A stretch of DNA of 43,947 bases from Nocardioidaceae bacterium (GTDB lineage: Bacteria; Actinomycetota; Actinomycetes; Propionibacteriales; Nocardioidaceae): contig JACCWP010000090.1 of assembly GCA_013697585.1 (NCBI GenBank), positions 1-43,947 on the forward strand, written 5' to 3'. The stretch's first letter is position 1. The number at the start of each line of letters is the position of its first letter. Under the pieces are notes generated by a model, which saw nothing but the letters and a program-made list of their open reading frames with translations, did not search any database and was not told the origin of the DNA. Position numbers and translations under genes: made by a program. Positions 1 to 43,947 of the stretch are shown here, one piece after another.

Positions 1-76
1 TGGCGCGCTCGGAGGGATTCGAACCCCCAACCTTCTGATCCGTAGTCAGATGCTCTATCCGTTGAGCTACGAGCGC
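1..76 (-). tRNA. tRNA-Arg (anticodon ACG)
   Basis: Read on the minus strand, the sequence folds as a full cloverleaf. A 7-bp acceptor stem pairs 70-76 with 5-11. The anticodon stem TCTGA/TCAGA encloses loop CTACGGA, giving anticodon ACG. The T-arm has the usual GGTTCGAATCC core. The discriminator base is G (position 4) and CCA is encoded (positions 1-3). ACG would read CGN arginine codons after A-to-I editing. The gene ends at the window edge, so its downstream context is unseen. Confidence 0.96.
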
Positions 77-329
77 AGGGCGGGTCGCGCGGGCGGGGTC
101 CCCGGGCGCGGGCCGTGCGCAACTGTAGCGCCAGCCACGCGGCGTCCGAAACCGACGACCAGCCGGTCACGTCGACGACGGTTGAAGGAAACCGCGCGAC
201 GAGCGCAACCGATTGCCCATCGCGCGTCTGCGATTGGGGCGTCGGCGCTGTGCGGAAGCCAGGTCGATGTGGAGGCCTCTGTGGCTGTGTCGTCTCACCC
301 TCGTCAGCTCCCACCCCGCCGTCTCGTCC

Positions 330-1368
330 CCGCCGCCTCGTCCCCGCCGCACGCGCCTGGCCGTGGCTGCCGTCGGCGGGGTGGTTGTGGCCGGCAGCGA
401 CGCTGGCCTCCGCCACGACCGCCACCGGCGCCCCGCCAGCTCACCGTGCCCGGCCGCCACGTCCATCGCCTCGACAACGACGGCGACGCGGTCACGGCCA
501 CCACCGTCTCCGAGGCCAACACCCCCGACCAGCTCACCGGTGAGGTGCTCGGGGTCATCGACGATGGCATCGCCCCGGGCGTCGACATGGTCATGGTGCG
601 CCGGGCCGGGTCGGCGGTGACGGGGTCCGGGCGGCCAGGTCGACGCCGGCATCTGGGCGGGCATGTCCGGTTCCTCCGGCTACGACGACGAGGGACTGCT
701 CTCGGCGCGGTGGCGTACGGACTCTCCTTCGCCCCGAGTGACGTGGCCGGCGTCACGCCGGCTGCCCAGATGTACGACGTGCTTGACGGAAGCGGCAGGG
801 CCGGGCTGCCGGTTCGGTCGACGTCCCGCAGCGTTACCACCGAGCGCTGCGTCAGGCTGGGGTAGCGCGTTCCGCCGACGAGCGGTTTACCAAGCTGCCC
901 TATCTGGGACATCCACGGCGATGTCCGGAAGGTCGTGCCGACCCGTTCGAGAAGGTCACCGTGACCGACGTCGACATCGACATAGCCTTCGACACCGACG
1001 TGCTCGCCACGCGGTTCGCCAAGGTCGAGGTACGCCGCGATGGCGAGTGGATCGTCGTCATCCGCGGCGATCGGGTGCGAGCAGCCCGGGGCAGCACCCT
1101 CCCGCTGCGCGTGAGCCTCAAGCTGGGACTCGAGAGCGACGCAGCGTCGAAGCGCGCACGGCTCGACGCCACCATCTCGAAGCGCACCGGACGTGCCCAC
1201 ATCCACCTCGGCAACGACCGTGCCTGCGGCGGCAAGGCGTCCAACTTCGACGAGCTGGCACAAAGCATCGAGGACCGGACGACGAGCAGCAGCGTCGGGG
1301 CCACGGTGTGCAGCAGCCGGTGCGCGGCCTCGGTCGCGATCAAGTGCGCCGTCACCCGGTCCCGGTAG
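330..1368 (+). pseudogene. broken SpoIVB/S55-type serine peptidase-like gene
   Basis: No single frame spans this region, but successive frames carry family-typical pieces in the right order. A signal-peptide-like stretch comes first (about 340-430, split between frames). Next is TGEVLGVIDDGIAPGVDM (about 537-590). Then VDAGIWAGMSGSSGYDDEG (about 640-700) carries the catalytic-serine region, which is normally GMSGSP. AVAYGLSFAPSDVAGVTPAA follows (about 707-775, another frame), and finally a beta-rich C-terminal domain with VEVRRDGEW (about 1024-1050) and NFDELAQSIEDR (about 1243-1278). At least two frame changes and an internal deletion are needed: intact actinobacterial relatives are roughly 550-600 residues, while only about 345 codons remain. 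The catalytic motif itself is altered after the serine. From established knowledge, such proteins are secreted or membrane-linked serine peptidase-like proteins. This copy looks dead. Confidence 0.72.
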
Positions 1369-1607
1369 GCGGCGTCGAAGAGTCGTGCGTCCACCGAGTG
1401 CCATGAGACGGCGGTGAACATCGCCCGAGCGGCCGCCAACACCGCGAGCCGGGTTTGACGAGTGGGTGCGTAGCCTTGCGAAGTGCCTCGGGTTTACGGT
1501 GGGCGCCCACGTCCGGGATGGACGCCTCTGAAGTCAATGAGCCGTCGGGCCAGCTGGCGACCCGGAGCCGGCCACGGCCTCGCGGTGCGCGAAAGGGATG
1601 TCCGCCG

Positions 1608-3440
1608 ATGACCGCTGAGCCCAGTCAAGCTGCCACCGAGGCCTCGTACCGTTCCTCCCACTCCGGGCTGCAGGCCTGGGTCGACGAGGTGGCCGAGCTG
1701 ACCCAGCCCGACCGGGTCCACTGGTGCGACGGTTCGGACGAGGAGTGGGCGCGGCTGACCGACCAGCTGGTCGACAGCGGCGCGTTCGTGCGTCTCTGCG
1801 ACGAAAAGAAGCCCAACTCGTTCTGGTGCGCGACCGACCCCAAGGACGTCGCCAGGGTCGAGGACAGCACCTTCATCTGCACCCGCAGGGAAGCCGACGC
1901 CGGCCCCACGAACAACTGGATGGAGCCCGCCGAGATGCGGGCCACGATGACCGAGCTCTACCGGGGCTCGATGCGCGGCCGCACGCTCTATGTCATCCCG
2001 TTCGTGATGGGCCACCTCGAGGCAAACGAGCCGAAGTTCGGCGTCGAGATCACCGACTCCCCGTATGTCGTCGTGAGCATGCGGGTGATGTGCCGGATGG
2101 GCCGCAAGATCCTGGACAAGCTGGAACAGCGGGAACTGCCCTTCGTACCGTGTCTGCACTCCGTCGGCGCGCCGCTCGAACCGGGCGACAGCGACGTCGC
2201 CTGGCCGTGCAACGACACCAAGTACATCTCGCACTTTCCCGAGGACCGGGCGATCTGGAGCTTTGGCTCCGGCTACGGCGGCAACTCCTTGCTGGGCAAG
2301 AAGTGCTATGCGTTGCGCATCGCGTCGGTCATCGCCCGTGACGAGGGCTGGCTCGCCGAGCACATGCTGCTGCTCAAGCTGACCTCGCCTGAGGACAAGG
2401 TCTACTACATCGCCGCGTGCTTCCCGAGCGCGTGCGGCAAGACCAACCTGGCGATGCTCGACCCCACCATCGAGGGGTGGAAGGCCGAGACCGTCGGCGA
2501 CGACATCGCGTGGATGCGGTTCGGTGATGACGGCCGGCTCTATGCCATCAATCCGGAGTTCGGCCTGTTCGGCGTGGCGCCCGGCACGGGGTGGAAGACC
2601 AACCCGACCGCGATGCGCACGGTCGACCTCGGCAACTCTGTCTTCACCAATGTCGGACTCACCGACGACGGCGACGTCTGGTGGGAAGGCATGTCCGAGG
2701 AGCAGCCGGCGCACCTCACCGACTGGAAGGGTCGCGACTGGACGCCCGACAGCGACGAGACCGCCGCACACCCCAACAGCCGGTTCTGCACCCCCATCCG
2801 GCAGGTGCCGATCCTCGCGCCGGAGTATGAGGATCCGCAGGGCGTGCCGATCTCCGCCATCTTCTTCGGGGGCCGACGCAAGACCACCGTCCCCCTGGTG
2901 ACCGAGGCCCGCGACTGGGTGCACGGCACGTTCATGGGCGCGACGTTGTCGTCCGAGACCACCGCCGCAGCGACAGGCGACGTCGGTGTCGTACGCCGGG
3001 ACCCGATGGCGATGCTGCCGTTCATCGGCTACCACGCGGCCGACTACCTTGCGCACTGGATCGAGACCGGCAAGACCCGTGACGCAGCCAAGATGCCGCG
3101 GATCTTCTATGTCAACTGGTTTCGCCGTGACGACGACGGTGGGTTCCTGTGGCCCGGGTTCCGCGACAACAGCCGGGTGCTCAAGTGGGCGATCGAACGG
3201 ATCGAGGGAACCGCCGCCGCCGACGAGACGCCGATCGGGTTCGTGCCGACGTACGACAGCCTCGACACCGACGGACTCGACGCCGACGAGGCAGCGATCC
3301 GCCAAGCGCTCCTGGTCGACCCCGCTGAGTGGCGCGACGAGCTTCCGTTGATCACCGAGTGGTTCGAGTCGATCGGCGACAAGCTGCCGGCGGTGCTGTG
3401 GACCGAGCTGGACAGTCTGCGAGCCCGCCTCGACGGTTGA
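1608..3440 (+). CDS. pckG: phosphoenolpyruvate carboxykinase (GTP)
   Basis: The 610-residue protein is full length for GTP-dependent PEPCK, which converts oxaloacetate plus GTP to phosphoenolpyruvate, CO2 and GDP in the cytosol (gluconeogenesis and anaplerosis). The kinase-1a/P-loop motif FPSACGKTN lies at residues about 272-280 and contains the reactive cysteine typical of this class. TNNW (about residue 103) and the C-terminal [16 protein letters not shown] block are also characteristic. The ATG at 1608 was chosen because the frame also opens upstream at 1455, but only this start has a ribosome site (gaaaggga, about 9 nt upstream) and leaves the normal N-terminus. It stands alone, downstream of a broken peptidase gene. 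Confidence 0.97.
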
Positions 3441-3467
3441 CCTCCGTGCGACCCCATTCGGGTTCGC

Positions 3468-3487
3468 GCCGGGGGGGATGACCCGGC
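3468..3487 (+). terminator. possible terminator hairpin after pckG
   Basis: GCCGGG (3468-3473) can pair with CCCGGC (3482-3487) across an 8-nt loop, 28 nt after the pckG stop codon. There is no U-tract, so this is at best an actinobacterial-type terminator without a poly-U tail. Confidence 0.35.
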
Positions 3488-3621
3488 GGCTGGATACAGT
3501 CCGCTGCGTGTACGGGAGCCGGCACACCCGGCAGGTGCGTGGCCGGCGCCGCCTTCACCGAGCAGCAGGCGCGAAGGATCGCCCGGCTGCTTGGCTGACG
3601 GACCCACGGGCCTGACGGTCA

Positions 3622-3698
3622 CTTCCCCAGGCTTGGGTGCGCCTACCCAGCGAACGAAACCTGGGGAAGCGCACCTTTCGCTGGTGAACCAGCGAAAA
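3622..3698. repeat. REP-like palindromic repeat, copy A
   Basis: Two adjacent hairpins can be seen. CTTCCCCAGG (3622-3631) pairs perfectly with CCTGGGGAAG (3660-3669). TTTCGCTGG (3676-3684) pairs perfectly with CCAGCGAAA (3689-3697) across a 4-nt loop. The stretch GCGCACCTTTCGCTGG recurs in copy B at 5769-5784, and both copies end in a CCAGCGAAA arm. It abuts the broken end of a carboxypeptidase remnant. Two copies with compensating palindromes point to a dispersed intergenic repeat rather than to coding sequence. Confidence 0.75.
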
Positions 3699-3725
3699 GC
3701 GCGGCCCCCGTCGGGCTTCGCGCGC

Positions 3726-4179
3726 GGCGCCGGCGAGCTCGGTGGCACCGCCGCGGTCGTCGACGAGTCGTACGGCGAGGGGCGGGTGGTGCTGTTCGCC
3801 AGCGACCCCAACTTCCGCGGCTTCACCTCCGGCACCCAGACGATGGTGTGGAACGCGGTGTTCGGAGCCGCGCCGGCGTCGAACGGCACGCTCGAGGGCA
3901 CGGCCAGGGAGCGGGAGCGGGCCGCACAGTCCCGTACGCGGGCTGGCAGCCTTGGGCGGTCGCGTCGTGGTGACCGTGCGCGCCGGCGCCGCGACCGCCG
4001 CCGCATCCGTGGTCGAGGTTAGCGGGGTCGCCCCGGAGCGGGTGCGTCGTGAGCCGTCGGCGGGGACGGTCCGGTTCGTCCTGGCCGTGCCGCCGGCGCG
4101 GGATCGGGTGGTGAGCCGGCTGGTCGACGAACTCGCGGCACTCGGCGACGACGTGCTGGCGGTCTATGCCCCGCGGTAG
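3726..4179 (+). pseudogene. C-terminal remnant of an M14-type (zinc) carboxypeptidase
   Basis: Frame 1 of the remnant reads GELGGTAAVVDESYGEGRVVLF and then DPNFRGFTSGTQTMVWNAVFG (about 3735-3868). This matches the distinctive C-terminal end of actinobacterial M14 zinc-carboxypeptidase proteins. The reading then has to move to another frame near 3940, where it continues as LAALGGRVVVTVRAGA and ends RLVDELAALGDDVLAVYAPR with a stop at 4177. The catalytic zinc-binding domain is missing entirely, and its place is taken by the REP-like repeat just upstream. Both the 5' truncation and the frameshift make this a pseudogene. The family assignment rests on remembered C-terminal motifs only, so it is moderate. 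Confidence 0.62.
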
Positions 4180-4207
4180 GTGTCGCCCGCCAACCGGCCA
4201 GGCTGGC

Positions 4208-5404
4208 TCAGCGACGGGTTGCCGACGTGATCGCCCTGCGCCGGCGGACCGCGCCGACCAGCACCAAGGCGGTCCCGGCCGCGAGCAGCAGCGATCCCAG
4301 CAACAGCACGGGCGCGCGGACGCTGGGCCGCACGGAGTCGACCCCGCCCGACGTCGTGTCCGAGGTCGCCTCGGCGGTGGCCTCGGCGGTGGCCTCATCC
4401 GTGGCCTCGGCGGTGGCCTCGGCGGTGGCCTCGTCGCGTGTCCCTGAGTCGGAGGTCCGCCGGGCGGCAGGGGCCTCGTGGGTGGTCGATGTCGGCTGGT
4501 CGCTGGAGACCCGATCGGTGGGATGGTCGGTTGCGTCCGGCGGGCCCTGGCCGTCGCTTGATTGCTCCGCGGTTGTTGCGCTGTCGGTGGGGTCAGGCGT
4601 GTCCTCGGACGCGATCGGCTCGGTCGGTTCGTTGTCGTCAGCCGGGCTGCTCTGGTCGGTCCATGTCGTCGCGGCGGGAGGCGGGGCGATGGTCTCGGTC
4701 TCCTCGGCGGACCCGCCGGTGGAAGCGTCGCTGTCGGTGAGCTCGGGCTGCACGTCGACCAGAGCGCACGCCTCGTTGTCGACGACCAGCCCGTCCATCG
4801 CCTCGCCGGTGACCGTCGGTGCGGCGACGAGCTCAGCCTCGCCGGACACCACCTGGACGACGATGGTCAAGGTGATCGTCGACCCGGGCTCCATCGGACC
4901 GATGTCGAACTCGCCCGTGCCGAGGTCGTACGCGGCGGGGGTGTCGAGGATGGCCAAGCCCTCGGGCATCGGAGCGCTGACCGTGACGGCTGGGTCGGTC
5001 CCCGGGCCGGCGTTCGTGACGACGATCTCGATGGTCAGCTGATCGCCTAGCTCGACGGCTTGTGGGGAGGCGTCGGCGGTGATCGACAGGGCCGCGGTGT
5101 CGGTACCGCCGCTGCTGTCCCCGTCGGAGGTGGCGTCGTCACCGTCGTCACCGTCGTCACCGCCGGGCTGAGCCGGGACATCGGGCACCGGCCCGGTCGT
5201 CGCCGCGATGGTTGCGGCTGCGACCTGCTCCGCGGCCGGTGAGGCCGGCGCCTGACGCGACAGCGCCGATCGCGTGGTGCAACCGTCGACGGCATCGGCC
5301 TGTCCGGTCCCGGGCACGACGAGCAGGGCAGTGCCCAGCAGAGCGGCCAGCAGACCGGTCGGCACGCACTGCGCGGCGCTCTCGCGCACTCGAGACCAGA
5401 TCAC
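4208..5404 (-). CDS. secreted DUF11-type repeat protein with C-terminal membrane anchor
   Basis: The 398-residue product begins with a signal peptide (hydrophobic core LLAALLGTALLVV, cleavage near GQADA). An acidic DDGDDGDD linker follows, then one beta-sandwich domain of DUF11/CARDB type (LTIEIVVTNAGPGTDPAVTV). After that comes a long Ser/Thr/Pro/Glu-rich region that ends in an EATAEA repeat (4363-4436), one transmembrane helix (APVLLLGSLLLAAGTALVLVG) and a basic tail (RRRRAITSATRR). This layout fits an extracellular stalk-like protein anchored in the membrane; no LPXTG motif is seen. The GTG at 5404 was chosen because a -10-like TATCGT (5417-5412) lies 7 nt upstream, as for a leaderless mRNA; the frame is open further upstream. 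The function is unknown. Confidence 0.8.
   Translation of the reverse strand: MIWSRVRESAAQCVPTGLLAALLGTALLVVPGTGQADAVDGCTTRSALSRQAPASPAAEQVAAATIAATTGPVPDVPAQPGGDDGDDGDDATSDGDSSGGTDTAALSITADASPQAVELGDQLTIEIVVTNAGPGTDPAVTVSAPMPEGLAILDTPAAYDLGTGEFDIGPMEPGSTITLTIVVQVVSGEAELVAAPTVTGEAMDGLVVDNEACALVDVQPELTDSDASTGGSAEETETIAPPPAATTWTDQSSPADDNEPTEPIASEDTPDPTDSATTAEQSSDGQGPPDATDHPTDRVSSDQPTSTTHEAPAARRTSDSGTRDEATAEATAEATDEATAEATAEATSDTTSGGVDSVRPSVRAPVLLLGSLLLAAGTALVLVGAVRRRRAITSATRR
4363..4436. repeat. 12-bp tandem repeat coding for EATA units
   Basis: About six units of a 12-bp repeat (consensus ggcctcggcggt on the plus strand) encode the (EATA)n stretch of the secreted protein on the minus strand. 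One unit differs (ggcctcatccgt). Such repeats expand and contract easily, so the length of the stalk may vary between strains. Confidence 0.85.
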
Positions 5405-5591
5405 GCGCGCGACGATAGGGCCGCGCCGGACGGCGGTGCCGGGTTGGGGCGGTCTTGGGACCGAACATGCCGTCAAAAATTGGCCGTTCGGACGATGCCG
5501 CGGTGCCCACCAGGCCTGCTCATCCGCTTTGCCGCCCGCACGAGCGGCCTTGTAGCCTGACGCTTCCGTCGAGCGCCCCGGCGCGCGGCCT

Positions 5592-5682
5592 GGAGGTGTC
5601 GCCTAGTCCGGCCTATGGCGCCCGCCTGCTAAGCGGGTTGAGGGTTCATCCCCTCTCGCGGGTTCAAATCCCGCCACCTCCG
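5592..5682 (+). tRNA. tRNA-Ser (anticodon GCT)
   Basis: The acceptor stem GGAGGTG (5592-5598) pairs with CACCTCC (5675-5681). The anticodon stem CCCGC/GCGGG encloses CTGCTAA, giving anticodon GCT. A long variable arm (class II tRNA) precedes the T-arm GCGGGTTCAAATCCCGC. The discriminator is G (5682). CCA is not encoded, as CCG follows. It reads AGC/AGU serine codons. Confidence 0.96.
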
Positions 5683-5740
5683 CCGGCACGACCCCAGCGT
5701 GCCTGGCTCGTCATCGCGTACTTCCCCGGCGGTATGTGCG

Positions 5741-5800
5741 CTCCCCCAGGTTTCCTTCGCGCGGAAAGCGCACCTTTCGCTGGGAACCCAGCGAAAGGTG
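5741..5800. repeat. REP-like palindromic repeat, copy B
   Basis: CACCTTTCGCTGGG (5771-5784) and CCCAGCGAAAGGTG (5787-5800) form a perfect 14-bp inverted repeat with a 2-nt spacer. A smaller stem, TTTCC/GGAAA, lies just upstream (about 5751-5767). The element shares GCGCACCTTTCGCTGG with copy A (3671-3684). It lies between two convergent tRNA-Ser genes, where the hairpin could also help to stop transcription from both sides. Confidence 0.78.
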
Positions 5801-5830
5801 GGACGGGTGGGACGGCGTGCGGCCGCCCGG

Positions 5831-5919
5831 CAGAGGGGGCGGGATTCGAACCCGCGGCTGACATCGCTGCCAGCGACCGCTTTCAAGGCGGTTCCGATAG
5901 GCCACTCCGGCACCCCTCC
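5831..5919 (-). tRNA. tRNA-Ser (anticodon TGA)
   Basis: On the minus strand the acceptor stem GGAGGGG (5919-5913) pairs with CCCCTCT (5838-5832, one G-U pair). The anticodon stem ACCGC/GCGGT encloses CTTGAAA, giving anticodon TGA. A long variable arm is present and the T-arm is GCGGGTTCGAATCCCGC. The discriminator is G, and CCA is not encoded. It reads UCN serine codons and converges on the tRNA-Ser(GCT) gene. Confidence 0.96.
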
Positions 5920-5955
5920 ACGCCTACCCGCCCAGCATCCCAGGAGCCCGCCAAC

Positions 5956-6171
5956 TCAGGCCACGACGGCGAGGATGTCCCCCTCCTGCACGACATCGCC
6001 CGCCCGCACCTTGACGTCGAGCAGGATGCCGCCGGCCTCGGCGAGCACCGGGATCTCCATCTTCATCGACTCCAAGATCACGATGATGTCACCGGCCGCC
6101 ACCGTTGCGCCCGGCTCGGCAACGACGCTCAGCACGTTGGCGACCATCTCGGCCAGGACCTGGTGGGCCAC
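5956..6171 (-). CDS. stand-alone biotin/lipoyl carrier domain protein
   Basis: This 71-residue protein consists of a single biotinyl/lipoyl domain. The lysine of ESMKME (residue 37) is the expected biotinylation site, and the AGDVVQEGDILAVV strand near the end completes the barrel. Single-domain carriers of this kind are known in actinobacteria, but their carboxylase partner is usually unclear. The GTG at 6171 was chosen because AAGGGAG lies 6 nt upstream; a TTG at 6189 in the same frame has no ribosome site. It is the last gene of a minus-strand operon after a membrane protein (58 nt gap) and a nitrilase. No carboxylase subunit lies next to it; the methylcrotonyl-CoA carboxylase at 27.8 kb has its own biotin domain. 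Confidence 0.86.
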   Translation of the reverse strand: MAHQVLAEMVANVLSVVAEPGATVAAGDIIVILESMKMEIPVLAEAGGILLDVKVRAGDVVQEGDILAVVA

Positions 6172-6229
6172 GCGCGGCTCCCTTGACAACGGCTCCCTCG
6201 CTGATGACGTCGACCCGACGCTACCGCGC

Positions 6230-7348
6230 TCAGCGCAGCGGCCGGGTGCGGGAAGGCTCTGGTCGCAACACCGAGACCTCCCCCGTACGCAGGACCCGTC
6301 GCCCGCTGCCGGTCTCGCCCCGACGGCGGTCGAGGGCCAGGTCGACGCCGCGCGCGAGCAGGCCGAGGAGCAGCCCGACCGAGATGGAATAGAGCGCCGA
6401 CAGGGCGGTGACCTCCGGATCGAGCTCCTTGGTCGCCAAGGTGGCGGCGAGCATGGACGTGCCGAGCACCCCGAACGCGCACAGCCACCAGCCCTGCGGG
6501 CGGCGGGACCGGGTGCCGATCCCCCAGACCAGGGCGGGCAGACCGATCAGCGCCTCCACCGGCCGAGGCACCGCACGCAGGTTGTCCGACAGCCACGCCA
6601 CCGCCTGGTCGACCCCTTCGACGACGGACGCCGATCCATACTCGCGCAACAGCTGGCTGTAGACGAGCAGGCCCATCACCAGCAGCGCTGCCCCGACGCT
6701 GAGAGCCAACCCGCGCCCGCCGAGGCCGTGCAGCCCCACCCCGAGCCGCCACACCAGCGTGATCGCCAGCGCAATCGACAACCCGACCACCAGCAGCGTG
6801 TAGCGCCGGGTGTCGATGGTCGCGTTCAGACCTGCGACGGCCGCCGCGCCGGCCGCAGCGACGCTGAGGGCGAGGACGTACTCGACGACCGTGCCCAGCA
6901 CCGTGACCGCCGGGCGGGTCAACAGCACCGCAGCAAGACCGGAGATGACGGCGGTGAGCACGGACACGCCAGCGAGCACCCACGGCCGGTCGGAGAGCTG
7001 CGCGCCCACGGCGGCAGCCACGGCCAGGGCGATCCACAAGCTGGTTCGGGCGCCGACCCGCTGCGCCACCACCGCGGTGTGGACGACGCCGACGAGCCCA
7101 CCGCCCCACCCCGCGACCCATCCCGGGGTGTCGACCGACAGCAGCGCCGTCGACGCCGCCGCCGTTCCTGTCAGCCAGGCCGACATCAGCACCAGCACCA
7201 CGGTGCTGCGGGCAAGCCGATGTACCCGACCCGACCCGGCCCCCGGTGACGAGCCACGCTCAACGGTCGCCGTGCGGGCGGCCGGGCGGCTGGGCTCGAT
7301 GCTGGGCTCCATGCTGGGCCCGTGCTTGGACCTCGGCGTGGTGCTCAC
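6230..7348 (-). CDS. multi-pass membrane protein of unknown function
   Basis: The 372-residue product has a hydrophilic N-terminus of about 45 residues and then roughly nine to ten hydrophobic segments, for example STVVLVLMSAWLTGTAAAS, WIALAVAAAVGA and LALSVGAALLVMGLLVYS. It ends in a basic tail (RRRGETGSGRR). I recognise no family motif. The GTG at 7348 was chosen because it overlaps the TGA of the upstream nitrilase as GTGA, a normal coupling arrangement. A small 12-bp repeat (atgctgggctcc type, about 7290-7320) lies in the N-terminal coding part. Operon position suggests co-expression with the nitrilase and the mini biotin carrier, but nothing in the sequence defines a substrate. Confidence 0.78.
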   Translation of the reverse strand: MSTTPRSKHGPSMEPSIEPSRPAARTATVERGSSPGAGSGRVHRLARSTVVLVLMSAWLTGTAAASTALLSVDTPGWVAGWGGGLVGVVHTAVVAQRVGARTSLWIALAVAAAVGAQLSDRPWVLAGVSVLTAVISGLAAVLLTRPAVTVLGTVVEYVLALSVAAAGAAAVAGLNATIDTRRYTLLVVGLSIALAITLVWRLGVGLHGLGGRGLALSVGAALLVMGLLVYSQLLREYGSASVVEGVDQAVAWLSDNLRAVPRPVEALIGLPALVWGIGTRSRRPQGWWLCAFGVLGTSMLAATLATKELDPEVTALSALYSISVGLLLGLLARGVDLALDRRRGETGSGRRVLRTGEVSVLRPEPSRTRPLR

Positions 7349-8196
7349 CAACTGTCCGGCACGACCACCCGCGCCCGGCGCTGTTCCAGAGCGGGGTTGT
7401 GTCTGCGGGCGGCATCGAGGCGCTGCCGGGGCAGCGAGGCGCGGACCAGTGCCTCCTCGTCGCCCGCCGCGGCCACGACCACCCCCATCGGGTCGATCAC
7501 CTGACTGCGGCCGGAGTAGATGTCGCCGGTCTGGGCGGCGCCCAGCACCCAGCAGGTGTTCTCGATCGCCCGCGCCCGCAGCAGGGTGGTCCAGTGGTCC
7601 TCCTTGAGTGGGCCGCGAACCCACGCCGCGGGGACGCACAACGTGTCGGCACCCGCGTCGACCAGCAGCCGGGCGTACTCGGGGAAGCGCAGGTCGTAGC
7701 AACACATCAGCCCCACCCGCAGCGACCCGACATCGACCACGGACGCAACGAGCGGCCCCGGCTGCAGCTTGTCGGACTCGCGGAAGCCGAACGAGTCGTA
7801 CAGATGCGCCTTGCGCGACACCCCTTGCAGGGTGCCGTCGGCGCCGAGCGCGACCAGTGTGTTGTACGGGCGTGTGCCGTCGTCGCTGCGCTCGAACATC
7901 CCCCCGACGACGACGCCGCCGAGCCGCTTGGCCTGGTCGGCCAGCAACGCGACGAACGGCCCGTCGAGCGGCTCGGCGATGGCACCCAGGTCGTGGTCGA
8001 CCGGGCCGAAGTCGTGCATTGCCCCCTCGGGGAGGACCACCAGGTCGGGGAGCGGTCCAGGCTCGGTGTGCAGCCGGTCGAACCACGCAGCCACGGAGTC
8101 GCGCTGGGCCGCCGAGTCGGTTCGGGCCGCAGTCTGCACCAGCGCGACGTGCGCCACCGCCACGGCGAGGTCGGTCGGGTCGGGGGGCTCAGACAT
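7345..8196 (-). CDS. carbon-nitrogen hydrolase (nitrilase superfamily, Nit2/omega-amidase-like)
   Basis: The 283-residue protein has the full Glu-Lys-Cys triad of the nitrilase superfamily: E57 in VVLPEGAM, K129 in SRKAHLYD and C166 in CCYDLRFPE. The CYDLRFPE block and the overall length fit the Nit2/omega-amidase branch, cytosolic enzymes that hydrolyse small amides such as alpha-ketoglutaramate. The exact substrate is an inference. The start at 8196 (ATG, MSEPPDP) was preferred over the GTG/TTG-type opening further upstream, because it gives the normal N-terminal length. Its stop codon overlaps the next gene's GTG. It is transcribed away from the quinone oxidoreductase gene. Confidence 0.9.
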   Translation of the reverse strand: MSEPPDPTDLAVAVAHVALVQTAARTDSAAQRDSVAAWFDRLHTEPGPLPDLVVLPEGAMHDFGPVDHDLGAIAEPLDGPFVALLADQAKRLGGVVVGGMFERSDDGTRPYNTLVALGADGTLQGVSRKAHLYDSFGFRESDKLQPGPLVASVVDVGSLRVGLMCCYDLRFPEYARLLVDAGADTLCVPAAWVRGPLKEDHWTTLLRARAIENTCWVLGAAQTGDIYSGRSQVIDPMGVVVAAAGDEEALVRASLPRQRLDAARRHNPALEQRRARVVVPDSW

Positions 8197-8270
8197 GACC
8201 CCATGCTCGCACCGCTGCCACACTCGGGCACAGCCCAGCCCCGCCCGACAGCTCGACGAGAGGACCGACG

Positions 8271-9251
8271 ATGCGAGCCGTGGTCTGCGAGGGAGCCGGT
8301 GGCCCAGAGGTGCTCCGGGTGGTCGACCGGCCGGACCCGCTCCCCGCCGAGGGCGAGCTGGTGCTTGCCGTGCGCGCCGCCGGCATCAACCGCGCCGACC
8401 TGTTGCAGCGACAGGGCAGCTACCCTCCACCACCCGGCGCCTCCGACGTGCTCGGGCTCGAGTGCTCCGGGACGGTGCACGCCGTCGGCGCGGGTGTGAG
8501 CGGGTGGTCGGTCGGCGACCCGGCCTGCGCCCTGCTCGCCGCCGGTGGGTACGCCGAGCAGGTGGCCGTCCCGGCGGGTCAGGTCGCCCCGCCCCCCGGC
8601 GGCGTCGACCTGGTCGAGGCCGGGGGCCTGGTCGAGGTCGCCGCCACGGTGTGGTCGAACGTGTTCATGATCGCCGGGCTGCAGCGCGACGAGACACTGC
8701 TCGTCCACGGGGGCGCCGGTGGGATCGGGACGATGGCCATCCAGCTCGGGGTGGCGCTCGGTGCCCGGGTCGCGGTGACCGCCGGGTCGGTGGCCAAGCT
8801 GCGTCGCTGTGCCGAGCTCGGCGCGGAGGTGCTCGTCAACTACCGCGAGCAGGACTTCGTTGCGGCGCTGCTGGAGGCCACCGACGGTCACGGGGTCGAC
8901 GTGGTGCTCGACGTGATGGGGGCGTCGTACCTCGCGCGCAACCTCGACGTGCTGGCCACCAGCGGCCGGCTCGTCGTCATCGGCATGCAGGGCGGAACCA
9001 CAGCCGAGATCGACCTCAGCGTGCTGTTGCGCAAGCGGGCAGCGGTGATGGCGACGGCGCTGCGCTCGCGCCCCACCGCCGAGAAGGCCGCGATAGTGGC
9101 CGGGGTCGCCGAGCACGTGTGGCCGCTGGTGGCCGACGGCACCGTCCGACCGGTGATCCACGCGATGCTGCCGCTGGACCAGGTGGCCGACGCGCACCGG
9201 ATGCTCGAGGACGGCACCAGCGTGGGCAAGGTCGTGCTGACGGTCGGCTGA
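8271..9251 (+). CDS. NAD(P)H:quinone oxidoreductase, zinc-free MDR family
   Basis: The 326-residue protein matches medium-chain dehydrogenase/reductases of the zeta-crystallin/PIG3 type. The N-terminal GroES-like part contains AAGINRADLLQRQGSYPPPPG (residues about 36-56), and a Rossmann fold carries GGAGGIGTMAIQLG (about 147-160). The zinc ligands of true alcohol dehydrogenases are absent. Family members reduce quinones or alpha,beta-unsaturated carbonyls with NADPH. Ribosome site GAGAGGA lies about 6 nt before the ATG. It is divergent from the nitrilase gene with a 74-nt gap. Confidence 0.93.
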   Translation: MRAVVCEGAGGPEVLRVVDRPDPLPAEGELVLAVRAAGINRADLLQRQGSYPPPPGASDVLGLECSGTVHAVGAGVSGWSVGDPACALLAAGGYAEQVAVPAGQVAPPPGGVDLVEAGGLVEVAATVWSNVFMIAGLQRDETLLVHGGAGGIGTMAIQLGVALGARVAVTAGSVAKLRRCAELGAEVLVNYREQDFVAALLEATDGHGVDVVLDVMGASYLARNLDVLATSGRLVVIGMQGGTTAEIDLSVLLRKRAAVMATALRSRPTAEKAAIVAGVAEHVWPLVADGTVRPVIHAMLPLDQVADAHRMLEDGTSVGKVVLTVG

Positions 9252-9296
9252 CGGGGTCCGGACGGGGTTGACACGGCTGTCGGGACCGACGCTCCG

Positions 9297-9302
9297 TACG
9301 CT
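9297..9302 (+). promoter_or_regulatory. -10 element of bpa (leaderless)
   Basis: TACGCT ends 6 nt before the bpa ATG at 9309, so transcription would start at or next to the A of the start codon. A TTGACA at 9268-9273 is 23 nt away, too far for a standard -35. Confidence 0.6.
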
Positions 9303-9308
9303 GGGCTG

Positions 9309-9923
9309 ATGAGCGAACAGCAGCCCGATCAGAGCAAGCCGTCGGAGCAGGCCGCACGGTTCATGGTCATCGGCCCCGACGGCCAGCCGGTGGTGGCGCC
9401 CGCGGGCGCCGCCGAGGGCGGCGACGGCAGCGGGCAGGGCGAGGGCGCCGAGGGCAGCGAGTCCGAGCGAGCGCTGACCGATCTCGTCGAGCAGCCGGCC
9501 AAGGTGATGCGGATCGGCAGCATGATCAGGCAGCTGCTGGACGAGGTGAAGGCGGCGCCGCTCGACGAGGCGAGCCGCGCCCGGTTGCGTGACATCCACG
9601 CCTCGTCGATCGCGGAGCTGGAAGAGGGGTTGGCGCCGGAGCTGGTGGCGGAGCTGGATCGGCTGAGCCTTCCGTTCGGCTCGGAGACCCCATCCGAGTC
9701 GGAGCTGCGCATCGCCCAGGCGCAGCTGGTCGGCTGGCTGGAGGGGCTGTTCCACGGCATCCAGACAGCCATCTATGCCCAGCAGATGGCTGCCCGCGCC
9801 CAGCTGGAACAGATGCGGCGCGCGCTGCCTGGCGGCCCGAGCGCGCCCATGTCACCCACCGGGCAGCCCCCACCCGGCGACGAGCATCGCGGCCCGACTC
9901 CTGGCGGCGGCATGTACCTGTGA
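9309..9923 (+). CDS. bpa: bacterial proteasome activator Bpa/PafE
   Basis: The 204-residue protein has the Bpa (DUF2587) layout. A disordered Gly/Glu-rich N-terminus comes first. The helical core (residues about 55-175) follows, with VMRIGSMIRQLLDEVK and LRDIHASSIAELEEGLAPEL. A flexible Pro/Gly tail ends in GGGMYL. In mycobacteria the ring-forming Bpa/PafE docks on the 20S proteasome through a C-terminal GQYL and feeds it unfolded proteins without ATP. Here the last four residues are GMYL, with Gln replaced by Met but the terminal Tyr-Leu kept. It stands alone, with a leaderless-type promoter. Proteasome subunit genes are not in this window. Confidence 0.93.
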   Translation: MSEQQPDQSKPSEQAARFMVIGPDGQPVVAPAGAAEGGDGSGQGEGAEGSESERALTDLVEQPAKVMRIGSMIRQLLDEVKAAPLDEASRARLRDIHASSIAELEEGLAPELVAELDRLSLPFGSETPSESELRIAQAQLVGWLEGLFHGIQTAIYAQQMAARAQLEQMRRALPGGPSAPMSPTGQPPPGDEHRGPTPGGGMYL

Positions 9924-10168
9924 GTACCCGGCCTCGGCCGGCACACCTCGGGGGACGGTAGTTCGGGGGCAGGGCAATGCGCAGCGCGCCCAGCCGCCCG
10001 GCGTGCGCGACCGACACGGCGCTGTTCCTGCACCCGCTGCTGGAGGAGTCCGCCGACGTCGAGCCGCGGTGTGCCGACCGTCGACGACGTCCTTGACGCC
10101 TTCGACAACGTGGTCCGGCCCTGACCACCCCTCCCCCCACCCGTCCTCGCTTGCGGTCGGCCCGGGGG
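9924..10168. other. intergenic stretch with a possible short gene remnant
   Basis: In this 245-nt gap a small open frame starts at ATG 9977 (TALFLHPLLEESADVEP), while the adjacent frame ends with VPTVDDVLDAFDNVVRP and a stop at 10122. Together they read like the end of one protein broken by a frameshift near 10070. I do not recognise the family. It could equally be chance coding in GC-rich DNA. Confidence 0.3.
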
Positions 10169-10978
10169 TCAGAACCAGCGGGCCAGCTCGCGGGCCACGC
10201 CGTCGTCGGCGACCGTGGAGGTCACGTCGTCGCCGGCCTCCTGGACCGATAGCGGGGACTGCCCCATCGCGACGCCGCGGCCGGCCCAGCGCAGCATCTC
10301 GACGTCGTTCGACCCGTCGCCGATCGCCAGCACGTCAGCCTGGGCGACGCCGAGCCGCGTGGCCACCTGGTCGAGCCCGGTCGCCTTCGAGACCCCCTGG
10401 GGCGCCAGGTCGAGCCAGGCGGTGTAGCCGACGTAGTAGTTGATGCCGTGCAGCCCCAGCCGCTCGGCGAGCGCGGCGAAGTCCTCGACCGACTGGTCGG
10501 GGCTGCGGATGATCACCCGTGTCACGGGCTCGGCGACCAGCTCCTCGACCGACTGCACCACCATCACGCCCTGGATCTCACCGGGCGGGAACTGCTTGTT
10601 GATGCGATAGCCGCGACCGATCTCCTCCACCGCCACGTGTGCGTCGGGCACCTCCTCGAGCAACAGCTTGACCGTCTCGGCGGCGTCGAAGGTCACCACG
10701 TCGAGCATCTCGACCGGCAGGTACGAGAACGTCACCGCACCGTTGCTGGCGACCGCCAACCCTCCTTCGAGGCCGAGCAGGTCGACGGCGGCCATGACAC
10801 CGGGCACCGAGCGGCCGGTGGAGACCACCACGTGGGCGCCTGCCGCGACAACGTTGCCGACCGCGTCGCGTACGGCAGCGGACATGGTCTCGGCACCGTC
10901 CATCCAGTCGACGACTGTGCCGTCGACGTCGAGCGCGACCAGCGCGGGCTGCCAGCCCTCGCGGCGATCTGGGCTCAC
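10169..10978 (-). CDS. HAD-superfamily (Cof-like) phosphatase
   Basis: The 269-residue protein carries all HAD motifs of the Cof/IIB type. Motif I is [10 protein letters not shown], with nucleophile D17 and acid/base D19. Motif II is VVVSTGR, a lysine lies in [11 protein letters not shown], and motif IV is [12 protein letters not shown]. The large C2 cap sits between motifs II and III. Such enzymes dephosphorylate sugar phosphates or cofactors such as FMN and PLP; the substrate is not predictable here. The GTG at 10978 overlaps the serS stop (GTGA), which makes translational coupling to serS likely and fixes the start. Confidence 0.92.
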
Positions 10979-12264
10979 GCGGACGGCCCGCTGGGCTTGA
11001 GCACGTCCTGGTCCTGCAGGTAGGGCCGCAGCGCGAGCGGCACCCGCATCGACCCGTCGGCCTGCTGGTGGTTCTCGAGCAGGGCGATGATCGTGCGCGG
11101 CACGGCGCACAGGGTGCCGTTGAGGGTGGCCGCCGGCTCGGTGCCACCAGCACCGTCGTCGCGCACTCGGATGTCGAGCCGCCGCGCCTGGAACTGGGTG
11201 CAGTTCGACGTCGACGTCACCTCCCGGTAGCGCTGCTGGGTCGGCACCCACGCCTCGCAGTCGAACTTGCGGATCGCCGACAGCCCGAGATCGCCCGCCG
11301 CCACGTCGATCACCCGGAACGGCAGCTCGAGGTCGAGCAGCCACTGCCGCTCGTGCTCCAGCAGCCGTTCGTGCTGCGCGTACGAGTCGTCGAGGGTGGT
11401 GTAGACGAACATCTCGACCTTGTCGAACCAGTGCACCCGGAAGATGCCCCGGGTGTCCTTGCCGTACGAGCCCGCCTCACGCCGAAAGCACGGGCTGAAG
11501 GCGGCATAGCTGCGCGGCAGCGACGGCACGTCCAGGATCTCGTCGCTGTGGTAGGCCGCGAGCGGCACCTCGGACGTGCCCACGAGATAGAGGTCGTCGG
11601 TCGCCAGGTGATAGACGTCGGCGGCCGCCTGACCGAGGAAGCCGGTTCCCTCCATTGCCCGCGGCTTGACCAGCGCGGGCGGCACCATCGGGGTGAAGCC
11701 CCACTGCTGCGCCCGTTCCATCGCCATCTGCACCAGCGCGAGCTCGAGCATCGCGCCGACGCCGGTGAGGAAGTAGAACCGCGAGCCACTGACCTTGACC
11801 CCTCGCTCCACGTCGATCGCCTTCAGCATCGTGCCGAGCTCGACGTGATCACGTGGCTCGAAGCCCTCGGCGGCGAAGTCGCGGCGGCTGCCGTGCTCCT
11901 CGAGCACCACGTAGTCGTCCTCGCCCCCGGCCGGCGACCGCTCGTCGGCGAGGTTTGGCAACGCGGCCAGCAGGGTGCGGAAACCGTCGTGGGCCGCCAC
12001 CTGCGCCGCCTCGGCGGCCTTGACGTCGACGCTCAGCTGCCTTGTCCGACCCAGCAGCTCGGTGCGCTCGTCGCCCTGCGCCTGCGCCACCAGCTTGCCG
12101 AGCTGCTTCTGCTCCGCGCGCAGCCGCTCGTACGCGACGATCGCGGCGCGACGCCGCTCGTCGGCCTCGCACAGCTGGTCGACCACGTCAACGGACTCGC
12201 CCCGGCGGCGCTGGGCAGCGCGGATGCGGTCGGGGTCGTCGCGGAGCAGGCGGGCGTCGATCAC
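10975..12264 (-). CDS. serS: seryl-tRNA synthetase
   Basis: The 429-residue protein is a class II synthetase that charges tRNA-Ser, two genes for which lie about 5 kb away. The N-terminal coiled-coil arm (residues about 25-105, rich in Arg/Glu/Ala) binds the long variable arm. Motif 2 is seen in [31 protein letters not shown] and motif 3 near [25 protein letters not shown] 12264 was chosen because a TACCCT -10 element (12277-12272) ends 7 nt upstream (leaderless mRNA) and the protein then starts with the usual IDxRLLRxxPD. The downstream HAD phosphatase is coupled. Confidence 0.97.
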
Positions 12265-12271
12265 TCGCGCC

Positions 12272-12277
12272 AGGGTA
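12272..12277 (-). promoter_or_regulatory. -10 element of serS (leaderless)
   Basis: TACCCT on the minus strand is followed by 7 nt and the serS GTG. No ribosome-binding sequence lies between them. Confidence 0.55.
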
Positions 12278-12452
12278 GTCACCCGGCGCCACGAGCCATC
12301 GACCGCAAGCCGGCCACGTGGACAACCCCGCGCAATGGCCAAAGGTCGCACCGCACAGCGGGGAACGGGAAGCGCCGCCGCCCTCGCGAGGTCGTAGCCT
12401 GGAGCGCCGCCGGGTCACCGCCGGCCGCACACCTGTCCGAGCGGGAGACTTC

Positions 12453-14042
12453 GTGGCTTTCAACGTGCGCGGCCGACCCGGCCGCCGGCGCGTGGTCGGG
12501 TGGGCCGGCGGTGCATTGCTGCTCACCTACGCGCTGGTGTGGGCGTTGGTCGCGGCCGGCTGGTCTCCGCTGCTCAGGCTGGACACCGACCTCGTCACCG
12601 ACGCCTACCAGGTGGTGCGGGGCCACGACGGCTGGGTCCAGGCCCTCGAGGTGGTGGCCATCGTCGGGTCGACGGCGACCGTGCGTGCCTTGCTGCTGCT
12701 CGTGGCCGCGGTCGCGCTGTTCCAGCGCAGGACCGTGGTCGCCACCTGGCTGGTGGTGTCGGCGGTCCTCGAGGCCGTCATCGTGCAGACCGTCAAGCTG
12801 GTGCAGCAGCGCCCGCGCCCGGCATGGCCGGAACCTCTGACCGAGATCGCCGGCTATGGCTTCCCGTCGGGTCACGCATCCGGGGCGGGGCTGCTGGTCG
12901 CGACGATGCTGGTCCTCACGCACCTGCTGGTGTCACGCCGCTCGCTGCGCCGTGCCATCGACGCTGGGTGGATCGGCGTCGGTCTGGTGATCGCGCTCGA
13001 TCGAGTGCTGCTCGGCGTGCACTACCCGTCCGACGTGGTCGCAGGCGTGGCGCTCGGCTCCGGCCTCCCGCTGGTCGTGGCGGCCGTCGCCGTGCCCTGG
13101 GCCGTCATCGAGATCGGGCCTGCGCCGACCACCACGGGACGCCGTCCCTCGTGGCTCGGGATCGTGCTCAACCCCACGAAGGTGAGCGACCCAGCCGGTT
13201 TGCGACGGCTGGTGGCAGCCGCGGCCGAACGGCACGGGTGGCAGCCGCCGTGCTGGTACGAGACGACGGCCGACGATGCCGGCATCGCGATGACCCATCA
13301 GGCGCTGGCCGACGGGGCTGAGGTAATCGTCGCCGCCGGTGGCGACGGCACCGTGCGCGTGGTGAGCTCGGAGCTGGCCCGCACCGGCGTGCCGCTCGGC
13401 GTCGTCCCGCTCGGCACCGGCAACCTGCTGGCCCGCAACCTGGAGCTGCCGCTGCGCGCCACCGAGGCTGTCGAGGCGGCGCTGTCGGGGCAGGACCGGG
13501 CGATCGACGTGGTCCGAGTCAGCGGGGACGGCCTGCCCGAGACCTGCTTCACGGTGATGGGAGGCCTCGGATTCGACGCCGCCGTCATGGCCGGCGCATC
13601 GGACGCCCTCAAGGCCCGGATGGGGTGGCGGGCGTACGTCGTCTCGGCGGTGCGCAACCTGCACTATCCCGCGAGCCGGGTGGAGGTGTCGGTCGACGAC
13701 GCCCCGTTCGTTCGCTTCCGGGCCCGTACCGTCGTGATCGGCAACGTCGGCCTGCTGCAGGCCGGCATCCCGCTGCTTCCCGACGCCCGCGTCGACGACG
13801 GCATGCTCGACGTGGTCGTGATCACGCCACAGCGCTTGTCCGGGTGGCTGCGAGTCGTCGTCCGAGTGCTGACGCGCGGGCGGGTCAGCGACGAGTCGTT
13901 GGCACGGATGACCGGCACCCAGGTCGTGGTCCGGTGCAACCAGCCGGTGGCCCGCCAGCTCGACGGCGACTCGATCGGCGAGGGCCGCGAGCTCCGCGCC
14001 CGGGTGATGGCCGGCACCTTGCTGGTCCGCGTCCCCCGCTGA
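12453..14042 (+). CDS. PAP2 phosphatase-diacylglycerol kinase fusion protein
   Basis: The 529-residue protein joins two lipid enzymes. Residues about 15-220 form a membrane PAP2 domain with all three motifs: K115-x6-R122-P123, PSGH (138-141) and R184-x5-H190-x3-D194. Residues about 233-529 form a DAGK/LCB5-type lipid kinase with GGDGT (296-300) and PLGTGNLLARNL (319-330). One half should remove phosphate from a lipid phosphate and the other add it to a lipid alcohol. Fusions of this type are known in actinobacteria, but their physiological reaction is not settled. GTG 12453 was chosen because GGGAGA lies just upstream; the frame stays open further 5'. It is divergent from serS. Confidence 0.92.
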   Translation: MAFNVRGRPGRRRVVGWAGGALLLTYALVWALVAAGWSPLLRLDTDLVTDAYQVVRGHDGWVQALEVVAIVGSTATVRALLLLVAAVALFQRRTVVATWLVVSAVLEAVIVQTVKLVQQRPRPAWPEPLTEIAGYGFPSGHASGAGLLVATMLVLTHLLVSRRSLRRAIDAGWIGVGLVIALDRVLLGVHYPSDVVAGVALGSGLPLVVAAVAVPWAVIEIGPAPTTTGRRPSWLGIVLNPTKVSDPAGLRRLVAAAAERHGWQPPCWYETTADDAGIAMTHQALADGAEVIVAAGGDGTVRVVSSELARTGVPLGVVPLGTGNLLARNLELPLRATEAVEAALSGQDRAIDVVRVSGDGLPETCFTVMGGLGFDAAVMAGASDALKARMGWRAYVVSAVRNLHYPASRVEVSVDDAPFVRFRARTVVIGNVGLLQAGIPLLPDARVDDGMLDVVVITPQRLSGWLRVVVRVLTRGRVSDESLARMTGTQVVVRCNQPVARQLDGDSIGEGRELRARVMAGTLLVRVPR

Positions 14043-14059
14043 CCCGACGCCGCTTTCGC

Positions 14060-14136
14060 AGGTGACCTTGCGAACTCTGCACTGCCCGGGGGCTATGTCC
14101 CCCTCACAGTGGGGTTTGCACAGGTGACCTTGCGAA
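14060..14136. repeat. pair of AGGTGACCTTGCGAA direct repeats
   Basis: The 15-mer occurs exactly at 14060-14074 and 14122-14136, 62 nt apart. The first copy extends to TTCGCAGGTGACCTTGCGAA, an imperfect palindrome (TTCGCA-GGT / ACC-T-TGCGAA) able to form a hairpin. Both copies lie in the 108-nt gap between convergent genes. They look like a dispersed intergenic repeat or a pair of protein-binding sites. Confidence 0.7.
14088..14103. terminator. possible bidirectional terminator hairpin
   Basis: GGGGG (14088-14092) and CCCCC (14099-14103) flank a 6-nt loop between the two AGGTGACC repeats, in the gap between the convergent PAP2-DAGK and DUF4446 genes. There is no poly-U tract. Confidence 0.4.
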
Positions 14137-14150
14137 AACCGCAACCGGCG

Positions 14151-14555
14151 TCAGCCGCGGCGGGCGAGGGTGACCGCCTCGGACTCCTCGGGGGACAGCT
14201 GCTGGGTGCTCGACCAGCGCTGCACGTTCTTGGCGTACGTGCGGGTGTCGGCGCGGCCGTGGATGGCGGTGAGCACCACACCGTCGCCCTCGTCGTCGAG
14301 CAGCGCGAGCGACCAGGACAGGTGCCCCCCCATGTCACCGAAGGCGTCATAGCGGACGACCGCGAGATGGCGCAGGGCGCGGCCGAGATCGACTCGCAGC
14401 TCTGAGGCTGCCCGAGCCACGGCGACCAGGTCGGGCGGAACGTCGGCGCGGGCGCGCCGGCGGGTGCTCGCTGCCGTACGACGCAGCGCCACCAGCGCGA
14501 CGACGAGCCCCGCGAGGGCGACGACGAGGGCGGCGACGGCGAGCGTGAGGTCCAC
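14151..14555 (-). CDS. DUF4446 family membrane-anchored protein
   Basis: The 134-residue protein starts with one transmembrane helix (LTLAVAALVVALAGLVVALVAL). The conserved DUF4446 core follows: VRYDAFGDMGGHLSWSLALLDDEGDGVVLTAIHGR (residues about 67-101), then YAKNVQRW and LSPEESEA near the C-terminus. The family is widespread in Gram-positive bacteria and its function is unknown. GTG 14555 gives the full helix. It converges with the lipid kinase fusion and lies 79 nt downstream of pheA on the same strand. Confidence 0.88.
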   Translation of the reverse strand: MDLTLAVAALVVALAGLVVALVALRRTAASTRRRARADVPPDLVAVARAASELRVDLGRALRHLAVVRYDAFGDMGGHLSWSLALLDDEGDGVVLTAIHGRADTRTYAKNVQRWSSTQQLSPEESEAVTLARRG

Positions 14556-14634
14556 GCTGCGACCCTAATGGCGGCACTGTCCGCACCGTTGCGAGTGAGC
14601 GTTCTACTGGTTGGCCGGCCGACGTGGCTCCGGG

Positions 14635-15579
14635 TCAGCGAGCGCGCAGGCGGACCAACCAGGCATCGGCGTCGGTGAAGTCGGCGTCGGAGGTGCCGTC
14701 GCGCAGGACCGGCGCGACACCGTCCAGGCGGGGGTACGAGCCGAGGAAGCGCACCTCGGCACACACCCTGCGCAGCCCCATCAGCGCCTCGCCCACCCGC
14801 GCATCGTCGAGGTGGCCCTCGCAGTCGATGGAGAAGCAGTAGCGGCCGAGTGCGCGGCCGGTCGGTCGGGACTCGATCCGGGTCAAGTTGATGCCCCGCA
14901 TGGTGAACTGGTCGAGCACCTCCATCAGCGCCCCCGCGTGGTCGTCTCGGATGAACGCCACCAAGGACGACTTGTCCGCCCCCGTACGCGCCGTGACCGG
15001 CCCTGGCCTCGTCGCCAGCACGAACCGGGTCACCGCGTCGGCGTTGTCGCCGATCGAGTCAGCGAGCACGCGCAGCCGATAGGTCTCGGCGGCGATCGGC
15101 GCCGCCACCGCCGCGTCGTACTCGGGAGGGTGCCCGGCCAGGCCGGCGACCTCGGCGGCCGCCTGTGCCGTCGACCCGACGGGCACGATCGTGGCCTCGG
15201 GCAGGTGCCGGGCCAGCCAGCCCCGGCACTGGGCGGCCGCGTGCGGGTGGGTCGCCACCGTACGCACGGCGGCGAGGTCGTGGCCGGGCCGGGCGAGCAG
15301 TGCCAGCCGCACGGGCACCGTCATCTCACGGGTGATCATCAGAGGTTCACCCGTGGCGAGCTCGTCGAGGGTGACGCTCACCGACCCCTCGACGGAGTTC
15401 TCGAACGGCACCACGGCACCGTCGGCCTCACCCGCGCGTACTGCGTCCAGGGCCAGCGCGACGCTGCCGCACGGCGTGGAGCGCGCACCCGCGGCCGCGG
15501 GCAGCGAGCGCAGTGCCTGCTCGGTGAACGTCCCCGCCGGCCCGAGGTAGGCGTAGCGAGCGGGTGGGACTCCGGGCAC
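14635..15579 (-). CDS. pheA: prephenate dehydratase
   Basis: The 314-residue protein converts prephenate to phenylpyruvate, the committed step to phenylalanine. The prephenate dehydratase domain covers residues about 8-190 and includes YLGPAGTFTE, VPFENSVEGSV and the catalytic TRF motif (184-186). The ACT regulatory domain follows, with GALM (216-219) and ESRP (236-239), which in this family bind phenylalanine for feedback inhibition. A tail of about 35 residues extends past the ACT domain. The gene starts with GTG at 15579; a TAGGCT -10 element (15591-15586) ends 6 nt upstream, so the mRNA is probably leaderless. It is divergent from arcA with only 33 nt between. Confidence 0.96.
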   Translation of the reverse strand: MPGVPPARYAYLGPAGTFTEQALRSLPAAAGARSTPCGSVALALDAVRAGEADGAVVPFENSVEGSVSVTLDELATGEPLMITREMTVPVRLALLARPGHDLAAVRTVATHPHAAAQCRGWLARHLPEATIVPVGSTAQAAAEVAGLAGHPPEYDAAVAAPIAAETYRLRVLADSIGDNADAVTRFVLATRPGPVTARTGADKSSLVAFIRDDHAGALMEVLDQFTMRGINLTRIESRPTGRALGRYCFSIDCEGHLDDARVGEALMGLRRVCAEVRFLGSYPRLDGVAPVLRDGTSDADFTDADAWLVRLRAR

Positions 15580-15585
15580 CGCAGC

Positions 15586-15604
15586 AGCCTACGGTCGCTA
15601 CGCT
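15586..15604. promoter_or_regulatory. divergent leaderless promoters of pheA and arcA
   Basis: On the minus strand TAGGCT (15591-15586) lies 6 nt before the pheA GTG. On the plus strand TACGCT (15599-15604) lies 8 nt before the arcA ATG. The two -10 elements are only 7 nt apart, so each -35 region must lie within or beyond the other promoter. Confidence 0.55.
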
Positions 15605-15612
15605 CCGCCGTC

Positions 15613-16911
15613 ATGGCCGCCGTCGAACCCACCAGCGAGCCCACCAGCGAGCCCACCGTCGGATCGGACGCCGCGTCAGCCGACCCGCACCGCCAGCACG
15701 GAGCCGACAGCGAGGTGGGCCGGCTGCGCACCGTGCTGTTGCACCGGCCGGGACCCGAGCTTCGACGGCTGACGCCACGCAACAACGACTCGCTGCTGTT
15801 CGACGGGGTCCCGTGGGTTGACCGGGCCCAGGACGAGCACGACGCCTTCGCCGCAGCGCTGCGCGAGCGCGATGTCGAGGTGCTTTATCTGGTCGAGCTC
15901 CTCGCCGAGACCCTTGCCGACCCGGCCGCCCGCACCACCGTGATCGACGGCGTGACCGCGGACCTGCGCCTTGGTGATGCCGTGGCGGGCTATCTCGGCG
16001 GGCTGATGCACGACCAGAGCGCCGCCGACCTGGCACTGCTGCTCACCGCTGGCGTCCGCAACGACGAGGTGCGACTGGGTCCCAGCTTTGGCCACAGCCT
16101 GGTGACCAGCCTGCTGGCCAGCGACGACTTCCTGGTCGACCCGTTGCCTAACCTGCTGTTCACCCGCGACTCGTCGGTGTGGCTGCCGGACCGGGTCGCG
16201 GTGACCAGCCTCGCGATGCCCGCTCGCGAGGCCGAGACACACCTGACCGAGCTCATCTACGACCGGCACCCCCGCTTCGCCGGCGCACCCCGCATGCACG
16301 GGTGGGCGCTCGAGCACGTCGAGGGCGGCGACGTGCTTCTGCTGGGACCCGGGGTGATCGCGGTCGGCGTCGGTGAAAGGACCACCCCGGCGGGTGCGGA
16401 GCGGTTCGCCAGACAGGTGTTCGAGGCCGGCATCGCGCACACCGTGCTTGCGGTGCCGATCGCCCAGCAGCGCGCCACGATGCACCTGGACACGGTCGTG
16501 ACGATGGTCGACATCGACAAGGTGGTCATCTATCCCAACGTCGCCGGGTCGCTGCTGGCCCACCCGGTGACGGCCGCCAACCCCGGCGCGGTCGCATCCG
16601 ACGTCGTGCTGCGGGTGGCCGACCCGCGCCCGTTCCTCGAGGCTGCGGCGGCCGCCTTGCAGATCGACCGGATGCACCGCATCGACACCGGGCTCGACCC
16701 GGTCACCGCCGAGCGCGAGCAGTGGGACGACGGCAACAACACCCTGGCGCTGGCGCCCAGGCTCGCGGTGGCGTACGAACGCAACACCGAGACCAATGCC
16801 CGGCTGGTCGACGCGGGCATCGACGTGGTCCAAATCGCCGGTTCCGAGCTGGGATCGGGGCGGGGCGGGCCACGGTGCATGTCCTGTCCGGTGCTGCGAG
16901 ACCCGGTCTGA
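15613..16911 (+). CDS. arcA: arginine deiminase
   Basis: The 432-residue enzyme hydrolyses arginine to citrulline and ammonia. Family motifs present are LLFDGVPWVDRAQDEHDAF, LPNLLFTRD (substrate Asp), ALEHVEGGDVLLLG, MHLDTVVTMVD (catalytic His) and EQWDDGNNTLALAP. The nucleophile C422 lies in GGPRCMSCP at the C-terminus. A short EPTS repeat (12-bp DNA repeat, 15625-15657) extends the N-terminus before the usual start of the fold. The frame is open upstream, but ATG 15613 has a TACGCT element 8 nt before it. No ornithine carbamoyltransferase, carbamate kinase or antiporter gene is adjacent, which is unusual for this pathway. Confidence 0.96.
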   Translation: MAAVEPTSEPTSEPTVGSDAASADPHRQHGADSEVGRLRTVLLHRPGPELRRLTPRNNDSLLFDGVPWVDRAQDEHDAFAAALRERDVEVLYLVELLAETLADPAARTTVIDGVTADLRLGDAVAGYLGGLMHDQSAADLALLLTAGVRNDEVRLGPSFGHSLVTSLLASDDFLVDPLPNLLFTRDSSVWLPDRVAVTSLAMPAREAETHLTELIYDRHPRFAGAPRMHGWALEHVEGGDVLLLGPGVIAVGVGERTTPAGAERFARQVFEAGIAHTVLAVPIAQQRATMHLDTVVTMVDIDKVVIYPNVAGSLLAHPVTAANPGAVASDVVLRVADPRPFLEAAAAALQIDRMHRIDTGLDPVTAEREQWDDGNNTLALAPRLAVAYERNTETNARLVDAGIDVVQIAGSELGSGRGGPRCMSCPVLRDPV

Positions 16912-17020
16912 GACAGGCGGCCGCGCGAGGCTCGATGTCGGGCCGGACGCTGCGCGCAGGTCAGAGCCCGGCCGTCGCTGACGGGGGAAACAACGACGAC
17001 CGGGCCGAGCCACAAACATA

Positions 17021-17045
17021 GTTGCTGACTTGCGGGTCAGGCAAC
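17021..17045. terminator. hairpin between convergent arcA and DUF5926 genes
   Basis: GTTGCTGAC (17021-17029) pairs with GTCAGGCAAC (17036-17045) with one bulged base and a 6-nt loop. It lies in the otherwise featureless 208-nt gap (16912-17119) between two converging genes. There is no U-tract. Confidence 0.4.
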
Positions 17046-17119
17046 CCAAACGACGATGTACCCCGCCCGCCGCACCTCGATCCATCGCCAGGTGTGCGAA
17101 CTGCGACGGATCGCGTCGT

Positions 17120-18088
17120 TCAGCGGATGGTGAGCTGCCGGTTCGCGAGGCCGTTGCGCGCGGACCGCTGCTCGGGCGACAGCGCGCCGGTCTGGGACAT
17201 CGCGGTGTCCAGCTGTTCGGCCAGCGCGCCGAACGGCGCGTCGAGCTCGTCCGCGCCGGTATCGTCCGGAATCTCCCACACCGGCACCAGCAGCCCGTGC
17301 GCCCGGAACATGCCGATCAGCCGTCCATCGTCGCTCGCGCCGGTGTCGATGCGGTCGGTCTGGCCGGCGTGCAGGCGGGCCAGCGCGTCGAGCAGCCGGC
17401 CCTCGTCGTGCGGCAGCACCCAGCGGACGAACTCTCGCCCGCCCATCCGAGTCCAGTACGCCGCCTCGACCGACCCCAACCGTACGGTGGGCGCGGCCGC
17501 GTCATTGGCAGCCTGCAGGGACGCGGCGATGCTCCCGTCGGGATCGTCGACGTCGGCGACCCAGTAGCCGAAGTCGTCGTGGACGGTCACCGTCAAGTCG
17601 CTGTCGGTGGCAATGACGTCCTGCAGCCGGGGCCCGGCCGGCGGCGGATCGACCAGGCTGATCTGGCTGCCTGGTTCGGCCTCCAGCGCCAGCTGCAAGG
17701 CATGAGCGAGGTCACGGCTGACGTCGCCGTGGTTGTGGTGCACCTGCAGGCCGAGCCAGATGTCGCCGTCGGAGCGCACCAGCGCGGGCAACGCGCCTGG
17801 CAGCAACGAGCACAGCGTGACCGTTCGTCCATCGGCCGCACCGTCGGCGACAGCCTGGACGAGGGTCAGGGGGGCCGTGGCGGCTGGCACGATCTCTCGC
17901 AGCGCCACCCATTCACACTCGTCCGGCAGCCCGGCGAAGGTCCGTGCGATGTAGGGAGCGGGGGCACCACCCGGTCGGCCGTGGCAGTGCTTGTACCGGC
18001 GGCCGGAGCCGCACGGACAGGGTTGCCGGGGGCCGACCGCTGCCTCGGCGGCGGGCGCCTGCGGACCTGAACGAGACTTCTTGGCCAC
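17120..18088 (-). CDS. DUF5926 family protein with N-terminal SEC-C zinc motif
   Basis: The 322-residue protein begins with a basic stretch and a SEC-C type metal-binding motif, CPCGSGRRYKHCHG (residues about 24-37), as found at the end of SecA and in many unrelated proteins. The remainder matches the actinobacterial DUF5926 layout, with blocks such as WVALREIVPAATAPLTL, VHDDFGYWVAD and EFVRWVLPHDEGRLLDALARLHAG. The family has no known biochemical role; annotations as a SecA protein come only from the zinc motif. GTG 18088 was chosen because a strong AGGAGG lies about 6 nt upstream. Confidence 0.88.
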   Translation of the reverse strand: MAKKSRSGPQAPAAEAAVGPRQPCPCGSGRRYKHCHGRPGGAPAPYIARTFAGLPDECEWVALREIVPAATAPLTLVQAVADGAADGRTVTLCSLLPGALPALVRSDGDIWLGLQVHHNHGDVSRDLAHALQLALEAEPGSQISLVDPPPAGPRLQDVIATDSDLTVTVHDDFGYWVADVDDPDGSIAASLQAANDAAAPTVRLGSVEAAYWTRMGGREFVRWVLPHDEGRLLDALARLHAGQTDRIDTGASDDGRLIGMFRAHGLLVPVWEIPDDTGADELDAPFGALAEQLDTAMSQTGALSPEQRSARNGLANRQLTIR

Positions 18089-18188
18089 GCAGGGCCTCCT
18101 GACCAAGCGACTCTCACGGCTCTCCCCAGCGCGAGCCGGCAGCAGCGATCAGCCGGCGGCCCGTACGGAGAGTGACCCTAGTCGAGGC

Positions 18189-18641
18189 TCAGACCAGCTC
18201 GAAGACGGCGGTGACGGTCGTCCCGGTCTCGTGCCGTTGGAAGTCCCACGCGTCGGCGAGCGCGGCAACGATCGACAGTCCGCGGCCGCCGACTGACTCG
18301 TGTGGCTGCCCGCCTTGGGTGTCAAGGCGAGAGCCGCCATCGCTGACCCGCAGCCACAGCCTGTGCGGCTCGATTCCCCACTCGACTCCCACCCGCCCGT
18401 CCGGACCCGGGCTGGCGTGGCGTACGGCGTTCGTCACCAGCTCGCTGACCACAATCGAAGCGTCGTTGATCACGCTCTGCGGCAGCTGTGAGCCGTGCAG
18501 GGCAACGGCAAGCTCGGCGCGGGCCGTGTGAGCGGCGTCGCGCGAGAACGGGACGCCGAGTCGCCGGGAGCTGATCGCCAACGTGTCCCTCATCGAACCT
18601 CGAATCGCTCCCGGTGCCCCCGGTGCCAGTTGACTAGACAT
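18189..18641 (-). CDS. anti-sigma-factor-like ATP-binding protein (RsbW-type HATPase)
   Basis: The 150-residue protein is a single GHKL ATPase domain. The N-box is ELVTNAVRHA (residues about 68-77), the G1 box is RVSDGGSRL and the G2 box is GGRGLSIVAAL. This is the arrangement of stand-alone RsbW/SpoIIAB-like kinases of actinobacteria, which bind sigma factors or phosphorylate anti-anti-sigma proteins. No STAS partner or sigma factor gene is adjacent, so the partner is unknown. ATG 18641 (MSSQLAPG) gives a normal N-terminus; a weak GAGCGG lies upstream. Confidence 0.88.
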   Translation of the reverse strand: MSSQLAPGAPGAIRGSMRDTLAISSRRLGVPFSRDAAHTARAELAVALHGSQLPQSVINDASIVVSELVTNAVRHASPGPDGRVGVEWGIEPHRLWLRVSDGGSRLDTQGGQPHESVGGRGLSIVAALADAWDFQRHETGTTVTAVFELV

Positions 18642-18685
18642 ACTCGCACCGCTCGTCGACCACCATACACAAGGTAACGATGCGA

Positions 18686-19522
18686 TCACATCCTGTCACG
18701 AAGGCTGACCAGGCTGTCGGCGGGACGATCCGTGATGACCGCCTCCACGCCGAGGTCGACGCACAGCTGCAGGTCCTCCGGATCGTTGACCACCCACACG
18801 TGCACCGCATGTCCGCGCGCGTGCAGCCGGTCGACGTAGTCGGGGTGTGCCCGTACGACGGCCATCGATGGACCCGCGATCTTGGCGCCGGCGGGAAGGC
18901 TGCCGTCGCGGTACCGCTTCGCCACCCGATCCATCAGATAGACCGTGGGAACCGCTGGTGCCGCGTCGCGCACCCGGCGCAGTGACATCCAGGCAAAGCT
19001 CATGACGCGTACGGGAGCAGGTCCATCACCGACCCGCCGGGTCCAGCCGAACCGCGCGAGGATCTCGACCAGTCGGCGCTCGACCAGCCCGGCGTAGCGG
19101 GTGGGGTGCTTGGTCTCGATCGCCAGCTGGACGGGCCGGGGCCAGTCGTGGACGAGCTCGCAGAGCTGCTTCAGCGTGAGCACCACGCCGGGCGGCGCGT
19201 CGGCCTCGTCATGCTCGTCGTCAAGATCGGCCCAAGGGTTCTTCCAGGTCTCGAAGTTGAGCTGCTGCAGCTGCTCCAGCGGCAGGGTCGACACCACCCC
19301 GCGACCGTTGCTCGTCCGGTCGATCCTCCGGTCGTGGACGCAGACCAGGTGTCCGTCCTTGGTCAGCCTGACGTCGCACTCCAGCCCGTCGGCACCGCCC
19401 TCGAGCGCGCTCCGATAGGCCCGCAGGGTGTGCTCGGCAACCAGGTCGCTCGCCCCGCGGTGTGCGACCACGTCGGGGCGGTCTCGTCGACTTGACGGCT
19501 GGATGTGGCGCTCTGCGGCCAC
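18686..19522 (-). CDS. glycerophosphodiester phosphodiesterase
   Basis: The 278-residue protein is a GDPD-family TIM barrel. Seen in order are VAHRGASDLVAEHT (catalytic His-Arg), GADGLECDVRLTKDGHLVCVHD (metal-binding Glu and Asp plus catalytic His), IETKHP (metal-binding Glu) and VWVVNDPEDLQ near the end. It should cleave glycerophosphodiesters to glycerol 3-phosphate and an alcohol. No signal peptide is seen with the chosen start, so it is probably cytosolic. GTG 19522 was chosen because GGGAGG lies just upstream; the frame is open further 5'. It is divergent from the rhodanese gene. Confidence 0.92.
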   Translation of the reverse strand: MAAERHIQPSSRRDRPDVVAHRGASDLVAEHTLRAYRSALEGGADGLECDVRLTKDGHLVCVHDRRIDRTSNGRGVVSTLPLEQLQQLNFETWKNPWADLDDEHDEADAPPGVVLTLKQLCELVHDWPRPVQLAIETKHPTRYAGLVERRLVEILARFGWTRRVGDGPAPVRVMSFAWMSLRRVRDAAPAVPTVYLMDRVAKRYRDGSLPAGAKIAGPSMAVVRAHPDYVDRLHARGHAVHVWVVNDPEDLQLCVDLGVEAVITDRPADSLVSLRDRM

Positions 19523-19640
19523 GGCGCCTCCCGCGCGCGACTGTGCTCTGTCGATGAGCAGTCGTCGCCACGGTAACCGACCTGCAGGGTGGACTTGCCC
19601 GCCATCCGACAGCGCCACGCCCTGGTGTGAGGATTGGCCC

Positions 19641-19976
19641 ATGACCACGATGCCTCAGACGAGCGTCGATGAGCTGCCCGATCCGTTGCCCGAGGACGTT
19701 TCCGTGCTCGACGTACGTGAGCCGTACGAGTGGGCCGCCGGCCACATACCGGGTGCGGTTCACCTGCCGCTTGCTGAGTTGCCGATGAAGCTTCACCTCG
19801 TGCCGGGCGGCCGCGTGCTCGTCGTGTGCAAGGTGGGTGGCCGCTCGGCTCACGCCACGGCTCAGCTCACGCAGATCGGCGCCGACGCCGTCAACCTCGC
19901 GGGCGGGATGCTCGCGTGGACCCACGCCGGCCGGCCGGTGGTGAGCGAGACGGGCGGGCCACCCCAGGTCGCCTGA
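19641..19976 (+). CDS. single-domain rhodanese (sulfurtransferase)
   Basis: The 111-residue protein is one rhodanese domain with the CH2A-type VREPYEWAAGHIPGAVHLPL (residues about 25-44) and the active-site loop CKVGGRS, with nucleophile C63. Such proteins carry persulfide sulfur; the acceptor is unknown. ATG 19641 follows a modest GAGGATTGG site. Its stop codon directly abuts the stop of the convergent VTT gene, forming TGATCA. Confidence 0.93.
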   Translation: MTTMPQTSVDELPDPLPEDVSVLDVREPYEWAAGHIPGAVHLPLAELPMKLHLVPGGRVLVVCKVGGRSAHATAQLTQIGADAVNLAGGMLAWTHAGRPVVSETGGPPQVA

Positions 19977-20438
19977 TCAGATCACCGAGAGGACTTGCTC
20001 CACCCCGAGTGCCACGGCGGCGAAGCGAGCGAAGCGGCCGACCGTGCCCCACAGCACGAACCGGGCGAGCTGAACCCGCAGCTGACCTGCCAGCACGCTG
20101 ACCACGGCGAACGGCGGGATGCCGATGAATGCCGACCCGAGCACGATCCCGTCGGCGGCGAACGGCCGACGGTTCAGGGCAGTCGTGAGCCGCTCGACCC
20201 AGCGCTCGGCCTTGTGCCGGGCCAGCTGCTTGCGCAGCCACGGCCACTGCATCGACTGCCGCCCGAGCAAGAAGATCGCCACCTTGCCGGCCATCTGTCC
20301 CACCGTTGCGCTCCCAGCCAGCAACAACGGAGACAGCGAGGTCTGGGTGACGGCGCCGGCGAGGTATCCCTCGATCGGGATGATCGGGATCCACGCCGAC
20401 GCCAGCGCGACACCGAAGGTCGCCAGCAGCAGCGTCAT
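19977..20438 (-). CDS. VTT/SNARE-associated-like membrane protein
   Basis: The 153-residue protein has about four hydrophobic segments and the hallmarks of the VTT (DedA/YqaA) fold: LASAWIPIIPIEGYLAGAV near the N-terminus and IGIPPFAVVSVLAGQLRV followed by RFVLWGTVGRFARF near the C-terminus. Members act in membrane lipid handling; some are linked to flipping of lipid carriers. Its ATG overlaps the TGA of the CDP-alcohol phosphotransferase (ATGA), so the two are coupled, which supports a role in phospholipid biology. Confidence 0.85.
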   Translation of the reverse strand: MTLLLATFGVALASAWIPIIPIEGYLAGAVTQTSLSPLLLAGSATVGQMAGKVAIFLLGRQSMQWPWLRKQLARHKAERWVERLTTALNRRPFAADGIVLGSAFIGIPPFAVVSVLAGQLRVQLARFVLWGTVGRFARFAAVALGVEQVLSVI

Positions 20439-21115
20439 GCGACGCCCGGCACCGGGATGCCGAGTCGCACCAGCCGCACCAGCGAGGCCACCTTGAGCAC
20501 CAGCAGGACGGCGGCGATCGCCGTGCAGAGCCAGACGTTCTCGGTGAGTAGCAGCAGCAGCGCGAAGGCTGCGGAGTTGACGGCCTTGGCGGTCTTGGAC
20601 CAGTTCCATCGCCAGATGGCGCGGTCGACCAGATAGAAGTAGTTGGGGCTGAGCACTGGCCAGGCGACGAATGCCAATGACAGCACGAGGTCGACGACCG
20701 CGAACTCCAGCAGGTAGACCCCCACCGGCACGACGAGCCCGGGCAGGTGCCAGGCAACACCGACATAGAAGACAAGCGCGCAGGCCCGGTCGCACACGAC
20801 GTCGAGCACGCCGCCAAAGCGAGTCTCGTGGTCACGCCAGCGGGCCACCGCACCGTCCAGGATGTCGCCGATCCAGTACGTCACCAGCGAGGCGATCAGC
20901 AGGCGCAGGGCACCGTCGCTGGTCTCGGCTGCCGCTGCAGCCAGGCCGAGCGCGACGGCGACCAGGGTGCGCACCACCGTGATGACACTCGCCGCCGTGA
21001 GCACCCGGACGTCCGGCCCGCTCACCCAGCCGTGCGCCAGCCCCGCCTGCTGCTCGGCGTCGTCGGAGCGCGTGCTCGCCACAGCCGCGACCCTCTCACG
21101 CGCCACCTCGATCAT
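20435..21115 (-). CDS. CDP-alcohol phosphatidyltransferase family membrane enzyme
   Basis: The 226-residue protein carries the complete family signature DG-x2-AR-x8-G-x3-D-x3-D (in DGAVARWRD...GGVLDVVCD, residues about 102-124). It has about six hydrophobic segments. Enzymes of this class move a phospho-alcohol or diacylglycerol-phosphate group from a CDP-linked donor; the acceptor cannot be told. ATG 21115 lies inside a truncated sigma-factor reading frame that runs in another frame. A GAGG sequence lies just before it. The downstream VTT gene is coupled. Confidence 0.9.
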   Translation of the reverse strand: MIEVARERVAAVASTRSDDAEQQAGLAHGWVSGPDVRVLTAASVITVVRTLVAVALGLAAAAAETSDGALRLLIASLVTYWIGDILDGAVARWRDHETRFGGVLDVVCDRACALVFYVGVAWHLPGLVVPVGVYLLEFAVVDLVLSLAFVAWPVLSPNYFYLVDRAIWRWNWSKTAKAVNSAAFALLLLLTENVWLCTAIAAVLLVLKVASLVRLVRLGIPVPGVA

Positions 21116-21257
21116 CCGCGCCTCGCAGCAGCGCGGTCTGGAGCAGGTCATCGGCGCTCGCGTGATGGGGTGCCAGCAACCAGGCCAGTCGCAGCAGCGC
21201 AGCAGACCGGGACGCGACGAACTCACCGAACTCCGCATCGACGCGCTGCCGGCTCAT
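21096..21257 (-). pseudogene. 5' stump of an ECF sigma factor gene (SigE-family region 2)
   Basis: A 53-codon frame starting at ATG 21257 encodes MSRQRVDAEFGEFVASRSAA, then LLRLAWLLAPHHASADDLLQ and TALLR. This is the typical N-terminus and region 2.1-2.2 of actinobacterial SigE-family ECF sigma factors. After TALLR the match stops, and the frame ends nine codons later at 21096, already inside the CDP-alcohol phosphotransferase gene (other frame). Regions 2.3 to 4 are missing. It is a truncated gene, though its start codon and frame are intact, so a short peptide could still be made. Confidence 0.75.
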
Positions 21258-21323
21258 GCCCCTCAGACGGAGACAACCCCGCGCGCCGTTGCACCGGGGT
21301 GCGGCCAGGAGGTGTGGCGCGGC

Positions 21324-22187
21324 TCACTTGAGCAGTCGGGACAACCGGCGGTCGGCGAGCGGCTTGCCGCCGGTCTGGCAGGTGGGGCAGTACTGCAGCG
21401 AGGAGTCGGCAAAGCTGACCTCGGCGACGGTGTCGCCGCACACGGGACACGGCAGGCCGGTGCGTCCGTGCACCCGCAGCCCCGACTTCTTCTCCTTCTT
21501 GAGATCGGCCGCGGCGACGCCGTCGGAACGCGAGACCGCGTCGCGCAGGGTCGCTTGCAGCGACTCGTACAGGTGCTGCAGTCCCGCACCGGTGACGGAG
21601 GAAGCAGGCTTGAACGGAGACATCCGAGCCACGTGCAGGATCTCGTCGGAGTAGGCGTTGCCGATCCCCGCGATGGTCGACTGGGAGCGGAGCACCCCCT
21701 TGATCTGCGCTCGGCCGGCCGACTGCAGGATCTCACCGAGCGCCGTGGAGGTGAAGGCGTCGGCGAGCGGGTCGGGTCCGAGCGACGCGATTGCGGGTAC
21801 CTCGACCGGGTCGCGCACGACGTAGACCGCCAGCCGCTTCTTCGTGCCGGCCTCGGTGAGGTCGAACCCGCTGCCGTCGTCGAGCACCACCCGCAGCGCC
21901 AGCGGGCTCTTGCCCGGCCGAGCCGGTCCCTTGGGCTGCTCGTCGCGCCAGCGCAGCCACCCACCGCGCGCCAGGTGCGTGATCAGGTGCAGGCCGCCGA
22001 GGTCGAGGTCGAGGAACTTGCCGTGCCTTTTGACGCCTTCGACCAGCAACCCAACCAGCGCCTCCACCGGCGGGTCGAACGTCTTGAGCACGCTGAACGC
22101 GGCCACGTCGACGCGGGTCAGGGCACGACCGGCCAGTCGGTTCCGCAGGTCGCGCACCAGGGCCTCGACCTCGGGCAGCTCAGGCAC
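21324..22187 (-). CDS. Fpg/Nei-family DNA glycosylase/AP lyase
   Basis: The 287-residue protein begins (after the initiator) PELPEVEAL, with the N-terminal proline nucleophile and catalytic Glu of the Fpg/Nei family. VKRHGKFLDLDL supplies the conserved lysine, the H2TH helices include STIAGIGNAYSDEILH, and a C-terminal zinc finger has the spacing C-x2-C-x16-C-x2-C. It should excise oxidised bases and cut the abasic site. The KKEKKSGLRVHGRTG linker before the finger fits the actinobacterial Fpg/Nei branch rather than canonical MutM. GTG 22187 is the only start that leaves the proline at position 2. Confidence 0.93.
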   Translation of the reverse strand: MPELPEVEALVRDLRNRLAGRALTRVDVAAFSVLKTFDPPVEALVGLLVEGVKRHGKFLDLDLGGLHLITHLARGGWLRWRDEQPKGPARPGKSPLALRVVLDDGSGFDLTEAGTKKRLAVYVVRDPVEVPAIASLGPDPLADAFTSTALGEILQSAGRAQIKGVLRSQSTIAGIGNAYSDEILHVARMSPFKPASSVTGAGLQHLYESLQATLRDAVSRSDGVAAADLKKEKKSGLRVHGRTGLPCPVCGDTVAEVSFADSSLQYCPTCQTGGKPLADRRLSRLLK

Positions 22188-22208
22188 GTGACCAGTCTGC
22201 CGCAGCCG

Positions 22209-22237
22209 GTGACAACCAGGCGGCGCAGGCGCACAAT
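22209..22237 (+). promoter_or_regulatory. promoter of the conserved 80-residue protein
   Basis: GTGACA (22209-22214) and CACAAT (22232-22237) are separated by exactly 17 nt. The -10 ends 7 nt before ATG 22245, which suggests a leaderless mRNA. Confidence 0.5.
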
Positions 22238-22244
22238 GCCAGGC

Positions 22245-22487
22245 ATGGCCACGGTGGTGCCGTTCCCCCGCCCGGGGGAGATGTTCCTCGATGCGCGCGG
22301 TGCCGCCCGGGCCTTGCGCGTCACCTGGCACCACGAGGCCAGCGTCGTGGTCCTCTCGCTGTGGCTCGACGACACCTGCACCGGCACTTTTCGGTTGCGC
22401 AGCGAGGACACACCGGCGCTCATCGACGCGCTCACCAGGGGGCTGGCTCAGGGCTACGACCGCGGCGCCGCCAGCGGCACCGCCTGA
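22245..22487 (+). CDS. conserved small actinobacterial protein of unknown function
   Basis: The 80-residue protein starts MATVVPFPRPGEMFLDARG and contains RALRVTWHHEASVVVLSLW, then CTGTFRLRSEDTPALIDALTRGL. I recognise this as a small conserved actinobacterial protein without a known role. It has no signal peptide or membrane segment. An in-frame ATG at 22236 would add three residues, but it overlaps the -10 element, so 22245 is preferred. It is divergent from the Fpg/Nei gene and converges with aat. Confidence 0.82.
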   Translation: MATVVPFPRPGEMFLDARGAARALRVTWHHEASVVVLSLWLDDTCTGTFRLRSEDTPALIDALTRGLAQGYDRGAASGTA

Positions 22488-22491
22488 ACGC

Positions 22492-23184
22492 TCAGTCGAC
22501 CCGCCACGTGGCGGGCAGCGGGGCGTCGACGAGATCGGGCAGCTGGGCAAGGTACGCAGTCCGGTCGAGCTCCTCCGCCCCAAGGCTGGACAGGTGCGGG
22601 GTCTGCCACTGCACGTCCACCAGTCGGCGAGCGCCCCGCGCCGCCGCGTCGTCGCAGAGCAGCTCGACCAGGGCGACCAGGGCGACCTTCGACGCGTCCC
22701 GGGCGTGGTGGAACATCGACTCACCGGCGAACAACCCGCCGATGCTCACGCCGTACAACCCGCCCACCAGCCCGCCCGCGGGGTCGTAGGTCTCCACCGA
22801 GTGCGCCCAGCCCAGCGCGTGCAGGCGCCCGTACGCCCGCTGCATCGGCATCGAGATCCACGCCCCCGGTCGGCGTCTGTCGGCGCACGCGCCGAGCACC
22901 CGGTCGAAGTCGGTGTCGACCCGCGTCTCGTAGCGACGGGTCGCCTGCCGCAGCGACCGCGACACCCGGAGGCGGTCGGGCCGCAGCACCCCCCGGCTCT
23001 GCGGGGACCACCACACCATTGGCCCCACCTCGTCGAGCGGCATCGGGAAGAGCCCGCTGCGGTAGGCCGCCAGGAGCGTTGCCGGCTCGAGGTCGGCACC
23101 AACGGCCACCGCGTCGTCGGGCGGCCAGGCTGTCGGGTCGAAGCCCCAGCGCGGGGGTGGCAGCTGCACGGGCACGCACCCCAT
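22492..23184 (-). CDS. aat: leucyl/phenylalanyl-tRNA-protein transferase
   Basis: The 230-residue enzyme transfers Leu or Phe from charged tRNA to N-terminal Arg/Lys of proteins, making them N-end-rule (ClpS/ClpAP) substrates. Diagnostic blocks are VAVGADLEPATLLAAYRSGLFPM, WWSPQSRGVL, GAWISMPMQRAY, GWAHSVETYD and GGLYGVSIGGLFAGESMFHHARDASKVAL. Length is normal. The ATG at 23184 gives the expected PPPRWGFDP start region. It lies 47 nt from the divergent EcsC gene. Confidence 0.96.
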   Translation of the reverse strand: MGCVPVQLPPPRWGFDPTAWPPDDAVAVGADLEPATLLAAYRSGLFPMPLDEVGPMVWWSPQSRGVLRPDRLRVSRSLRQATRRYETRVDTDFDRVLGACADRRRPGAWISMPMQRAYGRLHALGWAHSVETYDPAGGLVGGLYGVSIGGLFAGESMFHHARDASKVALVALVELLCDDAAARGARRLVDVQWQTPHLSSLGAEELDRTAYLAQLPDLVDAPLPATWRVD

Positions 23185-23191
23185 CGTGACC

Positions 23192-23197
23192 TACCCT
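23192..23197 (+). promoter_or_regulatory. -10 element of the EcsC-family gene
   Basis: TACCCT lies 34 nt before ATG 23232. That leaves a short leader which includes the strong ribosome site GGAGGAGA. Confidence 0.45.
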
Positions 23198-23231
23198 CGT
23201 CAGGGGGCCGCGTTCGTACGGAGGAGAAGCG

Positions 23232-23915
23232 ATGGGCATCGCCCGCACCGCCGCCCGGGGGCTGGTCCCGTTGGGGCTGCGCGTGGCCCCGCACTTCAGC
23301 TCGTTGTTCGTTCGCGAGATCCTCGAACGCTCCATCGATGGCGGGGGACCGTTCCGCGGGGCCGCCGCCGCAGCCGACGCCAGGCTGCGCAGCGCTGACG
23401 GCGACCCGGTGGCGGCTGTCAGCAGCGTCATCGACGCTCACGTGCGCGCCGCCGGAGCCCAGGGGTTCGTCACCAACCTTGGCGGGCTGGTCACGATGGC
23501 AGTGACGATCCCCGCCAACGTCTCGGGGCTCGCGCTGCTGCAGTGCCACCTGGTCGCGGGGATCGCGCACCTGCACGGATACGACCTGCGGGACCCGCGG
23601 GTGCGCAACGCGGTGTTGGCGTGCCTGCTCGGCGAGACCGTCGTGACCGAGCTCGTACGCTCCGGCAAGCTTCCGTCGTCACCGATGGGGCTGGCCACCT
23701 CGCCGGTCCACGACCCCGAGCTCGACACCAGCATCGCCCAGGACGTCACCGCCGAGCTGTTCAGCCGCGTCGGCGGGCGGCGGCTCGCGACCACCGTCGG
23801 GCGCCGGGTCCCGCTCGTCGGCGGCGGTGTCGGCGCGATCGGCGACGGGGTGTCGACCTACCGGGTGGGCCGCTATGCCGAGCGAGAGCTTCGTCCACGT
23901 CCCCGCACCAGCTAG
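23232..23915 (+). CDS. EcsC family protein
   Basis: The 227-residue protein matches the EcsC family: GAQGFVTNLGGLVTMAVTIPANVSGLALLQCHLVAGIAHLHGYDL (residues about 75-119) is the conserved core, and a glycine-rich hydrophobic stretch VPLVGGGVGAIGDG lies near the C-terminus. The family is named after a gene next to an ABC transporter in Bacillus; its biochemical role is unknown. GGAGGAGA lies 5 nt before the ATG. Its TAG stop overlaps the TAG of the convergent sulfotransferase gene within CTAG. Confidence 0.88.
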   Translation: MGIARTAARGLVPLGLRVAPHFSSLFVREILERSIDGGGPFRGAAAAADARLRSADGDPVAAVSSVIDAHVRAAGAQGFVTNLGGLVTMAVTIPANVSGLALLQCHLVAGIAHLHGYDLRDPRVRNAVLACLLGETVVTELVRSGKLPSSPMGLATSPVHDPELDTSIAQDVTAELFSRVGGRRLATTVGRRVPLVGGGVGAIGDGVSTYRVGRYAERELRPRPRTS

Positions 23916-25462
23916 CCGCCGAGCGTGTCCGCTGCCGCCTTGTTCGCCGCCTGCTGAGCAGCCTTCTTGGCCGCACCCTTCTTGGCGGCACCCTTCTTCG
24001 CCGCACCCTTCTTCGCGGCACCCTTCTTCGCGGCACCCTTCTTTCCGGGATTGGCCCGAGCCCAGGATCTTGCATGCTCCCTGGCCGCGGCCCGCTCGGC
24101 CCGCTTGCTGGCGCGTCGCTCCCGTTCCAGCCCGCCGGCGGTGTCCGCGTCATGACCGGCATCGAGGCTGGCGGCGATCCTCAGCGCCCGACGCTGCTGG
24201 CGACGCGCGGCCTTCATCGCGACCACGCCCGGCGGGTCGGGCGCGGTCCGCCTCGCCCGCGCCTCGTGTCGTTCGCCCGGCCCCGGCGGGTCACCTGTCA
24301 GGCCGAGATCCTCAGGCGGCGGAAGAGGCTGCTCGTGGCTGCGCGGCCCGTCGTACGGGAGCAGGCCCTGCCGTCGGGTCACCTCCAACAGGACCGATGC
24401 CAGTGTCTCCTCCATGACCGGCAACAGCTCGGAGTCGCTGACGTCGTCCGGGCGGCGGGCGCTGGCTGCGCCAGGCGACGAAGACAGATCGCCCAGGTCG
24501 CCGTAGACGTTGACACCAGAGCTGGCGAAGAAGTCCACGGCATCGGCGGTGCGCTCGTCGACCCACGCCCGGTCCTCGTCCGGGAGCACCAGCGGGAAGG
24601 ACTGCTCGCGCAGCTCGAGCACCTCGCGCGCGAGGAAGAACTTCACCAGGTCGGAATAGCTGTCACCCGGGATTCGCCCGGAGACGCGCTGGTTGATCCG
24701 TCGCAGCGTCTCGCACTCGACGGCTCCGAGCGAGGTGTTGGTGCGGCGCACGTCGACGTCGTAGGCCGCCGGGTCCAGGCCGGTCGCCGCCGAGAAGCGC
24801 TCCCACAGCAGGGTGGGCGAGGCACCCGACGGGGGCACGGTGACCACGTGCACGTGATCGGCGGGAACGTGGTCGAGGTACGGGCCGAGCGACTGCCGCG
24901 GATCCTGCTGGCGCCAGAACCGGCTTCCCAGCGTGTCGGCGCGGCGATCGTCACGGCGGGGCAGCAGCCGGGTCAGCCCGGTGGATGACGGCACCGCCGT
25001 GCCGGCGGCGTCGCGCAGCGAGGTGATGAACCGCTCCCAGGTCGAAGCCTGCTTGTTGCGCAGCGTCGTCTGCCAGGCGGCGGGGATGACCTTCACGTAG
25101 TCGCGCGCCGTGAAGACGATGTGCACCTCTGCCGGCGCGAGCGACCGCACCATCCGCGTGATCGCCTTGGGCGGGGCCATGCACAAGAACTCCATCGACA
25201 GCAGCCCGGTGTGCGCGTCGGCCGCGGCGATCTCGTCGACCAGGAACTGCCACTGACGCGCGTCCTCGGGTCTCGAGCCCGGATGCATCCTTCGGCCCAT
25301 CAGCTGCAGCACCGATCGCACCAGCTGGCCGAACGTCTCTCGGGGCAGCACCACCTGGTTGCGCAGCAGCGCGTCCCGGTTCTGGTAGAGCACGGCCTGG
25401 ATGAAGGTCGTGCCCGTCTTCAACGGCCCGATGTGGACAAAGACTTTCTGCACCGACGCCAT
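23912..25462 (-). CDS. sulfotransferase-like protein with (AAKKG)n basic tail
   Basis: The 516-residue protein starts with a PAPS-type P-loop, IGPLKTGTTFIQ (K15), and has a 3'-phosphate-binding-like segment, FTARDYVKVIPAAW. It therefore belongs to the sulfotransferase/P-loop fold; the substrate is unknown. After about residue 390 comes a highly basic tail with RRQQRRALR, KRAERAAAREHARSWAR and then about five AAKKG repeats (15-bp DNA repeat, 23961-24046). The tail resembles the Lys/Ala tails of actinobacterial HU and heparin-binding proteins. ATG 25462 was chosen over GTG 25471 because AGGAGG is only 2 nt from the latter. The neighbour upstream is a paralogue. Confidence 0.82.
   Translation of the reverse strand: MASVQKVFVHIGPLKTGTTFIQAVLYQNRDALLRNQVVLPRETFGQLVRSVLQLMGRRMHPGSRPEDARQWQFLVDEIAAADAHTGLLSMEFLCMAPPKAITRMVRSLAPAEVHIVFTARDYVKVIPAAWQTTLRNKQASTWERFITSLRDAAGTAVPSSTGLTRLLPRRDDRRADTLGSRFWRQQDPRQSLGPYLDHVPADHVHVVTVPPSGASPTLLWERFSAATGLDPAAYDVDVRRTNTSLGAVECETLRRINQRVSGRIPGDSYSDLVKFFLAREVLELREQSFPLVLPDEDRAWVDERTADAVDFFASSGVNVYGDLGDLSSSPGAASARRPDDVSDSELLPVMEETLASVLLEVTRRQGLLPYDGPRSHEQPLPPPEDLGLTGDPPGPGERHEARARRTAPDPPGVVAMKAARRQQRRALRIAASLDAGHDADTAGGLERERRASKRAERAAAREHARSWARANPGKKGAAKKGAAKKGAAKKGAAKKGAAKKAAQQAANKAAADTLGG
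23961..24046. repeat. 15-bp tandem repeat coding for AAKKG units
   Basis: Five to six copies of a 15-bp unit (ggcacccttcttcgc type on the plus strand) encode the AAKKG tail of the sulfotransferase-like protein. Units alternate between two near-identical forms. Confidence 0.85.
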
Positions 25463-25524
25463 CTGTTTCACCGCCTCCTCGGTCGCGCTTGCCGATCGGT
25501 CCTGGTCCCGTCGCGCACTCGACG

Positions 25525-26817
25525 CTACCGCCGTCGCAGAAGCCGGTACCCCGCGTACCCGATCCCCAGTGCCCAGTTGTCGTGCGCGGCCGCGACCATG
25601 CGCTCCTTCGCCGCCTGCCAGCGGCTGCGCTCCAGCTCGGCCACCCGGGCGCGCGCCGCATCGCGCTCGGCGGCGTAGCCCTCGGCGGCTGCTCGCAGGT
25701 CGTCGGTGACGGCTCGCAGGTCATCGCGCTCCCTGGTCAGCAGGCGGCGCTGGCCCACCAGGTCGGCCTGCTCCTCGAGCGCGTCAGCGATCGTACGGAC
25801 CGCGAGCACCAGCAGCTCGTCTGCGCCCACCTTGTCCGGGTCGACTGCGGTCGACGTGACGGCGTCGGTGGGAACGAGGTCGGTCAGGTCGCCGACGACG
25901 CGCACGTCGGACGCCTGCAACCGGCCGACCCACTCGCGGCTGAGGTCGGACGCCCAGTCGCGGGCCTCCGCGGGAAGCGCCACGCGGCCCGACGTGGGCC
26001 GGCTAGCCCACCATCGGCCGAGCATCGCCCCCCGCAGCGACGTGCGGCGTACGGCGCCCTTGGTGTCACGAGCGTCCAGCTCGGCCTGGATGATGCGCAG
26101 CATCGTGGTCTCGCGCGGCCCGAGGCCGGGGTTGGAGCGAGCCGTGCGATCGGGCAGCCACTCCCCGGCCAGCCCGAACGCTTCGCAGAAGCGGCCGAGC
26201 AGCAGCTCCTGGTCCTGACCAGTGGCCGGGACGGTCACCACCGTGGCCGGTACGCCGCCGAGACCTCGCGACCACCGGTCGACGACCTCGGGCCAGGTCT
26301 GGCGGTGCCAGAAGCGGCGGGACCCCTCCTCGTCGGGATCCTCGCGCAGATTGTGCACGAAGGTGCCGTAGTCGCTGGTGGAGGAGTGCTTGACCTTCTC
26401 CTGCCAAGCGGCCGGAATCTGCCGGATGAGGTCGCGGGCGGAATAGACCACCCGCAGCTCGTGGTCGGGCAGGGCCGCGCGAACCCTGGCGATCGTGGCC
26501 TCGTCGGCGACGCAGAGGTTCTCGTTGCTGATCACGACGTCGCCCGGCCAGTCCTGAATCTGCGCCGTCAGGTCGTCGAATGCGCCCCGCGCGGTCTCGA
26601 GCACGCCGCCCCAGGACATGTCGAGCAGGTCGACGGTCGCGTGGAACTGGGACTGCCGGTGCTGGCCCGGTACCAGCACGCCGTGCTCGCGGAGCAGGTC
26701 GCGATTGCTGAACAGCACGTCCTGCAACTGGGTCGTGCCGGTCTTGGGCGCACCCACGTGCAGGTGCACGACACGCCGACCCCGGAGTGCCGGATCGGTC
26801 GTCGGCTCGGCTGTCAC
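25525..26817 (-). CDS. sulfotransferase-like protein with C-terminal coiled coil
   Basis: The 430-residue protein is a paralogue of the next gene downstream. Its P-loop is LHVGAPKTGTTQLQ (K25), followed by VLFSNRDLLREHG and the matching VVYSARDLIRQIPAAW segment. The C-terminal third differs: residues about 325-405 form a coiled coil (LLTRERDDLRAVTDDLRAAAEGYAAERDAARARVAELE), and the end WALGIGYAGYRLLRRR is short and basic. The sulfotransferase fold is clear and the substrate is unknown; glycans or surface polymers are an inference. GTG 26817 is preceded by GAGGAGCGCC. The gap to the downstream paralogue is 62 nt, so the two are probably co-transcribed. Confidence 0.82.
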   Translation of the reverse strand: MTAEPTTDPALRGRRVVHLHVGAPKTGTTQLQDVLFSNRDLLREHGVLVPGQHRQSQFHATVDLLDMSWGGVLETARGAFDDLTAQIQDWPGDVVISNENLCVADEATIARVRAALPDHELRVVYSARDLIRQIPAAWQEKVKHSSTSDYGTFVHNLREDPDEEGSRRFWHRQTWPEVVDRWSRGLGGVPATVVTVPATGQDQELLLGRFCEAFGLAGEWLPDRTARSNPGLGPRETTMLRIIQAELDARDTKGAVRRTSLRGAMLGRWWASRPTSGRVALPAEARDWASDLSREWVGRLQASDVRVVGDLTDLVPTDAVTSTAVDPDKVGADELLVLAVRTIADALEEQADLVGQRRLLTRERDDLRAVTDDLRAAAEGYAAERDAARARVAELERSRWQAAKERMVAAAHDNWALGIGYAGYRLLRRR

Positions 26818-26868
26818 GGCGCTCCTCAGCTGTCTCGGCGGTCGGGTGTCCGCGGGCGGACAACCAAC

Positions 26869-27801
26869 TCAGGCTAGCGCCTGCACCACCCGAGAGGGGC
26901 TCGGGCGGCCGAGGTGGCGGGCGATCCACTGGCTGGTCCGGGTCAGCGCAGCGAGGTCGACACCGGTGTGCACGCCGAGGCCGTCGAGCAGCCACACCAG
27001 GTCCTCGGTCGCGAGGTTTCCGGTTGCGCTCCTGGCGAACGGGCAGCCACCCAGCCCGCCGGCCGACGCGTCGATGGTGGTGACCCCAGCCCGCAGGCCA
27101 GCCAGCACGTTCGCGAGCGCCTGGCCGTACGTGTCGTGGCAGTGCAGGGCCAACCGGTCGGGGCCGACACCAGCCGCGGCGAGCTCGCCCAGCAGGGCCG
27201 TGACGTGCCCGGCGGTGCCCACACCGATGGTGTCGCCGAGGGACAGCTGGTCGGCCCCGAGGTCGAGCAACCGGCGTCCGGCGGCGACCACCTGGTCGAG
27301 CGGCACGTCCCCCTCCCACGGGTCGCCGAAGCACATCGACAGGTACGCGCGGACGGCCATGCCCGCGTCGCGGGCACGGCTGACGACCGGCGCGAACATG
27401 GCGTACTGCTCGTCGAGCGCCCGGTTGAGGTTGCGGCGGGCGAACGTCTCGGTCGCGCTGGCGAAGATCGCGATATGCCTGACGCCGGCCGTCAGCGCGC
27501 GCTCCAGCCCGCGCTCGTTGGGCACCAGGACTGGCAGTGCCTGACTGGGCGGGAGCCCGTCGGTGGCGAGCCGGGCGAGCAGCCCGTCTGCATCGGCCAG
27601 CTGCGGCACCCACCGAGGGTGCACCAGGCTGGTGGTCTCGACGACGGGCAGCCCGGCAGCCACGAGCCGCTGGACGAACTCCGCCTTGACGTCGACCGGG
27701 ACGAGAGCAGACTCGTTCTGCAAGCCGTCGCGAGGGGCGACCTCGTAGATGGTCACCCGCTCGGGCAACGTCGGGTCGCGTACCACCTGCGGCGCGCGCA
27801 T
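26869..27801 (-). CDS. mvaB: hydroxymethylglutaryl-CoA lyase
   Basis: The 310-residue protein is a DRE-TIM lyase. Visible are YEVAPRDGLQNE (catalytic Arg/Asp metal site), ETTSLVHPRWVPQLAD, LSMCFGDPWEGDV, LSLGDTIGVG, LHCHDTYGQAL (metal His pair) and GGLGGCPFARSATGNLATED, which carries the mobile-loop cysteine. It cleaves HMG-CoA to acetoacetate and acetyl-CoA, the last step of leucine degradation. Its ATG overlaps the TGA of the carboxylase alpha gene (TGATG), so it is coupled. It ends the three-gene operon. Confidence 0.94.
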   Translation of the reverse strand: MRAPQVVRDPTLPERVTIYEVAPRDGLQNESALVPVDVKAEFVQRLVAAGLPVVETTSLVHPRWVPQLADADGLLARLATDGLPPSQALPVLVPNERGLERALTAGVRHIAIFASATETFARRNLNRALDEQYAMFAPVVSRARDAGMAVRAYLSMCFGDPWEGDVPLDQVVAAGRRLLDLGADQLSLGDTIGVGTAGHVTALLGELAAAGVGPDRLALHCHDTYGQALANVLAGLRAGVTTIDASAGGLGGCPFARSATGNLATEDLVWLLDGLGVHTGVDLAALTRTSQWIARHLGRPSPSRVVQALA

Positions 27802-29744
27802 CAGGTGGCTGACAGGTCCGCGGGGGCGGGCGCGACGCGGAACAGCACGTGCCCGATGGGCACCTGGTCGCCGGCTGCGGCGCCGACGGCCGCAACCGTG
27901 CCATCGAAGGGGGCGGTGAGGGCCAGCTCCATCTTCATCGCCTCCAGTGCCCCGAGCGGCTGGCCGGCGAGCACGGTCTCGCCGGCGCGCACCCGCACGG
28001 CGAGCACCGTGCCGGGCATGGGGGCGACCACGTCTCCGTCGGCGGTGGCGGTCGCGTGGTCGGCGAGGACGTCAGGACGCACGAAGACGTGCCGGTGTCC
28101 CTGGTGGACGACCTCCACGGCGTGCGCGGTCACGTTGACGACGCCCTGCAGCAGCCGGCCGCCCAGGTCGAGCACGACAACGTGATAGGCGCAGCGCAGC
28201 TCCTCCACCGGGGTGTCGTCGACCCGCCCAGCGACGCGGTCGACGAGGACCGGCCGGTCGAGCTCGACCCGCACGGGCGTCGGCGGCCCGCCGAGCCGCC
28301 AACCGTCTGGCGCGAACGGGTGCGGGTCACCGTCGGTCATGACCAGCACGGCGGCGACCGCCCAGGCCGCGAGAACCCGGTGGGCGTCCAGCTCCGGCTC
28401 GTCGATCGTCGCGGAGTCCAGCCATGACGTGTTGATTGCGGCGTCGCGGAAGGCCGCACCCGCCGCCAGCACGCGTAGGAAGCCGACGTTGGTGGTCAGG
28501 CCGAGGATCGCCGTGTCGTCAAGAGCGGCGACCAGCGCCCGCCGTGCGGTCTCCCGGTCGCGGCCGTGCACCACGATCTTGCCGAGCATGGGGTCGTAGG
28601 CAGTGCCGACGACCTGCCCGCTGGAAAGCGCCGCGTCCACTCGGGCTTGCGCGGGCCACCGGACGAGGATGGCCTCTCCCGCCTGCGGCAGGAAGCCGTG
28701 GAAGGCGTCCTCTGCATAGACCCGCGCCTCGATCGCGTGACCGTCGACGCGCACGTCGTCCTGTCCGATCGGCAGCGGCGCGCCGCCGGCGACGAGCAGC
28801 TGCAGGCCCACGAGGTCGAGACCACAGACCATCTCTGTGACCGGGTGCTCGACCTGCAGACGGGTGTTCATCTCCAGGAAGAAGAAGTCTTCGCCCGCGA
28901 CGAGGAACTCCACGGTGCCGGCGTTGACGTAGCCGACCGCCCGGGCCAGCGCGACCGCTGCCTCGCACAACCGGGTGCGCAGGTCCGCCGAGATCGTGGG
29001 TGCCGGGGCCTCCTCCAACACCTTCTGGTGCCGACGCTGGGTCGAGCAGTCCCGCTCGTACAGGTGCAGGCACGAACCGTGTGCGTCGGCCAGCACCTGG
29101 ACCTCGACGTGGCGGCCGTGCTCGACGTATTGCTCGACCAGCAGCGTGTCGTCGCCGAAGGACGCCAGCGCCTCGCGTCCGCCCGCGGCGAGGGCCTCGT
29201 CGAGGTCTGCGGCATGGCGCACCACGCGCATGCCCTTGCCGCCACCACCGGCGGCCGCCTTGACCAGCAGCGGGTACGCAACCGGCGGCGGCCTGTCATC
29301 GTCACCACGGACTGGGGCGCCGAGCGATGGAGACAGCTCATGGGAGGGAACGCAGGGAACTCCGGCGGCCACGGCCACGGAGCGAGCATGGTCCTTGCGA
29401 CCCATCTGCTCGATCACGTCCGCGGGTGGTCCGACGAAGACGAGACCGGCGTCTGCCACCGCGCGGGCGAACGCGGCGTGCTCGGACAGGAATCCGTAGC
29501 CGGGGTGGACCGCCTCCGCGCCGGATGCCACAGCGGCCGCCACCACCGCCTCCCCGTCGAGATAGCTCTCCACGCGCACGGCGTCGTCGGCGGCCAGGAC
29601 GTGCGGCGCGGCGCGATCAGCCGCGGTGTAGACCGCGATGCTGCGAACGGCCGAGGCATGGCAGGCGCGAATGACGCGCAGGGCGATCTCGCCCCGGTTG
29701 GCGACCAGCAGGGTGCCGAACGGCCTTGCCGGCAACGAGGTCAT
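27801..29744 (-). CDS. methylcrotonyl-CoA carboxylase alpha subunit (biotin carboxylase plus BCCP)
   Basis: The 647-residue protein has a biotin carboxylase domain (LLVANRGEIALRVIRAC at the start, KAAAGGGGKGMRVV ATP-grasp loop, EMNTRLQVEHPVTE) and a C-terminal biotinyl domain with EAMKMEL, biotin on K604. It carboxylates biotin with ATP and bicarbonate for the beta subunit. The assignment to methylcrotonyl-CoA rests on the neighbours: a beta subunit with methylcrotonyl-type motifs and HMG-CoA lyase. A Pro/Asp-rich insertion (LGAPVRGDDDRPPP) precedes the ATP-grasp loop. ATG 29744 has GAGGGCGG upstream; a GTG at 29756 overlaps the beta stop and is possible. Confidence 0.93.
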   Translation of the reverse strand: MTSLPARPFGTLLVANRGEIALRVIRACHASAVRSIAVYTAADRAAPHVLAADDAVRVESYLDGEAVVAAAVASGAEAVHPGYGFLSEHAAFARAVADAGLVFVGPPADVIEQMGRKDHARSVAVAAGVPCVPSHELSPSLGAPVRGDDDRPPPVAYPLLVKAAAGGGGKGMRVVRHAADLDEALAAGGREALASFGDDTLLVEQYVEHGRHVEVQVLADAHGSCLHLYERDCSTQRRHQKVLEEAPAPTISADLRTRLCEAAVALARAVGYVNAGTVEFLVAGEDFFFLEMNTRLQVEHPVTEMVCGLDLVGLQLLVAGGAPLPIGQDDVRVDGHAIEARVYAEDAFHGFLPQAGEAILVRWPAQARVDAALSSGQVVGTAYDPMLGKIVVHGRDRETARRALVAALDDTAILGLTTNVGFLRVLAAGAAFRDAAINTSWLDSATIDEPELDAHRVLAAWAVAAVLVMTDGDPHPFAPDGWRLGGPPTPVRVELDRPVLVDRVAGRVDDTPVEELRCAYHVVVLDLGGRLLQGVVNVTAHAVEVVHQGHRHVFVRPDVLADHATATADGDVVAPMPGTVLAVRVRAGETVLAGQPLGALEAMKMELALTAPFDGTVAAVGAAAGDQVPIGHVLFRVAPAPADLSAT

Positions 29745-29752
29745 GTCCGCCC

Positions 29753-31306
29753 TCACATCCGGAAGACGCCATAGCGAGGCGAGGGCAGGGGCGCGTGAGC
29801 AGCGGCTGCGAGCCCGAGGCCGAGCACCCGCCGGGTCTCCGCTGGCTCGATCACACCGTCGTCCCACAGCCGGGCGGTCGCGTACCAGGGGGAGCCCTGA
29901 GTGGCGTACTGGCTGCGGATGGGCCGCTTGAACGCCTCCTCGTCCTCGGTCGACCAGTCGCCGCCGGTCGCCTCGAGGGTGTCGCGCCGAACGGTCGCCA
30001 GCACCGCAGCCGCCTGCTCGCCGCCCATCACCGAGATGCGCGCGTTGGGCCAGGTCCACAGGAACCGCGGGTCGTACGCCCGCCCGCACATGCCGTAGTT
30101 GCCGGCGCCGAACGAGCCGCCGATGACGACCGTGAACTTGGGTACGACCGAGCAGGCAACGGCGGTCACCAGCGTGGCGCCGTCCTTGGCGATGCCTCCG
30201 GTCTCGTACTCACGGCCGACCATGAAGCCGCTGATGTTCTGCAGGAAGACGAGGGGCACGCCGCGCTGGTTGGCCAGCTCGATGAAGTGCGCACCCTTGA
30301 GCGCCGACTCACTGAACAGGATCCCGTTGCTGGCGAGCACGGCGACCGGGTACCCCCAGACCCGTGCGAACCCGCACACCAGCGTCTGACCATAGAGCGC
30401 CTTGAACTCGTGCAGCCGCGACCCGTCCACGACGCGGCGGATGACTTCCCGCACGTCGTAGGGCACCCTCGGATCGGCCGGGACCACGTCGTGCAGACCG
30501 TCGGGGTCGACGGCCGGCTCTTCGGGCTCGTGCGGTCGCAGAGTCGGGTTGCGGGGGCGCTCGCCGGTGCCGATGACCGAGCGCACGATCGCGAGTGCCT
30601 CGGCGTCGTCAGCGGCCAGGTGGTCGACCACGCCGGAGCGGCGGGCGTGCACGTCGCCGCCTCCGAGCTCCTCGGCGGTCACGACCTCGCCGGTCGCGGC
30701 CTTCACCAGCGGTGGCCCACCGAGGAAGATCGTGCCCTGGTCCTTGACGATCACGGTCTCGTCCGACATGGCGGGCACGTAGGCACCCCCGGCCGTGCAG
30801 GAGCCCATCACGGCCGAGACCTGCGGCACGCCGACCTCGGACAGTCTTGCCTGGTTGAAGAAGATCCGGCCGAAGTGCTCGCGGTCAGGAAAGACCTCGT
30901 CCTGCAGCGGCAGGTAGGCGCCGCCGGAGTCGACGAGGTAGACACACGGGAGCCGGTTGTCGAACGCGACCTGCTGAGCCCGCAGGTGCTTCTTGACCGT
31001 CATCGGGTAGTACGTGCCGCCCTTGACCGTGGCGTCGTTGGCGACCACGACGCACTCGCGAGCTGCCACCCGACCGATGCCCGTGACGATGCCAGCCGAC
31101 GGGACGGCGTCGTCGTACATGCCGGTGGCGGCCAGCGGGCTGAGCTCGAGGAAGGGCGAGCCCGGGTCGAGCAGCCGGTCGACCCGGTCGCGGACGAGCA
31201 GCTTGCCGCGGCCGACGTGCCGCTCGCGCGCCGTGGTCGAGCCACCCTGGCGGGCAATCGCCAACCGCGCGCGCAGCTCGTCGACGAGGTCGCGCAACTC
31301 ACTCAC
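29753..31306 (-). CDS. methylcrotonyl-CoA carboxylase beta subunit (carboxyltransferase)
   Basis: The 517-residue protein is a two-domain acyl-CoA carboxyltransferase. Its [17 protein letters not shown] block, [38 protein letters not shown] and [19 protein letters not shown] are typical of methylcrotonyl-CoA carboxylase rather than of propionyl-CoA carboxylase. It transfers CO2 from biotin to 3-methylcrotonyl-CoA, giving 3-methylglutaconyl-CoA. The gene opens the operon beta-alpha-mvaB. The usual isovaleryl-CoA dehydrogenase and enoyl-CoA hydratase genes are not next to it. GTG 31306 starts the protein as [11 protein letters not shown]. Confidence 0.94.
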
Positions 31307-31345
31307 CCAGGCGATGGTAGGCGCTCCGCCTCGCCCTGTTCCTCC

Positions 31346-31966
31346 TCAGCTAACGAAGCGGATGATCGCCGGGTAGCGCCAGGGTTCGGGCCTGTTGGCG
31401 CGAACCGTTCCGATGATGTTGAGGGCGATCTCGCAGACCCACAGCAGCAGCAGGATTGGGACGACGACGAACAGTCCCAAGCCGAGGGTCAAGATGGCCA
31501 CGACGACGACGAGGAACACGAACCCGAGCGAGTAGAGCAACCAGGAGAGCTGGAAGTTCAGCGACTCGACGGCTTCACGGCGGACCCGCGGACTGCGGGA
31601 CCCGACCGTGTTCATCACGACGAGCGGGAAGACCCACCCGACCAGCGACAGAACCCCGGCTGTCAACAACCCGCCGACGTTGACGACGAGCAACGGGCCC
31701 AGATGGCTCCACACCGCCCAGGACGCCTCCTGCTCGGCACCGCCCGGGCCACGGTACAGCTCGTGGGTCGGCGGCAGGCTCTGGGACCGGTACGGCGGGG
31801 CCGCAGGCGAGCCGTAACCGGTCGGTGCCGGCCCAGGGGTTTGCGGCGGCCCCCACGCGTGGCCGTCCCACCAGCGCGAGCCTTGGCCGGTCGGGTCGGG
31901 ATACCAACCCGGCGATGGAGCCGGCCGCGGCTCGGCCGAACCGTCGTCCCACGACTCGTTGCTCAT
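31346..31966 (-). CDS. DUF2510-DUF4870 membrane protein
   Basis: The 206-residue protein starts with a DUF2510 motif (PGWYPDPTGQGSRWWDGHAW, residues about 19-38), a Trp-rich element common at the N-terminus of actinobacterial membrane proteins. A Pro-rich linker leads into a DUF4870 module with four hydrophobic helices, including WSHLGPLLVVNVGGLLTAGVLSLVGWVFPLV and LLYSLGFVFLVVVVAILTLGLGLFVVVPILLLL. The role of either domain is not known. GAGGGGCAC precedes ATG 31966. It sits between the carboxylase operon and a decayed insertion sequence. Confidence 0.9.
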   Translation of the reverse strand: MSNESWDDGSAEPRPAPSPGWYPDPTGQGSRWWDGHAWGPPQTPGPAPTGYGSPAAPPYRSQSLPPTHELYRGPGGAEQEASWAVWSHLGPLLVVNVGGLLTAGVLSLVGWVFPLVVMNTVGSRSPRVRREAVESLNFQLSWLLYSLGFVFLVVVVAILTLGLGLFVVVPILLLLWVCEIALNIIGTVRANRPEPWRYPAIIRFVS

Positions 31967-32104
31967 GTGCCCCTCGCTCAGCCGTGGTCCCCGAACAGGG
32001 TCGGCCGCTGCGGCGTCCGAGTCTGACCGTCATCACAGTCGAGGTCACGTGCGCGCTTGTCAAGCGGCCAGCTGACACACCAAAGATGCCCGCGAAACCG
32101 ATTC

Positions 32105-33434
32105 GTTGCCTCATGAAGAAATGCCCGCGTAGCGGTGCGCCTGTCGGGGCTGTGCTGGTCGGTCGGGACAGCCTCGGACATGGGACTGACGATGAGCCAG
32201 CGGATGGCGGTTACGAGGGCGGTGGGGACCCGGTATCGGTTGGCGTCGAAGGGTGCCAAGGCGGTGATCCTCGATGAGCTGTGCGCGACCACGGTTGGCA
32301 TCGTGACCATGCCCGCAGGGCGCTGCGGCAGTCGCTGGGTCCGCGTCGAGTGGCGCCGCGCAGGCTGCGGCCGCCGACCTACGACGAAGAGGTGCTGGTC
32401 GCGCTGAGGAAGGTGGTGGGCTGTGATGGACTCCCGGCCGGCAAGCGGATGGCGCCGTTCCTGGGTGAGATCACCGACCGGTTGCGGGCCGGTGGTGAGC
32501 TCGATGTCAGCGGCGAGGTCGCAGCCAAGCTGGGCGCGATGAGCGCGGCCACCATCGACCGCCGGCTCGCCGGGGAACGGGCGCGGCTGCAGCTCAGGGG
32601 CCGCTCGGGCACCAAGCCCGGTACGTTGTTGAAGGTCTCAGATCCCGATCCGGACCTGGGCGGACTGGGACCAACAGCGGCCCGGGTTCGTGGAGATCGG
32701 ATGCGTCGCCCACGAGGGCGGCGGCCCCTGCGGTGACTTCTGCCAGACCCTGACGGTGACCGACGTCCGGACCGGGTGGACCGAGAACGCCGCGGTGAAG
32801 AACAAGGCCCAGAAGTGGGTGCTGGCCGCGCTGATCGACATCACCGAGACGATCCCGTTCGAGGTCTTGGGCATCGATTCGGACAACGGGTCGGAGTTCA
32901 TCAACGCCCACCTGCTGGGCTGGTGTGACTACAACAAGCTGACCTTCACCCGCTCCCGGGCAGGGCGCAAGAACGACGGCGCGCACGTGGAGCAGAAGAA
33001 CTGGTCGGTGGTCCGCCGGGCGGTCGGCTACCACCGCTACGACACCGCCGAAGAGCTCGCCGTGCTCAACGAGATCTACGCCCTGCTGCGGGTGCAGACC
33101 AACTTCTTCGCACAGCAGCAAAAGCTCATCGAGAGGCACCGCGAGGCAGCGAAGGTGACCAAGCGCTACGACGAAGCCGCCACCGCGCCTATCAGCGCGT
33201 CCTGGCCGAACCCACGGTCGCCAAAAAGACCAAGCAGCAGCTGACCCGGCAGTACCGGAGGCTGAACCCGGCCCAGATCCGTCGTGACCTGCTTGGCCTA
33301 CAAGACCAGCTCCTTGAGCTCGTCCGGGCCAAGCACCCATCGACCAAGCTCCCCGCGAAACCGCCAGCGGCCACGCGGACATCTACTCGTGAGGCAACAA
33401 AGACCCGCTCCCGGGAATCTTGACGTGAGGCAAC
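32105..33434 (+). mobile_element. decayed insertion sequence with terminal inverted repeats
   Basis: A 23-nt left end beginning GTTGCCTCATGAAG (32105-32127) matches the complement of the right end (33412-33434, GTTGCCTCACGTCA) at about 17 of 23 positions, with the outer nine bases identical. The element is about 1.33 kb and encloses one transposase gene. A second copy of the right-end motif, cgtgaggcaaca, lies inside at 33388-33399, besides the terminal one at 33424-33435. No clear target duplication is visible. The transposase is frameshifted, so the element is dead. Confidence 0.75.
32180..33423 (+). pseudogene. frameshifted DDE (rve-type) transposase
   Basis: The gene can be read as one protein of about 410 residues only by changing frame three times. 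MSQRMAVTRAVGTRYRLASK runs in frame 2. After about 32290, WHRDHARRALRQSLG to RSGTKPGTLLK is in frame 1. After about 32635, IPIRTWADWDQQRPGFVEIG to RYDEAAT is back in frame 2. After about 33180, YQRVLAEPTVAKKTKQQLTRQ to the stop at 33421 is in frame 1. The catalytic core is recognisable from GDFCQTLTVTDVRTGW, GIDSDNGSEFIN and KNDGAHVEQKNW. I recognise an integrase-type transposase but cannot name the IS family with confidence. Confidence 0.85.
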
Positions 33435-33602
33435 AGGGAGGCCGACCGGCCGCTGTGCGTTCGCCAGCAGCGGGCGGCCCAGCCACCACGCACCGGCCCG
33501 GCGCGCCGGTGGCAGCGACGCGCGGAGCGGGACTATGGTGCCCGGCACCAGCCGACGAGATCCACCCCGCAGCCTGCTGCGGGTGGCGTGGAGGTGAGCG
33601 CG

Positions 33603-35246
33603 ATGTCGACGACCCCCGGCGGACCAGCAGCACAGGGTGGTGGACCCGATCGGGGTGCCGGCGCGGTTGACGTCGAGCAGGCACTGCTGGGCGGCTCCAC
33701 CTACCGGGGTATCGCCGAGCAGGAGCTCTCGCCGGGCGAGGAGCGGTTCGAGCGACGACGCCGGACGACCGGGCTCTTCCTGGCGCCGCTGGTGACGGCG
33801 GTCTTCTACTTCCTGCCGCTCGACCTCAGCTATGCACAGCAGACCCTCGCCGCGGTCCTGCTCGGCGTCGTGGTGCTGTGGATGACCGAGCCGGTGCCGA
33901 TCCCGGTGGGCGGCCTGATCGGCATCGCCGCGATCGCACTGCTGGGAGCGGTGCCGGCCGAGGAGGCGTTCGTCCCGTTCGGCGACACGACAGTGCTGAC
34001 GTTCATCGGCGCGTTCATCCTCGCCCAGGCGATGTTGCAGCACGGCGTCGCGAGGCGGTTCGCGTTCCGCATCCTCGCCATCCCCGGTGTCGGCCGCAGC
34101 ACCACCAAGGTGCTCATCGCCTTCGGCGCCATCACCTGCCTGCTGTCGGCGTTCGTCTCCAACACCGCGACGGTCGCGATGCTGCTGCCGACCGCGCTGG
34201 GCATCCTGGCGGTCATCGCCAAGCTCCTACAGGAGCAGGGCTACACCGACGCCGAGGGCAGGTTCGACCCCACCCGGCTGCGCGTCGGCGTCGCGCTCAT
34301 GCTGATGCTCGCGTACGGGGCGAGCGTGGGCGGGCTCCTGACCCCGGTCGGCAGCCCGCCGAACCTGATCGGCCGCGACCTCATCGAGCAACGCACGGGC
34401 GAGGCGATCTCGTTCGCCGCCTGGATGGGCATGGCCCTGCCGGTGTGCGCGCTGATGTTCGTGGCGCTGGCTGTCGTGCTGCTGCTGCTGAACAAGCCGG
34501 AGATCCGGCATCTCACCGGAGTCGAGGAGTACGTCGCCCGCGAGCGAGAGCGGCTGGGCCCGCTCAGCCGCGCCGAGCGCAATACCCTGTTCGCCTTCGG
34601 CGTTACGGTCGCCCTCTGGATCACGCCCGGCGTCGTGGCTGTCGTCGCGGGCACCGACTCCGGGCTCTACATCGAGATGGGCGAGCGCCTCGACGAGGGC
34701 ATCGTCGCCGTGCTGGGTGCCGGGCTGCTGTTCCTGCTGCCGACCGACTGGGGCAAGCGCGAGTACACGATGACGTGGGGCGATGCCGCCAAGATCGACT
34801 GGGGCACGATCGTCTTGTTCGGCACTGGAATCGTGTTCGGCTCGCTGCTGGACTCCACCGGTCTGGCCGAGACCATCGGTCAGGGCACGTTCGACGCCCT
34901 CGGGTTCGGTAGCGCGTTCGCGATCACCGCCTTCGCCGTCGTCCTGGCGATCGCGGTCTCCGAGACCACCTCGAACACTGCGAGTGCGGCCGTGGTGGTG
35001 CCGATCATCCTGCCGCTGGCGGAGGCGGCCGGGGTCAACCCGCTGACGCCTGCCCTGGCTGCCACGTTCGCCGCGTCGTTCGGCTTCATGCTGCCCGTCT
35101 CGACCCCGCAGAACGCCATCGTCTACGGCTCCGGCGTGGTGCCCATCACCAAGATGATCCGGTCCGGCATCAGCTTCGACATCCTCGGCGCCATCCTGGT
35201 GGCGCTGCTGCTGCCGCTGATGATCGTCGTCGTCGGGCTGGGCTGA
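33603..35246 (+). CDS. DASS/SLC13-family sodium-coupled dicarboxylate transporter
   Basis: The 547-residue membrane protein has a soluble N-terminus of about 60 residues and then about eleven hydrophobic segments. Both SNT signatures of the DASS family are present: FVSNTATVAMLLP in the first half and TTSNTASAAVVVPI in the second. ASVGGLLTPVGSPPN also fits. Family members import di- or tricarboxylates such as malate, succinate or tartrate with Na+. ATG 33603 was chosen because GGAGGTGA lies about 5 nt upstream. The next gene starts 2 nt after the stop, so this is a two-gene operon with a D-malate/tartrate-type dehydrogenase. A possible -10, TATGGT, lies at 33534-33539. Confidence 0.92.
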   Translation: MSTTPGGPAAQGGGPDRGAGAVDVEQALLGGSTYRGIAEQELSPGEERFERRRRTTGLFLAPLVTAVFYFLPLDLSYAQQTLAAVLLGVVVLWMTEPVPIPVGGLIGIAAIALLGAVPAEEAFVPFGDTTVLTFIGAFILAQAMLQHGVARRFAFRILAIPGVGRSTTKVLIAFGAITCLLSAFVSNTATVAMLLPTALGILAVIAKLLQEQGYTDAEGRFDPTRLRVGVALMLMLAYGASVGGLLTPVGSPPNLIGRDLIEQRTGEAISFAAWMGMALPVCALMFVALAVVLLLLNKPEIRHLTGVEEYVARERERLGPLSRAERNTLFAFGVTVALWITPGVVAVVAGTDSGLYIEMGERLDEGIVAVLGAGLLFLLPTDWGKREYTMTWGDAAKIDWGTIVLFGTGIVFGSLLDSTGLAETIGQGTFDALGFGSAFAITAFAVVLAIAVSETTSNTASAAVVVPIILPLAEAAGVNPLTPALAATFAASFGFMLPVSTPQNAIVYGSGVVPITKMIRSGISFDILGAILVALLLPLMIVVVGLG

Positions 35247-35247
35247 G

Positions 35248-36303
35248 GTGCCGCAGCGGATCGCGGTCATTCCCGGCGACGGGATCGGGGTTGAGGTGAC
35301 GCAGGCGGCCCGCGCCGTGCTCGACGCAGCCGCGGCCGGGCACGGCCTCGACCTGGCGTACGACACGTACGACTGGTCCTGCCGGCGCTACGCCGATACC
35401 GGCGCGATGATGCCGCCCGACGCGATCGACACGCTGCGGGCCTGCGACGCCGTGCTGCTCGGCGCGGTCGGGTGGCCCGGGGTCCCGGACCACGTCTCGC
35501 TGTGGGGACTGCTCATCCCGATCAGGCGGGCCTTCCGCCAGTTCGCCAACGTGCGGCCGGCGCGGGTGCTGGAGGGCGTCACCAGTCCGCTGCGCGGGGC
35601 TGAGCCGGACACGGTCGACCTGGTCGTGGTGCGGGAGAACGTCGAGGGCGAGTACTCCGAGATCGGCGGCCGGCTCAACCGCGGCTTCTCCGACGAGCTT
35701 GCGGTGCAGGAGGCGGTCTTCACCCGCGTCGGCGTGGAGCGGATCGCGCGGTACGCCTTCGAGCTGGCGCGGAGCCGTCGCGGTCGGCTCACGTCGGCCA
35801 CCAAGTCCAACGGGATCGTGCACACGCTGCCGTTCTGGGACGAGGTCGTCGCCGAGGTCGCCGCCGACTTCGCCGACGTCGAGTGGGACGCCGAGCACAT
35901 CGACGCGCTGTGCGCAAAGGTCGTCCTCGACCCGGGACGCTTCGACGTGATCGTGGGCAGCAACCTGTTCGGCGACATCCTCAGCGACCTCGCCGCGGCC
36001 GTCGCGGGCAGCATCGGCATCGCGCCGTCGGCCAACCTCGACCCGACCCGGCAGCACCCGTCGATGTTCGAGCCGGTGCACGGGTCGGCGCCCGACATCG
36101 CCGGGCAGGGGCTGGCCAACCCGGTCGGCGCGGTGTGGTCGGCCGCGATGCTGCTCGACCACCTCGGCCACCCCGGTGCCGGGGCCGACGTGCTGGGTGC
36201 CGTCGAGCAGTCGCTGCGTGACCCCGCCACCCGCACGCCCGACCTCGGCGGCACGGCGACCACCGCCGAGGTCACCACCGCCCTCGTCGCCCAGCTCGCC
36301 TGA
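35248..36303 (+). CDS. D-malate/tartrate dehydrogenase-like beta-decarboxylating dehydrogenase
   Basis: The 351-residue protein belongs to the isocitrate/isopropylmalate dehydrogenase family. The block GWPGVPDHVSLWGLL (residues about 75-89), followed by RPARVLEGVTSPL and VVRENVEGEYSEIGG, fits the DmlA/TtuC branch (D-malate and tartrate dehydrogenases) better than LeuB. The metal-binding GSNLFGDILSDL and GSAPDIAGQGLANP are intact. The likely reaction is D-malate plus NAD to pyruvate, CO2 and NADH. Tartrate or isopropylmalate remain possible. GTG 35248 begins 2 nt after the stop of the dicarboxylate transporter, which strongly supports a dicarboxylate substrate. Confidence 0.86.
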   Translation: MPQRIAVIPGDGIGVEVTQAARAVLDAAAAGHGLDLAYDTYDWSCRRYADTGAMMPPDAIDTLRACDAVLLGAVGWPGVPDHVSLWGLLIPIRRAFRQFANVRPARVLEGVTSPLRGAEPDTVDLVVVRENVEGEYSEIGGRLNRGFSDELAVQEAVFTRVGVERIARYAFELARSRRGRLTSATKSNGIVHTLPFWDEVVAEVAADFADVEWDAEHIDALCAKVVLDPGRFDVIVGSNLFGDILSDLAAAVAGSIGIAPSANLDPTRQHPSMFEPVHGSAPDIAGQGLANPVGAVWSAAMLLDHLGHPGAGADVLGAVEQSLRDPATRTPDLGGTATTAEVTTALVAQLA

Positions 36304-36350
36304 GCACGCGATGAGGGCGGGTCAGGCTGGCGGCGGATCAGGGTGGTGCA

Positions 36351-36428
36351 GTGGAGCTCGGTGCGCAGCTGGTAGCCGTGCATCGGCTCCTGGGTGAGCA
36401 GGGCGAGCGACCCGTGCCGGATGCTCAT
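36351..36428 (-). pseudogene. 5' stump of a PadR-family regulator gene
   Basis: From ATG 36428 the minus strand reads MSIRHGSLALLTQEPMHGYQ and then LRTEL. This is the conserved start of actinobacterial PadR repressors (SIRHxLLALLxxxPMHGYQL). After about 26 codons the match stops abruptly, and the reading continues through the end of the preceding dehydrogenase gene in antisense. The wing of the DNA-binding domain and the dimerisation part are absent. It lies in the 219-nt gap 36304-36522. Confidence 0.72.
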
Positions 36429-36510
36429 GGATACGGAGTACGCAGACCGGGTATGGCCCCGTCCAGGGCGACACGCCACCGCAGCGTCCGCGGGATGGTC
36501 GGTGGGTGCA

Positions 36511-36516
36511 TAGGGT
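36511..36516 (+). promoter_or_regulatory. -10 element of the flavoprotein gene (leaderless)
   Basis: TAGGGT ends 6 nt before ATG 36523, and no ribosome site fits in between. Confidence 0.55.
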
Positions 36517-36522
36517 CAGGCA

Positions 36523-37692
36523 ATGACATCACCGCGCGGCGAGACCGGTGGGCTGGTCGTGGTCGGCGGGGGCCCGGCGGCGTACGCGACCGTGTCGGCC
36601 TATCGCGAGGCTGGGGGCGCCGACGCGGTGACGGTGGTCTCCGACGACGACACAGCGCCCTACAACCGGCCACCGTTGTCCAAGGACTACTTGCGGGCAG
36701 AGGTTGAGGATGAGGCGCAGCCGCTCGCGGACGACGACTTCTGGTCCGACGTTGACCTGCGGCTGCGCACCCGCGCGACGGGCTTGGACCCGTTGGGGCG
36801 AACCGTCGCGCTCGCCGACGGCTCGGTTCTTCCGTACACGTGTTGCGTGCTCGCCACCGGGGCCTACCCGACGCCGCTACCAGTCCCTGGCGGCACGGAC
36901 CCCGGCGTGCTGATGCTGCGTTCGCTCGCCCAGGCGAGGCAGCTGCGGGAGGCAGCCGGTTCGGCGACGAGCGCCGTCGTGGTCGGGTCCGGGTTCATCG
37001 GCTGCGAGGCCGCGGTGTCGCTCGCGATACGCGGGCTGTCGGTCACCGTCGTGACCCAGGAGGAGCGTCCGCAGCAGCTGCGGCTAGGCGCCGAGGCGGG
37101 CCGCCGGATCGAGACGTGGCTGCACGACGCGGGCGTGCGGCTGCGCACCGGTGCGGAGGTCTCCGCAGTCGGCGCCCGGCAGGTTGAGGTGGCTGGTGGC
37201 GAGACCGTCGCAGCCGACCTGGTGCTGGTGGCCGGTGGTGTCACACCGCACGTCGAGCTGGCGCACACCGCAGGGTTGGCGGTGCGTCGTGGCCGGATCC
37301 CCGTCGACGCGAGGATGCGCACGGGGATGCCCGGGCTCTGGGCCGCGGGAGACGTGGCGCTTGCTCGCAACGCGGCCGCCGAGCGCGAGCTGGTGGTCGA
37401 GCACTGGGGCGAGGCGCTGGCGATGGGCGAGATCGCCGGCACCGGGGCCGCCGGCGGCGATGCCGCCTGGGCCGAGGTGCCCGGCTTCTGGTCCGACATC
37501 GGCGGGCGCACGCTCAAGCACGCCGCCTGGGGGGACGGGTTCGACGATGCCCGGCTGGTCGATTACGGCGAGGCTGCCTTCACGATCTGGTACGGGCGCG
37601 CCGGGTCGACCGTCGGCGTGCTGACGCACGAGGCCGACGACGACTACGAGCGGGGACGCGAGCTGATCGAGGCCGGTGCCCCGCTGCCCTGA
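36523..37692 (+). CDS. FAD/NAD(P)-dependent ferredoxin reductase-like oxidoreductase
   Basis: The 389-residue flavoprotein has an FAD-binding VVVGGGPAAYATVSAYREAG at the N-terminus, APYNRPPLSKDYL, an NAD(P)-binding VVVGSGFIGCEAAVSLAIRG (residues about 150-169) and the second FAD contact LWAAGDVALARN. This is the layout of putidaredoxin/rubredoxin-type reductases, which pass electrons from NAD(P)H to small iron-sulfur proteins or P450 systems. The C-terminal reductase domain is slightly short. No ferredoxin or P450 gene is nearby, so the partner is unknown. Confidence 0.9.
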   Translation: MTSPRGETGGLVVVGGGPAAYATVSAYREAGGADAVTVVSDDDTAPYNRPPLSKDYLRAEVEDEAQPLADDDFWSDVDLRLRTRATGLDPLGRTVALADGSVLPYTCCVLATGAYPTPLPVPGGTDPGVLMLRSLAQARQLREAAGSATSAVVVGSGFIGCEAAVSLAIRGLSVTVVTQEERPQQLRLGAEAGRRIETWLHDAGVRLRTGAEVSAVGARQVEVAGGETVAADLVLVAGGVTPHVELAHTAGLAVRRGRIPVDARMRTGMPGLWAAGDVALARNAAAERELVVEHWGEALAMGEIAGTGAAGGDAAWAEVPGFWSDIGGRTLKHAAWGDGFDDARLVDYGEAAFTIWYGRAGSTVGVLTHEADDDYERGRELIEAGAPLP

Positions 37693-37718
37693 CAGCGCGG
37701 GCGTCGCTGGCGGACAGG

Positions 37719-38492
37719 TCAGACCAGCGAGCGCAAGGCGACGCCAGCCGCCTCGAGCGCCTGACGTACGGCCGACGCAACCTCGACCGCGCCGGGCGAG
37801 TCGGAGTGCACGCACAGCGACTGGACCGGCATCGCGCACGTTTCGCCGTCGACGGTGCCGACGGTGCCGTCGCGTCCCATCGCCAGCGCCTGGCGACACG
37901 CGGCGTCGCGGTCGGTGACGAATGCGCCCGGATGACCGCGCGGCACCAGCAGCCCGTCGGAAGAGTAGCCGCGGTCGACGAACCCCTCCGCGACCACCCG
38001 AAGCCCCGCGCCTTGGGCATGGGCGGCGAGCCGGGTGCCGGGCTGCGAGAGAAGCCTCAGCCCTCCGCCATAGGCCAGCATGGCCTCGACGATCGCCGCC
38101 GCGTACTCGTCGCGGCTGCTGGCGGCGTGGTGGAGCGCACCGTGCGCCTTGACGTACGAGACTCGCGTGCCGGCAACAGATGCCAGCGCCGCGAGGGCTC
38201 CGACTTGGTAGAGCACGTCGTTGACCAGGCTGGCCCGCGGCAGCTCGATGAACCGACGCCCGAATCCGCGCAGGTCGCCGAACCCCACCTGAGCACCCAC
38301 CCCCACCCCGTGCGCCGCCGCCGCCTCGCAGGTGCGGCGCAGGATGTCAGGGTCGCCGGCGTGGAAGCCGCACGCCACGTTGGCGTCGGTCACGACGGCC
38401 AGCAGCGCCGCGTCGTCGGCGACCGTCCAGGCGCCGTACCCTTCGCCGATGTCAGCGTTGAGCGACACCACCCGCGGGACGGTCTCGGCCAT
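37719..38492 (-). CDS. pxpA: 5-oxoprolinase subunit A (LamB/YcsF family)
   Basis: The 257-residue protein has the family start LNADIGEGYGAW and ACGFHAGDPDILRRTCEAAAAHGVGVGAQVGFGD, then VKAHGALHHAAS, EGFVDRGYSSDGLLVPRGHPGA and a C-terminal SLCVHSDSPGAV. PxpA works with PxpB and PxpC to open 5-oxoproline to glutamate with ATP; those two genes are not adjacent here, which is unusual. ATG 38492 has a TAGGCT -10 element (38506-38501) ending 8 nt upstream, so it is probably leaderless. It converges with the flavoprotein gene. Confidence 0.92.
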   Translation of the reverse strand: MAETVPRVVSLNADIGEGYGAWTVADDAALLAVVTDANVACGFHAGDPDILRRTCEAAAAHGVGVGAQVGFGDLRGFGRRFIELPRASLVNDVLYQVGALAALASVAGTRVSYVKAHGALHHAASSRDEYAAAIVEAMLAYGGGLRLLSQPGTRLAAHAQGAGLRVVAEGFVDRGYSSDGLLVPRGHPGAFVTDRDAACRQALAMGRDGTVGTVDGETCAMPVQSLCVHSDSPGAVEVASAVRQALEAAGVALRSLV

Positions 38493-38580
38493 GACCGACG
38501 AGCCTAGCGAGGCCGACTTGTCGACCTGGTCCGCGCACAGCCGATGCGCGCTCGGGTGCGCGGTCGGATAGGAAGGCGCC

Positions 38581-39936
38581 ATGACAACGCGGCCGCTCGG
38601 CATCCCCTTCCCGCTGCTGGTTGCGGCCCTGGTCCCCGTGTCCGGGGTCTACCTTGGTGCTGCCGAATACCTGAGCCTGCCGACCGTGCACCTGCCTGAG
38701 CCGGCACTCGCAGTCATCTATGGCGCGGCGATCATCGGTGCGGCGTTCATCTTGTCCTGGGCCGCGGAGGCGGCCCAGGTGGACATCAGCGCCGGGCTGG
38801 CGCTGTCGTTGCTGGCGCTGCTCGCGGTGCTCCCGGAGTACGCGGTCGACTTCGTGTTCACCTTCGACGCCGGCCAGCTCTATGCCGCGGAGGGGACCTG
38901 CACCCCGTCGGGGATCGAGTCCAACCCGTGCTCGCTGGCGCTGGCGAACATGACCGGCGCCAACCGGGTGCTGGTCGGTGTCGGCTGGCCGCTGGTCGTG
39001 CTGGTCGCGAGCTGGGCGGCGCTGCGGGCGCGGCGGGCCGGCGGGCACGATTCCGCGTCCAGCAGTCCGGGCGAGGTACGACTGGCGCCGCCGCTGGCCG
39101 CAGAGGTCGTGTTCCTCGGCATCGCCACGCTCTACTCGCTCAGCATCCCGTTGCGCTCGACGCTGACGCTCTGGGACGCGCTGGTGCTGGTGGCGATCTT
39201 TGCGGCGTACGTCTGGCGGTTGGCCAAGGCGCCGGCCGTCGAACCCGACCTGCTCGGCGTCTCGCAGTGGATCGGAGACTCGGCGGCGCCGCGTCGGCGC
39301 AGCCTGGTGATCGGGATGTTCTCGGTCGCTGCGGTGATGATCCTTGCAACCGCCGAGCACTTCGCCGAGGCACTGGTGACGACCGGCGCCGAGCTCGGGG
39401 TCGACGAGTTCCTGCTTGTGCAGTGGGTGGCGCCGCTGGCCAGCGAGTCGCCGGAGCTGATCGTGGCCTGCCTGTACGCGTGGCGGCTCAAGGCCTCCGA
39501 CTCCCTCGGCACGCTGCTGTCCAGCAAGGTGAACCAGTGGACGCTGCTGGTCGGGACGATCCCGATCGTGTTCGCGCTCTCGGCCACAACCACCGACGGG
39601 CTCCCGCTCGACACCGAGCAGCGCTTCGAGCTGCTGCTCACGGCGGCGCAGTCACTGTTCGCCGTGGCCATCCTGCTTGACCTCAGCCTGACCCTGTGGG
39701 GTGCGTCTGCCCTGCTGTCGCTCTTCCTCGTCCAGTTCGTGGTGAGCATCACGATGTCGTCGGACGCCAACCGCTATGTGACGATCGCGCTGTCCATCCT
39801 CTATTGCGTGCTCGCGGTGTTCCAGCTGGTACGGCACCGCACGAAGGTGGTGCAGACCGTCAAGGACGGCATCCGGACTCCCTTCGACCAGCTGGAGCAG
39901 CGGGCAGAACGGCTGGCGACCGACCACGAGGGCTGA
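38581..39936 (+). CDS. sodium/calcium exchanger family membrane protein
   Basis: The 451-residue protein has about eleven hydrophobic segments arranged as two inverted halves, each with an alpha-repeat of CaCA exchangers. The first half shows LLALLAVLPEYAVDF and NMTGANRVLVGVGWPLV. The second shows QWVAPLASESPELIVACLYAW and LGTLLSSKVNQWTLLVG. The central acidic residues (Glu in LPEY and SPEL) are the expected cation ligands. It probably exchanges Ca2+ or another cation for Na+ or H+ at the cytoplasmic membrane. AGGAAGG lies 5 nt before the ATG. Confidence 0.88.
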   Translation: MTTRPLGIPFPLLVAALVPVSGVYLGAAEYLSLPTVHLPEPALAVIYGAAIIGAAFILSWAAEAAQVDISAGLALSLLALLAVLPEYAVDFVFTFDAGQLYAAEGTCTPSGIESNPCSLALANMTGANRVLVGVGWPLVVLVASWAALRARRAGGHDSASSSPGEVRLAPPLAAEVVFLGIATLYSLSIPLRSTLTLWDALVLVAIFAAYVWRLAKAPAVEPDLLGVSQWIGDSAAPRRRSLVIGMFSVAAVMILATAEHFAEALVTTGAELGVDEFLLVQWVAPLASESPELIVACLYAWRLKASDSLGTLLSSKVNQWTLLVGTIPIVFALSATTTDGLPLDTEQRFELLLTAAQSLFAVAILLDLSLTLWGASALLSLFLVQFVVSITMSSDANRYVTIALSILYCVLAVFQLVRHRTKVVQTVKDGIRTPFDQLEQRAERLATDHEG

Positions 39937-39975
39937 AGGACCGTTTCGCCCCGCGGCGGGCCGATCGCGCCCCGT

Positions 39976-40293
39976 GTCGGACACACCGAGTCCCACGCGC
40001 TGAGCGACCCGCTGACCGGCGTCCCCCTGGTCGCCCTCTTCGGCGGCGTCGCGATACACCTGCTGGGCCACGTTGGCTACCGCCGCCGCAACGTCGGCAG
40101 CTGGAACCCGCACGGCACCGTGTCGCCGTGCTGCTCCTCGCGCTGCTGCCGGTCGGGTGGGGTTTGCCCGCGCTCGCCTCGCTCGCCCTCGTGGCGGCGA
40201 CCCTGGCCGCACTGGTGGGCTACGAGGTGCTCGCTTCGGCCGGGCTCGCGATCACGCACGCCACCAGGAAGCGCAGCGAGACCAGCACCGCGG
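39976..40293 (+). pseudogene. C-terminal remnant of a low-temperature-requirement (LtrA) protein
   Basis: One frame gives VGHTESHALSDPLTGVPLVA, then LFGGVAIHLLGHVGYRRRNV and GSWNPHG (39976-40116). After a frameshift near 40116 the adjacent frame continues as HRVAVLLLALLPVGWGLPALASLALVAATLAALVGYEVL. Together these match the last two or three membrane helices of LtrA-family proteins. The N-terminal two-thirds of the gene is gone. It fills most of the 401-nt gap between the exchanger gene and the GGDEF-EAL gene. Confidence 0.65.
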
Positions 40294-40337
40294 TTGAGCG
40301 GCCACGCACCAGCAGCCACCAGGTCGTGGGGTGTGGT

Positions 40338-42707
40338 TCAGCCGGCGAGCGCACGCCGAGGACTTGGGCGCAGCGACGGTTCGGTCGACGGCAGGTCTAG
40401 CAGGAAACCTTGCACGCCATAGCAGCCCGCCTGCTTGAGCAGGGTCAGCTGGTCGGCGCGTTCGACACCCTCGGCAATCACGTCGACCCCCAGCTCGGCG
40501 CCCAGCGCGATGACCGCGGCGACGACCGCCGAGTCACGCTTGTTGCGTCCGAGGCCAGCGACAAAGGACCGGTCGACCTTCATTGCGCCGATCGGGAAGC
40601 GGGTGAGGTGGGTGAGCGAGGAGTACCCCGTGCCGAAGTCGTCGAGCACGAGCTGGGCGCCCGCACTTCGCAACGCCGTCAGCGCCTCCATGCCGGTGCC
40701 GTCGTCGAACAGCGCCGTCTCGGTCAGCTCGAGCGACAGCGAGCCTTCCGCGAGACCGGTGTGGCGCAGGACCGCAGCCACCTCTGTCGGCAGGTCCGTG
40801 GCGTCCAGCTGCCGCGGCGAGACGTTCACCGCGATCCAGATGGGCTCCTGCGAGGACGTTGCCAGGTCCCGCTGCCAGCGCGCCGCCTGCTCACAGGCCG
40901 TCCTGAGCACCCAGCGGCCGAGCGGGACGATGAGACCGGTCTGCTCGGCGATCGGGATGAACTCACCGGGCAGCAACAACCCGCGGTCGGGATGGCGCCA
41001 GCGGACCAGCGCTTCGATCCCCAGCACCCGCTGGTCGGCCACCGACCGGATCGGCTGGTAGTGCAGCACGAACTCTTGACGCTCGAGGCCGCGCCGCAGG
41101 TCGGACTCCACCTGCAGTCGTTGCCGCGCCTGCTGTTGCAGGCGTTCGTCGAAGAGCCTGCCGCTCCCTCCGCCGTGCATCTTTGCGGTGTACAGCGCCG
41201 TGTCGGCCTCGCGAAGCAGCGTCCTCGCCGTGACATGCCGGCCCGGCGGTTGATGACCCAGCGTGACGCCCATGCTCGCCGACGCCGTCATCACCGATCC
41301 CTCGGCGGTCAAGGGCTCGGTCAATGCTGCCTGCACCCGCTCGATCAGCCGGCCAGCCCCGTTCTCGTCGTGCGTCAGCTCGCAGAGCACTGCGAACTCG
41401 TCGCCGCCGATGCGCGCAACGGTGTCTTCTGGTCGCACTGCGGCACGAAAGCGCTTGGCAACCGCGGCCAACAGTTCGTCACCGGCGCTGTGGCCGAGGT
41501 TGTCGTTGACCGACTTGAAGTTGTCCAGGTCGATCAGCATCAAGGTGACCGCGCCGGAGTCCGGCTCACCGGTGGAGCGACGGGTCAGCGCATGCTCCAG
41601 CCGGTCCAGGAACAGGGCCCGGTTGGGGAGCCCGGTGAGCGCATCGTGCATGGCCTGGTGGCTGATCCGCTCCCGCTGTGCCGCCTGCTCCCACGCTGTC
41701 GCCACCACGGCCGCCAGCGACGTGGCGGCGGCGACCTCGCCGCGAGTGAACTGCCGGCGCCGCCGAAAGTGCAGGGCCATCACCCCGAGCGGCTCGCTGG
41801 CGCCGAGCACCGGCACCGCCAGCCCACTGATGACGCCACGGCGCAGCAACGACTCCGGGGGCGCGACGCGTGGGTCGGTGCGCAGATCCGTGGACACGAA
41901 CGCCTTCCCCGACTGCACGATCCGTTGGGCATAGGAGTCGTTCTGAGCGAGCAGCAGGATCGCCCCAGTCGCAATCGGGTACGGGCCGACCTCACCGGCA
42001 ACCCGCAGGCGACCATCAGGCAGCCGTCGCAGAGCGGTGCCATAGTCGGCGCCGACGACGGTAACGGCCAGCCGCAGCGCCTGGCCCAGCAGCTCGTCCG
42101 GCTCGGTGGCACTCAACGCCCGGTGGCCGAGACTGGCGACCGCCTCCGCGACGCGGGTGCGCCTGAGCAGGTGCTCGCTCAGGCGTCGCACCACCAGGCC
42201 GACGAGGACGACCGTCGCGGTCACAAGCAGCCACTGGACGCCGGCCATGGCTGCGCCGAGGTCCCCTGTCCGGACCGCCAACGACATGACGACACCGTCG
42301 ACAACCACCACGTACGCGGCCTGCACCAGCGCTCGACTGAGGGGCAGCATGGCGAACGCGAAAGGCACAGTGACGACCAGGCACGCCGCCACCGGCTGCG
42401 GCTCCTCGGGCAGCAGGAGCGCCACCCCGCCCAGCATGGTCGAGCTCACGAGCAGGACCACGTCGAACAACGCAAGGGCATCGCTGTGGGCAATCCCGAA
42501 CAGCAACCCCGCCCCCACCGCGCCCGCCCCCGCAACCGCCGCGAGCAACACCAGCAGTGGCTGTCCGTCGTGGCCCAGGCCGGCCAGCAGCAGCGCACCG
42601 GCGCCCACCAGCCAGCCCACGCCGAGCAGACGTCCAGCCCACATCCGGTCCAGCGCGGTGTCGCGCAGCTCGTCCGTGGCAGAGGTAGCGGGGGAGCCGA
42701 GGACCAC
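40338..42707 (-). CDS. membrane GAF-GGDEF-EAL cyclic-di-GMP protein
   Basis: The 789-residue protein has about six N-terminal transmembrane helices (residues about 25-190), a GAF-like domain (about 205-345), a GGDEF domain (about 355-515) and an EAL domain (about 525-775). The cyclase motif is intact (RIGGDEFAV), with an RPED product-inhibition site five residues before it. The EAL residues are also intact: EALVRW, VNVSPRQL, LELTET, DDFGTGYSS, MKVDRSF, AEGVE and GVQGF. It could therefore both make and break cyclic di-GMP. GTG 42707 is preceded by AGGAGA. Confidence 0.95.
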   Translation of the reverse strand: MVLGSPATSATDELRDTALDRMWAGRLLGVGWLVGAGALLLAGLGHDGQPLLVLLAAVAGAGAVGAGLLFGIAHSDALALFDVVLLVSSTMLGGVALLLPEEPQPVAACLVVTVPFAFAMLPLSRALVQAAYVVVVDGVVMSLAVRTGDLGAAMAGVQWLLVTATVVLVGLVVRRLSEHLLRRTRVAEAVASLGHRALSATEPDELLGQALRLAVTVVGADYGTALRRLPDGRLRVAGEVGPYPIATGAILLLAQNDSYAQRIVQSGKAFVSTDLRTDPRVAPPESLLRRGVISGLAVPVLGASEPLGVMALHFRRRRQFTRGEVAAATSLAAVVATAWEQAAQRERISHQAMHDALTGLPNRALFLDRLEHALTRRSTGEPDSGAVTLMLIDLDNFKSVNDNLGHSAGDELLAAVAKRFRAAVRPEDTVARIGGDEFAVLCELTHDENGAGRLIERVQAALTEPLTAEGSVMTASASMGVTLGHQPPGRHVTARTLLREADTALYTAKMHGGGSGRLFDERLQQQARQRLQVESDLRRGLERQEFVLHYQPIRSVADQRVLGIEALVRWRHPDRGLLLPGEFIPIAEQTGLIVPLGRWVLRTACEQAARWQRDLATSSQEPIWIAVNVSPRQLDATDLPTEVAAVLRHTGLAEGSLSLELTETALFDDGTGMEALTALRSAGAQLVLDDFGTGYSSLTHLTRFPIGAMKVDRSFVAGLGRNKRDSAVVAAVIALGAELGVDVIAEGVERADQLTLLKQAGCYGVQGFLLDLPSTEPSLRPSPRRALAG

Positions 42708-42732
42708 CTGAGATCTCCTGTTTACCCGGGCT

Positions 42733-43668
42733 CTAGGGGTTGCCGTTGATCGCGCAGTAGGCGTCGCGGGCTGCGGTCGTGGTGAGCGGTGGCTGGTACG
42801 CAGTCGCGGTGACGATCGCCTGGGCGTTCGTCTCGGCGTAGGTCTCGATCTGCCGCGCGACCCGGTTCCGGGCAGCGGCGTCCGGTGCGGCGACCAGCCG
42901 CTCGGCCTGACGCCACGCCGTCTCGCGCCACGCGACCAGCATCTGCATCAACCCGGTGTAGCCGACCCCGTACGGCGTTGGCACGAACGCGATCCCCGGG
43001 TCGAATCGAGCAGCGGCCTCGGTGACCAGCGGCTCCACGACCCGGTTGAGCATGACATTGATCTGGTCGTGGTCTCGCTTTCGGCTGGAGCCATCTCGCG
43101 CGACCAGCCCGGTGGCGGCCAGGACGAATGGCAGGTCCCTGTTGACGTGGGCGTTCATGCCGAGCAGCAGGTTGCCCGATCCGCTGACGCGGCGACTGTC
43201 CGCCGCCTCGAACGCGACTCGCCAGGCTGGCGGCACCATCCGCACCCGGTCGTCGGCCCAGTCGTCGTAGGCGTCCAGGTACATCCGGGAGAAGGCCACG
43301 TCCTCGTGGTTGACCAGGGCCGGCTTGTCGAAGAAGCCTGGGGTCAGGGTCGACCGAAGGTACTCCTCGGTAGTACGAAGGTAGGCCAGTGAGAACACCG
43401 CATCGTGGTCGCACTGCTCGGCCAGCGGGTTGAACCGCGCTCGCATCGTGCGGATCACCTGCCGGACACAGGTGACCCGACCCGCTTCGCAGTCGTTGGA
43501 GCTGCTCGGATCGAAGCTGAAGGCCAGCGGCGGCATGGCGGCGGTCCAGCCGACGAACGGCGGGTCATCGGCTGCCGCTGGTTGGGCGGGGGCCAGCACC
43601 ACTGCTGGCAGCGCCAGCGTGACAGCGACTGCGATCAATCGGCCGAGCTTCATGGTGGGCAGGGGCAC
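42733..43668 (-). CDS. secreted DUF5995 family protein
   Basis: The 311-residue protein starts with a signal peptide (KLGRLIAVAVTLALPAVVLAPAQPAAA, cleavage near AAADD). The DUF5995 core follows: RFNPLAEQCDHDAVFSLAYL, FFDKPALVNHEDVAFSRMYLDAYDDW, VPPAWRVAFEAADSRRVSGSGNLLLGMNAHVNRDLPFVL (the AHxNxDLP signature) and DHDQINVMLN. The family is mainly actinobacterial and its function is unknown; the His/Asp-rich signature suggests metal binding. GTG 43668 was chosen because GGGAG lies 6 nt upstream, whereas the ATG at 43653 has none. A DtxR/IdeR-like box overlaps the likely promoter. Confidence 0.88.
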   Translation of the reverse strand: MPLPTMKLGRLIAVAVTLALPAVVLAPAQPAAADDPPFVGWTAAMPPLAFSFDPSSSNDCEAGRVTCVRQVIRTMRARFNPLAEQCDHDAVFSLAYLRTTEEYLRSTLTPGFFDKPALVNHEDVAFSRMYLDAYDDWADDRVRMVPPAWRVAFEAADSRRVSGSGNLLLGMNAHVNRDLPFVLAATGLVARDGSSRKRDHDQINVMLNRVVEPLVTEAAARFDPGIAFVPTPYGVGYTGLMQMLVAWRETAWRQAERLVAAPDAAARNRVARQIETYAETNAQAIVTATAYQPPLTTTAARDAYCAINGNP

Positions 43669-43746
43669 GGTGGGCTCCCTCATCGAACCTGCTGTCTGCG
43701 CGAGTGTCTTTCGCGAAGGGGATTCTCGAACCCCGCTCTCTGCCCG

Positions 43747-43765
43747 TAAGGGTAGTCTCACCTAG
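43747..43765. promoter_or_regulatory. putative DtxR/IdeR iron box over the DUF5995 promoter
   Basis: On the minus strand the 19-mer CTAGGTGAGACTACCCTTA agrees with the DtxR/IdeR consensus TWAGGTWAGSCTWACCTWA at 15 of 19 positions by my count. It covers the probable -10 element TACCCT (43754-43749) of the DUF5995 gene, about 80 nt before the start codon. In actinobacteria such sites let the Fe(II)-bound repressor block transcription. This is a pattern match, not proof. Confidence 0.5.
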
Positions 43766-43947
43766 CGTAATAATCGAATCGGTGGAGACCCCCCAGCAAC
43801 CGGCTGTCAGCTCGTCAGCTCGCAAGTCCGGTCGAGCCGATCGGAGATCGCGCGATCCGTCACGCGGGGCGCCCTGACTGCCCCCGCGTCAGGCGGCAGT
43901 CGTTCGCCGCCGCCGCCGTCACGCGGTGCGCGAGGGGGGAGTTGAAC
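43766..43947. other. window end without recognisable gene
   Basis: This stretch contains no convincing coding frame or RNA. It is the upstream region of the minus-strand DUF5995 gene and continues past the window. Confidence 0.4.

Follow-up and report, generated by a model that had tools for sequence, protein, structure and literature searches.

The solved structures closest in fold to the two proteins described here, A and B, are those of NDST1 and the 3-O-sulfotransferases (Z 13-15), polysaccharide-sulfating enzymes that work at a membrane, as we propose for A and B, and that carry the same KTGTT P-loop. They share about 10-15% identity with A and B, are eukaryotic and Golgi lumenal, act on another acceptor, and have neither the AAKKG tail nor the putative coiled-coil tail found in this pair. 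The closest bacterial solved structure is that of the Alicyclobacillus acidocaldarius sulfotransferase 3rnl (Z 13.6-13.8), a compact protein of 247 residues in the entry with 14-16% identity to A and B. Within Pfam, Sulfotransfer_3 and Sulfotransfer_4 give weak matches to several members of the A/B family.

Sulfated bacterial polysaccharides are considered rare, and a 2026 paper names cyanobacteria as their only known source and actinomycetes as an unverified possibility (PMC13390465). The wps-1 cluster of Actinoplanes missouriensis (WpsB, WpsH) encodes in WpsH a predicted heparan sulfate sulfotransferase domain, and its predicted polymer may contain galactofuranose (PMC13390465). Like A and B it belongs to an actinomycete, the likeness being one of predicted domain and of putative sulfation, whereas it would serve a Wzx/Wzy exopolysaccharide for sporangia and not a wall galactan of the GlfT2/Wzm-Wzt type. 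Mycobacteria assemble their galactan on the cytoplasmic side, and Wzm-Wzt carries out its export (PMC10951656). The same gene set (Glf, GlfT1, GlfT2, Wzm-Wzt) is present in the genome studied here (contig C204), whereas the GlfT2 loci that we examined in presumed Mycobacteriaceae (those with the strongest GlfT2 scores) contain no sulfotransferases of the A/B family.

The locus and its two genes

The window, that is, the whole stretch of 43,947 nucleotides that was analysed, contains A and B as adjacent, co-directional genes with the following features and neighbours:

22492..23184, minus strand: aat, leucyl/phenylalanyl-tRNA-protein transferase, conserved border
23232..23915, plus strand: EcsC family gene, transcribed towards A and overlapping it by 4 bp; borders the locus downstream
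23912..25471, minus strand: protein A, sulfotransferase of a second clade, 519 aa (sequence, model, tree)
23958..24043, minus strand: 15-bp tandem repeat, 5.7 copies, encoding the (AAKKG)n tail of A (repeat search)
25073..25108, minus strand: ARDYVKVIPAAW of A, residues 122-133, putative 3'-phosphate-binding segment (sequence)
25406..25429, minus strand: P-loop GPLKTGTT of A, residues 15-22 (sequence)
25525..26817, minus strand: protein B, sulfotransferase of the clade native to the locus, 430 aa (sequence, model, tree)
25531..25575, minus strand: short basic C-terminal helix of B, residues 415-429, LGIGYAGYRLLRRR type (AlphaFold model, high confidence)
25579..25824, minus strand: single long helix of B, 82 residues (332-413; AlphaFold/DSSP, pLDDT mostly 85-97)
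26404..26439, minus strand: ARDLIRQIPAAW of B, residues 127-138, putative 3'-phosphate-binding segment (R128 invariant, position +8 Ala)
26731..26754, minus strand: P-loop GAPKTGTT of B, residues 22-29, putatively binding the 5'-phosphosulfate (sequence, K25 conservation)
26869..27801, minus strand: hydroxymethylglutaryl-CoA lyase (HMGL), conserved upstream neighbour, 51-bp gap to B
27801..29744, minus strand: methylcrotonyl-CoA carboxylase (MCC) biotin subunit (MCCa), conserved neighbour
29753..31306, minus strand: MCC carboxyltransferase subunit (MCCb), conserved neighbour

Both are genuine open reading frames. A codon-usage gene caller selects A as well as B; B starts with GTG directly downstream of a GAGGAG Shine-Dalgarno sequence, and A also starts with GTG (519 aa), an internal ATG being an alternative start that would give 516 aa. 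Scanning the A-B gap for promoters and terminators, together with folding, returned nothing above chance. The two proteins align with 32% identity over approximately 359 residues (E 2e-30). The gene order MCC-HMGL-[1 to 4 sulfotransferases]-EcsC-Aat is kept in about 60 species, and our phylogenetic tree places B within the clade native to this locus and A in a different clade, where its nearest relatives are the sulfotransferase pair beside the genome's own galactan cluster (99/90).

Fold, cofactor motifs and family

By fold, both proteins are sulfotransferases. The AlphaFold model of B (residues 15-317) matches 1nst, the human heparan sulfate N-sulfotransferase domain, with Z 14.0 (rmsd 4.1, 237 aligned residues) and the bacterial 3rnl with Z 13.8, and the best 40 matches listed for B are sulfotransferases throughout. 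The model of A matches 8ccy and 1nst (Z 15.0) and also 3rnl (Foldseek E 2e-5), so that the top sulfotransferase matches of the two models lie at Z 14-15 over 237-244 residues. Adenylate kinases and PFKFB do occur among the structure-search matches (Foldseek and structural-neighbour lists), as they might if A and B were P-loop proteins of another kind such as kinases, but in the structural-neighbour lists the kinases align over only about 155-180 residues with Z near 8.5, against 230-245 residues and Z 14-15 for sulfotransferases, and the Pfam matches of 41 relatives, at an E threshold of 0.01, are to sulfotransferases only (Sulfotransfer_1, Sulfotransfer_3 and Sulfotransfer_4), which makes a kinase identity scarcely credible.

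The sequence-only reading had picked out tandem sulfotransferase-like paralogues from a PAPS P-loop and an ARD motif; the fold confirms this for both proteins, and the motifs are not chance resemblances, the P-loop lysine (K25 in B, K18 in A) being kept in 98% and the ARD arginine (R128 in B, R123 in A) in 100% of 202 relatives. Going by the motif, this arginine would be the 3'-phosphate binder. The position eight residues after it, equivalent by spacing only, is Ala in A, in B and in 87% of the family and Ser in 11%, and another residue may replace the usual 3'-phosphate-binding serine. An APS kinase encoded in the same genome (contig C209; E 2.2e-57) would supply PAPS, but since this enzyme is nearly universal in these genomes it is a weak marker of co-occurrence.

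Direct sequence searches with A and B against Pfam, NCBIfam, PHROGs and PDB gave nothing useful, and profile A1 found chance matches only among PDB sequences. Neither protein scores above the gathering cut-off of Sulfotransfer_1, Sulfotransfer_3 or Sulfotransfer_4, and they are thus filed under no single Pfam family; the same-genus orthologue of A (L173) passes Sulfotransfer_4 with 23.0 bits against a cut-off of 22.8. The A/B family is a large actinobacterial one, barely detected by Pfam and with hardly any curated annotation. It is expanded in Nocardioidaceae, with 8 copies in this genome and up to 17 per genome.

The acceptor cannot be read from the sulfotransferase fold alone, and the glycopeptide-antibiotic sulfotransferases StaL and Teg12/14 match at Z 9-10, which would be in keeping with A and B sulfating small molecules or secondary metabolites. 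Polysaccharide sulfotransferases nevertheless score clearly higher (Z 13-15 vs 9-10), no biosynthetic cluster adjoins the genes, and both the conservation at a housekeeping locus and the linkage to galactan genes across the family argue against this reading, which we consider improbable.

The A/B pair and its tails

An earlier reading took the two genes to be an undescribed system: B would join A through its coiled coil, and the basic tails would attach to DNA or some other polyanion. The single 82-residue helix in B, which in the model is a possible coiled coil, would be compatible with such a two-protein system, as would the weak similarity of the lysine-rich tail of A to the tails of the histone-like HC2 and Rv3852. 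However, the HC2 and Rv3852 profiles score the tail of A far below their cut-offs (15.1 bits against 40 and 15.6 bits against 100, respectively), and these matches, together with those to valyl-tRNA ligase and a sigma factor, were rejected as compositional. The combination of A and B was found in this genome only, same-genus and next relatives having A-type copies alone at the locus. Where the earlier reading looked for co-occurring pairs with a tail type kept for each paralogue, family members do not as a rule come in pairs, and the type of tail is variable. Over the final 30 residues, 64% of 207 sulfotransferases carry a net charge of +5 or more, compared with 9% of 869 other proteins; a basic C-terminal tail is thus a trait of the family and not a protein-specific device, and the (AAKKG)n array belongs to this gene alone, being absent from every other sulfotransferase examined. 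The pair is not a conserved unit; DNA binding and obligate A/B heterodimers are not supported, and we regard a dedicated two-protein system as very improbable.

An operonic sulfotransferase trio is conserved in Nocardioides. Its middle gene is homologous to the sulfotransferases over their C-terminal two thirds only, as seen in a profile-profile comparison from which its own two copies were left out; a strong score as a full sulfotransferase had come from those copies being in the profile, and this assignment was discarded. Membership of B in the trio as its third protein, considered on account of its tail, was likewise dropped, as the tree gives the clade of the locus and does not separate first from third.

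Linkage to galactan genes

Across 61 Nocardioidaceae genomes, 43 contain both the sulfotransferase family and the galactan polymerase GlfT2, 14 contain neither, three have the sulfotransferases only and one has GlfT2 only (Fisher p 4e-10). Generic Sulfotransfer_3 proteins, a set separate from the A/B family in the same genomes, served as a control and follow GlfT2 far less well (41 both, 6 neither, 11 + 3 discordant; p 0.011). A sulfotransferase of the family lies less than 4 kb from GlfT2 in 16 of 43 genomes, where 1-5% per genome would be expected. The other tandem pair of this genome lies on C204 with genes for Wzt, Wzm, GlfT2, Glf, a GlfT1-like protein and LCP proteins. When GlfT2 loci from other actinobacterial families were searched directly, sulfotransferases were found within the GlfT1-Glf-GlfT2-Wzm-Wzt cluster in three other families (L190-L195) and in a Streptosporangiales MAG (L128). 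As relatives of A and B both lie within the galactan gene set and co-vary with it, these bacteria probably possess a sulfated cell wall, apparently undescribed so far; we found no literature report of sulfate in a Nocardioides wall.

A and B themselves lie outside the galactan cluster, their HMGL-EcsC locus being on C134 and the cluster on C204, and they adjoin leucine-catabolism genes instead. It had been stated correctly that no polysaccharide cluster occurs within the window, from which the substrate seemed impossible to name; other members of the family point to cell-wall galactan. No sulfotransferases lie near the GlfT2 loci that we examined in presumed Mycobacteriaceae and in several further families, so galactan does not depend on sulfation. 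Sulfotransferases occur without detected GlfT2 in three genomes, one of them 96% complete, and at a looser threshold distant sulfotransferases appear in two nearly complete genomes without GlfT2 (G006, G021).

Some family members adjoin LicD, GT4 or FkbM genes, and substrates may therefore differ among members. These neighbours, with an Fe-ADH/G1P-dehydrogenase-like gene and a nucleotidyltransferase, and the up to 17 copies per genome, suggestive of several acceptors, would fit enzymes acting on some other surface glycopolymer or glycolipid (a capsule, for instance, or a teichoic-acid-like polymer), and the clustering and joint loss of envelope genes would then account for the association with GlfT2. 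We think this rather unlikely: GlfT2/Glf is the most specific and recurrent partner of the sulfotransferases, these lie inside the galactan cluster in four lineages beyond Nocardioidaceae, and GlfT2 is followed much less closely by the generic Sulfotransfer_3 genes.

Proposed role

We favour, with some reserve, the interpretation that A and B belong to a family of PAPS-dependent sulfotransferases acting on cell-wall galactan in Nocardioidaceae and some other actinobacteria, and that both presumably share the substrate of the family. PAPS would derive from APS kinase and be held in the sulfotransferase core by the P-loop together with the ARD segment; sulfate would be transferred to hydroxyls of the polyprenyl-diphosphate-linked galactofuranan during its synthesis by GlfT1/GlfT2 at the cytoplasmic face. 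Anchorage at the acidic inner leaflet may come from the C-terminal tail of the enzyme, which is basic and often amphipathic, and A and B may serve different sulfation positions. The sulfated polymer would then be exported by Wzm-Wzt and attached to the wall by LCP ligases. The broader proposal, for and against which we see the case as evenly balanced, is that several actinobacterial lineages besides Nocardioidaceae make a sulfated wall galactofuranan, its pattern being set by a large and lineage-specific array of membrane-associated sulfotransferases that includes the Nocardioides trio, with two intact enzymes around a homologue without the PAPS-binding half.

If the galactan of this large soil family is sulfated, wall sulfate would constitute a fixed negative charge, with a bearing on cation binding, phage adsorption, chemotaxonomy and enzyme discovery, and many genes unrecognised by curated protein-family libraries would gain both a substrate and a simple test.

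Identity of the two proteins

The two adjacent sulfotransferase-like genes come from a Nocardioidaceae genome of 2.94 Mb (299 contigs, completeness 98.9%):

25525-26817, minus strand, B, 430 aa
23912-25471, minus strand, A, 519 aa

The order on the minus strand is hydroxymethylglutaryl-CoA lyase (HMGL), B and A, then a convergent EcsC gene, with gaps of 51 bp (HMGL-B) and 53 bp (B-A) and good Shine-Dalgarno sequences for A and B. Their cores share 32% identity, and the P-loops, the ARD..PAAW segment and the two C-terminal tails described in the sequence-only reading are all present. Searches of sequence libraries (Pfam, NCBIfam, PHROGs, PDB sequences) gave almost no matches to A or B, and among 41 relatives at E 0.01 the only Pfam families matched were Sulfotransfer_3 (5/41), Sulfotransfer_1 (2/41) and Sulfotransfer_4 (1/41), the last cut-off being narrowly passed by A's same-genus orthologue. 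AlphaFold models made from the family alignment have a confident core (mean pLDDT 92.4 for B, 82.4 for A), and VIA-align ranks heparan sulfate N-sulfotransferase top for both (B against 1nst: Z 14.0, rmsd 4.1, 237 aligned; A against 8ccy and 1nst: Z 15.0), followed by 3-O-sulfotransferases and the bacterial enzyme 3rnl, with P-loop kinases far lower (Z about 8.5). Across 202 relatives, conservation reaches 98% for the P-loop lysine and 100% for the ARD arginine, and W138, Q139 and P197 (B numbering) are near-invariant. Sulfotransferases usually have serine eight residues after the 3'-phosphate-binding arginine; here that residue is alanine in 87% and serine in 11%. The genome also encodes APS kinase. 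A separate set of Sulfotransfer_3 proteins in this genome, profile-distinct from A and B and in part paired (C75:16597-18173 and contigs C189, C153 and C131), possibly makes a second sulfated product.

Family spread and the HMGL-EcsC locus

Eight family members are encoded in the same genome, two of them as another tandem pair on contig C204, and copies range from 0 to 17 across 25 Nocardioidaceae genomes. A public genome scan found the family chiefly in Nocardioides, with a few members in Actinopolyspora, Actinophytocola, other Pseudonocardiaceae, Jiangellales and Streptosporangiales. The arrangement MCCb-MCCa-HMGL-[sulfotransferases]-EcsC-Aat(-Fpg) is strongly conserved in 65 loci, counting the window and a few duplicates of one genome, with three sulfotransferases in 43, two in 12, one in 9 and four in 1. 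The sulfotransferases are probably co-transcribed, given their tight packing (91/110 neighbouring pairs at most 20 bp apart, ATGA-type overlaps being common) and the 4-bp overlap of the first with HMGL in 22/59 cases. The methylcrotonyl-CoA carboxylase (MCC) and HMGL genes (26869-31306 in the window) lie directly upstream across Nocardioidaceae in these 65 loci, often with 4-bp overlaps; nothing was found to explain this linkage, and no functional tie to leucine degradation was seen.

The sequence-only reading suggested that A and B form a system, and this pairing is not conserved. An IQ-TREE phylogeny of 71 proteins places B in a 32-member clade drawn entirely from the HMGL-EcsC locus (100/95), nearest to single-copy sulfotransferases of two other genera (97/92). 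A groups apart, with A-type copies of the same genus (52% identity) and one other genus (100/99), and this group joins the C204 pair and one further sulfotransferase (99/90). A same-genus relative has an A-type copy as its sole sulfotransferase at the locus, and an other-genus genome has two A-type copies there and no B. Tree placement and locus content together indicate that A's arrival at the locus is separate from B's.

In the three-gene Nocardioides version of the locus, the middle gene (L092:8892-9998, L055:10431-11651, L071:8865-9995 and about 45 other loci) is homologous to the family's C-terminal two thirds (HHalign probability 99.5%, 197 columns). It lacks the P-loop, the ARD arginine, a basic tail and any Pfam match, is conserved between two intact sulfotransferases, and probably encodes a catalytically dead partner. 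Two double-length proteins, L050:10387-12840 (817 aa) and L051:14239-16644 (801 aa), apparently comprise two fused sulfotransferase units; they may be genuine fusions or artefacts of gene calling. Genes on fetched loci were called with a simple codon-usage caller.

Association with galactan synthesis

Contig C204 carries Wzt, Wzm, GlfT2, Glf, GT2, a GlfT1-like enzyme and two LCP proteins, then the sulfotransferase pair, about 10 kb from GlfT2. Family members (E <=1e-30 with A) and GlfT2 tend to co-occur across 61 Nocardioidaceae genomes, related genomes included (both 43, neither 14, sulfotransferases alone 3, GlfT2 alone 1; p 4e-10), and with one complete genome per genus (both 17, neither 4, GlfT2 alone 1; p 7e-4); for Sulfotransfer_3 as a control p is only 0.011. 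Inside single genera (g5, g7) the family and GlfT2 are lost jointly. The outcome depends on the search threshold: at a looser one (B, E 1e-3) distant members appear in G006, G017 and G021, all without detected GlfT2. Joint loss of envelope genes can also produce such co-occurrence. In 16/43 genomes a sulfotransferase is encoded at most 4 kb from GlfT2, against an expected 1-5% per genome.

Genomes with a family member at most 4 kb from GlfT2
G001, G002, G003, G004, G005, G012, G016, G018
G023, G024, G039, G041, G047, G049, G055, G058

The largest array seen, about ten sulfotransferases in a row, adjoins GlfT2 (L051 with L052, G004:C147:34792-48084). Among GlfT2 neighbourhoods fetched from eight further families, sulfotransferases lie inside the galactan cluster in three (f17, f18, f28), as in L191 (five sulfotransferases-GlfT1-Glf-GlfT2-Wzm-Wzt) and L193 (five sulfotransferases-GlfT2-Glf-GT2-GlfT1-sulfotransferase), and none were near GlfT2 in f6, f7 (presumably Mycobacteriaceae), f36, f39 or f43. 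A Streptosporangiales MAG (L128) likewise has them inside the cluster.

We therefore propose cell-wall galactan as the substrate of the family, named by the neighbours of members other than A and B. The earlier view was that no cluster nearby names a substrate; A and B are indeed encoded outside the galactan cluster, and the association is one of the family. The acceptor may vary from member to member, as some adjoin LicD, GT4 or FkbM genes. Mycobacteria assemble galactan at the cytoplasmic face, on a polyprenyl carrier, and Wzm-Wzt exports it (PMC10951656); there it would be within reach of cytosolic PAPS enzymes.

C-terminal ends

Over the final 30 residues, 64% of 207 family proteins carry +5 or more net charge, versus 9% of 869 other proteins encoded at these loci. 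We infer that these basic ends are peripheral membrane anchors, since the substrate proposed above is attached to a lipid at the inner leaflet. The expectation that tail type is kept with each paralogue fails for A, whose (AAKKG)n pattern, encoded by a 15-bp DNA tandem repeat (5.7 copies), occurs in it alone among the 207; its closest orthologue ends in a different lysine/arginine-rich sequence. Several locus relatives have an end like that of B, and B's modelled long helix may mediate oligomerisation. Elsewhere in the window, a 12-bp tandem repeat (GGTGGCCTCGGC, 4364-4440) lies within a predicted secreted-protein ORF (4208-5389).

Relation to known systems

Searches of open-access papers turned up no description of a sulfated wall galactan in actinobacteria. 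The closest published case, the A. missouriensis wps-1 cluster, encodes two predicted sulfotransferases and has an exopolysaccharide possibly containing Galf, whose sulfation is likewise a prediction (PMC13390465). Neither sulfotransferases nor the galactan pathway is new in itself; what appears to be new is their combination in the family of A and B.
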